This document shows positions 1 to 45,894 of a stretch of DNA of 45,894 nucleotides, in pieces. How positions within the stretch are numbered: the first letter of the stretch is position 1; each line of letters begins with the position of its first letter. The notes under the pieces were generated by a model, which saw nothing but the letters and a program-made list of their open reading frames with translations, was not told the DNA's origin and searched no databases. The translations under genes and the position numbers were made by a program. The DNA lies in contig JAQUYN010000012.1 of NCBI GenBank assembly GCA_028691835.1, positions 1 through 45,894 on the forward strand, in the 5' to 3' direction. Origin of the DNA: Alphaproteobacteria bacterium (GTDB lineage: Bacteria > Pseudomonadota > Alphaproteobacteria > UBA9219).

Positions 1-150
1 TACATTATTCCCACGCCGTTCGACCCGCGTTTGTTGACCCATGTGCCTGTTGCCGTAGCGCTGGCGGCCATGGAAACCAAGGTTGCACGCAAGCCATTGA
101 AGGATGTCGAGGCTTATAAGCGGGAACTTGCTCTGCGAAAGTCTAGTTAA
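1..150 (+). CDS. Malic enzyme, C-terminal fragment (5' end outside window)
   Basis: The frame is open from the first base and ends at a TAA at 148-150, giving 49 residues. They contain the segment IIPTPFDPRLL, then VAVALAAMETKVARKP and a tail with DVEAYKREL. This matches the end of the catalytic domain of bacterial malic enzymes (oxidative decarboxylation of malate to pyruvate), where a FDPRLL motif and an A-A-M-x-[ST/K]-G/K-V-A-R-K-P segment are typical. The protein stops right after this domain, so no phosphotransacetylase domain of the long MaeB form follows. Cofactor preference cannot be judged from this piece. Confidence 0.8.
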   Translation, partial: YIIPTPFDPRLLTHVPVAVALAAMETKVARKPLKDVEAYKRELALRKSS

Positions 151-176
151 CGAGATTGTAACGGTCTTTCTTTAAT

Positions 177-194
177 AAAAGAGGGTTCTCTTTT
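177..194 (+). terminator. Possible weak terminator hairpin after the malic enzyme gene
   Basis: A 7-bp inverted repeat AAAAGAG / CTCTTTT closes a GGTT loop, 27 bases after the malic enzyme stop codon. The stem is AT-rich, and the only T-run belongs to the stem itself, so termination activity is uncertain. Confidence 0.3.
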
Positions 195-255
195 CTACAA
201 TTGCAGTCTGTGCTGCGGGGTATGCAGCGCGGTTGTACCAAAAGGACCCACTTTT

Positions 256-1575
256 ATGACCCTTGTCATTCAGGACGAACTTGAGTCGATGCTCGTCTTG
301 CATGAGCGCTTTCTTAAGGGGCTCAACAATTCGCGACGTCTTGATCTTACGATGATGACCGCGCGCAATCTTGATTTCTCCAAACGGCTTCTGAATGAAG
401 GCGATTTTGTTGGCTCGGTCATGGACGGAAGCTGCTTTTCCGAATGCATAGCTCAGCGCGCTAATTTTTTTGGTTCTAACCTTGCTCGTTGTGATTTTCA
501 AAAAGTGGATTTGTGTCAAGCTGATCTGCGCGGGGCTCACCTTCGCGCCGCTGACTTTACGAGCGCGGTTTTAACGGAAGCTAATTTCGGAGAGGGCTCG
601 CTTCTTCGTCGCGCTTATGATGGTGACATTTCCCCTGTGCATGAACATAACGGAAGTGCTTCACGTATGAAGGATACCGTTTTCCGTAATGCTTCAGCTG
701 AGCGCACGCGGTTTTCGAGTGCTGTCGCTCTTTCTACTGACTTGAGTTTTGCCAATTTCCGTGGGGCGAAGTTGTCCGGCGTGAACTTTGCCGGCAGTAA
801 TTTACGCGGTGTTTCGTTCTCGCAAGCAGATCTAACGAATTGTAATTTTAACAATACAAACATGAATTCCGTGATTTTGAGCGGTGCGATACTTAAGGGG
901 GCCTCATTTCAAGATGCTGACTTGACCGCGAGTGTTATTGATATGACGGATTATAACAGCGCCGCTTTTTGCGATGCGAAGCTTCCTCGTAACATTGAAA
1001 ATTTGGATATTGAAATCCAAGAAATCTTGGCGAGTCATCATTTGTGGATAGCATCAATTGGCCGACAAGGACATCAGGCCAACTTATCCGGTGTCAACCT
1101 TGCGTGCGCAATTTTGAATGGGGTTCAGCTTCAGGCCGCCAATTTAAAAATTGCTCTTTTGCGCAACGCATCGTTTAACAACGCAACCTTTTCAATGGCC
1201 GATTTATCCGGGTGCAATGCGTGTGGGGCGTTTCTGATGAAGGCCGATTGCCGGGGCATAAACTTTTCTGAGGCTAGTCTGGAAGAAATTGATATGCGCG
1301 AAGCCAATTGCTCGCCCATGTCGATTATGACAGGGTTTTCAGGTGCAAAACCTGTAAGTTGGCCGGCTAACTTCTCACAATGCAGTCTCAGATATGCCAA
1401 GTTGAATGGGGCTAATTTGAGTTTTGCAAATTTTGAGGGCGCGCTTTTGACACATAGTGACTTGCGTGATGCAAACCTTGAAGAAGCGATCCTTATTGAT
1501 GCTGATCTAACAGGCGCAGATTTGCGTGGCGCCAATCTCAACAAAGCTGATCTTCGTGGCGCTATAGGCGTTTAA
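256..1575 (+). CDS. Pentapeptide-repeat protein, 439 aa
   Basis: Most of the protein is built from A(D/N)LXX-type five-residue repeats, for example ANFFGSNLARCDF and ADLTGADLRGANLNKADLRG. This predicts a right-handed quadrilateral beta-helix. There appear to be two repeat blocks, about residues 50-230 and 270-437. A non-repeat loop lies near 105-135, and a linker with helix-like sequence (NIENLDIEIQEILASHHLWI) lies near 245-265. The first 45 residues are non-repeat. There is no signal peptide, so it is probably cytoplasmic. AAGGA lies about ten bases before the ATG. The next gene starts 29 bp downstream, so the two are probably co-transcribed. Repeat proteins of this class serve as DNA mimics or scaffolds, but no specific function can be assigned here. 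Confidence 0.85.
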   Translation: MTLVIQDELESMLVLHERFLKGLNNSRRLDLTMMTARNLDFSKRLLNEGDFVGSVMDGSCFSECIAQRANFFGSNLARCDFQKVDLCQADLRGAHLRAADFTSAVLTEANFGEGSLLRRAYDGDISPVHEHNGSASRMKDTVFRNASAERTRFSSAVALSTDLSFANFRGAKLSGVNFAGSNLRGVSFSQADLTNCNFNNTNMNSVILSGAILKGASFQDADLTASVIDMTDYNSAAFCDAKLPRNIENLDIEIQEILASHHLWIASIGRQGHQANLSGVNLACAILNGVQLQAANLKIALLRNASFNNATFSMADLSGCNACGAFLMKADCRGINFSEASLEEIDMREANCSPMSIMTGFSGAKPVSWPANFSQCSLRYAKLNGANLSFANFEGALLTHSDLRDANLEEAILIDADLTGADLRGANLNKADLRGAIGV

Positions 1576-1604
1576 GATTCTTTTGCGGAAAGGTGAAAAT
1601 ATCA

Positions 1605-2726
1605 ATGGCAAATAAGTACCTCAAACCAATGTTGGATGCGGGTTCTCCACGTGTCTTCAATTGTAATGAGATGACATCGCGTATTCTTTCCATCAACCCT
1701 GATGCGTCGTTGTTTTTCCATAATCGCGCGCTCAATGCCATTGTGCTTGTTAAGGATGCCGTGCCGGAAAATGATAGGCGTCCGAATGCGCCTTCAGTTG
1801 GAACGAAACTATATTTTCCATTTAACGAGAAAGATATTTATGAAGGCGGACGGACCATTTTCTTGCAAGAAAAAGGCGTTGAGTCTGCCATCAAAGATTA
1901 TTGTGGCGAAGACTCTGTGTCCGCCGCAGATCTTGCCGAAGATTTGCGGATGATGACGATCCTTGACCAGCTTCCATCTCTGGATCCGTTCTTGATGAAG
2001 GATGCTTTTTTGAGAGAGAAAATTGAGGTCAATGACGGCTATTTTGAAGTCAGTGCTGAGGCTTGGGCTGAAATTGAAAGCTTTATGCTTCAAAAGTTCG
2101 AGCCGTTGATCTTGGCCGCTTTTCCAGATGCAAAATCATCAGAAAGTAAAGCACGACAACTGATTGATAAAATTTGGGAAGCCAAAGACATTGAGGCCTT
2201 ACTTCCCCTTGTCGATGCCTTTCGTTTACCGCGTGATCGCGCCTTGGAGATCTTCTCTTCTTGGAAAGGCATTGTGTATTATTCTTATCAATATACCTGC
2301 GAGCAGTCACGATTTGTGCAATTGATCAAATGGATTATCGATAATGAAACGCCTGTTGTCGGCGTGCCCGTTAATGAGGCCAAAGAAGTTCAGACCTTAC
2401 TGAAACAAGCTCGTGATCAATTGCGCCTTGAATGGCAAAAGACAGATGAGATTGTTCGCGCTTATCAACAAAGCTATGACAAAATGTTTAAGGATAAAAT
2501 TGGTTCCAGCGATTTTTTGACGTTTTTAAAAAACAGTGAAAAGACGTATTGGGAAATTGGAAGCAGCCTTGGTAAAGTTAATCACGCAACTTATTGTTGG
2601 GAAGTTATGACCTCGCGATTTACGGATCGTAAGGTTTCTTGGGCTGCATGCCAGGAAATCGCAAGGCTTTTAGGGAAGGTTCTTGAGCCAGAAAAGAAAA
2701 CGATGACAAGTGTTGCTTGGAAGTAA
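1605..2726 (+). CDS. Unrecognised 373-aa protein downstream of the pentapeptide-repeat gene
   Basis: I do not recognise this family. The ATG at 1605 is chosen because GGAAAGG (1587-1593) is well spaced for it. The frame also has a GTG at 1593, but that codon overlaps the ribosome-binding site. No signal peptide or membrane segment is visible. The N-terminal ~100 residues are mixed alpha/beta, and the rest (about 110-373) is predicted mostly helical, rich in acidic and aromatic residues, with segments such as LQKFEPLILAAFPDAKSS. The last ~70 residues (FLKNSEKTYWEIGSSLG onward) read like a compact helical bundle. It follows the pentapeptide-repeat gene by 29 bp and converges on the carbamoyltransferase gene with 20 bp between stops. 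A functional link with the pentapeptide protein is inferred only from proximity. Confidence 0.75.
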   Translation: MANKYLKPMLDAGSPRVFNCNEMTSRILSINPDASLFFHNRALNAIVLVKDAVPENDRRPNAPSVGTKLYFPFNEKDIYEGGRTIFLQEKGVESAIKDYCGEDSVSAADLAEDLRMMTILDQLPSLDPFLMKDAFLREKIEVNDGYFEVSAEAWAEIESFMLQKFEPLILAAFPDAKSSESKARQLIDKIWEAKDIEALLPLVDAFRLPRDRALEIFSSWKGIVYYSYQYTCEQSRFVQLIKWIIDNETPVVGVPVNEAKEVQTLLKQARDQLRLEWQKTDEIVRAYQQSYDKMFKDKIGSSDFLTFLKNSEKTYWEIGSSLGKVNHATYCWEVMTSRFTDRKVSWAACQEIARLLGKVLEPEKKTMTSVAWK

Positions 2727-2746
2727 ATTAGTTCTTGCCCTGTTTT

Positions 2747-4468
2747 TTATGCGTATGGGGTCATGGCTGTTTTGACAACCAGCAGATTGCCGATAACAAG
2801 GGCGTCAATGTTGGTATTGAGAAAGCAGTTGATGGCATCATCGGGCGTGCAGACGATGGGCTCACCGCGCACGTTGAACGACGTGTTAACGATAACGGGT
2901 ATGCCTGTTCGGGATTCAAACTTCGCGATCAGATCATAAAACAGCGGATTATCTTCATAACTTACCGTTTGTGGACGAGCAGACCCGTCAACATGAGTAA
3001 CACCAGGAATGGTTGTTCGTTTGTCGGGATGGACTTGTGCGGCAAAAAGCATAGCCGGACTTTCTTTTGGAAGATCAAAATAGTCCATAGCTTTCTCGGG
3101 TAAAACGGCTGGTGCGAATGGCCTGAATTCCTCCCGATGCTTCACGTTCAAGTTTAAGATTTCTTTGATGGTTGGGTGGGCCGCGTTGGCTAAAAGACTT
3201 CGGTTGCCTAGTGCACGAGGACCGAATTCCATGCGGCCTTGATGCCACCCAACAACCAAACCTCTTTGCAAGAAGTCTGCAACATGTGCGATAAGCTGTT
3301 CTCTATTTAGTTTTTTATAGAAAAGGCCGCTTTTTATTAGAGATCTTTCGGCCTCTTCGTCGGAAAAGGCTGGCCCTAAAAACGGCGATGACTTTGTTAT
3401 GTGTCTTTTGGTTTTTATGTCGAGTTGATGTGCTGCATAAAGAGCGGCCCCAATTGCGCCGCCACTGTCGCCTGAGGCAAAATGTACGAAAACCTCATCA
3501 AACGTGCCTGAGTTATGCAGTTTTGTATTTGCGACAATGTTATGCGCGACAGAACCTGATAGGCACAGATTTTTGCTGCCTGTTTTCGCCTTCGCGTTTT
3601 GTGCGAGGTGGAGAAGGGCTTCTTCCATGATCTTTTGTAAAGAGGAAGCAAGATCCATATGGCATTGAAGGATGGGGGATTCTGGCTCACGTGGGAGGCC
3701 TAAAAGCTCGACCAATTTTGTCGAATACATTGGCGCATCGTCATCCATGAAGATGAAAAAGGTGAGGTCAAGAGTAAAGCTTCCATCCGTATGTAGTTTT
3801 ATCAATTTGCGCAGGGCATCAAGTTGTGTCGGTCTGCCATAGGCAGCAAGCCCCATGACTTTATATTCACCTTCATTGGGCTCAAAGCCGAGGAAGGATG
3901 TGATCGTGGAATAGAGAAGGCCAAGGGAGTGCGGATAGCAGATCGTTTGAATCGGGGCGATAAGATTATTCTGGCCATGATAGAGGCTCGTTGCTGCCCA
4001 TTCTCCGGCGCCATCCACGACAAGGATTGCCGCATCAACAAACGGCGATTGATAATAGGTTCCTGCTGCGTGGGACATATGGTGGTCGCAATAGGATAGG
4101 CGTCCTTGATATCCGCAGGCTTCTTGAATGAGTGCGCTTAGCTTATGAGTATTGTGTTTATAAGCTTGATGATGCTTAGACAAAAGGGGCGACTGGGACA
4201 GGCGCTCACATTTGATTTGTGGGTTTTCATAAAAGATGACATCACAAAGTTGGCTTCCGGAGATGTCTCCTTGTTTTAAAACAGATCGGATGGAATGGAA
4301 AGGAAAGGACCCGTCGTGTTTTCGACGAGTTAGGCGTTCCTCTTCAACGGCTGCGACAATCTGCCCATCACGAACCAAACAAGCGGCGCTGTCATGACCA
4401 AAACAAGAAAACCCAAGAATGTATTTCGAGGCGTTGCTCTCAATAGTAGGGTTGTCGCACTGGGTCAT
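2747..4468 (-). CDS. Carbamoyltransferase, NodU/CmcH/TobZ family, 573 aa
   Basis: The N-terminal part has the Kae1-like fold signature of the family: GFSCFGHDSAACLV (residues 19-32), EEERLTRRKHD (42-52), the metal-binding DHHMSHAAGTYY (128-139) and VDGAGEWAA (151-159). The C-terminal YrdC-like domain follows from about residue 380, with GWHQGRMEFGPRALGNRS and NTSFNVRGEPIVCTP. Family members transfer carbamoyl from carbamoyl phosphate, through carbamoyl-AMP, to a hydroxyl group of a sugar, nodulation factor or antibiotic. The length (about 570) is normal. It starts 2 bp after the stop of the M3 peptidase on the same strand, so they form an operon. No glycosyltransferase or antibiotic cluster is nearby, so the acceptor is unknown. 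Confidence 0.9.
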   Translation of the reverse strand: MTQCDNPTIESNASKYILGFSCFGHDSAACLVRDGQIVAAVEEERLTRRKHDGSFPFHSIRSVLKQGDISGSQLCDVIFYENPQIKCERLSQSPLLSKHHQAYKHNTHKLSALIQEACGYQGRLSYCDHHMSHAAGTYYQSPFVDAAILVVDGAGEWAATSLYHGQNNLIAPIQTICYPHSLGLLYSTITSFLGFEPNEGEYKVMGLAAYGRPTQLDALRKLIKLHTDGSFTLDLTFFIFMDDDAPMYSTKLVELLGLPREPESPILQCHMDLASSLQKIMEEALLHLAQNAKAKTGSKNLCLSGSVAHNIVANTKLHNSGTFDEVFVHFASGDSGGAIGAALYAAHQLDIKTKRHITKSSPFLGPAFSDEEAERSLIKSGLFYKKLNREQLIAHVADFLQRGLVVGWHQGRMEFGPRALGNRSLLANAAHPTIKEILNLNVKHREEFRPFAPAVLPEKAMDYFDLPKESPAMLFAAQVHPDKRTTIPGVTHVDGSARPQTVSYEDNPLFYDLIAKFESRTGIPVIVNTSFNVRGEPIVCTPDDAINCFLNTNIDALVIGNLLVVKTAMTPYA

Positions 4469-4470
4469 AT

Positions 4471-6552
4471 CTATTCTCGGTCGGGGAGCAACCCAGAAAG
4501 ACGAAATAGGGCATTAGGATCTGGTTTGCGGCCCATCATCTCGACATAGATATCCATCGGGGGCTCTGTCCCGCCCTTGGCGTAGAGTTGCCGCAGACGT
4601 TTGCACAAATCTGGATCGTATAAGCCTTTTTTCTTGAAGGCTGAAAACACGTCGGCATCTAACACTTCTGCCCATTTATAGCTATAGTATCCGGCCCCAT
4701 ATCCACCGCCAAAGATATGATGGAAGGTTGTGGACATAAGCCCCGCCTCGCGTTTGATGAGCGTGGCGCGTTCCGCGATGCGTGTTTCAAGCGTTTCTGG
4801 GTCTTGAATCGCAGATGGAGTCCCCGAAAAATAGGCCATATCCAGAAGACCATAAAATGTTTGTGTTAGACCTAAAAGCCCCGCATCAAAGTTTTGCATG
4901 GCTTGAATAGTTTTTACGAGATCGGTGGGGATTAGCTCGCCCGTTTTATGGTGGCGTGCGAAGGTGTCGAGTACTTCTTTTTGAATGATCCAACGTTCTT
5001 GAACTTGAGAAGGTAATTCAACAAAGTCCCATTTCACGTTGGGGCCAGCAAGCGAAGAATACTGTGCTGTTGCGAGCAAGGCATGAAGAGCATGGCCAAA
5101 TTCGTGAAAGACCGTTTCAACGTCTCCTAACGATAAGAATGTTGGGCGCGTAGGCGTTGGTTTGGGAAAGTTGCAGTTATTGATGACGATGGGGATGTTG
5201 ATTTCCCCTTCTGTAACACTGCGATCACGAAACGTACTCATCCATGCACCACTGCGCTTTGCGCCGGGGCGAGCGTAATAGTCAGCGTAGAACAATCCTA
5301 TCAGTGTGTGCGTGTCTGTGTCGAAGACTTCATAAGCTTTAACATCGGAATGATAGGTGGGATAACGACCTGTGGTTTCTTCGCGTAGTTCTATGCCAAA
5401 AAGTTTTTCTGTATGGCGTTGTACACCTTCAAGAACTTTCTCAAGATCAAAATAGGGGCGCAGTGTTTCAAGTTCGAGGTTGTACGTTCTTTCTTTTAAA
5501 ATGCGGGCGTAATAGGCAACATCCCATGGTTTTAGTTCGTTAATGCCATCCATTTCGAGTGCAATAGCGCGGATGGCGGCCAATTCTTTTTCGGCGGCAG
5601 GTTTATACGTTGCTAAATTTGTTTCCAGAAAATCAGAAACAGTCTTTACATTGCCGGCCATCCGGTTTTCTAAAACAAAATCGGCATAGGTTGCATAGCC
5701 TAAAAGGTTGGCTCTTTGGTGCTTGAGCCTAACCATTTCTGTGATGAGCTCGAGATTGTTGTAGGCATCTTTAAAGCAACGTGTGGCATACGCTCTGTGG
5801 ATTTCTTCGCGCAGGGATCTGTTTTGTCCATGAGTAAAAATGTCAATGGGGTAAGGTTCCAACGTAATCAGATATGTGCCGGGCTGGCCAGCCTCGTCCG
5901 CAAGATATTTATATAAGTCCAGTGCTCTTTTGGGTACGCCAGCAAGTTCACAGGGGGTAGTGATCGTCTTTTTATAAGCTTCGGTTGCCTTGACGGTATT
6001 GTTTCCAAATTGTGTACTGATTTGTGACAGTTTTTTATTTAGCGCCCGCATCTTGATTTTATCGTCGGCGCTTAAAAGCGCACCGCTACGAACAAAACTT
6101 TTATAGCATTCTTCGAGAAGCATACGCTGTTCGCCTGAAAGGGACTTTTCCCGACATGCTGCATAGGCTTCCTTTACGCGGGTGAACAGGCATTCGTCCA
6201 ATGAAATATCGCTGTGATAATTCGACAGTTCGACATCGGCAATTTCTTCAATTGCACGAAGTTCGTCACTATTCTTTGAAGAACAGAGGTTATGAAAGAT
6301 TGCTGAAATGCGGGTAAGATCTTCTCCGGCAAATTCAAGGGCTTCAATCACATTTTCAAAGTTTGCTGGCGATGTATTTGTTTTGATGGCCTCAATGGAC
6401 TCTTTCGCTTTGGTGATGCCCCAGCGCAAAGCTGGAAGAATGTGCGCGTTATTTACAACATCAAGGGGTGGGGCGCCATGTGGCAATGCTGGAGGGTTCA
6501 TCAATGGGTTTTGGGCGTCAAAGGGTATTGATACTGGGAGGGCGCTTGGCAC
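4471..6552 (-). CDS. M3-family zinc oligopeptidase (oligopeptidase A / dipeptidyl carboxypeptidase type), 693 aa
   Basis: The thermolysin-like zinc motif HEFGH is at residues 483-487, and the third ligand is expected at E512 in DFVELPSQ. A GGYGAGYYSYKWAEVLDAD segment near the C-terminus is the substrate-binding Gly/Tyr loop of the M3A family. The length is close to that of E. coli OpdA/PrlC (680) and Dcp (681). No signal peptide is visible, so it should act in the cytoplasm on short peptides, for instance cleaved signal peptides or proteasome-like products. The motifs do not separate OpdA from Dcp. It is the first gene of a two-gene unit with the carbamoyltransferase, and it is divergent from the HlyD gene at 6731. 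Confidence 0.93.
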   Translation of the reverse strand: MPSALPVSIPFDAQNPLMNPPALPHGAPPLDVVNNAHILPALRWGITKAKESIEAIKTNTSPANFENVIEALEFAGEDLTRISAIFHNLCSSKNSDELRAIEEIADVELSNYHSDISLDECLFTRVKEAYAACREKSLSGEQRMLLEECYKSFVRSGALLSADDKIKMRALNKKLSQISTQFGNNTVKATEAYKKTITTPCELAGVPKRALDLYKYLADEAGQPGTYLITLEPYPIDIFTHGQNRSLREEIHRAYATRCFKDAYNNLELITEMVRLKHQRANLLGYATYADFVLENRMAGNVKTVSDFLETNLATYKPAAEKELAAIRAIALEMDGINELKPWDVAYYARILKERTYNLELETLRPYFDLEKVLEGVQRHTEKLFGIELREETTGRYPTYHSDVKAYEVFDTDTHTLIGLFYADYYARPGAKRSGAWMSTFRDRSVTEGEINIPIVINNCNFPKPTPTRPTFLSLGDVETVFHEFGHALHALLATAQYSSLAGPNVKWDFVELPSQVQERWIIQKEVLDTFARHHKTGELIPTDLVKTIQAMQNFDAGLLGLTQTFYGLLDMAYFSGTPSAIQDPETLETRIAERATLIKREAGLMSTTFHHIFGGGYGAGYYSYKWAEVLDADVFSAFKKKGLYDPDLCKRLRQLYAKGGTEPPMDIYVEMMGRKPDPNALFRLSGLLPDRE

Positions 6553-6730
6553 AAAAAGCTCCTAAAAAAAGAGAAGGGATACCGTGAAGGTGCTGTATTA
6601 TATCAATTGCATGTAAGGCATACAATGTATCTGTGGAAAGATCGTAGCATTGAAAACCCGCACGTGGAGTGATAAATTGGACCTGTCTCAGTTCTCCCGC
6701 TTTTTGTTCCTTTGTCATTGTGTGGTCTTG

Positions 6731-7675
6731 ATGAGATGGTATCCTTTCCTTTTGTTCCTTCTGGTCCTTTCGGCCTGTGAGCCTGAAGGCTCGGTTATGA
6801 ATGGTTATGTCGAGGGGGAATACCTTTATATCGCGCCGACAAGCGCTGGACTTTTGGCCGAGCTTCCTGTCGTGCGCGGCCAGACTGTCAATAAGGGGCA
6901 GCCTTTGTTCTCAATTGAGAAAACGGCTCTTCAGGCCGCGTATGCCTTGTCCTTAGCTGAGGTCGCTCAGGCTCTGGCCAAATGGAACGACCTTCTCAAA
7001 GGAAGTCGACCTGAAGAGATCGAGATTATCATGCAACAACAAGAGCAGGCCCGTGCTGCGCTTGACGTGGCCACAAAGGATTATGTCCGCGCACGATCTC
7101 TTGTTGAGAGTAAGGCTGTAAGTCAGCAGACGCTTGATGGAACAAAGTCTGTATATGAGGCCGCACAAGCGCGTGTCGCAGAGTTATCCGCGCAGCTCAA
7201 AAAGGCGGCTCTTGGCGCTCGTGAGGATGAAGTTGCTGCTGCTCAGGCTGCGATGAACATGGCTGAACAGAAAGTTGTGCAAACCGAAAAACAGATCCAT
7301 GATGCGGCTCCGCTAGCACCAACGGCAGGCACCATCCAAGATACATTCTTTAATATTGGGGAATATGTCGGGGCTGGCGTGCCAGTGGTCAGCCTTCTGC
7401 CGCCGGATAAAGTCAAGGTCAGGTTTTTTGTACCACAAGCGAGTTTGTCGCAAGTGCCCCTTGGTCGTAAGGTCAGAATTGCTTGTGATGGGTGCGATCA
7501 TACTGTTGATGCAAAAATAACCTATGTTAGCGCGTCAAGTGAATACACCCCGCCCGTTATCTACAGCATAGGGTCCCGTGATAAGCTCGTGTTTATGGTG
7601 GAGGCAATTCCTTTTGCCTATGATGCTCTTTTGAAGCCGGGACTCCCTGTTGATATCGAATTGGTCAGCCCATGA
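6731..7675 (+). CDS. HlyD/YbhG-type membrane fusion lipoprotein of an ABC exporter, 314 aa
   Basis: The start is set at 6731 because it yields a clear lipoprotein signal, MRWYPFLLFLLVLSAC, with the lipobox Cys at residue 16. The frame is open further upstream, to 6650. A biotinyl-lipoyl-like half motif (GLLAELPVVRGQTVNKGQPLFSIE) is followed by a long Ala/Glu/Gln-rich coiled coil (about residues 65-195). The second lipoyl half (APTAGTIQDTFFNIGEYVG) and a beta-barrel region follow. Such proteins bridge an inner-membrane ABC transporter to the outer membrane in export. The stop overlaps the start of the ATPase gene by 4 bp. A TolC-type partner is not in the window. Confidence 0.88.
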   Translation: MRWYPFLLFLLVLSACEPEGSVMNGYVEGEYLYIAPTSAGLLAELPVVRGQTVNKGQPLFSIEKTALQAAYALSLAEVAQALAKWNDLLKGSRPEEIEIIMQQQEQARAALDVATKDYVRARSLVESKAVSQQTLDGTKSVYEAAQARVAELSAQLKKAALGAREDEVAAAQAAMNMAEQKVVQTEKQIHDAAPLAPTAGTIQDTFFNIGEYVGAGVPVVSLLPPDKVKVRFFVPQASLSQVPLGRKVRIACDGCDHTVDAKITYVSASSEYTPPVIYSIGSRDKLVFMVEAIPFAYDALLKPGLPVDIELVSP

Positions 7676-8607
7676 CAGTTGTGGATTACGCCATTGACGT
7701 GCGAGGCCTGACCAAATCGTTCAACCATAAAGTTGTTGTTGATCGTGTCAGCCTTCGTGTGCCGCGTGGAAAAATTTATGGCTTTCTTGGGCCGAACGGA
7801 AGTGGAAAGACAACAACAATACGTATGATTTGTGGGCTTTTGACCCCCGATGCAGGTGAGGGGACTTGCCTTGGTCTAGATCTTCGCAAGGAGTCGCACA
7901 AGATCCGTAATCGCGTTGGCTATATGACGCAAAAATTTAGTTATTGGGACGATTTGAGTATCCGCGAGAACTTGGCTTTTGTCGTGGACATGTTTGGCCT
8001 TGATCACAAAGATGAGCGCGTCGATCAAACATTGCGCAAACTGAACCTAACATCACGGGCTGCGCAATTGGCCGGCGAGTTATCGGGGGGATGGAAGCAG
8101 CGCCTTGCTTTGGCGGCCTGCACGATGCATGAGCCCGATTTACTTTTGTTGGATGAGCCTACGGCAGGTGTGGATCCTAAGGCGCGTCGTGAGTTTTGGG
8201 ACGAAATACATCGGCTTGCTGGAGAGGGACTGACCGTTCTTGTCAGTACGCACTATATGGATGAGGCTGAACGTTGTCATGCCATCATCTATATCTCATA
8301 TGGGCATATTGTTGCCGAAGGAACGGTTGCAGAGGTTGTTCGTCAGGCAGGACTCACAACATGGATCGTTCGTGGCCCGCGTTTGATCGAGGTTATGCGT
8401 GCTCTTGAAAAAAATCCTTATGTTACGACGATTGCTGCCTTTGGGGACAGCTTGCATATCAGTGGAACTGACGCCGATGCCTTGGCAGCGGCGATCTCGC
8501 CTTATCAGTCAAACAAGGATTATATCTGGCAGAAAGCTATGCCCGAACTTGAAGATGCTTTTATTCATTTTATGGCGCGTATGCCTGATGCCGGAGGGAA
8601 GACATGA
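7672..8607 (+). CDS. ABC-2 type exporter ATP-binding protein, 311 aa
   Basis: It contains Walker A (GPNGSGKTT, residues 40-48), a Q-loop (MTQKFSYWDDLS), signature LSGGWKQRLALA, Walker B LLLLDEPTAG and the switch His in STHYMDEAER. The order and spacing are those of the ABC-2/CcmA/YbhF class, and the C-terminal ~80 residues form the usual accessory domain of this class. It powers export together with the HlyD protein upstream and the permease downstream. It overlaps both neighbours by 4 bp (ATGA), which indicates translational coupling. It has a single nucleotide-binding domain, unlike E. coli YbhF, which has two. Confidence 0.93.
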   Translation: MTVVDYAIDVRGLTKSFNHKVVVDRVSLRVPRGKIYGFLGPNGSGKTTTIRMICGLLTPDAGEGTCLGLDLRKESHKIRNRVGYMTQKFSYWDDLSIRENLAFVVDMFGLDHKDERVDQTLRKLNLTSRAAQLAGELSGGWKQRLALAACTMHEPDLLLLDEPTAGVDPKARREFWDEIHRLAGEGLTVLVSTHYMDEAERCHAIIYISYGHIVAEGTVAEVVRQAGLTTWIVRGPRLIEVMRALEKNPYVTTIAAFGDSLHISGTDADALAAAISPYQSNKDYIWQKAMPELEDAFIHFMARMPDAGGKT

Positions 8608-9743
8608 GACAGCACCCTTTGTCATTTCGTCGTCTCAGGGCTATTATGCTTAAGGAGTTTACCCAGCTTCGTCGTGATAGATCGACGTTCGCTATGATAA
8701 TTTTAATCCCAATTTTTCAGCTTTTGTTGTTTGGTTATGCCATCAATTCAGACCCAAAACATATGCCGACGGCTGTTTTGTCGCAGGATCACAGTAGTCT
8801 CGCGCGAAGCTTTGTTGCAGCTTTAAAAAATTCGGATTATTTTCAAATTCAGAAGGAAGTTACATCGCCACGAGAAGCTAAACTTTTTCTTCAGACGGGC
8901 CTTGTGCAGTTTGTCGTAACAATTCCTGAGAATTTTCATCGCGATGTTGTGCGCGGGGACGCTCCATCAGTCCTTATTGAAGCCGATGCGACTGATCCTA
9001 TGGCGATGTCCGGCCCACTTAGCAGTATAACGGAAGTTATGGCAGCAGCCCTTCGGCATGAGATAAAAGGGCCTTTGAGCTATCTGAAGGAGGTTCCTGC
9101 GCCCGCCAATGTGATTGTGCATCGACTTTATAATCCCGAGGGCTTCTCTCGCTACAACATCGTTCCGGGTTTGATGGGAGTCGTTTTGACAATGACTGGA
9201 ATCATGATGACGGCTCTCGCTATGACGCGCGAAAGAGAACGCGGCACAATGGAAAATCTTCTTTCCATGCCAGTTCGCCCCATTGAGGTTATGGCAGGGA
9301 AAGTCGCTCCTTATATTATCATTGGGTATATCCAATCTTTACTTATCGTAATTGTGGCTAAATTTCTTTTTGGTGTTCCCCTTATCGGAAGCCTTGTTCT
9401 TTTGTTCAGCGTTCTGCTTATTTTCATTATATGCAATCTAGCTCTTGGTTTTATGTTGTCTGTTGCTGCCAAGAACCAAACACAAGCCCTACAACTTTCG
9501 ATTTTTCCGGTTCTTCCCTCCATTTTGCTTTCGGGATTTATGTTCCCTTTTTATGGCATGCCGCAGTGGGCGCAGTTTATTGGTAATTGTCTTCCCTTGA
9601 CATATTTTGCGCGCATTGTTCGCGGTATCTTGTTGAAGGGAAATGACTTTGTAGAGGTTTGGCCTCATATCTGGCCGCTTCTGATTTTCATGACCGTTAT
9701 TACGGTGATTGCAATGAAGCTTTACAAGCAAACATTGGATTAG
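8604..9743 (+). CDS. ABC-2 type permease (YbhS/YbhR-like), 379 aa
   Basis: The topology is that of ABC-2 permeases: an N-terminal amphipathic segment and TM1 (ilIPIFQLLLFGYAI), a large periplasmic domain (about residues 45-185), then five more hydrophobic segments up to the C-terminus. The conserved RERERGTMENLLSMPVRP motif after TM2 is the coupling region of the family. It follows the ATPase gene with a 4-bp overlap. E. coli uses two such permeases (YbhS and YbhR), while only one is present here, so a homodimer is likely. The exported substrate is unknown; candidates for this family include drugs and lipids. Confidence 0.92.
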   Translation: MRQHPLSFRRLRAIMLKEFTQLRRDRSTFAMIILIPIFQLLLFGYAINSDPKHMPTAVLSQDHSSLARSFVAALKNSDYFQIQKEVTSPREAKLFLQTGLVQFVVTIPENFHRDVVRGDAPSVLIEADATDPMAMSGPLSSITEVMAAALRHEIKGPLSYLKEVPAPANVIVHRLYNPEGFSRYNIVPGLMGVVLTMTGIMMTALAMTRERERGTMENLLSMPVRPIEVMAGKVAPYIIIGYIQSLLIVIVAKFLFGVPLIGSLVLLFSVLLIFIICNLALGFMLSVAAKNQTQALQLSIFPVLPSILLSGFMFPFYGMPQWAQFIGNCLPLTYFARIVRGILLKGNDFVEVWPHIWPLLIFMTVITVIAMKLYKQTLD

Positions 9744-9808
9744 GCTTGACTCGCGCGTGCTTTGGCGCGACCATTTCTCTACATTATTTGTTTTTGTTGG
9801 AGGCCCTC

Positions 9809-10138
9809 ATGTTCAAGAAATCAGTCCTTATTTTGTCTTCTGTTCTGGCGCTTGCCGCCTGTTCATCAGCACAGCCTCGGATCATTCAAGCAACAGCTGG
9901 TATGCCCGATATTCGTGTCACAGTCGGTATGGCCACGCAAATTGAAATGCCGGATTCGGGTCGTGTTCAATCTATCGCGATTGGTGACCCGTCTCTTGTA
10001 TCTGCCGAACAGGCAACAGATGTGGTCAGTATTATTGCCAAGGGCAGTTCTGGCGAGACAAACCTGATTATTCGCTCACGCGATGAAGATGGGGACATTA
10101 ATGTCTATCAGTATCGTGTGATCGTTCAGGCGCGATAA
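9809..10138 (+). CDS. Small lipoprotein with pilus/secretin N-terminal-like domain, 109 aa
   Basis: The ATG at 9809 has a strong GGAGG at 9799-9803. The signal MFKKSVLILSSVLALAAC gives a lipobox Cys at residue 18. The mature part follows the pattern of the T2SS/T3SS pilus-secretin N-terminal domain (as at the N-terminus of CpaC/RcpA). It has VTVGMATQIEMPDSGRVQSI, then IGDPSLVSAEQ, VVSIIAKGSSGETNLIIR and D-G-D. Here the domain stands alone with no secretin barrel. It starts 65 bp after the exporter permease on the same strand and could be a periplasmic or outer-membrane accessory of that exporter, or an independent gene. The family call is from pattern recognition and is moderately sure. Confidence 0.75.
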   Translation: MFKKSVLILSSVLALAACSSAQPRIIQATAGMPDIRVTVGMATQIEMPDSGRVQSIAIGDPSLVSAEQATDVVSIIAKGSSGETNLIIRSRDEDGDINVYQYRVIVQAR

Positions 10139-10181
10139 TTCTTGCGCGGTCTCTTCAGAAGTCTCGTGCGTTGACCAAGCT

Positions 10182-10305
10182 AGAGCGTTTCCCGATAAGG
10201 TTGTCGCCTCGTTGACTGCGTGCTGCCGCTCTATCTTATTGTTTATCGATCCGATTCACGCGAACGCTTGGCGCAAAAGGCGTCAACCTTATCGCGATCT
10301 GTTCC
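10182..10305. repeat. Dispersed inverted repeat, copy A
   Basis: The arms CGATAAGGTTGTCGCCT (10193-10209) and AGGCGTCAACCTTATCG (10278-10294) are complementary at 16 of 17 positions. The centre, CCGCTCTATCTTATTGTTTA followed by GATTCACGCGAA, recurs at about 22.7 and 25.4 kb. It lies between genes and carries no open frame of note. Confidence 0.8.
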
Positions 10306-10402
10306 AAGTTCCATACATAGGGACCCCTTTGTGGTCAGCTTTTTCTCGATCTATACCCCTCGCACATCAAGAGTTGGTCATTTTGAGCCGCATCCTCCCT
10401 TA

Positions 10403-10513
10403 GCGTCATCCCGTGCTTGACACGGGATCCAGCGACCTGCGTCCGCAGGTCATATGAGTCTTATGCCGCGTGGACACGTGGCTCTGGATCCCAGATCAAG
10501 TCTGGGATGACGC
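10403..10513. repeat. 111-bp palindromic intergenic element with four internal hairpins
   Basis: The ends pair over about 30 bp (GCGTCATCCC at the left, GGGATGACGC at the right). Each arm also folds on itself: CCCGTG-cttga-CACGGG on the left and CCCAGA-tcaag-TCTGGG on the right. The middle holds two more small hairpins, GACCTGCG-tc-CGCAGGTC and CCGCGTG-ga-CACGTGG. Elements starting with GTCATCCC...GGGATCC are a common repeat type in alphaproteobacterial genomes (known type, recognised by eye). Confidence 0.85.
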
Positions 10514-10847
10514 AAAAGGAGAGGCCTGCCGGTGAAATATCTGTAGAGGTTCTCTTGGCATAACGGGACCATAAAAACCTACTCTTGAAGTACGAGCGGT
10601 ATATTTTCGGCGTGGTGAGTTTTGTTCAAAAGTTGCTTGGGCGGATATGGCTTTGCGTTTTTTGTCCAAGGGTGAGGGGGTGAACACTTGACCCGGCAAT
10701 TTTGACCTAGTTCGGCATTTTTGTAAGGCGAATAATATATATATTACAATTGGTTCGTTCGTGTGTATCATGGCATGGATGTTGCTTATCCACAGGTGTA
10801 CTTGTCTTATCATCATCTCATCCTCTGTGGGAGAAGGAGCTTACCCT

Positions 10848-11720
10848 ATGCGTGCGAAGCTGTCTTGTTATGCAAACTTTGCGCATACACATGCGCCAGC
10901 TATTGGCGCAGGGCTTGTGGTTTTGCTTGTGGTCATTTCGGTGATGCTGGGGTCACATAGCTTTTTGGCCATTTTTAATATTGAAGGTTTGTTGATCGTT
11001 GTGGGCGGCGTCATCGCAGCGGCTTATATGAGCTATAATACCGAAGACGTGAAGACGGCTCTTAATACGATACGTAATCTTTTCAAAAAAACGCAGTCTC
11101 AGCAAATAGACCTTTCCCGAGACATGATGGCGATTATTTATTGCGCACGTCTTCTTAGAGAAAAAGGGATGAGAAGTCTTGAAACGGTTATTTCAAAAAG
11201 CGGGTTAACGGACCCTTTCGTCAAGTATGGGTTGAATATGGCGGTCAGCGAATATCCTGCGCAAGATGTGCGCGATATGATGGAGACTGCTGTTGAAGCA
11301 ACTTATGAGCGAGACAGTCTCCCTGTCGATGTTCTGCAAAGTATGGCAAGCCACGCGCCCGCGTTTGGCATGGTTGGCACGTTGGTGGGGATGGTAATTT
11401 TGCTATCTAACTTTAATGGCGATATGTCGAGCGTTGGATCGAGTCTTGGTGTTGCCTTTCTTTCTACGCTTTATGGCGTTTTGTCGGCGCGTATGGTCTA
11501 TATGCCAGCGGCCTCTAAGTTGCGGCAAGAAGTGGATCATCGGCGCTTCCGTAATTATCTAATTACGGAAGGGATCGTAATGCTCGCAAGCGAAAAGACG
11601 CCGATGTATATTCAGGATCGGTTAAACAGCTTCCTTCGTCCTGACGCTCATAATTATCTTAATGTTCTAAACCAAAGTGAGCCTGATCATTCCTCTCTTC
11701 GCGTGGCTCAGTTCGCATGA
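10848..11720 (+). CDS. motA: Flagellar motor stator protein MotA (PomA-like), 290 aa
   Basis: The ATG at 10848 is preceded by GAAGGAG with a 9-base spacer. The open frame extends upstream to 10761, but that part lacks family similarity. Four membrane segments are visible. Two are near residues 17-35 and 40-60, and two are near 150-200. The second pair contains the ion-channel motif HAPAFGMVGTLVGMV and a following GVAFLSTLYGV. The cytoplasmic loop between carries the charged residues that contact the rotor. It forms the stator with MotB, encoded by the next gene with a 4-bp overlap. No other flagellar gene is in the window. Sodium or proton use cannot be decided from the sequence alone. Confidence 0.9.
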   Translation: MRAKLSCYANFAHTHAPAIGAGLVVLLVVISVMLGSHSFLAIFNIEGLLIVVGGVIAAAYMSYNTEDVKTALNTIRNLFKKTQSQQIDLSRDMMAIIYCARLLREKGMRSLETVISKSGLTDPFVKYGLNMAVSEYPAQDVRDMMETAVEATYERDSLPVDVLQSMASHAPAFGMVGTLVGMVILLSNFNGDMSSVGSSLGVAFLSTLYGVLSARMVYMPAASKLRQEVDHRRFRNYLITEGIVMLASEKTPMYIQDRLNSFLRPDAHNYLNVLNQSEPDHSSLRVAQFA

Positions 11721-12577
11721 GCCGTCATTGGCATCGTAAAACGCACACACAGCAAAATCATGCCGACGATTGGTTGATGACCTATGCGGATGTGATTACA
11801 CTTTTGCTCTGCTTTTTTGCTGTCTTTCTTTTCGCTTCCCTCTCGCTCGTACGGCAAAAGGGCGAGGGACAAGTGCCGCTTCCACCACCAATGGTACACG
11901 TTGTTTCTCAGCCTTCTTATACAGGGCAGGAGACTCTACCGCCGCAAATTGTAGAGCCTCTAGATGTTCAAGAACCGCCTCCACCTCCGAGCTTTATGGG
12001 GAATTTGCCCTTCCATGATCCGATGTTTGATATGGATCCGCCCGCTGTTAATCCGCCAGCGGTTACGCAGGACCCCGTGATGCCCATTATGATGACGTGC
12101 CATGAAATTGAGTTGCCGGAAGATTCTACCGTCTCTGCCCCAGTGCCACAGTCGTCACCTGTTGATTCAAAAACCGATAAGATAACAGTATTGGAGATGG
12201 ATAGTTCGACGTTTTTCGATAGTGGTTCGGCGACGATGAGCCCGTCAGGCAAGGATGTACTTCAGGGCATTCTTACTAAGATTGAATCTGATCAATTCAA
12301 AGAATACAGGGTCACTGTTGAGGGCCATACAGATGACACGCCTATTAACACGATGGCTTTCCCTTCAAACTGGGAGCTTTCGACGGCACGAGCCTCTGCT
12401 GTGGTTCATTTTTTTTTGGAGCGTGGTGTTGCGCCACAGCGTCTTCGGGCCGCTGGTTATGCGGACACGTTTCCGATACTGCCAAATCGTGACGAGGCTG
12501 GTAAACCTGTTCTTGAGCATCAAGCGAAAAACAGACGTGTCGTCATCAAGCTGGATCGTATTGAAAAAGGTGAATAA
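11717..12577 (+). CDS. motB: Flagellar motor protein MotB with proline-rich linker, 286 aa
   Basis: The single TM segment (about residues 25-45) starts with MTYADVITLLLCFFAVFLFA. The Asp in YAD is at residue 24 and corresponds to the ion-carrying Asp of MotB. Residues 50-150 form an unusually Pro-rich linker (QEPPPPPSF, DPPAVNPPAV). The C-terminal OmpA-like peptidoglycan-binding domain shows FFDSGSATMSPSGKDVL, VEGHTDDTPI, NWELSTARASAVV and NRRVVIKL. It anchors the stator to the cell wall. It overlaps motA by 4 bp, which fits tightly coupled expression. Confidence 0.92.
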   Translation: MSRHWHRKTHTQQNHADDWLMTYADVITLLLCFFAVFLFASLSLVRQKGEGQVPLPPPMVHVVSQPSYTGQETLPPQIVEPLDVQEPPPPPSFMGNLPFHDPMFDMDPPAVNPPAVTQDPVMPIMMTCHEIELPEDSTVSAPVPQSSPVDSKTDKITVLEMDSSTFFDSGSATMSPSGKDVLQGILTKIESDQFKEYRVTVEGHTDDTPINTMAFPSNWELSTARASAVVHFFLERGVAPQRLRAAGYADTFPILPNRDEAGKPVLEHQAKNRRVVIKLDRIEKGE

Positions 12578-12623
12578 TGCCTTGAAATTGCTTGTCCTTT
12601 TTATAACCTAATATATTCGCTTG

Positions 12624-12649
12624 CGTGCATATGTATAAACGTGCATATG
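12624..12649 (+). promoter_or_regulatory. Direct repeat CGTGCATATG, possible ArsR operator
   Basis: CGTGCATATG occurs at 12624-12633 and again at 12640-12649, a 16-bp period, only 7 bp before the start codon of the arsR-like gene. Each copy contains the palindrome CATATG. ArsR-type repressors usually bind near their own promoter, so autoregulation is a reasonable inference. Confidence 0.45.
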
Positions 12650-12656
12650 ATCTCAA

Positions 12657-12953
12657 ATGACTGAGGCCATTAAACTTCTTACCATCCTTGCTGAGCCGAC
12701 GCGCCTTCAGGCAATCCGTTTGCTTTGGGATGGCCGTGAACGCTGCGTTTGCGAGCTGATGGACGCCTTGCAGAAGAACCAATCTTGCATGTCAAGACAT
12801 ATGACGATCTTAAAGCAGGCTGGCCTTGTCATTGATCGTCGTGATGCGCAGTGGGTACGCTATCGCCGCAATCCTGTTTTGTCGAAGGCCATTGTCGTGC
12901 TTGTCGATGCCGCCCTTCAGCTTGAAAAACACCTAAAAAGGAAGTCCACATGA
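12657..12953 (+). CDS. ArsR-family metalloid/metal-responsive repressor, 98 aa
   Basis: It is a short winged-helix protein. The ERCVCELMDAL segment (C30-V-C32) matches the As(III)-binding ELCVCDL motif of classic ArsR, and a third Cys (C44) lies in the recognition-helix region NQSCMSRHMTILKQAGLV. The wing shows VIDRRDAQWVRYR. The length is typical. In the absence of metal it should repress its own operon, and it dissociates when As(III), Sb(III) or a similar thiophilic ion binds. Its stop overlaps the start of the permease gene by 4 bp, so that gene is the expected target. It could also respond to another soft metal. Confidence 0.9.
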   Translation: MTEAIKLLTILAEPTRLQAIRLLWDGRERCVCELMDALQKNQSCMSRHMTILKQAGLVIDRRDAQWVRYRRNPVLSKAIVVLVDAALQLEKHLKRKST

Positions 12954-14038
12954 CGTGCCAGTGTAAATGTAAATGTCAGAACCAGCCAGTTGTTGAGCCT
13001 CCTCAAACGAACAAACGTGAAAAGGTTCTCTGGACCCTTGGTTCAGTTATGACTGTTGCTCTATGGGGTGCTCTTTACAGCCAATTGGCATCATTTTCAG
13101 AATGGGTTGTGTCATTGCTTTCTCTTGATCCGGCCTCACATTTTGGTGAGGCGGCAACCTTTTTCTTTTATGATACGCCCAAGGTTTTGATGCTCTTGAC
13201 GCTTGTTGTTTTTGTGATGGGCGTTATTCGCAGTTTCTTTTCACCAGAGCGTACGCGTAAGCTTCTTGCCGGAAAACATGAGGGATTGGGTAATATTGCG
13301 GCGGCTACCTTGGGCATCGTTACGCCTTTTTGTTCATGTTCGGCCGTGCCTTTGTTTATTGGTTTTGTGTCGGCTGGCGTGCCTCTAGGGGTTACCTTTT
13401 CGTTCTTGATCGCGGCACCTATGGTCAACGAAATTGCTCTTGGTCTTTTGTTTGGACTCGTCGGCTGGAAGATTGCTGTTATCTATCTTATTTTCGGCCT
13501 TGGTGTTGCTATTGTTGCTGGCTGGGTGATCGGACGGCTCCACCTTGAAGGCTGGTTAGAAGATTGGGTTCGAAACGTGCGCACGGACGGCGCGATTCCA
13601 TCGTCAAGGCAGACAACGATGATTGAGAGAATGAAAGAGGGGGCGCTGGCTGTCCGTGACATTGTCGGACGTGTTTGGCTTTGGGTGATCGCGGGCATCG
13701 CTGTTGGAGCCTTTATCCATGGCTATGCCCCAGCCGAGCTTCTGTCCTCAATTATGGGGAGCGGCGCTTGGTGGTCAGTTCCGGCTTCTGTTGTTCTCGG
13801 GATTCCCATGTATGCAAATGCCGCAGGCATTATCCCCGTGGTTGAGGCCTTGCTTGGTAAAGGTGCTGCTCTGGGGACAGTCTTGTCTTTTATGATGGCT
13901 GTTACGGCCTTATCATTGCCAGAGGCAATCATACTTCGAAAAGTTTTGTCGCTTCGTTTGATCGTTGTATATTTTGGCATTGTGGCATGTGGTATCTTAT
14001 CTGTCGGATATGTGTTTAATGCCTTTTATATGCAGTAA
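12950..14038 (+). CDS. ArsP/YraQ-type permease with Cys-rich N-terminus, 362 aa
   Basis: The N-terminus is MTCQCKCKCQNQP, four Cys in a CxCxCxC row. About eight to ten hydrophobic segments follow. The family motif TPFCSCSAVPLFIGFVSAG is near residue 125-143, then APMVNEIALGLLFGLVG, and in the second half GIPMYANAAGIIPV. These repeats identify the DUF318/ArsP permease family (UPF0718), which exports trivalent organoarsenicals; a related group (SO_0444) has been linked to Cu/Zn efflux. Coupling to an ArsR with a CVC motif supports metalloid efflux. The CxCxCxC tail could collect the ion on the cytoplasmic side (inference). Confidence 0.88.
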   Translation: MTCQCKCKCQNQPVVEPPQTNKREKVLWTLGSVMTVALWGALYSQLASFSEWVVSLLSLDPASHFGEAATFFFYDTPKVLMLLTLVVFVMGVIRSFFSPERTRKLLAGKHEGLGNIAAATLGIVTPFCSCSAVPLFIGFVSAGVPLGVTFSFLIAAPMVNEIALGLLFGLVGWKIAVIYLIFGLGVAIVAGWVIGRLHLEGWLEDWVRNVRTDGAIPSSRQTTMIERMKEGALAVRDIVGRVWLWVIAGIAVGAFIHGYAPAELLSSIMGSGAWWSVPASVVLGIPMYANAAGIIPVVEALLGKGAALGTVLSFMMAVTALSLPEAIILRKVLSLRLIVVYFGIVACGILSVGYVFNAFYMQ

Positions 14039-14061
14039 ATATCGCCCCAGTGATTAACCTG

Positions 14062-14931
14062 TTATGTTGAGGTCTTCCTTTCTAAGGGAAGATATCCGTG
14101 CGTTTTGAGGATTTCAGCCCCAGTTTGAGAGAATATGTAATCTATGAATGTAGCGGCCTCGCTGGGTATATTTTTCGTACGATAGAGCAGGAAAAGAGTT
14201 CTACTTAGGGGATAGAGACCATTCCGTGCCGTTTCAACGCTCGGCATGATATCATTGAGTTTTAAGGCCTTAATACCGAGCTTTTCCGTTGCAATCATCC
14301 CCAGATCCGTAACGCCAATTGCATATTCAGTTCGACTAAGGGCTGTATTTGCTTCTTGATCCGTGAAATAAGTGATCCAACGTTCTGCTTTACGGCTTTC
14401 TTCGCACGCGGTTTTGAATTCTGGGAATATTTTTCCAATGACCATAAAGCCGCTGTCAGAGGCTTCTCGTGATTGGACAATGATTTCCTTGCCGTCTGAC
14501 CATTTTGTTTTTGTCCCTTTATAGATATTAATAAGATCTTCCGAGGAGATGCTCTCATCTTTGACGCTGGGGTGGGTTCCAATTACGATAGGTGTAAGAG
14601 CATAACCAACAACACTATAATCAGGGGAGGCTTCGTTTTCTTTGAGGGGCCTGGATATAAGGCCAAAGGTTATAGCATTGTCTGCGATTGCCGTTATGGC
14701 TCCTTTTGTTCCGATGCTTCCCGGTATAGTGATTTCAATTTCTGGGTGGCTTGCCATGAAACCTTGTGCCAAAAGTTTTGTAATGCCGAGATTCACACCT
14801 GATCCGGCCGCTGTGAAGGTTATCTTGGCTGGCGTGGTTTGTTGTCGTGGTTCAGTCGCGCCTGCCACCGAAGATAGGCCATATAATGTGGCTGCAAAAA
14901 GCAATGAGATGAGGCGTGAGGGTTTAGTCAT
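14062..14931 (-). CDS. PstS-like phosphate/anion-binding periplasmic protein, 289 aa
   Basis: The start at 14931 has AAGGA upstream and gives a signal peptide (MTKPSRLISLLFAATLYGLSSVAGA). The body shows features of the PBP-like domain of PstS: FTAAGSGVNLGITKLLAQGF, IPGSIGTKGAITAIADNAI, LINIYKGTKTKWSDG and SREASDSGFMVIGKIFPEF. It ends near FIDYIFSQTGAEILKTHGYLPL. It begins 35 bp after the stop of the hybrid sensor kinase on the same strand. No PstC/A/B genes are present, so it is more likely a sensor-linked binding protein than part of a transporter, although it could serve a transporter encoded elsewhere. It converges on the ArsP-like gene with 23 bp between stops. Confidence 0.85.
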   Translation of the reverse strand: MTKPSRLISLLFAATLYGLSSVAGATEPRQQTTPAKITFTAAGSGVNLGITKLLAQGFMASHPEIEITIPGSIGTKGAITAIADNAITFGLISRPLKENEASPDYSVVGYALTPIVIGTHPSVKDESISSEDLINIYKGTKTKWSDGKEIIVQSREASDSGFMVIGKIFPEFKTACEESRKAERWITYFTDQEANTALSRTEYAIGVTDLGMIATEKLGIKALKLNDIMPSVETARNGLYPLSRTLFLLYRTKNIPSEAATFIDYIFSQTGAEILKTHGYLPLERKTST

Positions 14932-14966
14932 AAGGTATTCCTTTGGATAATGGGGCAGACTGAGGA

Positions 14967-16874
14967 TCATGTTTTGGCTGGTAGCCACAGGTTAAGCATC
15001 GCAAGTAAGCCATCTGTATTAAACGGTTTGCTTAGGTAATCGTCCATTCCAGATTTTATGCACAGTTCGCGATCACCATCCATAGCGCGAGCAGTCAGTG
15101 CAATGATGGGCAGATGGGGCCGGAGCTGGGCATCTTGTGTCGAGTGATCTGTGCTCACATTTTTTTCGGCTTCCGCTTGCCGATACCTTTGTGTTGCAAC
15201 AAAGCCATCCATTTTTGGCATTTGGCAATCCATGAACACAAGATCAAAAGAAGAGCTTGTCAGTTGTTCAAGGGCCTCCTCACCATTTGATACGACTTGA
15301 ATCTGACAGCCTAAGAGTTCGAGCATCTTGCTCGCCACATCGCAGTTTGTGGGGTTGTCCTCAGCCAAAAGAATCCTTGGGTTTCCAAAGGTGCATGGGG
15401 TGACAACAGGATCTGATGTCAGCCCAACAGAAGGATCGATTGTTGGTGAAGCTGAAATTGTTATTGATTGTGAGGGGATGGCACACACCGTGAAGGGAAT
15501 GGCAAAGCTAAAGGTGCTTCCTTGAGCCGAGGAGCTTGCGAGATAGAGTTCACCCCCCATCATTTCAGCCAGTTGTTTGCTGATCGTCAATCCAAGCCCC
15601 GTTCCGCCGTATTTTCGTGTCGAGCTTCCATCTGCCTGAGAGAAGGGGCTAAAGATACTTATTTGATCTGCAAGAGGAATGCCGATCCCTGTGTCACTTA
15701 CGTCAAAATGAAATAGACCTAATGATTCGTCTTTCATTGTGAAAGATATCTGAAGTTGTACGTTGCCGTGCTCTGTGAACTTAATCGCGTTGCCAATGAG
15801 GTTTGTAAGAATCTGGCGTAGGCGTTCGCGATCCCCCTGTAGGCTGACGGGGATATTACTTGATAGGCGACAAATTAATTCAATATTTTTTTTGTGAATA
15901 GTGCCTGCAAAAAGATGAAGGACGCCTTGTACGCAATCGCGAAGGTTAAACTCTACCACTTGCTGTGTTAGCTTTCCTGCTTCAATTTTTGAAAAGTCTA
16001 AAATGTCATTGAGAACATTTAAAAGGGACTCCCCAGAGTTATGCAATGTATCAACATAAAAGCGTTGTTTTTCATCTAGCTCTGTAAAAGACAACAGTTC
16101 AGCCATTCCAATTACCCCGTTCATTGGAGTCCGTATTTCATGACTCATGTTGGCAAGAAATTGGGATTTGGCTTTATTCGCGGATTGAGCTTCTTTGCTC
16201 AAAAGTAGCGCTCTTTCTGTTGCCGACTGGAGCGCAGTTGTGCGTTCTTCAACCTTTTCTTCCAATAAATGTTGGTTTTCGAGAAGCTCTCCTTCAAGTT
16301 TGATAACGACGCTTAATGGAAATCGATAAACGACGAGGGCCAAAACAAGTCCTAGACTAGCAAAAACCAAAAAAGCGATAAGCGTTTTGACTAATATGAG
16401 GTTCCCAGATACGAGTATGATAACCCCACCAATCTTTCGATTGTTAAATGTGATCGGGGCCATTTTACCTTGTATTTGAAAATTGAAAAACAGGTCTGGT
16501 TTATCAACGATGTGGTTATATTGATTAACGCGAGCATTGTTTTCATCAAAGACAATGATGCTCGTTATGTTTTTTCCAGGCACAAAGGAATAAAGAATTT
16601 GAGAGTATTTTGTGGCTTGGTATTTCCACAGGCTTCCAGCTTCTGAGGCAATCTTCCGTACTTCATGGGCAAGTCTGTTGGCGTGGCTGGTTGCTTCTTG
16701 TTCTGCCCTGTTGGTTTCGATTAAAAAGAAACAGCTAGGAACAACAAATCCGATTACGAGGCCAATAGAGACAACAAGCGGCAAAAGCTTACTTGAAAGC
16801 TGTTTGGATAAGGCCTGATGGGATGGGGAGGTCGTCAATTGTGTCTCCAACGCACGTTCAATTGATGGGGCCAT
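14967..16874 (-). CDS. Hybrid sensor histidine kinase, 635 aa
   Basis: Architecture: TM1 (about 31-52), a small periplasmic domain (about 53-158), TM2 (about 159-184), a coiled coil (190-235), HisKA with phospho-His H245 in [16 protein letters not shown], and HATPase with N-box [11 protein letters not shown]1 DTGIGIP and G2 [14 protein letters not shown] linker leads to a C-terminal receiver domain (from 500) with LLAEDNPTN, phospho-acceptor D549 in [12 protein letters not shown] and K616 in LSKPF. All catalytic residues are present. There is no DNA-binding output, so phosphate should pass on to an unlinked Hpt or regulator. The PstS-like protein encoded 35 bp downstream is a candidate ligand carrier for its periplasmic domain. 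Confidence 0.95.
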
Positions 16875-17280
16875 CCGAGATGAGGCTATGGGGTGTGCGC
16901 GTCGATCATAGGAGAAAAGAAGTGAATTGATAAGGGCATTTATTCATGCCGTCACTTAGGCCGAAGTATTCCATTTGGGGGGCATAGTTTAGAAGTTGAA
17001 GGCTCGACGCTATGCGGGCATGACAGATCATTGTGCCCAAAAAAGACATACAATAAGAGGCTTTGCTTGTGGTCCTTTATCTGAGGAAAGGAATTTAACC
17101 CATTGTTCCAAAATGGTTCCAACTAAGTTTTTTGTGACGAAGTTTCTGCTGAACTCAGCTAAATTATGTGTATAGCCGGGAAGGACACAACAATTTTTTA
17201 GTAAAATAATCGTACGAAAGCTTGTCCGCTAACTCTGCCGAATCTATTCAGTTGTTGTTGCCCAAAAAGCTTATACTTAA

Positions 17281-17487
17281 CCCGAGTTATGGGTATAACA
17301 CACTGATAAAAATAAGAACGGTGTCATTGCGAGGAGGCCTATTGGCCGACGAGGCCATCCATCTCCCGCATTTTCAACGTAGGCCCATGTTGAAATAGTA
17401 GGAGATGGATCGCCACGGCCCCTGAAGAAGGGGCCTCGCGATGACGAGTCCTTTATGTTTATCACCGGTATCAACCCATAAAGCGGG
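17281..17487. mobile_element. MITE-like 207-bp imperfect palindrome flanked by 10-bp direct repeats
   Basis: The terminal inverted repeats CCCGAGTTATGGGT (17281-17294) and ACCCATAAAGCGGG (17474-17487) pair at 12 of 14 positions. They are bounded exactly by the direct repeat TTATACTTAA at 17271-17280 and 17488-17497, like a target-site duplication. Nested pairs share the same centre (about 17384): TGATAAA/TTTATCA, GTCATTGCGAGG/CCTCGCGATGAC (one mismatch), ATCCATCTCC/GGAGATGGAT and TTTCAAC/GTTGAAA. It carries no transposase and could only move with help from elsewhere. Confidence 0.75.
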
Positions 17488-17493
17488 TTATAC

Positions 17494-17660
17494 TTAACTC
17501 ATACCAGCGGGCCTATGAACGGACTCATTGAAAGGGCCGCTCTCAATCACTCGCTCTGCGCCTCGCGATCCTCTTGCCGGACGGAACGCCTTGCGCCTAA
17601 AGGAGAGGACTATCCGGCGAGGGAATATCTCCTCGCACCGCTCGTGACCCGAAGAGGTTG
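17494..17660. repeat. Intergenic repeat region containing a 20-bp motif shared with the window's right end
   Basis: Positions 17547-17566 hold a GC-rich 20-mer (TCACTCGCTCTGCGCCTCGC) that occurs with one mismatch at 45805-45824 and, on the other strand, with two mismatches at 45727-45746. A partial inverted repeat, TTGCCGGA / TCCGGCGA, follows within about 55 bp. Boundaries are approximate. Confidence 0.5.
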
Positions 17661-17833
17661 ATTCAACGGGTGGTTGGTATGATACTTGATCTTGGGGCCA
17701 AACCGCTAGGTTATGGAGTGTCGGAATTTCCACCATAATGAAGAAAAAAACCAACAAAACGCAGGACGTGGATATACTGGTCTTGTTGGGTTCTCTTTTG
17801 TTGGTGTCTATATGAAGTCTTTACCCGAAAGTT

Positions 17834-18337
17834 TTATTTACTTCCGCGTTGGACCATAAGGTCGAGATCTTCACGGAGGCTCTGCAAATCTTCTTCGTGC
17901 TCAATCTCTTGCTCCAGAATGCTGAGCGCCATGTTATAAGTTACCATGTCGATATCTTTTGTTGCATCCATCAGCCCCTTGTATGTCGAGATGGCGCATT
18001 GCTCTCCCTCAATGTTTTGATCGAGCAAAACGGCAACATATGGATCGGCAGGAGACTCGTATTTACACGGGCTTTCCTCGGCCCAGCCCTCTGGTGTCAA
18101 TACAGGTGTGCCGCCAAGCTGGATAATACGATTAGCAACAAGAACCGCATGGGAAAGCTCTTCTGTTGCATGAAGGTTTAATTCAGCTGCAACGGCGTCT
18201 TTCATCGGCCCTTTAATGAGTTTTGCGCCAAGCCAATATTGATAATAGGCAAGCCATTCGCTCGCATAAGCCTGATTAAGGAGTTTTAGAATGACATCGA
18301 CATTCTCTCCTACGATTTCTCTTGCGCGTGATCCCAT
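17834..18337 (-). CDS. Ferritin-like diiron protein (bacterioferritin/Dps-like), 167 aa
   Basis: It is a four-helix bundle with the di-iron pattern E27...Y31, E60xxH63 (EELSHA), E110/E112 and E144xxH147 (EQEIEHEED). AAAGGA precedes the ATG. The length fits bacterioferritin-like or Dps-like (DPSL) proteins that oxidise Fe(II) and store or detoxify iron with peroxide. Two cysteines, C91 (SPCKYE) and C114 (GEQCAI), flank the third helix region, which recalls the Cys pair of thioferritin-type DPSL proteins. That sub-family call is an inference. It lies 156 bp downstream of the ORP-like operon on the same strand, so it may be read from it or from its own promoter. Confidence 0.88.
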   Translation of the reverse strand: MGSRAREIVGENVDVILKLLNQAYASEWLAYYQYWLGAKLIKGPMKDAVAAELNLHATEELSHAVLVANRIIQLGGTPVLTPEGWAEESPCKYESPADPYVAVLLDQNIEGEQCAISTYKGLMDATKDIDMVTYNMALSILEQEIEHEEDLQSLREDLDLMVQRGSK

Positions 18338-18493
18338 GGGTATTTCCTTTCATGCTAGATTTATTACTTCTAACAAATGTTTGTGTGTTGAGAAGAGTAT
18401 CTTGCCAAGATACGAGAGACGATGCCGTCGCGAAGGCATAGTACTACGAGGCATGCCAAACGTGAAGACAGTTTTGTCTTGATGGGGTCCACT

Positions 18494-18832
18494 TCAATGG
18501 TCGCAGCTGTTTGCGCTTGTTTTGAGGATTCCTTGAAAATGTGCGGCAACAAGAACTTCAGGTTCTTCGATGGGGGCCCCAGTGATAACTTCAATACCTT
18601 TTTGTGCAAAAAGATCCAAGGCCCGTGGCCCTATGCCTCCACATAGGACCAGATTTACACCATGTTCAGAAAGCCAAGCAGGTAAAAGTCCGGGTTCATG
18701 CGGTGGTGCCTCTAGATCTTGCCGCGTCGTCATGGCATGGGTGACAGCATCCGTTTGAAGAAGCGCAAATTGAGAACAGTGACCGAAGTGTGAGCAAAGT
18801 TTTCCGTTCTCGATGGGGATAGCTATCATCAT
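18494..18832 (-). CDS. NifX/NifB-C family protein, distal member of ORP-like operon, 112 aa
   Basis: The start is set at 18832 because ATG overlaps the stop of the preceding ATPase as ATGA, while the open frame runs on to 18874. The protein is one dinitrogenase-cofactor-type (NifX/NifB C-terminal) domain: MMIAIPIENGKLCSHFGHCS at the N-terminus, VLCGGIGPRALDLFAQKGI in the middle and a C-terminal SCDH tail. The FGHC and CDH elements are common in stand-alone family members encoded next to MinD-type ATPases. The family binds metal-sulfur clusters or their precursors. No nif structural genes are present, so nitrogenase cofactor synthesis is not implied. Confidence 0.88.
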   Translation of the reverse strand: MMIAIPIENGKLCSHFGHCSQFALLQTDAVTHAMTTRQDLEAPPHEPGLLPAWLSEHGVNLVLCGGIGPRALDLFAQKGIEVITGAPIEEPEVLVAAHFQGILKTSANSCDH

Positions 18833-19710
18833 TTGGTTTTCTCCTTTTCTAGATGGTGTTGCAGATTGTTCCATATATTCTTGATGTCGGTTGCGCTTGG
18901 TGCATCGGTTTCAATGACGGCTTTCGCCTGCTTTTGCGCTTTTGTCACGCCATTGTCATAACGGATGCGACCTAGAGGTGTGGCGCCTAAGGTTGAGGCT
19001 TGTTTTTCGATCTGTTCAGTTCTGTCCTCATCAATATCCCATTTATTGACGCAAACAAAAGATGGAAGCTTAAAATGCTGCGTAAGTTTTAGAACACGCA
19101 TAAGATCATGTTCGCCTGATAAAGATGGTTCCGTAATGATGATGACTGCCGATGCGCCTGTGATTGAGGCGATTACAGGACATCCAATGCCCGGTGGGCC
19201 ATCGATCAAAACTAAGTTATGCTTGGTTTCTTCAGCCAAGCGCCTTGCTTCCTGTCGTACTGTCGAAACAAGTTTGCCAGAGTTTTCTGCGGCGATGCCG
19301 AGTTTTGCATGAACCATTGGCCCTGCGCGAGTAGTAGAAATCATCCAAGCTCCGCAAAGGCGATCTTTCATTTCGACCGCACCTTTAGAGCAGAAACGCG
19401 CACAAACACCACATCCTTCACAAGAAGTTGGGTCAATTTTATAAACGCCATCTTTCTCATGAATAGCGCCAAAACGACAAAGGTTTAAGCATGCGCCGCA
19501 CATTGTGCAAATTTCTTGTCGGATGATGGCTTCTTGGCCGCTCCAAAAATCATGGCGTTTTTTGACGTCGGGGGTTAAAATCAGGTGCAAGTCGGGGGCA
19601 TCCACGTCACAATCGGCTAGAACTGCGCCGGAGGCGAGGAGAGCAAAGCTGGCCAAGAGACTGGTCTTACCTGTGCCGCCTTTACCACTTATGATGACAA
19701 TCTCTTTCAT
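18829..19710 (-). CDS. MinD/Mrp-type ATPase with inserted 2x[4Fe-4S] domain (second of pair), 293 aa
   Basis: It has the deviant Walker A motif SGKGGTGKTS (8-17), switch residues in DCDVDAPDLH, and Walker-B-like LVLIDGPPGIGCP. Between them lies a ferredoxin-type insertion with two 4Fe-4S motifs, CTMCGACLNLC and CEGCGVCARFC. Similar proteins occur in pairs in anaerobes, next to NifX-family genes; in Desulfovibrio such a pair belongs to the orange-protein complex. It overlaps both neighbours by 4 bp. It probably pairs with the ATPase encoded at 19707-20540, coupling ATP hydrolysis to cluster handling (inference). It is not the cell-division MinD: there is no C-terminal amphipathic helix and no MinC/E. 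Confidence 0.9.
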   Translation of the reverse strand: MKEIVIISGKGGTGKTSLLASFALLASGAVLADCDVDAPDLHLILTPDVKKRHDFWSGQEAIIRQEICTMCGACLNLCRFGAIHEKDGVYKIDPTSCEGCGVCARFCSKGAVEMKDRLCGAWMISTTRAGPMVHAKLGIAAENSGKLVSTVRQEARRLAEETKHNLVLIDGPPGIGCPVIASITGASAVIIITEPSLSGEHDLMRVLKLTQHFKLPSFVCVNKWDIDEDRTEQIEKQASTLGATPLGRIRYDNGVTKAQKQAKAVIETDAPSATDIKNIWNNLQHHLEKEKTK

Positions 19711-20540
19711 ACGACCTCATGGATCTTGGTGAGAATGTTGGAAAAGACAACCATGTATTCTGGCAGAGCCGTGACAATTGGCTCTCCCTTTGCATAGGCT
19801 TGCGCGATGCGACGATCATCGGGGATTTCTGTTAACACCCTGATCCCTTCGGCTTTGCAATAGGGGCGCACAAAATCGTCTGTTTCTTCCGCGCGGTTAA
19901 TGACAACTCCAAAGAGAAGGCCAAGCTCACGTACGACATCGACGGCCAGTTTAAGGTCGTTTAATCCGAAGGGCGTTGGCTCTGTTACAAGGACAACGAA
20001 ATTTGCTTCGCGTAATGTGGCGACGACGGGGCATGACGTTCCGGGCGGGGCGTCGATGATCACAAGATTTCCCCGCGCTTCCTCCTTCACGGCGTGAATA
20101 AGAGGGGGCGCTAAAGCAATGCCAATATCAAGTCGTCCTTGTACAAGCAGGATATCGCCGGATTGAGAAAATTCTACAACGCCGATGCGGTTTTCAATTT
20201 CATAAATAGCTTTTTGTGGACAGGCCCTTACGCAGCCTCCACAACCGTGACACATCTCTGGGGCGAAGACGGGGGGAATGGTCCCAAAGGAAACCAGTGC
20301 GTTAAAGGCACAAAATTGAGCGCATAAACCGCATCCGTCACAGCGTTCTTCGTCAATTTCAGGAACCTGTATTGTTATAATGCGTTGTCGTTTAGGATCG
20401 CTTTTCAAGAATAGGTGCGCGTTTGGTTCTTCGACATCGCAGTCGAGAAGCCGCACTGGGCACCCTGCCGCCAACGCCAAGTTGACCGCAACTGTCGTTT
20501 TGCCTGTCCCCCCTTTGCCTGATGCGATGACTATTTTCAT
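19707..20540 (-). CDS. MinD/Mrp-type ATPase with inserted 2x[4Fe-4S] domain (first of pair), 277 aa
   Basis: It has the deviant Walker A motif SGKGGTGKTT (7-16) with DCDVEEPNAH after it. The inserted ferredoxin domain has CDGCGLCAQFC and CHGCGGCVRACP, and VIIDAPPGTSCPV follows as Walker B. The C-terminal half shows VVLVTEPTPFGLNDLKLAVD and VVINRAEETDDF, as in the CooC/MinD branch of SIMIBI ATPases. It is the paralog of the downstream ATPase (18829-19710) and is coupled to it and to the upstream ORP-like gene by ATGA overlaps. A heterodimeric ATPase carrying up to four 4Fe-4S clusters is the likely product of the pair. Confidence 0.92.
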   Translation of the reverse strand: MKIVIASGKGGTGKTTVAVNLALAAGCPVRLLDCDVEEPNAHLFLKSDPKRQRIITIQVPEIDEERCDGCGLCAQFCAFNALVSFGTIPPVFAPEMCHGCGGCVRACPQKAIYEIENRIGVVEFSQSGDILLVQGRLDIGIALAPPLIHAVKEEARGNLVIIDAPPGTSCPVVATLREANFVVLVTEPTPFGLNDLKLAVDVVRELGLLFGVVINRAEETDDFVRPYCKAEGIRVLTEIPDDRRIAQAYAKGEPIVTALPEYMVVFSNILTKIHEVV

Positions 20541-20875
20541 GCAGATGTAATTTCAGTAAGGTTTCCGGCTTCAAATGCCATTAGGGCTTCGGCGACAGAC
20601 ATGGATTTGGCCGTGTAAATTTTGATACCCGATTGTTTGAGTGCATTTAAAGCCTTCGGCCCACAATCACCCGTGATAAGGGTGACGGCACCTGCTTTGA
20701 AAATTGTTTCTGCTGCTTTGATACCTGCGCCTTGCGCAGCGACTGCATTTGCATTCGCGACAATAACATGACTTTTCTGATCTGTGTCATAAACTAAAAA
20801 CTGAGCCGCACGACCAAACCGAGGATCCATTGGCGCGCTTAAATCATTTCCAGAAGTTGTGAAGGCGATTTTCAT
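20537..20875 (-). CDS. Orange-protein (ORP)/NifX-family protein, 112 aa
   Basis: It is a single NifX/NifB-C-type domain: MKIAFTTSGNDLSAPMDPRF, then GRAAQFLVYDTD, VAAQGAGIKAAETIFKAGAV, LITGDCGPKALNALKQSGI and a SVAEALMAFEAG helix. The DPRFGRA and AQGAGI-A-E segments resemble the Desulfovibrio orange protein, which holds a Mo-Cu sulfide cluster. This similarity is from memory of the family and was not computed. Only one Cys (in GDCGPK) is present, in keeping with non-covalent cluster binding in ORP. It overlaps the DUF134 gene and the first ATPase gene by 4 bp each. Confidence 0.85.
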   Translation of the reverse strand: MKIAFTTSGNDLSAPMDPRFGRAAQFLVYDTDQKSHVIVANANAVAAQGAGIKAAETIFKAGAVTLITGDCGPKALNALKQSGIKIYTAKSMSVAEALMAFEAGNLTEITSA

Positions 20876-21198
20876 TTTGTTTTTCCTTTGGTTGGTTTTC
20901 GTTTTTCCTTAATATGTTTGAAATTTCCGCCTGTGATTTCCAGGGCACCGCCTTCAACCAAGGCTTTTGCTACAGCTTCGCGTGCGCAGGAAAGTGTGCG
21001 CGAGAAAGTCGGGCGGGATATACCCATGAGCTGTGCCGCATCCTCCTGTCCCAACCCTTTATAATCGGACAGTAGAATGGCTTCCCACTCTTCATCCTTG
21101 AGCTTGACAACTTGAAGATCGCACAGTGGTACGCCGCGCGGCTTAAAGAAGCGTGCTGTGGGACTTGATCGGACAAGGCGGCATTTGCGTGGCCTCAT
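20872..21198 (-). CDS. DUF134 (UPF0251) HTH DNA-binding protein, 108 aa
   Basis: It begins MRPRKCRLV, the usual opening of DUF134. A sigma-70 region-4-like helix-turn-helix follows: VKLKDEEWEAILLSDYKG, then LGQEDAAQLMGISRPTFSRTL and an AREAVAKALVEGGAL helix. DUF134 proteins are commonly encoded next to NifX-family and MinD-type genes in anaerobes and are thought to be regulators. Family members often have more Cys in the N-terminal part; here C6 and C26 could bind a metal or sense redox state (inference). It starts 3 bp after the CcdA-like gene and overlaps the ORP-like gene, so it is a candidate local regulator of the operon. Confidence 0.88.
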   Translation of the reverse strand: MRPRKCRLVRSSPTARFFKPRGVPLCDLQVVKLKDEEWEAILLSDYKGLGQEDAAQLMGISRPTFSRTLSCAREAVAKALVEGGALEITGGNFKHIKEKRKPTKGKTK

Positions 21199-21201
21199 TT
21201 C

Positions 21202-21903
21202 TTAAATCCATTCCGCAATCATGGCAACGCCGAGCCCTAAGATGATAAGTCCCGAGATAAGGTGTAGGACTCGGATGTTTTTGTCCTTCCAAGTCTGCAC
21301 GTCTTCGACGCGGCTTAAACCAAAATATACAACGAGCGTAATAAGTAACATCGGCGAGACAAAGATGCTGTTGTAAAGCAGCAAGGTTGGCAGTGTTTTT
21401 ACAATGTCTATAACTGACAAAAGACCACCTAAAATAATATATGGCCCGATGGTGCATGGAAGCAGGAATAAGGTTACAAAAAGGCCAATGCCAAACGCGC
21501 CCACAGGTGACGTGACTTTTGAGATAAGGGCTTTAACATTGGGGCGCCAGCTGGCGGGCATTTCGGTTGAAAAACTTCCTATCTTGTAGAAAAAGAAGTC
21601 CTTGATTTGCAAAAAGCCTAAAAGAATGGCAACGCTACCTAGAGTTTTATAAATATATGGTCGAATGGTTGTGATGTTTTGCACAAGTTGAAATGACTTG
21701 ATGATAAACAAACCATAAACAAGATACATAACGAAGATTGCAAGGCTGAATGACACACCCGACCAGATTATGTTCGCTTTGTTATTTGGATTATAGGCAA
21801 TGATAGAAATGATCATCATTGTCAGAACAGCAAAGGCGCAGGGGTTTACGGCATCGACAAAAGCTAGTGAGATGACCTTGGCTAAAGATATTTCTTCCAT
21901 CAT
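21202..21903 (-). CDS. CcdA/DsbD-like thiol-disulfide membrane transporter, 233 aa
   Basis: It has six hydrophobic segments. The first contains VDAVNPCAFAVLTMM (Cys near residue 22) and the fourth contains LFLLPCTIGPYIILGGL. This paired NPC / LPC pattern is that of CcdA and the DsbD beta domain, which carry electrons from cytoplasmic thioredoxin across the membrane. GGGAGGG precedes two adjacent ATGs, so either 21903 or 21900 is the start. It lies 12 bp after the gene for a periplasmic CxxC protein, the expected acceptor, and 3 bp before DUF134. Its inclusion in an ORP-like operon suggests reducing power for thiols or metal clusters outside the cytoplasm (inference). Confidence 0.88.
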   Translation of the reverse strand: MMEEISLAKVISLAFVDAVNPCAFAVLTMMIISIIAYNPNNKANIIWSGVSFSLAIFVMYLVYGLFIIKSFQLVQNITTIRPYIYKTLGSVAILLGFLQIKDFFFYKIGSFSTEMPASWRPNVKALISKVTSPVGAFGIGLFVTLFLLPCTIGPYIILGGLLSVIDIVKTLPTLLLYNSIFVSPMLLITLVVYFGLSRVEDVQTWKDKNIRVLHLISGLIILGLGVAMIAEWI

Positions 21904-21915
21904 TATTCCCTCCCG

Positions 21916-22581
21916 CTAATTACGCATCAAGATCCATCCACCGAAGCTAAAGGCTTCGCGAAAGGTCACGCTGTGATCTGACAGCGCGACAGTCCTTTCT
22001 TGGATAGGGCGCGCGTCTTCTGGCAAAATGTTATCAATGAGAAAGGCCTTTACTGTGTCGCTTTCCTTCGAGTTATCATCCTTCTTGATAGCCACACGAT
22101 TTTTGAACCAAAGTTTTGGCAGGTGTGGCAAATCGCTTAGGGATAATGAAGAAAAAGAGCGAAGACCGGACGGAAGCACAACGTTGTTTCCTTTGTATTT
22201 TTCTATATAAGCATCCAATGCCGTTAAAACAGTTGTGTCACCAACAATTGAACCATCTTTCTTGCTATCGGCGATGATCATAGGGATTCCAAGGGCTGTG
22301 CCGAATTGAGAATTATAGGCCATCAGAAGTGGCGCGTTTGGGCTGTCCTGATAGATTTCATATTCGATGACAAGTAGGTTCGATTCTCTCACTTTTTTCT
22401 TTAAGAGAAGGGGATCAACATTTGCACAATGAGGGCACCCAATGCCCGTGAAATAGATGAAGGAGGTCATGTTGCTAGCCGTGAAGTTTTCTTTCGCAGC
22501 ATAAGTGGGAGAGATGACGAGGGCAAAAATCAAAATCAGAACAGTGTTTAGCCATGTACCACACAAACAAAACCGCTTCAT
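21916..22581 (-). CDS. Secreted thioredoxin-like protein with CPHC motif, first gene of the operon, 221 aa
   Basis: The start at 22581 is chosen for the upstream GGAAAGGG; an ATG at 22608 has no ribosome-binding site. The N-terminus is a signal sequence (LNTVLILIFALVISPTYA), so the product is periplasmic or membrane-tethered. The active site is IYFTGIGCPHCANVDPLLL, a thioredoxin-fold CxxC with DsbA-like CPHC residues. A region like the cis-Pro loop follows (LGIPMIIADSKKDGSIVG). After the thioredoxin fold, about 80 extra residues follow (KLWFKNRVAIKKDD onward) that I do not recognise. Redox exchange with the CcdA-like protein encoded next is the obvious role. A dyad symmetry site lies 36 bp upstream. 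Confidence 0.85.
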   Translation of the reverse strand: MKRFCLCGTWLNTVLILIFALVISPTYAAKENFTASNMTSFIYFTGIGCPHCANVDPLLLKKKVRESNLLVIEYEIYQDSPNAPLLMAYNSQFGTALGIPMIIADSKKDGSIVGDTTVLTALDAYIEKYKGNNVVLPSGLRSFSSLSLSDLPHLPKLWFKNRVAIKKDDNSKESDTVKAFLIDNILPEDARPIQERTVALSDHSVTFREAFSFGGWILMRN

Positions 22582-22616
22582 GGACGCACCCTTTCCGATA
22601 ACATGCAAAAATATAC

Positions 22617-22636
22617 TTATGAACAGGCGTTCATAA
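22617..22636 (-). promoter_or_regulatory. Perfect dyad TTATGAAC-aggc-GTTCATAA, probable operator of the ORP-like operon
   Basis: Two 8-bp arms are exact inverted repeats with a 4-bp centre, 36 bp upstream of the first start codon (22581). On the minus strand a TATATT that could be a -10 element follows immediately (about 22609-22614). The TGAAC-N4-GTTCA form resembles TetR-type operators, but DUF134 or another dimer could bind it. Binding is an inference. Confidence 0.6.
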
Positions 22637-22670
22637 TCATTCTTTGCCGCAGGTATGTCAAGAGTTTAGC

Positions 22671-22791
22671 GCGGTTTTGGAATAGGTTGACGTATAGGTG
22701 GGGCGAGACAACCGCTCTATCCTATTGCTTATCGAGCAGATTCACGCGAATGCTCGGCGCAAGAAGGTGCCAACCTGATCGCGATCTGCTT
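22671..22791. repeat. Dispersed inverted repeat, copy B
   Basis: The core CCGCTCTATCCTATTGCTTA followed by TCGAGCAGATTCACGCGAATG matches copy C (25.4 kb) closely and copy A (10.2 kb) somewhat less. The outer arms are reduced to GGTTG / CAACC in this copy. Confidence 0.8.
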
Positions 22792-22961
22792 TAAGAAATG
22801 GGAGTTGGTCTATCGCTATAACTTTGCATTGCAGCATAAAACGGCTGGAAAAAAGTAGCGGGCGCGATTAGTTTTCATTGGTTGATGCGCATGTTTTATG
22901 CGAACGGATCCCGAACGAGAGCCAGACAATAAGCCGCCCAGCTAAATGAGAGCCTGCAGAA

Positions 22962-24212
22962 TCAGATTTCTTTGAGTGAAGCTCTTCGAGAGTGAGGGTG
23001 TTCACTCTTATGTGTTTGCTCCCATTCAGCCATGTAATCACGGGTTAGCGGCACGGCATCAAGTTGCTTGCAAAGCTGTATTTGAAAAACCATTAGATAT
23101 CCCAAACGGAATCCCAACTCGCAGCTGATGAAGTAAAACTCCCATTTTCGGTACAAGGGCTCACCAAAAAGCCTGACAATTTCATCGCGGTGCTGATGTA
23201 TACGTTTAATCCACCGATGCAATGTTTCTGCATAGTGTAGTCGCAAGATCTCAACATCCGTCGTGAAAAGACCACAGCGATCTATAGATTCCATAACTTC
23301 TGATAAAGTCGGTAGATAGCTTCCAGGGAATATGTGTTTTCGAATAAAGGGATTAACGGGGCACGGCACACCGTATCGGCCTATGGAGTGAAGAAGGCAC
23401 ACGCCATCGTCTGCTAATAATCGGCGGACATGTGTGAAAAACTCGTTATAATTTCTTTTGCCTACATGTTCGAACATGCCGACCGAGACGATGCGATCAT
23501 AAGGCCCCGACTCTTGCCTGTAATCTTGTAAGGCGAACTGGCAGCTTTTGGTCAGCCCCATCATTGCGGCGCGTTCTTGGCTGATTTTGTATTGATTGAC
23601 GCTAAGCGTAACTCCTTTGACCTGACAGTTTGCCTCACGCGCCAGATATAGCCCGAGTCCACCCCAGCCGGATCCTATATCCAGAATATTCAAGCCTATG
23701 CCATCTAATAAAAGCTTGGCGGCAATATGCCGTTTTTTGTCAAGCTGCGCCTCTCCAAGGCTGTTGCTCATATCCGTGAAATAGCCGCAGGAATATTGCC
23801 GATCAGGATCAAGAAAGAAGGAGTAGAGTTTGTCTGGCATATCATAATGAAATTCGATATTGTTTTGTGCTCGGTGCGGCGTATTTAGTCGTCCTAGCCA
23901 CGTGAAAAAGCGGTCGAAATGCTCAGGCCAATGGAATGGTGATTTGTCGCCCGTCGCATCATAGTTTGTGAGCAGCAAATGCAAGAGATTATAAAGATCT
24001 CCTTCTTCAATGGTGAGCGTTCCGTTAACATAAGCTTCTCCTATTTTTAAATGTGGGTTGAGGCCTAGCGACCATTCGAGCTTTTTGTTGTGGAGTTTGA
24101 TAGTGATGTGGGGTGGGGTGGTGTCACCATAAACGCGAGCCTTGCCATCGGCTGTTATAAGTTTCAGTGAGCCTTTGCGAACCGTAACCCAAAGTAGACA
24201 TTGGAACAGCAT
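22962..24212 (-). CDS. cfa: Cyclopropane-fatty-acyl-phospholipid synthase, 416 aa
   Basis: The N-terminal ~120 residues are the lipid-binding part (LKIGEAYVNGTLTIEEGDLY). Then comes the SAM-dependent methyltransferase fold with motif I LDIGSGWGGLGLYLA and the family motifs DPDRQYSCGYF, VSVGMFEHVG and PFIRKHIFPG. The enzyme adds a methylene bridge from SAM across the double bond of membrane unsaturated acyl chains, often in stationary phase or under acid stress. The length is normal (E. coli 382; alphaproteobacterial forms slightly longer). It is monocistronic and divergent from pcm, with a 254-bp spacer. Confidence 0.94.
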   Translation of the reverse strand: MLFQCLLWVTVRKGSLKLITADGKARVYGDTTPPHITIKLHNKKLEWSLGLNPHLKIGEAYVNGTLTIEEGDLYNLLHLLLTNYDATGDKSPFHWPEHFDRFFTWLGRLNTPHRAQNNIEFHYDMPDKLYSFFLDPDRQYSCGYFTDMSNSLGEAQLDKKRHIAAKLLLDGIGLNILDIGSGWGGLGLYLAREANCQVKGVTLSVNQYKISQERAAMMGLTKSCQFALQDYRQESGPYDRIVSVGMFEHVGKRNYNEFFTHVRRLLADDGVCLLHSIGRYGVPCPVNPFIRKHIFPGSYLPTLSEVMESIDRCGLFTTDVEILRLHYAETLHRWIKRIHQHRDEIVRLFGEPLYRKWEFYFISCELGFRLGYLMVFQIQLCKQLDAVPLTRDYMAEWEQTHKSEHPHSRRASLKEI

Positions 24213-24466
24213 GGCGGATCCCCCAATGTAGATTGTTTAATTATCTTTCTTCAGGGCTTGCGAGTTTAACACAAAAATTGCGTTTTGTGAAGGTGGGCAT
24301 CGTGGGGTAAATAAAGTTGCGCTCTCAATGGTGCTTTTGTACAATTGTGGTCTCCGGAATATATGGGCAAAGCCAATCTTTATCCTTTTTGTTTTCGTTC
24401 GTTCTCTATTCTGAAACGTGCCGACGCGATTTCTGGATAGGGTTTTTATGGGGAGGTAATCTCTTT

Positions 24467-25135
24467 ATGAAACGAGACCACAAAGCCGAAGCCGACCTAT
24501 TGGTTGATGAAATTACACAGATGCACTCTGGTGTGGATTTAGCGCCGATCTCTGTAACGGTGTTGGAGGCGATGCGCAAAGTTCCTCGTCATTTTTTTAT
24601 TCCAGACGAGCTGCAGTGGGGCGCATACCTAAACAGACCCTTTCCAATCGGCTATGGCCAAACGATTTCGCAACCTTATATTGTTGCGCTGATGACTTCT
24701 CTAATTAATCCGAGTGCAGATGACATCGTTCTTGAAGTTGGTACGGGGTCTGGATATCAGGCGGCCATTCTGTCTAAGCTGGCCCAAAAGGTTTACTCAG
24801 TCGAACTTATAGATGAGCTTTCCGTGCAGGCTCGCGAACGGTTGCATCAACTCGGCTTCGATAATGTGGAGGTTCGTACGGGCGATGGTTCTTTAGGCTG
24901 GCCTGAGCATGCCCCCTACGATGCCATTATCGTCACGGCTGCTGCCTCTCAAATTCCTCAAGCGCTTATTGAACAACTTAAGCCCGGCGGGACACTTGTG
25001 ATGCCCGTTGAAAACCTCTATTCCGGCCAGAGTCTGCATGTGGTCAAAAAGAGCAGTACCGGACAGATAGAGGACACGGCGGTTTTACCCGTTACGTTTG
25101 TTCCGCTGCATAGTGCGGGAGAAGAAAAACATTAA
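24467..25135 (+). CDS. pcm: Protein-L-isoaspartate O-methyltransferase, 222 aa
   Basis: The ATG at 24467 is preceded by GGGGAGGTAA with about 8 bases between; the frame stays open upstream to 24317, but that part is hydrophobic nonsense without a ribosome-binding site. Diagnostic motifs are VPRHFFIPDELQ, IGYGQTISQPYIVALMT, SAM motif I VLEVGTGSGYQAAILSKL and PYDAIIVTAAASQIPQALI. The enzyme methylates isoaspartyl residues in damaged proteins to start their repair. The length matches the family. A small hairpin and tRNA-Glu follow on the other strand. Confidence 0.95.
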   Translation: MKRDHKAEADLLVDEITQMHSGVDLAPISVTVLEAMRKVPRHFFIPDELQWGAYLNRPFPIGYGQTISQPYIVALMTSLINPSADDIVLEVGTGSGYQAAILSKLAQKVYSVELIDELSVQARERLHQLGFDNVEVRTGDGSLGWPEHAPYDAIIVTAAASQIPQALIEQLKPGGTLVMPVENLYSGQSLHVVKKSSTGQIEDTAVLPVTFVPLHSAGEEKH

Positions 25136-25137
25136 CG

Positions 25138-25152
25138 TGGGCGAAGTGCCCA
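25138..25152. terminator. Small hairpin between pcm and tRNA-Glu
   Basis: TGGGC-gaagt-GCCCA lies 3 bp after the pcm stop and 15 bp beyond the 3' end of the convergent tRNA-Glu gene. There is no T-run on either side, so a terminator role is only possible. Confidence 0.3.
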
Positions 25153-25166
25153 GATTCATACCTGAA

Positions 25167-25242
25167 TGGCGTCCCCTACGGGAGTCGAACCCGTGTTATT
25201 GCCGTGAGAGGGCAGTGTCCTAGGCCTCTAGACGAAGGGGAC
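25167..25242 (-). tRNA. tRNA-Glu (CTC anticodon), CCA encoded
   Basis: The minus strand folds into a standard cloverleaf: acceptor GTCCCCT/AGGGGAC, T arm ACGGG-TTCGACT-CCCGT, anticodon loop CTCTCAC with anticodon CTC, discriminator G and an encoded CCA. The anticodon stem is CTGCC/GGCAA, so the top pair (27-43) is a C-A mismatch where E. coli tRNA-Glu has C-G. All other stems are intact, and I regard it as functional. Confidence 0.93.
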
Positions 25243-25741
25243 GTGAAGAGATGGCTTTTCTAGCCTATGCGGTGCTGTTGGTGCAAGCTTTGAATCTTTT
25301 TGTCGTTGTGAATAGATTATATCATTATAGAACAATAGTTTGGCGGGGCCAATCTCGGGCGGTTTTTGAAGTGGTTGGCGCATCGTTGACTGCCTGCAGC
25401 CGCTCTATCCTATTGTTTATCGAGCAGATTCACGCGAATGGCTGGCACATAAAGCCGCCAACCTCATCGCTATCTGTTCTAGAATAAATGGACGATAACA
25501 GGAGGGGGGGGGCAGAGTTTACCCGCGCATCGGCTGGGTGGGGATTGTTTCTTTTTGTATAATCATTTGATTTTGAACCAGCTTTATTCCTTCGCTTGCC
25601 AGATAGGATGCTTGTCTGAATGAAGGTGGGGCAGGTTAACGACTTGTTTTCTCTTGCCTGATATGACGGATGATGGTGGGAACTTTTCGTTCATGACGTA
25701 AGGGTTCTGTTTCGTGTGGCTTAAACATCCAAGATGTTCAG
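25243..25741. other. 499-bp intergenic region, repeat copy C, no gene seen
   Basis: It contains the dispersed repeat at 25359-25480 and a run of nine G at 25504-25512. The ~60 bp before the pseudokinase start at 25742 hold no clear ribosome-binding site and no recognisable promoter. Short open frames overlap the repeat and are not supported. Confidence 0.65.
25359..25480. repeat. Dispersed inverted repeat, copy C
   Basis: Core CCGCTCTATCCTATTGTTTA followed by TCGAGCAGATTCACGCGAATG, nearly the same as copy B. The outer arms GGTTGGCG (25373-25380) and CGCCAACC pair perfectly, and TCGTTGACTGC is shared with copy A, so this copy links the two others. Confidence 0.82.
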
Positions 25742-27778
25742 ATGGCTGATAATGAAGAAAAAGGGCAGGATGACCGTGGTGATGGCCTTTCTTTAGAAGG
25801 TCGCGTTTTTGTTTATCCTAATAAACCTCTGCCAGACTTAAATGGAGCTGGCGGTGCCGCTTTTTCTGCGCGCATACGGAATGACTCATCACAAGAATTG
25901 ATGGCTATTATTTGTAGCCGAGGGCTTCATCCGCGTATTGACCAGGTCAATTCTATGCGCAGTGTTGATAGCGCAAGCGCGCTCAGGCTTCGTGATACGG
26001 GTGTGTTGCATTGGCCTGCGCAGAAAGCTTCTTATTTTACCCTAGTTTATGAGCTTCCACTTTCTCAACGTTACTGGTCTTCCTTGGACGGAACCCACCC
26101 GGTGATGAGCGAAGATAATATTCATCACGCATTTGCCGTGCCAATGATTAAGGCGTTATTGGAGTTTCAGCGCACAGGTTTTGTTCACGGGGGCATTCGC
26201 CCGACCAATATTTTTTGGCGTGATGGCAGTTCGACAGCACCGCAAATCGGAGAAGGGCTGTCTGCGCCATCGGGTGTCAATCAGCCCGTCGTTTTTGAAA
26301 CAATCGAGAGGGCGCAGTGTCTTCCGATTGCACGTGGTATGGGCATTCATGCTGATGACTGTTATGCATTTGGTGTGACGCTGGCCATGATCATTCTGGG
26401 GGGAAACCCTCTTCAAGGCATGGACGATCATACTATTATTCGTATGAAACTGGAGAAGGGGAGCTTCAATGCTTTAATTGGAAATCGCCGTGTTTCTCCA
26501 TCGCTTATTGAATTGTTGCGGGGGCTGTTGACAGACGATGTTCATCAACGGTGGTTAGCCGAGGATCTTGAACAGTGGATGACGGGGCGTCGCCTAACGC
26601 CCAAAAGTTCAGATGCCGGGCGACGTGCGAGCCGCCATTTTGACATTGGCGGAAAAGAATATTGGCAAGTTCGATCTTTGGCTTCGGCTTTTGCAGAAAA
26701 TGCAGGCGAAGCTGCAAAAGTGATTGAAAATGGTAGCCTTGAGAAATGGTTGATACGCTCGTTGGGTGATGAGGAGCGATCTAAGAGTGTGTCTGAAACG
26801 GTGTCTCAGCTTCGAGATGCTGGCAAGTCTGCGCATTATCAAGATCAGTTGGTGGCTCGCGTTTGTATTGCCCTTGATCCTGCCGCACCTATTCGGTATC
26901 GCGGATTTTCGGTGATGCCGCTTGGCATTGCTACTGTCGTAGCCGATGCCCTTGTTTCCGGCAACAACGCGCAAATTATAAGCGAGATTATTTCGGCTCA
27001 ATTTGTCACCCAATGGGTGAACATGCAAAAAGAGGTCAAGGTAGATTTGGTGCCTATGGCTCAGCAACTTGAACGTATGAAAGCTCTGATAGAGAAAACA
27101 AGCTTTGGAAGTGGTTTTGAGCGTGTGGCCTATGAATTGAATCCAAACTTGCCATGTATGAGTCCGATGCTGCGCGACGAGTGTGTTCTTACCCCTAGGC
27201 ATATGCTGGCTGCTTTGGAACGTGTGGCCATGAAAGGGGGGCATGGATCTGAACCTATGGATCGACATATTGCGGCTTTTTTGATTGCTCGAGAAAAACG
27301 CACCGAGTCCCTTTTTACCGCGATGGGGCCGTCAGAAGTCCCTGTTCGAAGAGGTCTTGCGCTTCTGTCGTTGTTCGGTGAAATGCAGTATCGATATGGA
27401 CCGGATCAGTTGCCAAAACTTTGTGCATGGTTGATGCCTCTTGTTGAGCCATGTATAAAGCGGTTTCTCAGTAAGCCTTTTCAAGAAAAGGTGCGTCGCC
27501 AAGCCAAAGAGGCTGTTGATAAAGGCAGCCTTTCGACGTTGCTGAAAAGGCTGGATGATCCTGATCGCGTATCTGGCGATGAACATGATTTTCTGATGGC
27601 GCGCAAAATGTATTTTGATATTCAGCGCGAAATAGCAGGTTTGCAAGAGAGCATGAAAAACAAAGAATTGATTGCTCGTGATATAGGGCGTCCTATTTCG
27701 GCAACGATTGCAAGCATGATTGCCTTGCTTCTCATTGCCGTAACGTTAGGCCGCTTCTTGTTACAGTGTATGAGGTAG
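25742..27778 (+). CDS. Degenerate protein-kinase-fold (pseudokinase) membrane protein, 678 aa
   Basis: Residues about 20-285 follow the Hanks-type kinase fold, but the catalytic loop reads VHGGIRPTNIF (149-156 core HGGIRPTN), where active kinases have HRDxKxxN. No DFG motif is visible; the region reads PQIGEGLS. The ATP-binding Gly loop and the Lys are also not evident. Later parts are better kept: DDCYAFGVTLAMIILGGNPL (205-224) and the Arg of subdomain XI in DDVHQRWLAEDLEQW. Residues 290-650 are a helical region I do not recognise, and one TM segment lies at the C-terminus (about 654-675). It is probably a signalling scaffold at the inner membrane. The next gene, a small membrane protein, starts 4 bp later. 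Confidence 0.75.
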   Translation: MADNEEKGQDDRGDGLSLEGRVFVYPNKPLPDLNGAGGAAFSARIRNDSSQELMAIICSRGLHPRIDQVNSMRSVDSASALRLRDTGVLHWPAQKASYFTLVYELPLSQRYWSSLDGTHPVMSEDNIHHAFAVPMIKALLEFQRTGFVHGGIRPTNIFWRDGSSTAPQIGEGLSAPSGVNQPVVFETIERAQCLPIARGMGIHADDCYAFGVTLAMIILGGNPLQGMDDHTIIRMKLEKGSFNALIGNRRVSPSLIELLRGLLTDDVHQRWLAEDLEQWMTGRRLTPKSSDAGRRASRHFDIGGKEYWQVRSLASAFAENAGEAAKVIENGSLEKWLIRSLGDEERSKSVSETVSQLRDAGKSAHYQDQLVARVCIALDPAAPIRYRGFSVMPLGIATVVADALVSGNNAQIISEIISAQFVTQWVNMQKEVKVDLVPMAQQLERMKALIEKTSFGSGFERVAYELNPNLPCMSPMLRDECVLTPRHMLAALERVAMKGGHGSEPMDRHIAAFLIAREKRTESLFTAMGPSEVPVRRGLALLSLFGEMQYRYGPDQLPKLCAWLMPLVEPCIKRFLSKPFQEKVRRQAKEAVDKGSLSTLLKRLDDPDRVSGDEHDFLMARKMYFDIQREIAGLQESMKNKELIARDIGRPISATIASMIALLLIAVTLGRFLLQCMR

Positions 27779-27782
27779 GGGA

Positions 27783-28295
27783 ATGGCTGACGCACAAAAA
27801 GAGCAAGTGGTTGTCAAGGAAAAGGCCAAACAGAAAAGCGGCGGCGGAAAAACGATTCTGTTGATGGCCATTTTTGGGTGTTTGATTCCCTTTGGGGTGC
27901 CAACCTTACTTATATGTCTTGGCCTCATTCCGACGGTTGTTGCTTTGTTTACGGATGCGGATTCACACAGATCTAAGCTTGCGACAATTGGGTATATGAA
28001 TCTCGCGGGCGTGCTTCCTTTTTTGTTGGAGCTTTGGCAGAAAGGTCAGTCCATGGAGGTTGCGACCGCTATTATTCGTAATCCAATGTCGTGGGCGATT
28101 ATGTTAGGGGCGGCGGGTATCGGCCACCTTATCCTCTACGCCATTCCCCCGATGATTGCTTCAATCATCGTTATCAACCAAGAGGCGCGTCTAAAAGTCT
28201 TGCGGCAAGGGCTGCAAGAACTTGAGAAAATCTGGGGCTCAGATGTGGGTACGATGGCCCCATTGGACATCGTTCGCCACAACAAAGGGGTATGA
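27783..28295 (+). CDS. Small integral membrane protein, partner of the pseudokinase, 170 aa
   Basis: A charged, Lys-rich N-terminus (about 25 residues) is followed by three or four hydrophobic segments: ILLMAIFGCLIPFGVPTLLI, then LIPTVVALF, a segment around YMNLAGVLPFLLELW, and AIMLGAAGIGHLILYAIPPMIASIIVI. A cytoplasmic tail (ARLKVLRQGLQELEKIWG) ends the protein. I do not recognise the family. It starts 4 bp after the pseudokinase stop, so the two are co-transcribed and may form a membrane complex. Its stop is 6 bp from the convergent lysS stop. Confidence 0.75.
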   Translation: MADAQKEQVVVKEKAKQKSGGGKTILLMAIFGCLIPFGVPTLLICLGLIPTVVALFTDADSHRSKLATIGYMNLAGVLPFLLELWQKGQSMEVATAIIRNPMSWAIMLGAAGIGHLILYAIPPMIASIIVINQEARLKVLRQGLQELEKIWGSDVGTMAPLDIVRHNKGV

Positions 28296-28301
28296 CCCAG
28301 A

Positions 28302-29798
28302 CTATTCGACGGGCCGCATGGTCGGGAAGACAATAACCTCACGAATGCTGGCGCTGTCCGTCATGAGCATGGCAAGGCGGTCGATGCCGATGCCGATGCC
28401 ACCCATTGGAGGCATGCCGAAAGCCATTGCTTTAAGAAACTCTTCGTCAATGGGATGCGGTGGTTCGTCAGGGCCGCGTTTTTGTTCGGCTTGTTCCAAG
28501 AATCGAGCGCGTTGTTCGCGTGGATCATTCAGCTCACTGAATGCATTCGCGATTTCCCATCCGTTGACATAGGTTTCAAACCGCTGCGCAATATGCGGGC
28601 GACCCGGCCACGCTTTACAAAGCGGCGAGATTTCTTTGGGCAAGTCGATGACATGCGTGGGCTGGATCATCTTGTCTTCCACGTGCTCACCAAAGACGGC
28701 CTCAACGATTTGTCCCCAACTGGTGCCTTCAAGCGTTTTGACTCCTATTTCCGCTGCAGCTTCTCGTGCGGCAAGAGGGTCTGTTATTTGATAGAAATCG
28801 ACGCCTGTATGTTCAGTAATAAGATCGACCATGCTTTTACGCGGCCACGGCGTGGTGAAGTCCAGTTCCTTATCGCCAAACTTGATTTTGGTCGTGCCAT
28901 GAAGGGTAAGCGCGGTGTGTTCGACAATTGATTCCGTAATGTCGATCATCTCGTGGAAATCGACATAGGCCTGATAAAGCTCGATTGTTGTAAACTCTGG
29001 ATTGTGTTTCGGACTCAGCCCCTCATTTCGGAAAATGCGGCCGATTTCATAGACTTTTTCGGCCAAGCCGCCGATGACGGCTCTCTTCAAGTGCAATTCG
29101 GTTGCGATACGCAAATATAGGGGCATGTTAAGCGCGTTATGATGCGTGATAAACGGCTTGGCCGTTGCGCCGCCGGCAATCGTATGAAAAACAGGCGTTT
29201 CAATTTCCAGAAAACCGCTCTCATTCAAATGTTGCCGTATTGCTGCGATCATCTTAAAGCGGTTGCGCAGAGTTTCGCGTGTCTTGGCGGATGACGCCAT
29301 GTCCTGCTCACGATGACGGAAGCGCGTCTCCACATCCTTCAGGCCATGATATTTCTCGGGTGGTGGCTCAAGGGCTTTGGATAATAATTTGAGACTTGAT
29401 GCATCAACTGTAATTTCGCCGCGAGGGGTGCGACGGACAGGACCTGATACGCCAATGATGTCGCCCAGATCGAGAAGCTTGAGAAGTTCAAGCATTTTTT
29501 CAGGTGTGTTCTTCAGATCGTGAAAAATTTGGATGCGGTCGCTGTCGTCTTGAATATCGATAAACATGCCGTTGTTGCGGTGGGCCATGATGCGGCCAGC
29601 AACGTTAACGATGCTTTCTGTTTTTTCGCCATTGGCAAGGTTTTCAAACTGCTTTTTAACGTCAGCTGCACTGTGGGTTTTGTCAAAGCGTGTTTCGTGA
29701 AAGGGATTGCCATATTCGGCGATAATCTTTTCAAGCCGCCCCGTACGGCGGGCAACTTCATCTTCAACTGCAATTGGGGCGGTAGGTGCGTCTGACAT
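28302..29798 (-). CDS. lysS: Lysyl-tRNA synthetase, class II, 498 aa
   Basis: It has an N-terminal OB-fold anticodon-binding domain (VNVAGRIMAHRNNGMFIDIQ; SGPVRRTPRGEITVDASSLK). The class II core follows: motif 1 region FLEIETPVFHTIAGGATAKP, motif 2 KVYEIGRIFRNEGLSPKHNP with EFTTIELYQA, and motif 3 GIGIGIDRLAMLMT. FITHHNALNMPLYLRIATEL is typical of LysRS. The length fits the family (about 500). The ATG at 29798 (MSDAP) is preferred, but one at 29810 is also possible; neither has a strong ribosome-binding site. It charges tRNA-Lys in the cytoplasm. Confidence 0.95.
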   Translation of the reverse strand: MSDAPTAPIAVEDEVARRTGRLEKIIAEYGNPFHETRFDKTHSAADVKKQFENLANGEKTESIVNVAGRIMAHRNNGMFIDIQDDSDRIQIFHDLKNTPEKMLELLKLLDLGDIIGVSGPVRRTPRGEITVDASSLKLLSKALEPPPEKYHGLKDVETRFRHREQDMASSAKTRETLRNRFKMIAAIRQHLNESGFLEIETPVFHTIAGGATAKPFITHHNALNMPLYLRIATELHLKRAVIGGLAEKVYEIGRIFRNEGLSPKHNPEFTTIELYQAYVDFHEMIDITESIVEHTALTLHGTTKIKFGDKELDFTTPWPRKSMVDLITEHTGVDFYQITDPLAAREAAAEIGVKTLEGTSWGQIVEAVFGEHVEDKMIQPTHVIDLPKEISPLCKAWPGRPHIAQRFETYVNGWEIANAFSELNDPREQRARFLEQAEQKRGPDEPPHPIDEEFLKAMAFGMPPMGGIGIGIDRLAMLMTDSASIREVIVFPTMRPVE

Positions 29799-29879
29799 TT
29801 TTCTGACCATTCATAATTTAAAACACAACAAAACAGACGCGTAATGTATGGTGTTTATGATCATCGGGCAAGATGTGAT

Positions 29880-30500
29880 TTATCGACTAACCCAAGTAAT
29901 TCTGTATATCCATGAAATGTCGGCGCGGGAAAGGGTTACTGGCGGTTGATCCTTGAGGAAGGGGTGAAGCTCGACTTTCTGGATGCCTTCACGACCCAGT
30001 TGCTTGATATGAATATCTCCAGTCTTCATGCGCACAAGAACGTGATCGTCACGCCGAGGTTTTTCGGCGGGAGACACAATGAGCCTGCATCCCTCGGGAT
30101 AGGCTGGTTCAAAGGATTTATCTGCGATTTCGACGGCGAACGATTGAGTGTCTGTCCCGCCAGGGAGTGGAATAATGTCCCGTTTTTCGGCGGAGAGCGG
30201 GATTCCTGAGGGCGTCAAACAAGATGTTTCCTCAAGGTTTAGCAGGAAAAGACTTTGATGTTTTAAACTGTTTTCTGGCGTGATGAGGGCGATAAAATCT
30301 TCGATAGGCGTTTCTGTTGCACGCAAGATTGCGGCGATGCTCTCTGTTGATGGCCATCGCTCGCGTTTTTTTGTCGTGCGTTTGCTTGGGTTAAAGAGTG
30401 TCGAGCTTAGCCCTGCTTTGATGGCTAGCCCTGAAGCGGAAAGGCCATTGTGCTCGGCAAGGAGGTCTATAGCTTTCCATATATTTTTGTGAGACAACAT
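29880..30500 (-). CDS. HTH / S24 LexA-like transcriptional repressor, 206 aa
   Basis: The N-terminal HTH (about residues 12-65; LSASGLAIKAGLSSTLFNPS) is followed by an S24 peptidase-type domain. The Ser of the Ser-Lys dyad is S129 in ADKSFEPAYPEG, at the place of the usual GDSMxPT motif, and the Lys is probably K166 in GDIHIKQLG. Phage CI/LexA-like proteins with this layout cleave themselves on RecA activation; stand-alone chromosomal copies in alphaproteobacteria are also common. No prophage genes are nearby. It lies 79 bp from lysS on the same strand. Target genes are unknown; AT-rich inverted repeats in the pyrD spacer are candidate sites. Confidence 0.85.
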   Translation of the reverse strand: MLSHKNIWKAIDLLAEHNGLSASGLAIKAGLSSTLFNPSKRTTKKRERWPSTESIAAILRATETPIEDFIALITPENSLKHQSLFLLNLEETSCLTPSGIPLSAEKRDIIPLPGGTDTQSFAVEIADKSFEPAYPEGCRLIVSPAEKPRRDDHVLVRMKTGDIHIKQLGREGIQKVELHPFLKDQPPVTLSRADISWIYRITWVSR

Positions 30501-30540
30501 ATTAGGAATAATATCTTATCGCCAAAAGAAACGCAAATAC

Positions 30541-30699
30541 TCAATGCTTGATAGGTTTGTTCATATTCTCGACTTCTTGCAGGGCGGCTTCCATCAGTTT
30601 GCTTCTGACTTTTCCATTTTGATCATCCTTTGCGACCGTTGAGGTCTCCTCATCGAGATCCTTGATGAATTCTGGAATCTTGGTTTTCTCTTGTTTCAT
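30541..30699 (-). CDS. Small hypothetical protein, 52 aa
   Basis: The frame starts at an ATG (30697-30699) with a CAGG element about 8 bases upstream and ends in TGA at 30541-30543. The product begins MKQEKTKIPEFIKDLDEETS, is strongly charged and has a helix-like second half (KLMEAALQEVENMNKP). It has no signal or membrane segment. It lies 40 bp upstream of the S24 repressor gene on the same strand, with a strongly AT-rich promoter-like region ahead of it. I do not recognise it. Its coding status rests on the ribosome-binding site, codon balance and position, so it is moderately sure at best. Confidence 0.5.
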   Translation of the reverse strand: MKQEKTKIPEFIKDLDEETSTVAKDDQNGKVRSKLMEAALQEVENMNKPIKH

Positions 30700-30970
30700 T
30701 TAAATACCTGAAATTGTCACAATAATACATCATTCAATGAATTTGATTATTATAACTGTATGCAGAAAAAAGCCATATATTTTATGGAATTAAATTCATT
30801 CAAACGAATTTCTATGTTCTTTCAAATATAGATCGAGATTTATTGTTATAAATCAATACATTACCACACGTACAGTGTGGGGAAAGGTACTTGCCTTTTG
30901 TCGAGTAACAGGACATTCTGATGTTTCGCACTACATTTTGATTCATTTTCTTATCGTCGGGGGCACAAAG
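30700..30970. promoter_or_regulatory. AT-rich divergent spacer with small inverted repeats
   Basis: This spacer between the small ORF and pyrD is much more AT-rich than its surroundings. It holds ATTCA-a-TGAAT (30732-30742) and AAATTC-N8-GAATTT (30792-30811), which could be binding sites of a dimeric regulator such as the adjacent S24 protein. No promoter can be fixed by eye. Confidence 0.35.
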
Positions 30971-32086
30971 ATGTTTGGGTTGGACAAGGTTGATCTATGG
31001 AAATGGGTTGATAAGCTTGGTGATCCCTATCCATTAATTCGTCCTTTTTTGTTCATGTTGGATCCAGAGGATGCCCATGAGTTAACGCTCAAGATGTTAG
31101 GGTTTGGTTTGGGGCCTCATTTCTTTGGGCCAGATGATGAAATTTTGAAATCAACTGTTTTTGGAGTCACGTTTCCTAACCCCATCTGTCTGGCTGCGGG
31201 GTTGGATAAGCAGGCGACACGCATTGATGCTTTTATGGGCTTTGGGTTTGGGTCGATAGAGATTGGGACAGTGGTTCCCTTGCCTCAAATTGGAAACCCG
31301 CGTCCGCGCATGTTTCGTGTCGCCGGGGCCAAAGCGCTCATTAATCGCTTTGGGATGAATAGTGTTGGTGTAAAAGTTTTTACTGAGCATTTGGAAGCTT
31401 GGCATAAGAAGAAGGGGCGGACGACCAATCCTCTTGGGATCAATATTAGTAAGAATAAAGATACGACGGACGATGTTGCCGATTACATCACCTGTTTTGA
31501 AAAAGTGGCTGCTTATGCACATTACGTCACGATCAATATTTCTTCGCCTAACACGCCGGGCTTGCGCGGTTTGCAAGAACGTGAACGTATGGCTGAAGTT
31601 TTAAAAGGTGTGACGGATGCGCGTGATCGTCTTGCTCCCAATCTGCCAGTTCTTGTCAAGATTGCGCCGGATTTGACGGATGAACAGCAAGCCGACATTG
31701 CCGCCGTTGTGAAAGAGAGCAAGATTCAAGGTTTGGTCGTGTCGAACACGACTCTTGCGCGTCCCAGCACGATACCGGATGATCTTGCGAAAGAAGACGG
31801 GGGACTGTCAGGTCCGCCTTTGTTTGGTCCTTCGACGCGGTTACTCTCAACAATGTACAAAAGCACAGAAGGCAAGATTCCGTTGATTGGTTGCGGCGGT
31901 GTGAGTAGTGGTGAAGATGCTTATCTCAAGATACGTGCGGGGGCATCTCTTGTGCAGGTTTATACGGCGTTGATTTTTGAAGGGCCGTTGGTTGTTCAAC
32001 GTATCAAACGCGAGCTGGCGCAGTGTTTGAGGCGCGATGGGTTTGCAAATGTCAGCGAGGCCATTGGCGCAGATCATAAAGCCTAA
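30971..32086 (+). CDS. pyrD: Dihydroorotate dehydrogenase (quinone), class 2, 371 aa
   Basis: The ATG at 30971 follows GGGGG and starts MFGLDKVDLWKW; the frame is open upstream to 30875 without support. Class 2 marks are the N-terminal membrane-associating helices (PLIRPFLFMLDPEDAHEL), FMN-binding NPICLAAGLDKQATRID, the catalytic Ser in INISSPNTPGLRGLQ, VLVKIAPDLTDEQ, SNTTLARP and GCGGVSSGEDAYLKI. The enzyme oxidises dihydroorotate to orotate in pyrimidine synthesis and passes electrons to quinone at the inner membrane. The length is normal. It converges on the histidine phosphatase gene with 3 bp between stops. Confidence 0.96.
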   Translation: MFGLDKVDLWKWVDKLGDPYPLIRPFLFMLDPEDAHELTLKMLGFGLGPHFFGPDDEILKSTVFGVTFPNPICLAAGLDKQATRIDAFMGFGFGSIEIGTVVPLPQIGNPRPRMFRVAGAKALINRFGMNSVGVKVFTEHLEAWHKKKGRTTNPLGINISKNKDTTDDVADYITCFEKVAAYAHYVTINISSPNTPGLRGLQERERMAEVLKGVTDARDRLAPNLPVLVKIAPDLTDEQQADIAAVVKESKIQGLVVSNTTLARPSTIPDDLAKEDGGLSGPPLFGPSTRLLSTMYKSTEGKIPLIGCGGVSSGEDAYLKIRAGASLVQVYTALIFEGPLVVQRIKRELAQCLRRDGFANVSEAIGADHKA

Positions 32087-32089
32087 ACG

Positions 32090-32716
32090 TCAGGGCGTAT
32101 CTGGCTTTTGATTCCAGCCTTGAAGGGTCCAGCCTTCTGTTGTCGTTTCTAAAAGGCAATAACGACCTGTTCCGACCTTGGCTTCTTTATCGGCAGGCTT
32201 GCCTGTAATGTGGCTATACACAAAACGCAGGATCCCGTTGCTCGTCACGATGACGCGATCATGTGCGCCCAGCATGATAAGTTTCTTGTGCTGTTCCGCC
32301 ATCAGTGTGGAGACGTTGCGTTGTAACTTCTGCAGGGATGGCGCCCAGTTCATATCCTCGGGCCAAATTCCATCTTGCTCCCACGCCTCGACGACAGAGT
32401 CACCATATGCTGCGCGAACATCGGCGCTTGTTTTGTTTTCCCAAAGGCCATAGTCAATCTCGCACAGTCGCTCATCGACCGTAAAAATCTGATGTGTTTG
32501 TGCGGCAATAATTTCGGCAAAGCGTTGTGTGCGTTGTAAGGGGCCGCAGATAATTCCGCTGAGGGGGGCGTAGCGCGAGGCGACCATCTCGGCAAAAACC
32601 CGTGCTTGATCTTCGCCCGTATTTGTAAGTTTCATATCCGTTTTGCCCCCAACAAAAGTTGGAGTCTGGTTGGATTCAAAAGTGTTACCGTGGCGGACGA
32701 GAAGAAGGTGAGGCAT
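32090..32716 (-). CDS. Histidine phosphatase (phosphoglycerate-mutase-like) with altered second catalytic site, 208 aa
   Basis: The N-terminal LLVRHGNTFESN carries the phospho-accepting His (H9, in R8-H9-G10), followed by LTNTGEDQARVFAEMV, GPLQRTQRFAEII (R62) and the acid residue in DERLCEIDYGLWE (E86). Where the family normally has a second catalytic His (the VSHGG position), this protein reads VIVTSNGILRF, with Asn at residue 160. The N-terminal half is otherwise complete, so the protein may have reduced or changed activity. AAAGG precedes the ATG. It lies 36 bp downstream of kdsB on the same strand, and a link with KDO/LPS synthesis is possible but unproven. Confidence 0.88.
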   Translation of the reverse strand: MPHLLLVRHGNTFESNQTPTFVGGKTDMKLTNTGEDQARVFAEMVASRYAPLSGIICGPLQRTQRFAEIIAAQTHQIFTVDERLCEIDYGLWENKTSADVRAAYGDSVVEAWEQDGIWPEDMNWAPSLQKLQRNVSTLMAEQHKKLIMLGAHDRVIVTSNGILRFVYSHITGKPADKEAKVGTGRYCLLETTTEGWTLQGWNQKPDTP

Positions 32717-32752
32717 GGGAACCTTTCGCAGAGAGGGACGGGGGGGCTGAGA

Positions 32753-33541
32753 TCAGAGCAAGGCTTCGGCGCGAACTACATCTTCGGGGCTGTCGATGCC
32801 CGTCATGCTGGGGCGCCCGCGATAGTCAACAGGCACGCATCGTATCTTATAACCATGTTCGATCACGCGCAATTGCTCAAGGCCTTCCAAAGCCTCAAAG
32901 TGACCTTCGGAAAGTGTAACAAACGCATCGAGCATCGTACGACTGTACCCATACAGGCCGATATGTCGCCAGACAGGGGAAAGCGTTGTCGTGTCGCGCA
33001 ATGTGTCTTCTTTGCGAATGGCAGGAATGATGTTTTTAGAGAACCAGTGCGCAAGGCCCGTTGTCTTGTTAAAGACAGCCGTTGTTCCGCTGAAGGGTGT
33101 GGTTTCTTTTGTCTCGCGCAGCTTGTCGAGTTGATCCCAAGTCAGCTGAGTAACGGGGGTCACCACATCGCATGGCGACAGTTTGAAAGACTGGATCATG
33201 GCATCAAGAAAATCTGGTGGCGTAAAGGGGGTGTCGCCTTGCAGGTTTAAAATGAAATCGGCTTCTGAACGACTGATGCGAACAGCTTCGCGAACGCGAT
33301 CCGTTCCCGTCGCGCAGGTTTCGGGAGTCAGTACGGCGGCAATTTCACATTCTTTGGCATGGGTTATGATGCGTTCATCATCTGTTGCTACAAGAAGACT
33401 GACATCAGGATCATTTTGTGCAGCGTTTTTCGCAATGGCAATCATGTGCTGTAAAAGCGTTTTTCCTGCGATTTGGAGAAGGGGTTTGCCCGGAAGGCGC
33501 GTTGACCCAAAGCGTGCCGGAATTACAATAAGCGTTTTCAT
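32753..33541 (-). CDS. kdsB: 3-deoxy-manno-octulosonate cytidylyltransferase (CMP-KDO synthetase), 262 aa
   Basis: The start is the ATG at 33541 with AAGGA upstream; the in-frame TTG at 33544 is ignored. Family motifs are IVIPARFGSTRLPGKPLLQI, LLVATDDERIITHAKE, CATGTDRVREAV, FILNLQGDTPFTPPDFLDAM and HIGLYGYSRTMLDAFV. The enzyme activates KDO with CTP for lipid A-KDO synthesis, which shows a Gram-negative envelope. The order methylase-kdsB-histidine phosphatase on the minus strand, with 18 and 36 bp spacers, suggests one transcript. Confidence 0.95.
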   Translation of the reverse strand: MKTLIVIPARFGSTRLPGKPLLQIAGKTLLQHMIAIAKNAAQNDPDVSLLVATDDERIITHAKECEIAAVLTPETCATGTDRVREAVRISRSEADFILNLQGDTPFTPPDFLDAMIQSFKLSPCDVVTPVTQLTWDQLDKLRETKETTPFSGTTAVFNKTTGLAHWFSKNIIPAIRKEDTLRDTTTLSPVWRHIGLYGYSRTMLDAFVTLSEGHFEALEGLEQLRVIEHGYKIRCVPVDYRGRPSMTGIDSPEDVVRAEALL

Positions 33542-33559
33542 CAACGATCCTTTGATTTT

Positions 33560-34795
33560 TTAGTAGTCTGATAATATCTCCGCCTCTTGTCTTAGGATGG
33601 TTGAGGCCAGTTCGTCAACGGAAAGCCTAGGTTTGGTTCCAATCTTGGTTAAAACCACAAATTCAATATTCATGGGTTTGACGGAATAACGCTGGCTGCT
33701 GACGCGGTATCGTTTATAGGCGCGGGTGAAAAGCTGGGTATCTCCGGCGTTGCAATTGGCTTGGAGGAGTGTCCGTAAGGGGATCATGCCATCTGTGCTA
33801 TAGCTTGTTGCCGTCCACGAGCTCTCAGGGATCGCTTGCAAAAGGTTTTGATAAGCATCAGAGGCTTCGTCGCGATAGTTATAGGCGCTGCGTCGCTCGG
33901 TGCGCCAATCTTTGCGGATCGCAGCTTTATCGCCGCGCTTGGAGATTTTTGCCGGAAGTTCTGGCTTGTCCCATAACGCGACGCTGTTCAGGACATGATA
34001 ATTTGCGCCATAGGGATGTTGGTTATAGGGTGGGTCGAGATAGAGGAAGGCCGAACCTGAAATATGCTGGGGTAAATTGCGCACCACGCTGTGGGCATCA
34101 TCGCGAAGAACAAAGGACGGTTGACCATTATCGAGGAATTGCGCGGGTCGCAAACTCAGTTCGCCCTTGATGCGATAAAGCGCTGTGTTCGTTCGTCCGC
34201 CCCAGCCATTGTGGAACCCTTTAAAGACGCCGCTTGTGTTGCTGTTATAGCAACATTGATAAAGTAAAGGCGCGAGCAGCGCCGCCTGTTGTGACGCATC
34301 AATGCGTCCTTCCTGTTGCCAAAGATCGATTTGGTGGCGAATGGCGTCAATGCGCATGCCGTTTTTGCGTGTATAGAACATGCGATCTTTTGTGGTGTCG
34401 TAACATTCATCATTATTGGGGCACAGGTGGCGCGTGATCCAATCCTCACGTGGGGGGAGGGTATTGAGTTGAGCCAGAACCTCTGCATAGGTTTGGTCAT
34501 TAAAGAAGGTCGGTGGTTTTGTCAGGCCTAGATAGCAGCGATTAATGATCTCACTGTAAGGCTCCCAATCGTTTGCGACGACGGCATAACCCAATTGTCG
34601 CGCCAGACGACTGACAACGCCTGTTCCCGCAAAAAGGTCAACAAACGTGTGTGTTTCTGGTCGAATTCCCGAAGCGTTTATGGCTTCGTGAATCAGGCGA
34701 AGCAACTTTCTCTTGTTCCCAATATAAGGGATAAGCTGATGAAAGAGGTATTCATCAGTAGCATTAGCAGAATGAGTTGACGCTTCCCATTTCAT
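33560..34795 (-). CDS. D12-class N6-adenine DNA methyltransferase, solitary, 411 aa
   Basis: It has the alpha-class (DpnM/Dam-like) layout: LIPYIGNKRKLLRLI near residue 21-35, SAM motif I VDLFAGTGVVSRLARQLG at about 52-69, and catalytic FLYLDPPYNQHPYG with DPPY at 254-257. The insert between the motifs (about 90-230) probably holds the target recognition domain. The ATG at 34795 is preferred over an in-frame TTG at 34828, as the residues between show no family likeness. No restriction endonuclease is nearby, and the gene sits between clpB and kdsB, so it may be an orphan methylase with a regulatory role or part of a decayed restriction system. Confidence 0.9.
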   Translation of the reverse strand: MKWEASTHSANATDEYLFHQLIPYIGNKRKLLRLIHEAINASGIRPETHTFVDLFAGTGVVSRLARQLGYAVVANDWEPYSEIINRCYLGLTKPPTFFNDQTYAEVLAQLNTLPPREDWITRHLCPNNDECYDTTKDRMFYTRKNGMRIDAIRHQIDLWQQEGRIDASQQAALLAPLLYQCCYNSNTSGVFKGFHNGWGGRTNTALYRIKGELSLRPAQFLDNGQPSFVLRDDAHSVVRNLPQHISGSAFLYLDPPYNQHPYGANYHVLNSVALWDKPELPAKISKRGDKAAIRKDWRTERRSAYNYRDEASDAYQNLLQAIPESSWTATSYSTDGMIPLRTLLQANCNAGDTQLFTRAYKRYRVSSQRYSVKPMNIEFVVLTKIGTKPRLSVDELASTILRQEAEILSDY

Positions 34796-34886
34796 ACAAA
34801 GTGGCCCGTGGATGAGATGACGCAACAAGTGTGTTGGAAATCGCGCGTATCCTTGCCGCTATACCTACGCCGGACTAAGACTACTC

Positions 34887-37466
34887 TTATTTTGACGTCA
34901 AAGCTATATCCCCTTTGTTAGTGCTGACATGTACCGTGCTGCCTGCGACAATTTTGCCAGCTAAAAACTCTTCTGCTAATTTGTTTTGCAGGCTGCGTTG
35001 GATAACGCGCTTGAGAGGGCGCGCCCCATATACGGGATCGTAACCGGCATTGCCGAGCCATTGCAGGGCATCAGGTGTAAGTTCGATTTTGATGTCATGA
35101 GCGTCAAGAAGCTTTTTGAGTTTTGTAATCTGAACATCGACAATGGCTGTCATGTTGGCGCGGCTCAAACGGTGGAAGATGAGAATTTCATCCAAACGGT
35201 TGAGAAACTCAGGGCGGAAATGATGCTTGACCGTTTCCATTACCTGATCGCGTGTTGCGGTGGTCAACTCTTCGTCGCTGTCATTGGCGATAACATCTGA
35301 ACCGAGGTTCGACGTTAGGATGATGAGCGTATTGCGGAAATCAACAACGCGACCTTGTCCATCGGTCAGGCGTCCATCGTCAAGCACCTGAAGCAGGATA
35401 TTAAAAACATCGACATGTGCTTTTTCAACTTCGTCAAACAATATCACTTGATAGGGACGACGGCGTACGGATTCGGTCAGCGTGCCCCCCTCTTCATAGC
35501 CGACATAGCCGGGAGGCGCGCCAATCAGTCGAGCCACGGCATGCTTTTCCATATATTCAGACATGTCGATCCGCATCATGGCCTGTTCATCGTCAAACAG
35601 AAATTCGGCCAGCGCCTTTGTCAGCTCTGTTTTGCCAACGCCTGTCGGGCCTAAGAAAAGGAAAGAGCCTGTTGGGCGATTGGGATCTTGCAATCCGGCG
35701 CGGGCGCGGCGGACGGCGTTGGATACGGCAATCACAGCTTCGTCTTGTCCGATGACGCGGCGGCGTAAGTGATCTTCCATCTTTAACAGCTTGTCGCGCT
35801 CTCCTTGCATCATGCGGTCAACGGGGATTCCTGTCCATCGACTGACAATGGAGGCGATGTCTGTGTCCTTGACGACTTCGTCAATCAAGGCCCCTTCGCC
35901 TTGATCTTCGGCGGCGGCTCGTTTTTTTTCTAAGTCGGGAATGATGCCATAGGTCAGCTCACCGGCACGTGTGTATTGTCCTTCACGTTGAGCTTTTTCG
36001 AGTTCAGCCCGGGCTTGTTCAATTTGTTCTTTGATTTTCTGAGCACTGTTGATTTGGCTCTTTTCGTTTTGCCAGCGCGCCGTGAGGCCTGCGGATTGCT
36101 CCTCAAGTTCGGCGAGTTCGCTTTGCAATTTATCAAGACGCGTTACGGACGCTGCATCTGTTTCGCGTCGCAGGGCGGCTTGCTCGATCTTCAGTTGGAT
36201 AATCCGGCGGTCGATTTCATCGATTTCTTCGGGCTTGCTTTCAACTTCCATCCGCAGCCGCGCTGCAGCTTCATCGATCAAATCAATAGCTTTATCGGGA
36301 AGAAAACGGTCTGTGATATAGCGGTTGGACAAAGTTGCCGCGGCAACAATGGCGCCATCTGTAATGCGCACGCCATGATGCACCTCATATTTTTCTTTCA
36401 GGCCGCGCAAGATTGAGATTGTGTCTTCGACGCTTGGTTGATTGACAAAGATGGGTTGAAAACGGCGGGCGAGGGCGGCGTCCTTTTCGATATATTGGCG
36501 ATATTCATCCAAAGTTGTGGCGCCAATGCAGTGCAGCTCTCCACGTGCCAAGGCGGGTTTGAGCATGTTTGAGGCATCCATTGTGCCCTCGGTTTTACCT
36601 GCGCCGACGAGTAAATGCAGCTCATCAATAAAAATAATAATTTCGCCAGCGGCGGCTGTAATTTCGCTTAAAACAGCCTTCAGCCGTTCTTCGAACTCAC
36701 CGCGAAACTTTGCGCCTGCGACAAGCGATCCCAGATCCAGCGAAAGGACTCGTTTGTTTTTTAAGCCTTCCGGCACATCGCCTTTAAAAATGCGTTGGGC
36801 CAAACCTTCGATGATGGCGGTTTTGCCAACCCCGGGCTCACCGATCAGAACCGGGTTGTTTTTCGTGCGGCGCGCAAGCACTTGGATCGTGCGTCGGATT
36901 TCTTCATCGCGCCCAATGACGGGATCAAGTTTGCCTTCTTTGGCGGCGGCGGTCAGATCGCGAGCGTACTTTTTCATCGCGTCATAGCCTTGCTCGGCCC
37001 CGGCACTATCAGCCGTACGTCCTTTGCGAAGGTCGTTGATTGTTTGGTTGAGCTTTTGCGGCGTTACACCTGCGTTGGAAAGAATCTTCTGCAGTGGCGT
37101 GTTGGTCGCCATGGTCATAGCGAGCAGGATGCGTTCGACGGTTACAAAGCTATCCCCTGCCTTTTGGGCAAGGTCTTCAGCCGACCCCATGATGCGGGCG
37201 AGTTCGGCAGATAGATGGAGCTGGTCGGCATTGCCTGATGCATAAACCTTTGGTATTTTTTCTAAGGCTGCGTTGACATCTTGCGTAACTTGCTTGGTGT
37301 TGCCCCCGCTTGCCTGAATGAGGCCAGCGGCCATGCCTTCGTTGTCATCCAACATGGCTTTTAAAAGATGTTCGGGGACAAGGCGCTGGTGCTGGCGTTT
37401 TAAGGCTTCCATTTGCGCATTTTGTATGAAACCTTGTGCCCGCTCGGTGTATTTTGAAATGTCCAT
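34887..37466 (-). CDS. clpB: ClpB disaggregase chaperone, 859 aa
   Basis: The ATG at 37466 follows GAGGGGGA and starts [13 protein letters not shown]; the upstream frame to 37520 is not family-like. Order: Clp N domain (1-150), AAA+ 1 with Walker A GEPGVGKT (209-216) and Walker [10 protein letters not shown], the coiled-coil middle domain (about 395-520), AAA+ 2 with GPTGVGKT (near 605), [20 protein letters not shown] and the C-terminal small domain ([15 protein letters not shown]). The length is that of E. coli ClpB (857). It resolves protein aggregates with DnaK after heat stress. No heat-shock promoter could be fixed by eye in the 87 bp ahead, which contain a G-rich run (37539-37552). Confidence 0.97.
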
Positions 37467-37553
37467 ACCGTCCCCCTCATTAAACGCTATATTGCGTCTT
37501 CCTGAAAAGTATGTGGGCATTCTCTTGTGAATTACAAGGGGGAGGGGGGGGCG

Positions 37554-37997
37554 TTACTTAAAAACCAGTTTGCGCGAGGCAAAAAAGTTAAAGAACATGG
37601 CCGCGATGCTGCCTGCCATAAGCCCCAAGATAGGATAGTCATAAATGAAGGGGATAGTGCTGACCAAAAGGCTATAGGTTCCGCGATTGAAAACAATCCC
37701 GATACCGCAAACGGCGGCAAACTTGCTAAGCTGTTTGGCCATGGGGTCGTGGTCGATGTGGCGAAAGGTGTAAAGACGGTTGCCGATCCACGTAAAGGTT
37801 ACGGCAAAGGGAAAGGCAAAAAAACCAGCTGGAATGCGGTCCATTGCAAAGGCATAGATACCTAAATAGGTAAAGGTCGCATCAACCAAAAAACCTAAAC
37901 CACCAACGACGCCAAATTTGAGAAATTGGATGAAGGTCGGCTTTTTAAGAAGCTGAAAAACCTTATCAATGAGGCCGCCCGATTTCAGCATGTTCAT
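37554..37997 (-). CDS. GtrA family membrane protein, 147 aa
   Basis: It has four hydrophobic segments, with the GtrA signature FLKFGVVGGLGFLVDATFTYLG in TM1, then IPAGFFAFPFAVTFTWIGNRLYTF, and GIGIVFNRGTYSLLVS and ILGLMAGSIAAMFFNFFASRKLVF in the second half. GtrA proteins are small membrane proteins, often thought to flip polyprenyl-linked sugars for surface polysaccharide modification. No glucosyltransferase is adjacent. The start may be 37997 or the in-frame ATG at 37991. The clpB start lies 87 bp downstream on the same strand. Confidence 0.9.
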   Translation of the reverse strand: MNMLKSGGLIDKVFQLLKKPTFIQFLKFGVVGGLGFLVDATFTYLGIYAFAMDRIPAGFFAFPFAVTFTWIGNRLYTFRHIDHDPMAKQLSKFAAVCGIGIVFNRGTYSLLVSTIPFIYDYPILGLMAGSIAAMFFNFFASRKLVFK

Positions 37998-38044
37998 GTA
38001 CCGCTTTAAGTTTAGAAAGAGGTTGAACCAAGCGAGAGTATTTA

Positions 38045-38060
38045 GGGTGGCGTGCCACCC
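38045..38060 (-). terminator. GC-rich hairpin downstream of tRNA-Val
   Basis: GGGTGGC-gt-GCCACCC is a perfect 7-bp stem with a 2-nt centre, 17 bp beyond the 3' end of tRNA-Val (minus strand). No clear T-run follows, only TAAAT, so it may terminate weakly or stabilise the transcript's 3' end. Confidence 0.45.
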
Positions 38061-38077
38061 GAAGCTTTAGCGTAGGG

Positions 38078-38152
38078 TGGTGGGCGCGACAGGGATTGAA
38101 CCTGTGACCCCTACCATGTCAAGGTAGTGCTCTCCCGCTGAGCTACGCGCCC
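38078..38152 (-). tRNA. tRNA-Val (GAC anticodon), CCA encoded
   Basis: Minus-strand cloverleaf: acceptor GGGCGCG/CGCGCCC, D arm GCTCAGCGGGAGAGC, anticodon arm CTACC-TTGACAT-GGTAG with anticodon GAC, T arm ACAGG-TTCAATC-CCTGT, discriminator A and encoded CCA. All stems pair fully. Confidence 0.96.
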
Positions 38153-38538
38153 GTTCTTCCCCGTAAAGCCGGAGGCGGGAAGCGTCCGGCAAGGTCAGAG
38201 CAGGCGGTTTAGCATTATGTTCGCCTGCCTGCAATAGTTTGAATCGGGGGAAACATCAAAAAATGAGAAAAAGCGCCGAAAGGACCTCATTTGTATGACA
38301 GAATTCGACATTTTTCGGTCATTTAGGGCCAGTTTTGGTGCCGTTTGGGGGGGTATTTTTATACCAATTAGTGCATATCAAATGTCGTTTAAGAACCAGT
38401 GGATTTATGGGGGATTTGTAAAGAATAAGAGGTAATACATTGTTTTGCTTAACATCCCTGTGATAAGGAATTAAGGCGCAAGTAATATAGATATGTTACA
38501 GTTAGCCGTTATTTGCTGAGATATTTCGATGGTGTATT
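38153..38538. other. 386-bp intergenic region between tRNA-Val and the metallopeptidase gene
   Basis: It contains a hairpin-like GCCGGA/TCCGGC pair just upstream of the tRNA (38168-38191), a GGTAT-ttt-ATACC-like hairpin near 38350 and an AT-rich segment before 38539. I see no gene. The base composition shifts to AT-rich from about 38250 on. Confidence 0.5.
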
Positions 38539-40125
38539 ATGACAAGTTATTATGAATATTCTTGGTCAAAGCTGGATACGTTTCTTGATGAAACTTTAGC
38601 AGAAACACGGGGCCGAGCCGCACGTCTGGCAGAAGAAGTTAAAGAAGTACAACAATTCCAGCGGGACGCTCAGGCGAGATTTGATCGGGCTCTTCAGGAA
38701 TATCCCTTTCTTGATAAGAGCGGCACACTTCTTCCACCGGAAAAGTTGAATCAGAAACATCGGGATTCCTTCGTGCGCATCAAGCCATGGTCAATTACAT
38801 CGTGGCTATTGTTCGGTCAGGAGAGCCAGACCTTGCTCGCGTACAAATCTGTTGCCCGAAGTGGTGATTTACCTGACAAAAAATCGTCGATCATTCTTGG
38901 GTGGCCGTTGCGGTTCCTGCGAAGAAAAGTTGCACGAAAAGGGATACAGACGAAGTGGACGCATACTGATTTCTCGCAAGAGGCTTATGATAAAGTGATT
39001 GCAGCCCAACGGGAACAAGGAAATCGTGATGCCAGTGTGCAGTTTGCCCAAAGCCAACTTCAGTATTCTTCGACCTCTCTTGCCTATTATGAAGAAATTC
39101 AAGAGAGAGCGGCGCGCTTAAAAGTAGCGTTGGCGGGGCAGAATATTCCTGCCCCCTTATTTAATGCGGAAAAAGATTTTGTTGAAGACCTTCGCACCTG
39201 TCTTACGCTGAAAGAGCAGAAAGATCGCTCAATTATTTATCAGGCCACGAAAAGAAGCAATCAAAAAATTATTGATTATCTGGTTGTTCAATCCAAGATT
39301 CAGATTATTGAAGCCCCTGAGATCCTTGATAAGATCAAAGAGTATTTGAGCTATTCTAAAAATGGCAAGCTGCTTCTCGACAAGGCCGAAGCAAGTGGTT
39401 ATAAGATCCAGTTGTATCAATATGAAGGACTGGAGCATTTGGATGGTCCCGGGATCGCACTCGGCAGACATGATGCGAAAATAAAGACAATCGGAATCTT
39501 GGTTCACCCAGAGCTAAGGCTAAGGGAACTGGGGCAAGCCGAAACTTTATCCCATGAACTCGCCCATATGGATAATGCACTCAATCTTGGTCTAAAAACA
39601 TGCATGGATTCAAAAGTAGAGTCGCCGCTGCTCTATTCAAGACTCATAGAGGCCGCAGCCAACGCTGTTATGGCTGTCGTTACAGATGAAATGTATCAAG
39701 GCCTAGCAAAGAAGCTTGATATGCCATACTCACATCCTTTTCGACATCAATTCGAACAGGATTATGGGCATAACGCAATGGCCCTCAGAAGTTTCTTTTC
39801 TTCTTTGAAGGGCGAAGAGGGAAGGGGGGATTATGATGCCTTGTGTCTTGATGGTTTCGCCGCGCTTGAGGTGTGTGGAAAATGGGACGAGACGGTAGAA
39901 TCCTATTCGCTTTTACAGCCCAAAAATCTTGAGCAGTTAACGATCTTGCCTGATGGCCAATCCTTTATGCCTAAACGTCTCATGAGGTTGATTCCTGCCC
40001 TTGTCGGCAAAGTTGATTATCCAAAAATCACCATTAAGCAGAAGGGGCCAGAAAAACCTGTTGGCGGGTTCCTCTTATCTAAGCGACGTGAGCCGTTATC
40101 TTTCAGGCCATCACGTCATCTTTGA
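38539..40125 (+). CDS. Putative zinc metallopeptidase (HELAH), unrecognised family, 528 aa
   Basis: The zinc motif is AETLSHELAHMDNA, with H339, E340 and H343, and a candidate third ligand E371 lies 28 residues later in LIEAAANAVMAVV, as in gluzincins. The N-terminal ~60 residues and about 150-250 look like coiled coil or helical rods (TRGRAARLAEEVKEVQQF). No signal peptide is present. The region 285-330 (YKIQLYQYEGLEHLDGPG; IGILVHPELRLREL) leads into the motif as a beta-strand/helix core, as in many small proteases. I think it resembles the DUF6782-type putative metallopeptidases of alphaproteobacteria, but this is a guess. The gene stands alone, with no clear ribosome-binding site ahead of the ATG. 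Confidence 0.7.
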   Translation: MTSYYEYSWSKLDTFLDETLAETRGRAARLAEEVKEVQQFQRDAQARFDRALQEYPFLDKSGTLLPPEKLNQKHRDSFVRIKPWSITSWLLFGQESQTLLAYKSVARSGDLPDKKSSIILGWPLRFLRRKVARKGIQTKWTHTDFSQEAYDKVIAAQREQGNRDASVQFAQSQLQYSSTSLAYYEEIQERAARLKVALAGQNIPAPLFNAEKDFVEDLRTCLTLKEQKDRSIIYQATKRSNQKIIDYLVVQSKIQIIEAPEILDKIKEYLSYSKNGKLLLDKAEASGYKIQLYQYEGLEHLDGPGIALGRHDAKIKTIGILVHPELRLRELGQAETLSHELAHMDNALNLGLKTCMDSKVESPLLYSRLIEAAANAVMAVVTDEMYQGLAKKLDMPYSHPFRHQFEQDYGHNAMALRSFFSSLKGEEGRGDYDALCLDGFAALEVCGKWDETVESYSLLQPKNLEQLTILPDGQSFMPKRLMRLIPALVGKVDYPKITIKQKGPEKPVGGFLLSKRREPLSFRPSRHL

Positions 40126-40142
40126 GTTTAGATAGCAGACGG

Positions 40143-40415
40143 CTAGTTTTTTCGCAGCATTCCTTCAACCGCACCAGATGCTGGCGAGGTGCTGTCGATG
40201 ACGCTGTTGTGGATATCTTCGGAATGTTCTCTGGCTTCGATCTTGTGCCATGCGTGTTCATGAAAGAAGAAGGCGATGGTTTGAAAGCAGGGTTCGATCA
40301 GGCCAATAGCAAAGGCGACGCGCCAGCTTCCCGAAAGGACATAGGCCACGATAATCGCGATGGTCATGTGCATCGTGGCATAGCTGAGTGTTTTAAGAAG
40401 GGTTTGCTTGATCAT
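40143..40415 (-). CDS. DUF2061 small membrane protein, 90 aa
   Basis: The pattern LKTLSYATMHMTIAIIVAYV, then GSWRVAFAIGLIEPCFQTIA and FFFHEHAWHKIE matches DUF2061 (two TM segments and a terminal YyxHERxW-like motif, here FFHEHAW). About 30 residues of disordered, acidic tail follow. The function is unknown; members are often near sulfur-assimilation or stress genes. It starts 21 bp after the solute-binding protein gene on the same strand and converges on the metallopeptidase gene with 17 bp between stops. Confidence 0.85.
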   Translation of the reverse strand: MIKQTLLKTLSYATMHMTIAIIVAYVLSGSWRVAFAIGLIEPCFQTIAFFFHEHAWHKIEAREHSEDIHNSVIDSTSPASGAVEGMLRKN

Positions 40416-40436
40416 AGAGCCTCGGCTGGGTGTTTT

Positions 40437-41324
40437 TTAGCTATAATTCTCTTTTTGCATCATCAAGACGCCAGGCATTGTTTCATACCGATGGACGATT
40501 TTTTCAAACTCTCCTGAGCTCATGATTTCATCTGTTGCCGTGTTGAGAAGGCTGACGAGCGAATGCTCTCCCTTCGCGACGGGGATTGTATGACCAAAAA
40601 GACGAAGCGGGCGTTCTGCCGGGATTTCACGAATTTTGTCTGGGTTTTTGATCATGAAGGCCGCGCCTGTCCACGCATCGGTAAAGGTCACATCGGCTTT
40701 GCCTGTCGTAACATTCAACAATAACATGCTGGCATCGCTGAGTTGTGGAATAGAAAGCGTTTTGGCCTGTGCAAAGTACGTGCGTGCTAGCTCTGACGAT
40801 AATTCGGAGTCCATGGTTGAGATGATGATCTCGGAAGAATTGATCTTGTCCAACTGGTGGTCAAAGCGTTTGTCGCCTTCACGCACATAGGCTTTGATGG
40901 GAAGGTAATAGGTTGGTTCGGTAAATAAGACTTCGCGGGCAATGTTCGCTTTTGGCCAAGCGCCAAAGCACATCGCGTCAATGCGCCCGCTGTTGAGTGC
41001 CTCCGGATAATCACCCCAAGCAACTTCTTCCGTCCAGACGATGTTCAGTCCGGTATGCTTGCCAATGGCTTCAAGATATTCAAAGAAAATACCCTTGAGG
41101 TTTCCAGTTATCATATCTTTTGAAAGTCCGGGTTCCCAAATCCCATAGCCGCAGCGTAGCGTATTGGTTCGGATAACGCGTTCGAAAGCTGTTTCGCGTT
41201 TTTTCGTTTCCCCTGTGTGGTGAGCTTCTTTCATGGCTCGTGTTGTCAACATGGCCGTGGGCGCAGCAACAGCCATTGTACCCATCAAGCGCAGGAACTC
41301 ACGTTTGTTGATAAGATCACTCAT
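40437..41324 (-). CDS. Family 3 extracellular solute-binding protein, 295 aa
   Basis: The N-terminus MSDLINKREFLRLMGTMAVA followed by APTAMLTTRA looks like an exported, Tat-like or uncleaved signal. The mature part has the SBP_bac_3 fold: RTNTLRCGYGIWEPGLSKD, GIFFEYLEAIGKHTGLNIVW, EALNSGRIDAMCFGAWP, REVLFTEPTYYLPIKAYV and GKADVTFTDAWTGAAFMIKN. Family members bind amino acids or related polar solutes. No transporter membrane or ATPase genes are adjacent, which is unusual. It follows dapB by 39 bp on the same strand; a link to lysine or diaminopimelate metabolism is only suggested by position. Confidence 0.85.
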   Translation of the reverse strand: MSDLINKREFLRLMGTMAVAAPTAMLTTRAMKEAHHTGETKKRETAFERVIRTNTLRCGYGIWEPGLSKDMITGNLKGIFFEYLEAIGKHTGLNIVWTEEVAWGDYPEALNSGRIDAMCFGAWPKANIAREVLFTEPTYYLPIKAYVREGDKRFDHQLDKINSSEIIISTMDSELSSELARTYFAQAKTLSIPQLSDASMLLLNVTTGKADVTFTDAWTGAAFMIKNPDKIREIPAERPLRLFGHTIPVAKGEHSLVSLLNTATDEIMSSGEFEKIVHRYETMPGVLMMQKENYS

Positions 41325-41363
41325 GATGGTGCCTGTTCGAGAAGAAAAGAAGGTCTCGTTGTG

Positions 41364-42095
41364 TTATGCACTCAGCACATCGTCCATTGTGTAGAAGCCG
41401 GGCTTTTGTTTGGAAAGCCACATGGCGGCTTCGACGGCGCCGCGCGCGAAAACGCGACGGTCGGTGACAGTGTGCTGGATGTTGATATATTCGCCATTGC
41501 CGCCGAACAGGATTTCATGTTCACCGACAATCGCGCCACTCCGCACGGAAGCATACGACACAGGATGTTTGCCGCCATTGCCTGCCTCGACAGACTCGCC
41601 GAGCGTGAGGGCTGTGCCTGAGGGCGCGTCTTTTTTCCAGCGATGGTGGCGTTCGAGAATTGACACGTCATAGTCATAATCTTTAAGGATTTCGGCAGTG
41701 AGGCGAGCGATGCGCTTTACAACAATCAGCGATAGGCTTGTGTTGCTGGCGTAAAGGACAGGGATCGTCGCGCTGACTTTTTTGAGGACCGCTTGTGTGT
41801 TTTCGCTCAAGCCCGTCGTGCCACACATAAACGGTTTACCTTCTTCGGCTGCGATTTGCGCAAAGTTTGCCGTGGCTGTCGCGTGCGAAAAATCAATGAT
41901 GACATCACATTTTGAGATGATGTGCTCAGGTTGGTTGGTGATCAGAACTTCGCGTTCTTCATAAGACTTTGGGGGCGAGATTTCGCTGCGCGTAATGCCG
42001 CCAACAAGGCATGTGTTGGGATGGGACTGAATAATCTCGGCGATGGCTTGTCCCATGCGGCCCGTATAACCGCAGATGCCAATGGTAATAATCAT
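41364..42095 (-). CDS. dapB: 4-hydroxy-tetrahydrodipicolinate reductase, 243 aa
   Basis: The Rossmann start is IGICGYTGRMGQAIAEIIQS. Further marks are VIIDFSHATATANFAQIA, CGTTGLSE, SNTSLSLIVVKRIARL and the active-site ILERHHRWKKDAPSGTALTL. The NAD(P)H-dependent reduction gives tetrahydrodipicolinate on the way to diaminopimelate and lysine. The protein is slightly short (E. coli 273). AAGGAG precedes the ATG, inside the end of asd, and the start overlaps the asd stop by 4 bp. Confidence 0.95.
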   Translation of the reverse strand: MIITIGICGYTGRMGQAIAEIIQSHPNTCLVGGITRSEISPPKSYEEREVLITNQPEHIISKCDVIIDFSHATATANFAQIAAEEGKPFMCGTTGLSENTQAVLKKVSATIPVLYASNTSLSLIVVKRIARLTAEILKDYDYDVSILERHHRWKKDAPSGTALTLGESVEAGNGGKHPVSYASVRSGAIVGEHEILFGGNGEYINIQHTVTDRRVFARGAVEAAMWLSKQKPGFYTMDDVLSA

Positions 42096-43108
42096 AGGTA
42101 CTCCTTCGCTAAAATTTCGGCAATTTGAACAGCGTTGAGGGCGGCTCCTTTGCGCAGATTATCACTGACAATCCATAAGTTGAGGCCATTTTCAACAGAA
42201 ATGTCTTCGCGAATACGGCTGACAAAAACCGCATCTTCGCCTGTGCATTCGGCTTGAGTCACGAAACCGTCTTCGTGCCGATGATCCACAACGCTCACGC
42301 CTGGGGCTTTTTTGAGAATGGCGCGGGCATGATCTGCCGTCATCTCGGTTTCAAACTCGACATTAATAGACTCGGCATGGCACACAAAAACGGGAACGCG
42401 GACGGCTGTGGCCGAAACTTTGATGGACGGATCAAGAATCTTTTTCGTCTCCACCATCATTTTCCATTCTTCCTTGGTCGAGCCATCATCCATGAAAACG
42501 TCGATATGTGGAATGCAGTTGAACGCGATTTGTTTATGAAAAATGTCCTTTTTCATCGGATCATTGACATATACGCCCCGTGTTTGCGTGAAGAGTTCAT
42601 CCATCGCTTCGCGTCCGGCACCCGACACGGCCTGATAGGTTGAAACGACGATGCGTTTGATCTTGGCCATGTCATGCAAAGGTTTCAGCGCCACGACCAT
42701 TTGAATGGTGGAGCAGTTTGGATTGGCGATAATCATTTTCTTTTGATACTGGCCAATCGCTTGTGGGTTCACTTCGGGGACGATCAATGGAACATCGGGG
42801 TCCATGCGAAACTGTGACGTGTTGTCGATTACAACGCAGCCTGCCGCTGCGGCACGAGGAGCGAAGGCTTCCGAGATTTTAGCGCCAGCGGAGGATAAAC
42901 AAATATCGGTGCCCGTGAAATCAAAGCTGTCGAGGTCTTGGACTTTCAAAACTTGCTTTTCGCCATAACTGGCTTCGCGCCCGACAGAAGCTTTGGACGC
43001 TAACGCCGTCACTTTATCGACAGGAAATTCTCGTTCCGCAAGCGTTTTGAGCATTTCTTGCCCAACAGCACCCGTCGCACCGACGACAGCGACATTAAAT
43101 GTTCTCAT
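42092..43108 (-). CDS. asd: Aspartate-semialdehyde dehydrogenase, 338 aa
   Basis: The start at 43108 (MRTFNVAVVGATGAVGQEML) has GGGG about 8 bases upstream; the frame is open to 43303 but that part is not family-like. The catalytic Cys lies in IIANPNCSTIQMVVALKPLH, and other marks are VIDNTSQFRMDPDVPLIVPE, VVSTYQAVSGAGREAMDEL and VPVFVCHAESINVEF. It makes aspartate semialdehyde for lysine, threonine and methionine and works directly upstream of the dap pathway, in line with coupling to dapB. The gene is divergent from the FadN-type gene with 188 bp between starts. Confidence 0.96.
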   Translation of the reverse strand: MRTFNVAVVGATGAVGQEMLKTLAEREFPVDKVTALASKASVGREASYGEKQVLKVQDLDSFDFTGTDICLSSAGAKISEAFAPRAAAAGCVVIDNTSQFRMDPDVPLIVPEVNPQAIGQYQKKMIIANPNCSTIQMVVALKPLHDMAKIKRIVVSTYQAVSGAGREAMDELFTQTRGVYVNDPMKKDIFHKQIAFNCIPHIDVFMDDGSTKEEWKMMVETKKILDPSIKVSATAVRVPVFVCHAESINVEFETEMTADHARAILKKAPGVSVVDHRHEDGFVTQAECTGEDAVFVSRIREDISVENGLNLWIVSDNLRKGAALNAVQIAEILAKEYL

Positions 43109-43296
43109 TAAAAACCCCTTTGATAACCCTTTGGATAGGCTCGTTCTTTCGCAGGCGCATGCTACGGGAGTTTGCGAAAACTTGCAATGGATGCTTTGCG
43201 TACTCGTGTATGGAAAGTGGCTTAACGTTTTTTTCAACGTTCGGTGTGCATATAGGTCAAGTTCATTATGCATTTTCCCCTTTAAGGAGCCATCAA

Positions 43297-45615
43297 ATGC
43301 CAACAGAAATTCGTCAAGTCGCCGTTATCGGATCAGGTGTCATGGGAAGCCAAATTGCAGCCCAAGTCGCTAATGCGGGTGTTCCCGTCCTCCTTTTGGA
43401 CATTGTGCCGAAAGACGCGACTGACAGAAACGTTCTGGCTAAGAAGGCCATCGAGCGTCTTATGAAAGAGCCTTCGCCTTTTATGCATCCTGACGCAGCC
43501 AAGCTGGTTACGCCCGGCAATATCGACGACGATCTTGCCAAGATTAAAGACTGCGACTGGGTTCTTGAAGCCGTCCTCGAAAATCCACAGATTAAGAGCG
43601 ACATCTACAAGAAGGTCGACTCCGTTCGTAAACCCGGCACGATTGTTTCTTCGAATACATCGACCATTCCCTTGGCGAACCTCATCGGCGATCAGTCGCC
43701 AGAATTTGCCAAAGATTTTATGATCACGCACTTCTTCAATCCCGTTCGCTATATGGCGTTACTTGAATTGATTACAGGACCCAAGACAGACCACGCTTCG
43801 ATTGAACTGATGCGCAGCTTTTGTGATCGCGCCCTTGGTAAAGGTGTTGTGCCGTGTAATGACACGCCGGGGTTCATTGCTAACCGTCTGGGCATGTTCT
43901 GGCTGCAATCTGCCATTAACGCTGCGATGGATTTAGGATTGACCGTTGAGGAAGCCGATGAAGTTTGTGGCCGCCCCATGGGGATTCCCCGCACGGGCGT
44001 GTTTGCTTTGATTGATTTGATTGGTCTCGATTTGATGCCACTGATCGGCAAGAGCCTTCTTTCGACTTTGCCATCGACTGACACCTATTGCCGTATTTAT
44101 CAGGAACCTGAGTTGTTCCAACGCATGATTGCGGATGGTTATACGGGTCGTAAGGGGAAGGGTGGTTACTATCGTTTCTCTAAAACCGATACGGGCGCGA
44201 AGCTTAAGGAATCCATCAATTTGGAGACTGGCGAATATGCTGCTTCGGTGTCACCGAAAATTCCAACCTTGGAAACAGCAGGCAAGGATCTTCGTATCCT
44301 GTGCGAAGCCACGGACAAGATCGGTCAATTCGCTTGGCGCGTTTTGTCCGAGACGTTGACTTATGCGTTTGAATTGGTTCCGGCAACGGTTCCCGATGTG
44401 ACGCTCGTTGATGCTGGGATGAAAATGGGCTACAACTGGAAGTTTGGCCCGTTCGAATTGCTCGACAAGCTGGGGGCCGATTGGATGATTGCGCGGCTTA
44501 AGGCGGAAGCGCGACCAATTCCTGCATTCCTGCAAAAGGCTTCGGGTAAGTCGTTCTATCGTGTGGATTCGGGACGCGTCGAAATCCTTCAGCTCGACGG
44601 CAGCTATACACCGATCAAGCGTGCGGAAGGCGTGATGATGCTTTCTGACATTAAACTCTCCTCCCAACCCGTTGAAAAGAATGGATCTGCGGCTCTTTGG
44701 GATATTGGCGATGGCGTGTTGTGTCTTGAGTTCCTTACAAAAGCGAACATCCTTAACAATGACATCTTTGCGATGATCCATCGCGCCATCGCGCTGATCG
44801 GGGACGGTTCCGGTGCTTGGAAGGGCCTCGTTATTTATAACGAAGCTGGCAGCTTCTCAGCTGGCGCTAATCTTGGCGTGTTCCGTGACTCGATTAAGTC
44901 CGGTGATTTTGGTGCGATTGAAACCTTTATCAAGCAAGGTCAAACGGCTTACCATGCGTTGCGGTTTGCAGGCTTCCCCTCCGTTGCGGCTCCGGCTGGT
45001 ACGGCTCTTGGCGGTGGCGCTGAAATCACCCTGCATTGTTCGGCAGTTCAGGCCTATTGCGAATGTGGTATCGGTCTTGTCGAACTCGGCGTCGGTCTGA
45101 TCCCCGGTTGGGGTGGCTGTACGCAGATGTTGGGCCGCGCCTTTGCCGATGCGGATCAATCCGTTCCGCCCGTCAGTCGTGTGTTCTCGCTGATTACATC
45201 GGCTCGTGTCTCAAAGTCGGCTGCGGATGCCAAGGCTCTGGGCTTCTTCCGTAAGACGGACGGCATTTCAATGAACCGTGATCGTTTGCTGTTTGATGCC
45301 AAGGCTCGCGTGCTTGAACTGGCAAAGGCTGGTTACAAGGCTCCGCAACCATGGTCGATCAACTTGCCTGGTCCATCCGGTAAGGCGGCTTTGGAGCTGA
45401 TCATTGAATCTGGTAAGCTTTCGCCTCACGACATTACTATCGCCAAGCTGTTGGCCGAGGTGTTGTGTGGTGGCGAAGGTGGCCTGACGGGGCCCGTGAC
45501 AGAGCAGCAATTGATGGATACCGAGTGTCAGGTTTTCGTCAAGCTCTGTAAGATGCCTGAAAGCTTGGCCCGTATCGAGCACATGCTTGAAAAAGGCAAG
45601 CCTTTGAAGAACTAA
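43297..45615 (+). CDS. 3-hydroxyacyl-CoA dehydrogenase / enoyl-CoA hydratase, FadN-type, 772 aa
   Basis: The ATG at 43297 has AAGGAG upstream. The dehydrogenase comes first: Rossmann VAVIGSGVMGSQ (8-19), SSNTSTIPLANLI, catalytic H145 in ITHFFNPVRYM and NDTPGFIANRLG. A helical 3HCDH C-domain pair spans about 195-400. The hydratase follows: GSFSAGANLGVF (518-529), GTALGGGAEITLHC and the active-site Glu region VELGVGLIPGWGG (E596). This order is opposite to E. coli FadB/FadJ and matches the FadN/YusL type of many alphaproteobacteria. It performs hydration and oxidation steps of fatty-acid beta-oxidation. The thiolase and acyl-CoA dehydrogenase usually encoded next to it would lie beyond the window, if present. 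Confidence 0.94.
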   Translation: MPTEIRQVAVIGSGVMGSQIAAQVANAGVPVLLLDIVPKDATDRNVLAKKAIERLMKEPSPFMHPDAAKLVTPGNIDDDLAKIKDCDWVLEAVLENPQIKSDIYKKVDSVRKPGTIVSSNTSTIPLANLIGDQSPEFAKDFMITHFFNPVRYMALLELITGPKTDHASIELMRSFCDRALGKGVVPCNDTPGFIANRLGMFWLQSAINAAMDLGLTVEEADEVCGRPMGIPRTGVFALIDLIGLDLMPLIGKSLLSTLPSTDTYCRIYQEPELFQRMIADGYTGRKGKGGYYRFSKTDTGAKLKESINLETGEYAASVSPKIPTLETAGKDLRILCEATDKIGQFAWRVLSETLTYAFELVPATVPDVTLVDAGMKMGYNWKFGPFELLDKLGADWMIARLKAEARPIPAFLQKASGKSFYRVDSGRVEILQLDGSYTPIKRAEGVMMLSDIKLSSQPVEKNGSAALWDIGDGVLCLEFLTKANILNNDIFAMIHRAIALIGDGSGAWKGLVIYNEAGSFSAGANLGVFRDSIKSGDFGAIETFIKQGQTAYHALRFAGFPSVAAPAGTALGGGAEITLHCSAVQAYCECGIGLVELGVGLIPGWGGCTQMLGRAFADADQSVPPVSRVFSLITSARVSKSAADAKALGFFRKTDGISMNRDRLLFDAKARVLELAKAGYKAPQPWSINLPGPSGKAALELIIESGKLSPHDITIAKLLAEVLCGGEGGLTGPVTEQQLMDTECQVFVKLCKMPESLARIEHMLEKGKPLKN

Positions 45616-45634
45616 GAACCAGTCACGACAAAAG

Positions 45635-45670
45635 AAAGCGCACGCAGTTAAAATTGCGTGCGCTTTTTTT
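45635..45670 (+). terminator. Rho-independent terminator of the FadN-type gene
   Basis: AAAGCGCACGCA and TGCGTGCGCTTT form a perfect 12-bp stem (45635-45646 and 45655-45666) with an 8-nt loop, and the T-run 45664-45670 follows, 19 bp after the stop codon. This is the clearest intrinsic terminator in the window. Confidence 0.93.
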
Positions 45671-45726
45671 GTTGTGAATAATATCAACCTGCGGATGAAA
45701 GCATCCCTATAGATCACGAGAGGATA

Positions 45727-45824
45727 GCGAGGCGCAGAGCGAATGAGTAAAAACAACGCCACCAGTGATACCAAGAAACGCATGAACGGAACGCAAGCCC
45801 AACATCACTCGCTCCGCGCCTCGC
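45727..45824. repeat. Palindromic repeat with 20-bp arms
   Basis: Arms 45727-45746 (starting GCGAGGCGCAGAGCG) and 45805-45824 (ending CGCGCCTCGC) pair at 18 of 20 positions around a 58-bp spacer. The arm sequence also occurs at 17547-17566. No gene is seen from 45616 to the window end apart from the terminator and this repeat. Confidence 0.6.
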
Positions 45825-45884
45825 AGGACGCTTGCTGGGCTTCACCCTTGTTTGTAATTTCTTTTCCGCTCCAGCGAGCGTCCT
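45825..45884. repeat. Adjoining inverted repeat at the window edge
   Basis: AGGACGCTTGCTGG (45825-45838) and CCAGCGAGCGTCCT (45871-45884) pair at 13 of 14 positions. The element begins directly after the right arm of the previous palindrome and may continue outside the window. Confidence 0.55.
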
Positions 45885-45894
45885 CCTCCTCGCG

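What the first reader, a model, noticed from the sequence alone, without database searches (positions are those of the whole stretch)
10403..10513. Four-hairpin palindrome with compensatory base changes between its arms
The two ends pair over about 30 bp except at two triplets. There the left arm has GTG/CAC and the right arm AGA/TCT. Each pair of triplets is complementary within its own arm, so the small arm hairpins are preserved while arm-to-arm pairing is lost. This covariation suggests selection for the local hairpins, for instance as RNA structure or as a protein-bound DNA hairpin, rather than for one long stem.
Basis: seen in the sequence. Interest (0 to 1): 0.52.

Follow-up and report, generated by a model that had tools for sequence, protein, structure and literature searches.

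The report
CGTC-type palindromic repeat pair

Summary
In detail: 10403-10513 is a 111-bp palindrome whose arms differ only in two triplets (23 of 29 positions identical), each triplet pair complementary inside its own arm. It matches the published CGTC-tagged REPs (PMC3733652): a head-to-head heterodimer with two further hairpins in its spacer. It lies inside a 252-bp element with TATA-ended inverted repeats (10352-10603). In 273 arms from 235 loci, with the triplets left free, 28 triplet pairs occur and 83% of their cells are Watson-Crick (41% shuffled). Partner arms put real base pairs at the four highest covariation scores. New detail: 52 of 68 hairpins behind such arms carry a GTCN loop on 40 different stems, usually before a GANTC site. 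In this genome 4 of 15 arms carry uncompensated triplet changes. No wobble bias argues for RNA (17 G-T against 21 A-C). No mobilising enzyme was found. Best reading: a non-autonomous hairpin repeat recognised as folded DNA, here a passenger in a TA-target MITE.

The parts
10352..10603 (.). whole repeated unit: element with TATA-ended terminal inverted repeats that carries the palindrome as its core
   Evidence: 252-bp copies or near-copies on other contigs with different flanks: C23 98% over 252 bases, C76 88%; TIR pairing
10352..10378 (+). left terminal inverted repeat TATACCCCTCGCACATCAAGAGTTGGT
   Evidence: TIR pattern: 32 matches within 3 mismatches in the own genome, 0 for the reversed control
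10577..10603 (-). right terminal inverted repeat TATACCGCTCGTACTTCAAGAGTAGGT
10404..10432 (+). left CGTC-type REP arm: tag CGTC, 8-bp stem ATCCCGTG/CACGGGAT, loop CTTGA, tail CCAG
10434..10451 (+). left inner hairpin, stem GACCTGC/GCAGGTC, loop GTCC
10452..10464 (.). linker with GAGTC (10456-10460), a GANTC methylation-type site
   Evidence: CcrM gene in the own genome
10465..10482 (-). right inner hairpin, loop GTCC when read on the minus strand (GGAC on the plus strand)
10484..10512 (-). right CGTC-type REP arm: tag CGTC, stem ATCCCAGA/TCTGGGAT, loop CTTGA, tail CCAG

Best explanation
The palindrome is a head-to-head heterodimer of CGTC-tagged REP hairpins whose spacer holds two more hairpins and a GANTC site. 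It is a non-autonomous repeat. Shown here: the anatomy, the copies, the covarying stems, the constant CTTGA and GTCN loops, and its position inside a 252-bp element with TATA-ended inverted repeats that occurs at different places in this genome. Inferred: the short hairpins, unpaired tag and constant loops are read as folded single-stranded or cruciform DNA by an enzyme acting in trans, in the manner of REP/RAYT systems, and this constraint kept stems paired while their sequence changed. Also inferred: in this genome the unit now spreads mainly as a passenger of the outer TA-target MITE and individual copies decay.
For: CGTC tag, 8-bp stem beginning with AT, 5-nt loop, CCA tail and head-to-head order match the text of PMC3733652. 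[quoted passage not shown] tumefaciens spacers can hold two stem-loops. Triplet covariation, partner arms and 11 aligned elements. 52 of 437 distinct arms are followed by an inner hairpin with loop GTCN, against a mean of 0.3 and at most 2 in 30 shuffles of the tails; GANTC follows within 16 nt in 36 of 52. Composite copies in own contigs C23, C76 and C98 within TATA-type inverted repeats; other inverted-repeat elements of 129-275 bp lack the arms. GTCN half-units in 10 related genomes, with TIRs close by in only one of them, so the core exists without the MITE.
Against: No enzyme identified: no Y1_Tnp (PF01797) in the own genome, none in 18 of 37 arm-bearing genomes, and no Y1 locus flanked by an arm pair among the 30 inspected. 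The one DDE_3 match in the own genome has no matching inverted repeat. The long stem, not four separate hairpins, is the lowest-energy fold. 7 of 15 own-genome arms carry unpaired or wobble positions. Templated correction of near-palindromes could also create matched changes.
Confidence: 0.6

Rival explanations
1. RNA element: the hairpins are transcribed with the upstream gene and stabilise or end its message, and selection for RNA pairing produced the compensated changes.
For: Lies between two genes on the same strand, a pilus N-terminal-domain gene and motA; very stable as RNA, z -8.6; PMC3733652 reports that REPs lie mostly downstream of genes and favours RNA roles.
Against: No excess of wobble pairs (17 G-T against 21 A-C; 12 against 10), though the test is weak in dimers. 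No terminator-like site at the element. Rfam has no match. The tag starts 265 bp beyond the upstream stop codon. Few copies in this genome.
Confidence: 0.2
2. No selection on structure: matched changes arise by templated correction of near-palindromes or by exchange of whole arms between repeats, so the covariation is mutational.
For: Arm types differ at all three triplet positions at once; 44 of 90 distinct arms are perfect and 37 have one mismatch; own-genome triplet changes are uncompensated in 4 of 15 arms; recombined or collapsed cores exist, such as the C143 copy.
Against: It does not explain why the inner loops stay GTCN on 40 different stems, a feature that was not in the search patterns.
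Confidence: 0.3
3. Cell-cycle methylation element of the CIR kind: the hairpins present the GANTC site to CcrM or to proteins that read its methylation.
For: Length 109-111 bp, two arms and linker, GAGTC in the linker; GANTC follows the inner hairpin in 36 of 52 half-units but lies in the matching stretch of 33 of 385 other arms; a CcrM gene is in the own genome (NF050803, 536.5 bits, cut by the contig end). CIR as described in PMC2229807.
Against: GANTC is absent within 16 nt of 16 of 52 half-units; the CIR consensus was not available; no functional data.
Confidence: 0.15

Closest known systems
CGTC-tagged REPs, head-to-head dimers (Di Nocera et al. 2013, PMC3733652)
   Same: CGTC tag, stem beginning with AT, short loop, CCA tail, head-to-head order, heterodimers, complementary stem changes, cross-phylum spread, no dedicated transposase
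   Different: The paper's text does not mention GANTC or methylation; its passages read here do not state a constant GTC loop in the spacer hairpins. Its Figures 2 and 4 were not seen. It reports H. neapolitanus CGTC-1 dimers inside 41-bp palindromes and GTAG-15 dimers of A. variabilis inside TATA-ended palindromes; I saw no CGTC dimer described inside a TATA-ended element.
CIR, Caulobacter CcrM-associated intergenic repeats (Chen and Shapiro 2003, seen only through PMC2229807)
   Same: About 110 bp, two arms, linker, GANTC, alphaproteobacterial
   Different: No sequence of CIR1-CIR4 could be compared; the published fold places GANTC at a terminal loop, here it is in the linker between hairpins.
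REPINs with RAYT transposases (GTAG REPs; passages of PMC6006769)
   Same: Tag plus hairpin, inverted pair, non-autonomous
   Different: Tag is CGTC, no RAYT in this genome, arms not paired around Y1 genes.
TA-target MITEs of the IS630/Tc1-mariner kind (recalled knowledge)
   Same: 252-bp unit, 27-bp inverted repeats, TATA at both ends in most copies
   Different: No transposase with matching ends was found in this draft genome.

Membership tests
CGTC-tagged REP | unpaired CGTC (or TGTC, CCTC) at one end | tested here: met
   10404-10407 and, on the minus strand, 10512-10509
CGTC-tagged REP | stem 8-9 bp with AT at the first two positions, loop 4-5 nt, CCA tail | tested here: met
   8-bp stem, loop CTTGA, tail CCAG in both arms; by stem and loop length this fits CGTC-2 in the paper's text, figure consensus not seen
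CGTC-tagged REP | repeated in the genome, mainly as head-to-head dimers | tested here: met
   15 arm matches within 3 mismatches; 3 full-length dimers
CGTC-tagged REP | no association with a transposase gene | tested here: met
   no PF01797 in the own genome; arms within 3 of 30 Y1 loci, none as a flanking pair
CIR | sequence similarity to CIR1-CIR4 | not testable with these tools
   original paper not held
CIR | about 110 bp, two arms and a linker, GANTC site | tested here: met
   109-111 bp, GAGTC at 10456-10460; GANTC in the linker, not in a terminal loop
RAYT-mobilised REPIN | GTAG-type tag | tested here: not met
   tag is CGTC
RAYT-mobilised REPIN | RAYT gene in the genome flanked by the repeat | tested here: not met
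   the draft is 93.6% complete
TA-target MITE (outer element) | terminal inverted repeats and TA at both ends | tested here: met
   TATA at both ends in most paired copies, one end degenerate in C76, C145, C96, C123, C143 and C28
TA-target MITE (outer element) | shares ends with an autonomous IS630-type element | tested here: not met
   one DDE_3 fragment, best end match 9 mismatches; draft genome
Known structured RNA | match to an Rfam family | tested here: not met
   0 matches up to E = 1 in window 9901-11100

The most novel reading that the evidence does not exclude
Each half of the palindrome is a two-hairpin recognition module in which stems may be almost any sequence but the tag (CGTC), the loops (CTTGA or GAAR outside, GTCN inside) and usually a GANTC site are constant. 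It would be the DNA substrate of an undescribed mobilising enzyme that reads folded DNA, perhaps timed by CcrM methylation, which would answer the open question of what moves CGTC repeats.
Probability: 0.15. Interest if true: 0.7.

Novelty: new member of a known kind. Interest (0 to 1): 0.38.

Why it matters
CGTC repeats occur in many alphaproteobacteria and in distant phyla, yet have no known mover or function. A module with free stems and fixed loops gives a concrete substrate to test for binding and cleavage. It also warns that paired changes in bacterial palindromes need not mean RNA structure.

Tried and rejected
RAYT as the mover: PF01797 absent from the own genome, found in 19 of 37 arm-bearing genomes. 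Of the 30 Y1 loci made from that search, 3 hold an arm in reach and none is flanked by an arm pair. I did not run the class background for PF01797, so association is untested; presence in about half says little.

IS630 transposase with the same ends: one partial DDE_3 match, no matching ends.

Wobble asymmetry as a test for RNA: no bias. I judged it weak because a dimer shows each arm in both orientations.

Intrinsic terminator: none at the element. Rfam: nothing.

Literature: searches. I read passages of PMC2229807 (one section in full), PMC3733652 (abstract, background, the GTAG and CGTC family sections, part of the discussion, passages), PMC2267715, PMC12306157 and PMC6006769 (passages). 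The primary CIR paper is not held. RIME1 and Bru-RS repeats are lookalikes that I recall; no sequence was compared. In these searches I saw no statement of the GTC-loop rule, but the figures of PMC3733652 were not available.

Rows left out: only loci from L131 on; L188, L201 and L347 passed the filter but have inner loops other than GTC and were dropped, leaving 15. Of those 15, 11 of similar length went into alignment A1; L203, L208, L243 and L309 were left out for longer spacers. L260 has no GTC loop on its left side. One search covered 77 chosen loci, not all. The full-length model finds plain two-arm dimers too, so the 22 of 385 genomes are not all four-hairpin carriers.

Full report
What is there. 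The palindrome at 10403-10513 is as described. Counted from the CGTC tag, the two arms agree at 23 of 29 positions and differ only at the two triplets. It folds far better than shuffled sequence (z -8.6). It consists of left arm, inner hairpin, a 13-nt linker with GAGTC, inner hairpin, right arm. It lies between a pilus N-terminal-domain gene and motA/motB, all on the same strand.

It is larger than reported. The conserved unit runs from 10352 to 10603 and has 27-bp inverted repeats with TATA at the outer ends. In the own genome 32 places match the end pattern within 3 mismatches, none match the reversed control. Copies in C23 (98% over 252 bases) and C76 (88%) have different flanks. Other elements with the same ends, 129 to 275 bp long, contain no CGTC arms by the test used. 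The core is thus a passenger in a MITE-like unit. In related genomes most cores have no such ends nearby: of 52 half-units with a GTCN hairpin, 11 had an end within 7 mismatches nearby, 8 in the own genome and 3 in one relative, G002.

Covariation. In the loci held from L131 on there were 273 arms in 235 loci with 28 distinct triplet pairs; 70 of 84 cells were Watson-Crick, 7 G-T, 3 A-C, 4 other. Shuffling partners gave 41% (sd 4.6%, maximum 58% of 2000) against 83% observed. Hosts named include alphaproteobacteria, Coxiellaceae, SAR324, Nitrospirales, betaproteobacteria, Patescibacteria-type lineages and Uabimicrobium; many are metagenome bins, where misplaced contigs are possible. Partner arms, whose triplets were not selected, gave 56 distinct sequences, 399 of 448 stem cells Watson-Crick, and the four highest corrected covariation scores all fell on base pairs. 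That partner set was limited to at most 6 mismatches to the pattern.

The inner hairpins. Eleven four-hairpin elements aligned in A1 (three of them from this genome) give 89% paired cells against 69% shuffled, 21 of 32 pairs changed on both sides, covariation 0.515 against 0.171 shuffled and at most 0.080 when slid. All 16 pairs of the two inner helices have a change on both sides; paired cells there are 77.6%, partly because an alignment gap sits on one side of the stem. Among 437 distinct CGTC-type arms in the loci held, 68 are followed by a 4-nt-loop hairpin, and 52 of these loops are GTCN with 40 different stems; shuffled tails gave a mean of 0.3 and at most 2. The loop was not part of any search pattern, although the own-genome and relative loci came from searches with the whole window core. 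This makes it the cleanest sign that shape plus loop, not stem sequence, is what is kept. The same inner hairpin follows arms with GAAA and GAAG loops (14 of 52). GANTC lies within 16 nt behind it in 36 of 52. The R1 model of the element matched 22 of 385 class genomes at E up to 1e-9, many of them as plain two-arm dimers.

Against the reading of selected local hairpins. The lowest-energy fold remains the long stem, -63.9 against -48.1 kcal/mol as RNA and -32.3 against -29.0 as DNA. In this genome 4 of 15 arms have an uncompensated triplet change and 8 of 15 stems are fully paired. Both arms carry identical triplets in 32 of 82 dimers, against 19.6 expected, so arms are not independent. Templated correction of near-palindromes, which I know as a general mechanism and did not test, could create matched changes. 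Mismatch types show no RNA-like bias (17 G-T, 21 A-C).

Known kind. The text of PMC3733652 describes CGTC-tagged REPs with the tag, stem, loop and tail seen here, head-to-head heterodimers, complementary stem changes, two stem-loops in the spacer of A. tumefaciens dimers, and the lack of a dedicated transposase. By stem and loop length the window arms fit its CGTC-2 class. PMC2229807 describes CIR repeats of about 110 bp with GANTC, arms and a linker; the primary paper was not available. The own genome encodes a CcrM-like methyltransferase, cut by a contig end: NF050803 at 536.5 bits, below its cut-off of 830.

Mechanism. The most likely account is a non-autonomous repeat whose folded halves are recognised by a trans-acting enzyme, now carried about in this genome by the outer MITE. 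The first step is inferred; the carriage is supported by copies with different flanks but no insertion event was seen. No enzyme was found: no PF01797 match in the own genome, none in 18 of 37 arm-bearing genomes, no arm-flanked Y1 gene among 30 loci.

Verdict. A real feature of a known kind, with one detail that I did not find in the papers read: the constant GTCN loop on freely varying inner stems.

Noticed in passing
window 10175-10308, 22661-22795, 25349-25483: A second dispersed repeat, about 134 bp, three copies in the window, with inverted ends 10190-10209 and 10278-10297 (90%); similar sequence stands beside other elements in C56 and C69.
   Followed up: no
window 17546-17580, 45719-45746 (inverted), 45804-45838: A third dispersed repeat (ATCACTCGCTCTGCGCCTCGC...), also next to or inside inverted-repeat elements on other contigs.
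   Followed up: partly
L071 and L130 (G000:C123 about 80434-80890): A copy of the core is split in its linker by another element at a TA.
   Followed up: partly
L112 (G000:C143:11433-11619): A 187-bp copy in which the four-hairpin core has collapsed into one mixed remnant, as expected of an unstable palindrome.
   Followed up: partly
L386 about 1645 (-): A TGTC-tagged arm lies within the stretch matched to a Y1 transposase gene in a deltaproteobacterial bin, with the frame open.
   Followed up: no
L423 3-1010 (-): CcrM-like methyltransferase next to an ORF that looks like RNase HII (recalled from its sequence, not scanned) in the own genome.
   Followed up: partly
L163, L168, L169, L175, L195 and others: The same 28-nt arm pattern occurs in genomes and bins of many phyla, which suggests horizontal spread or binning errors.
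   Followed up: no
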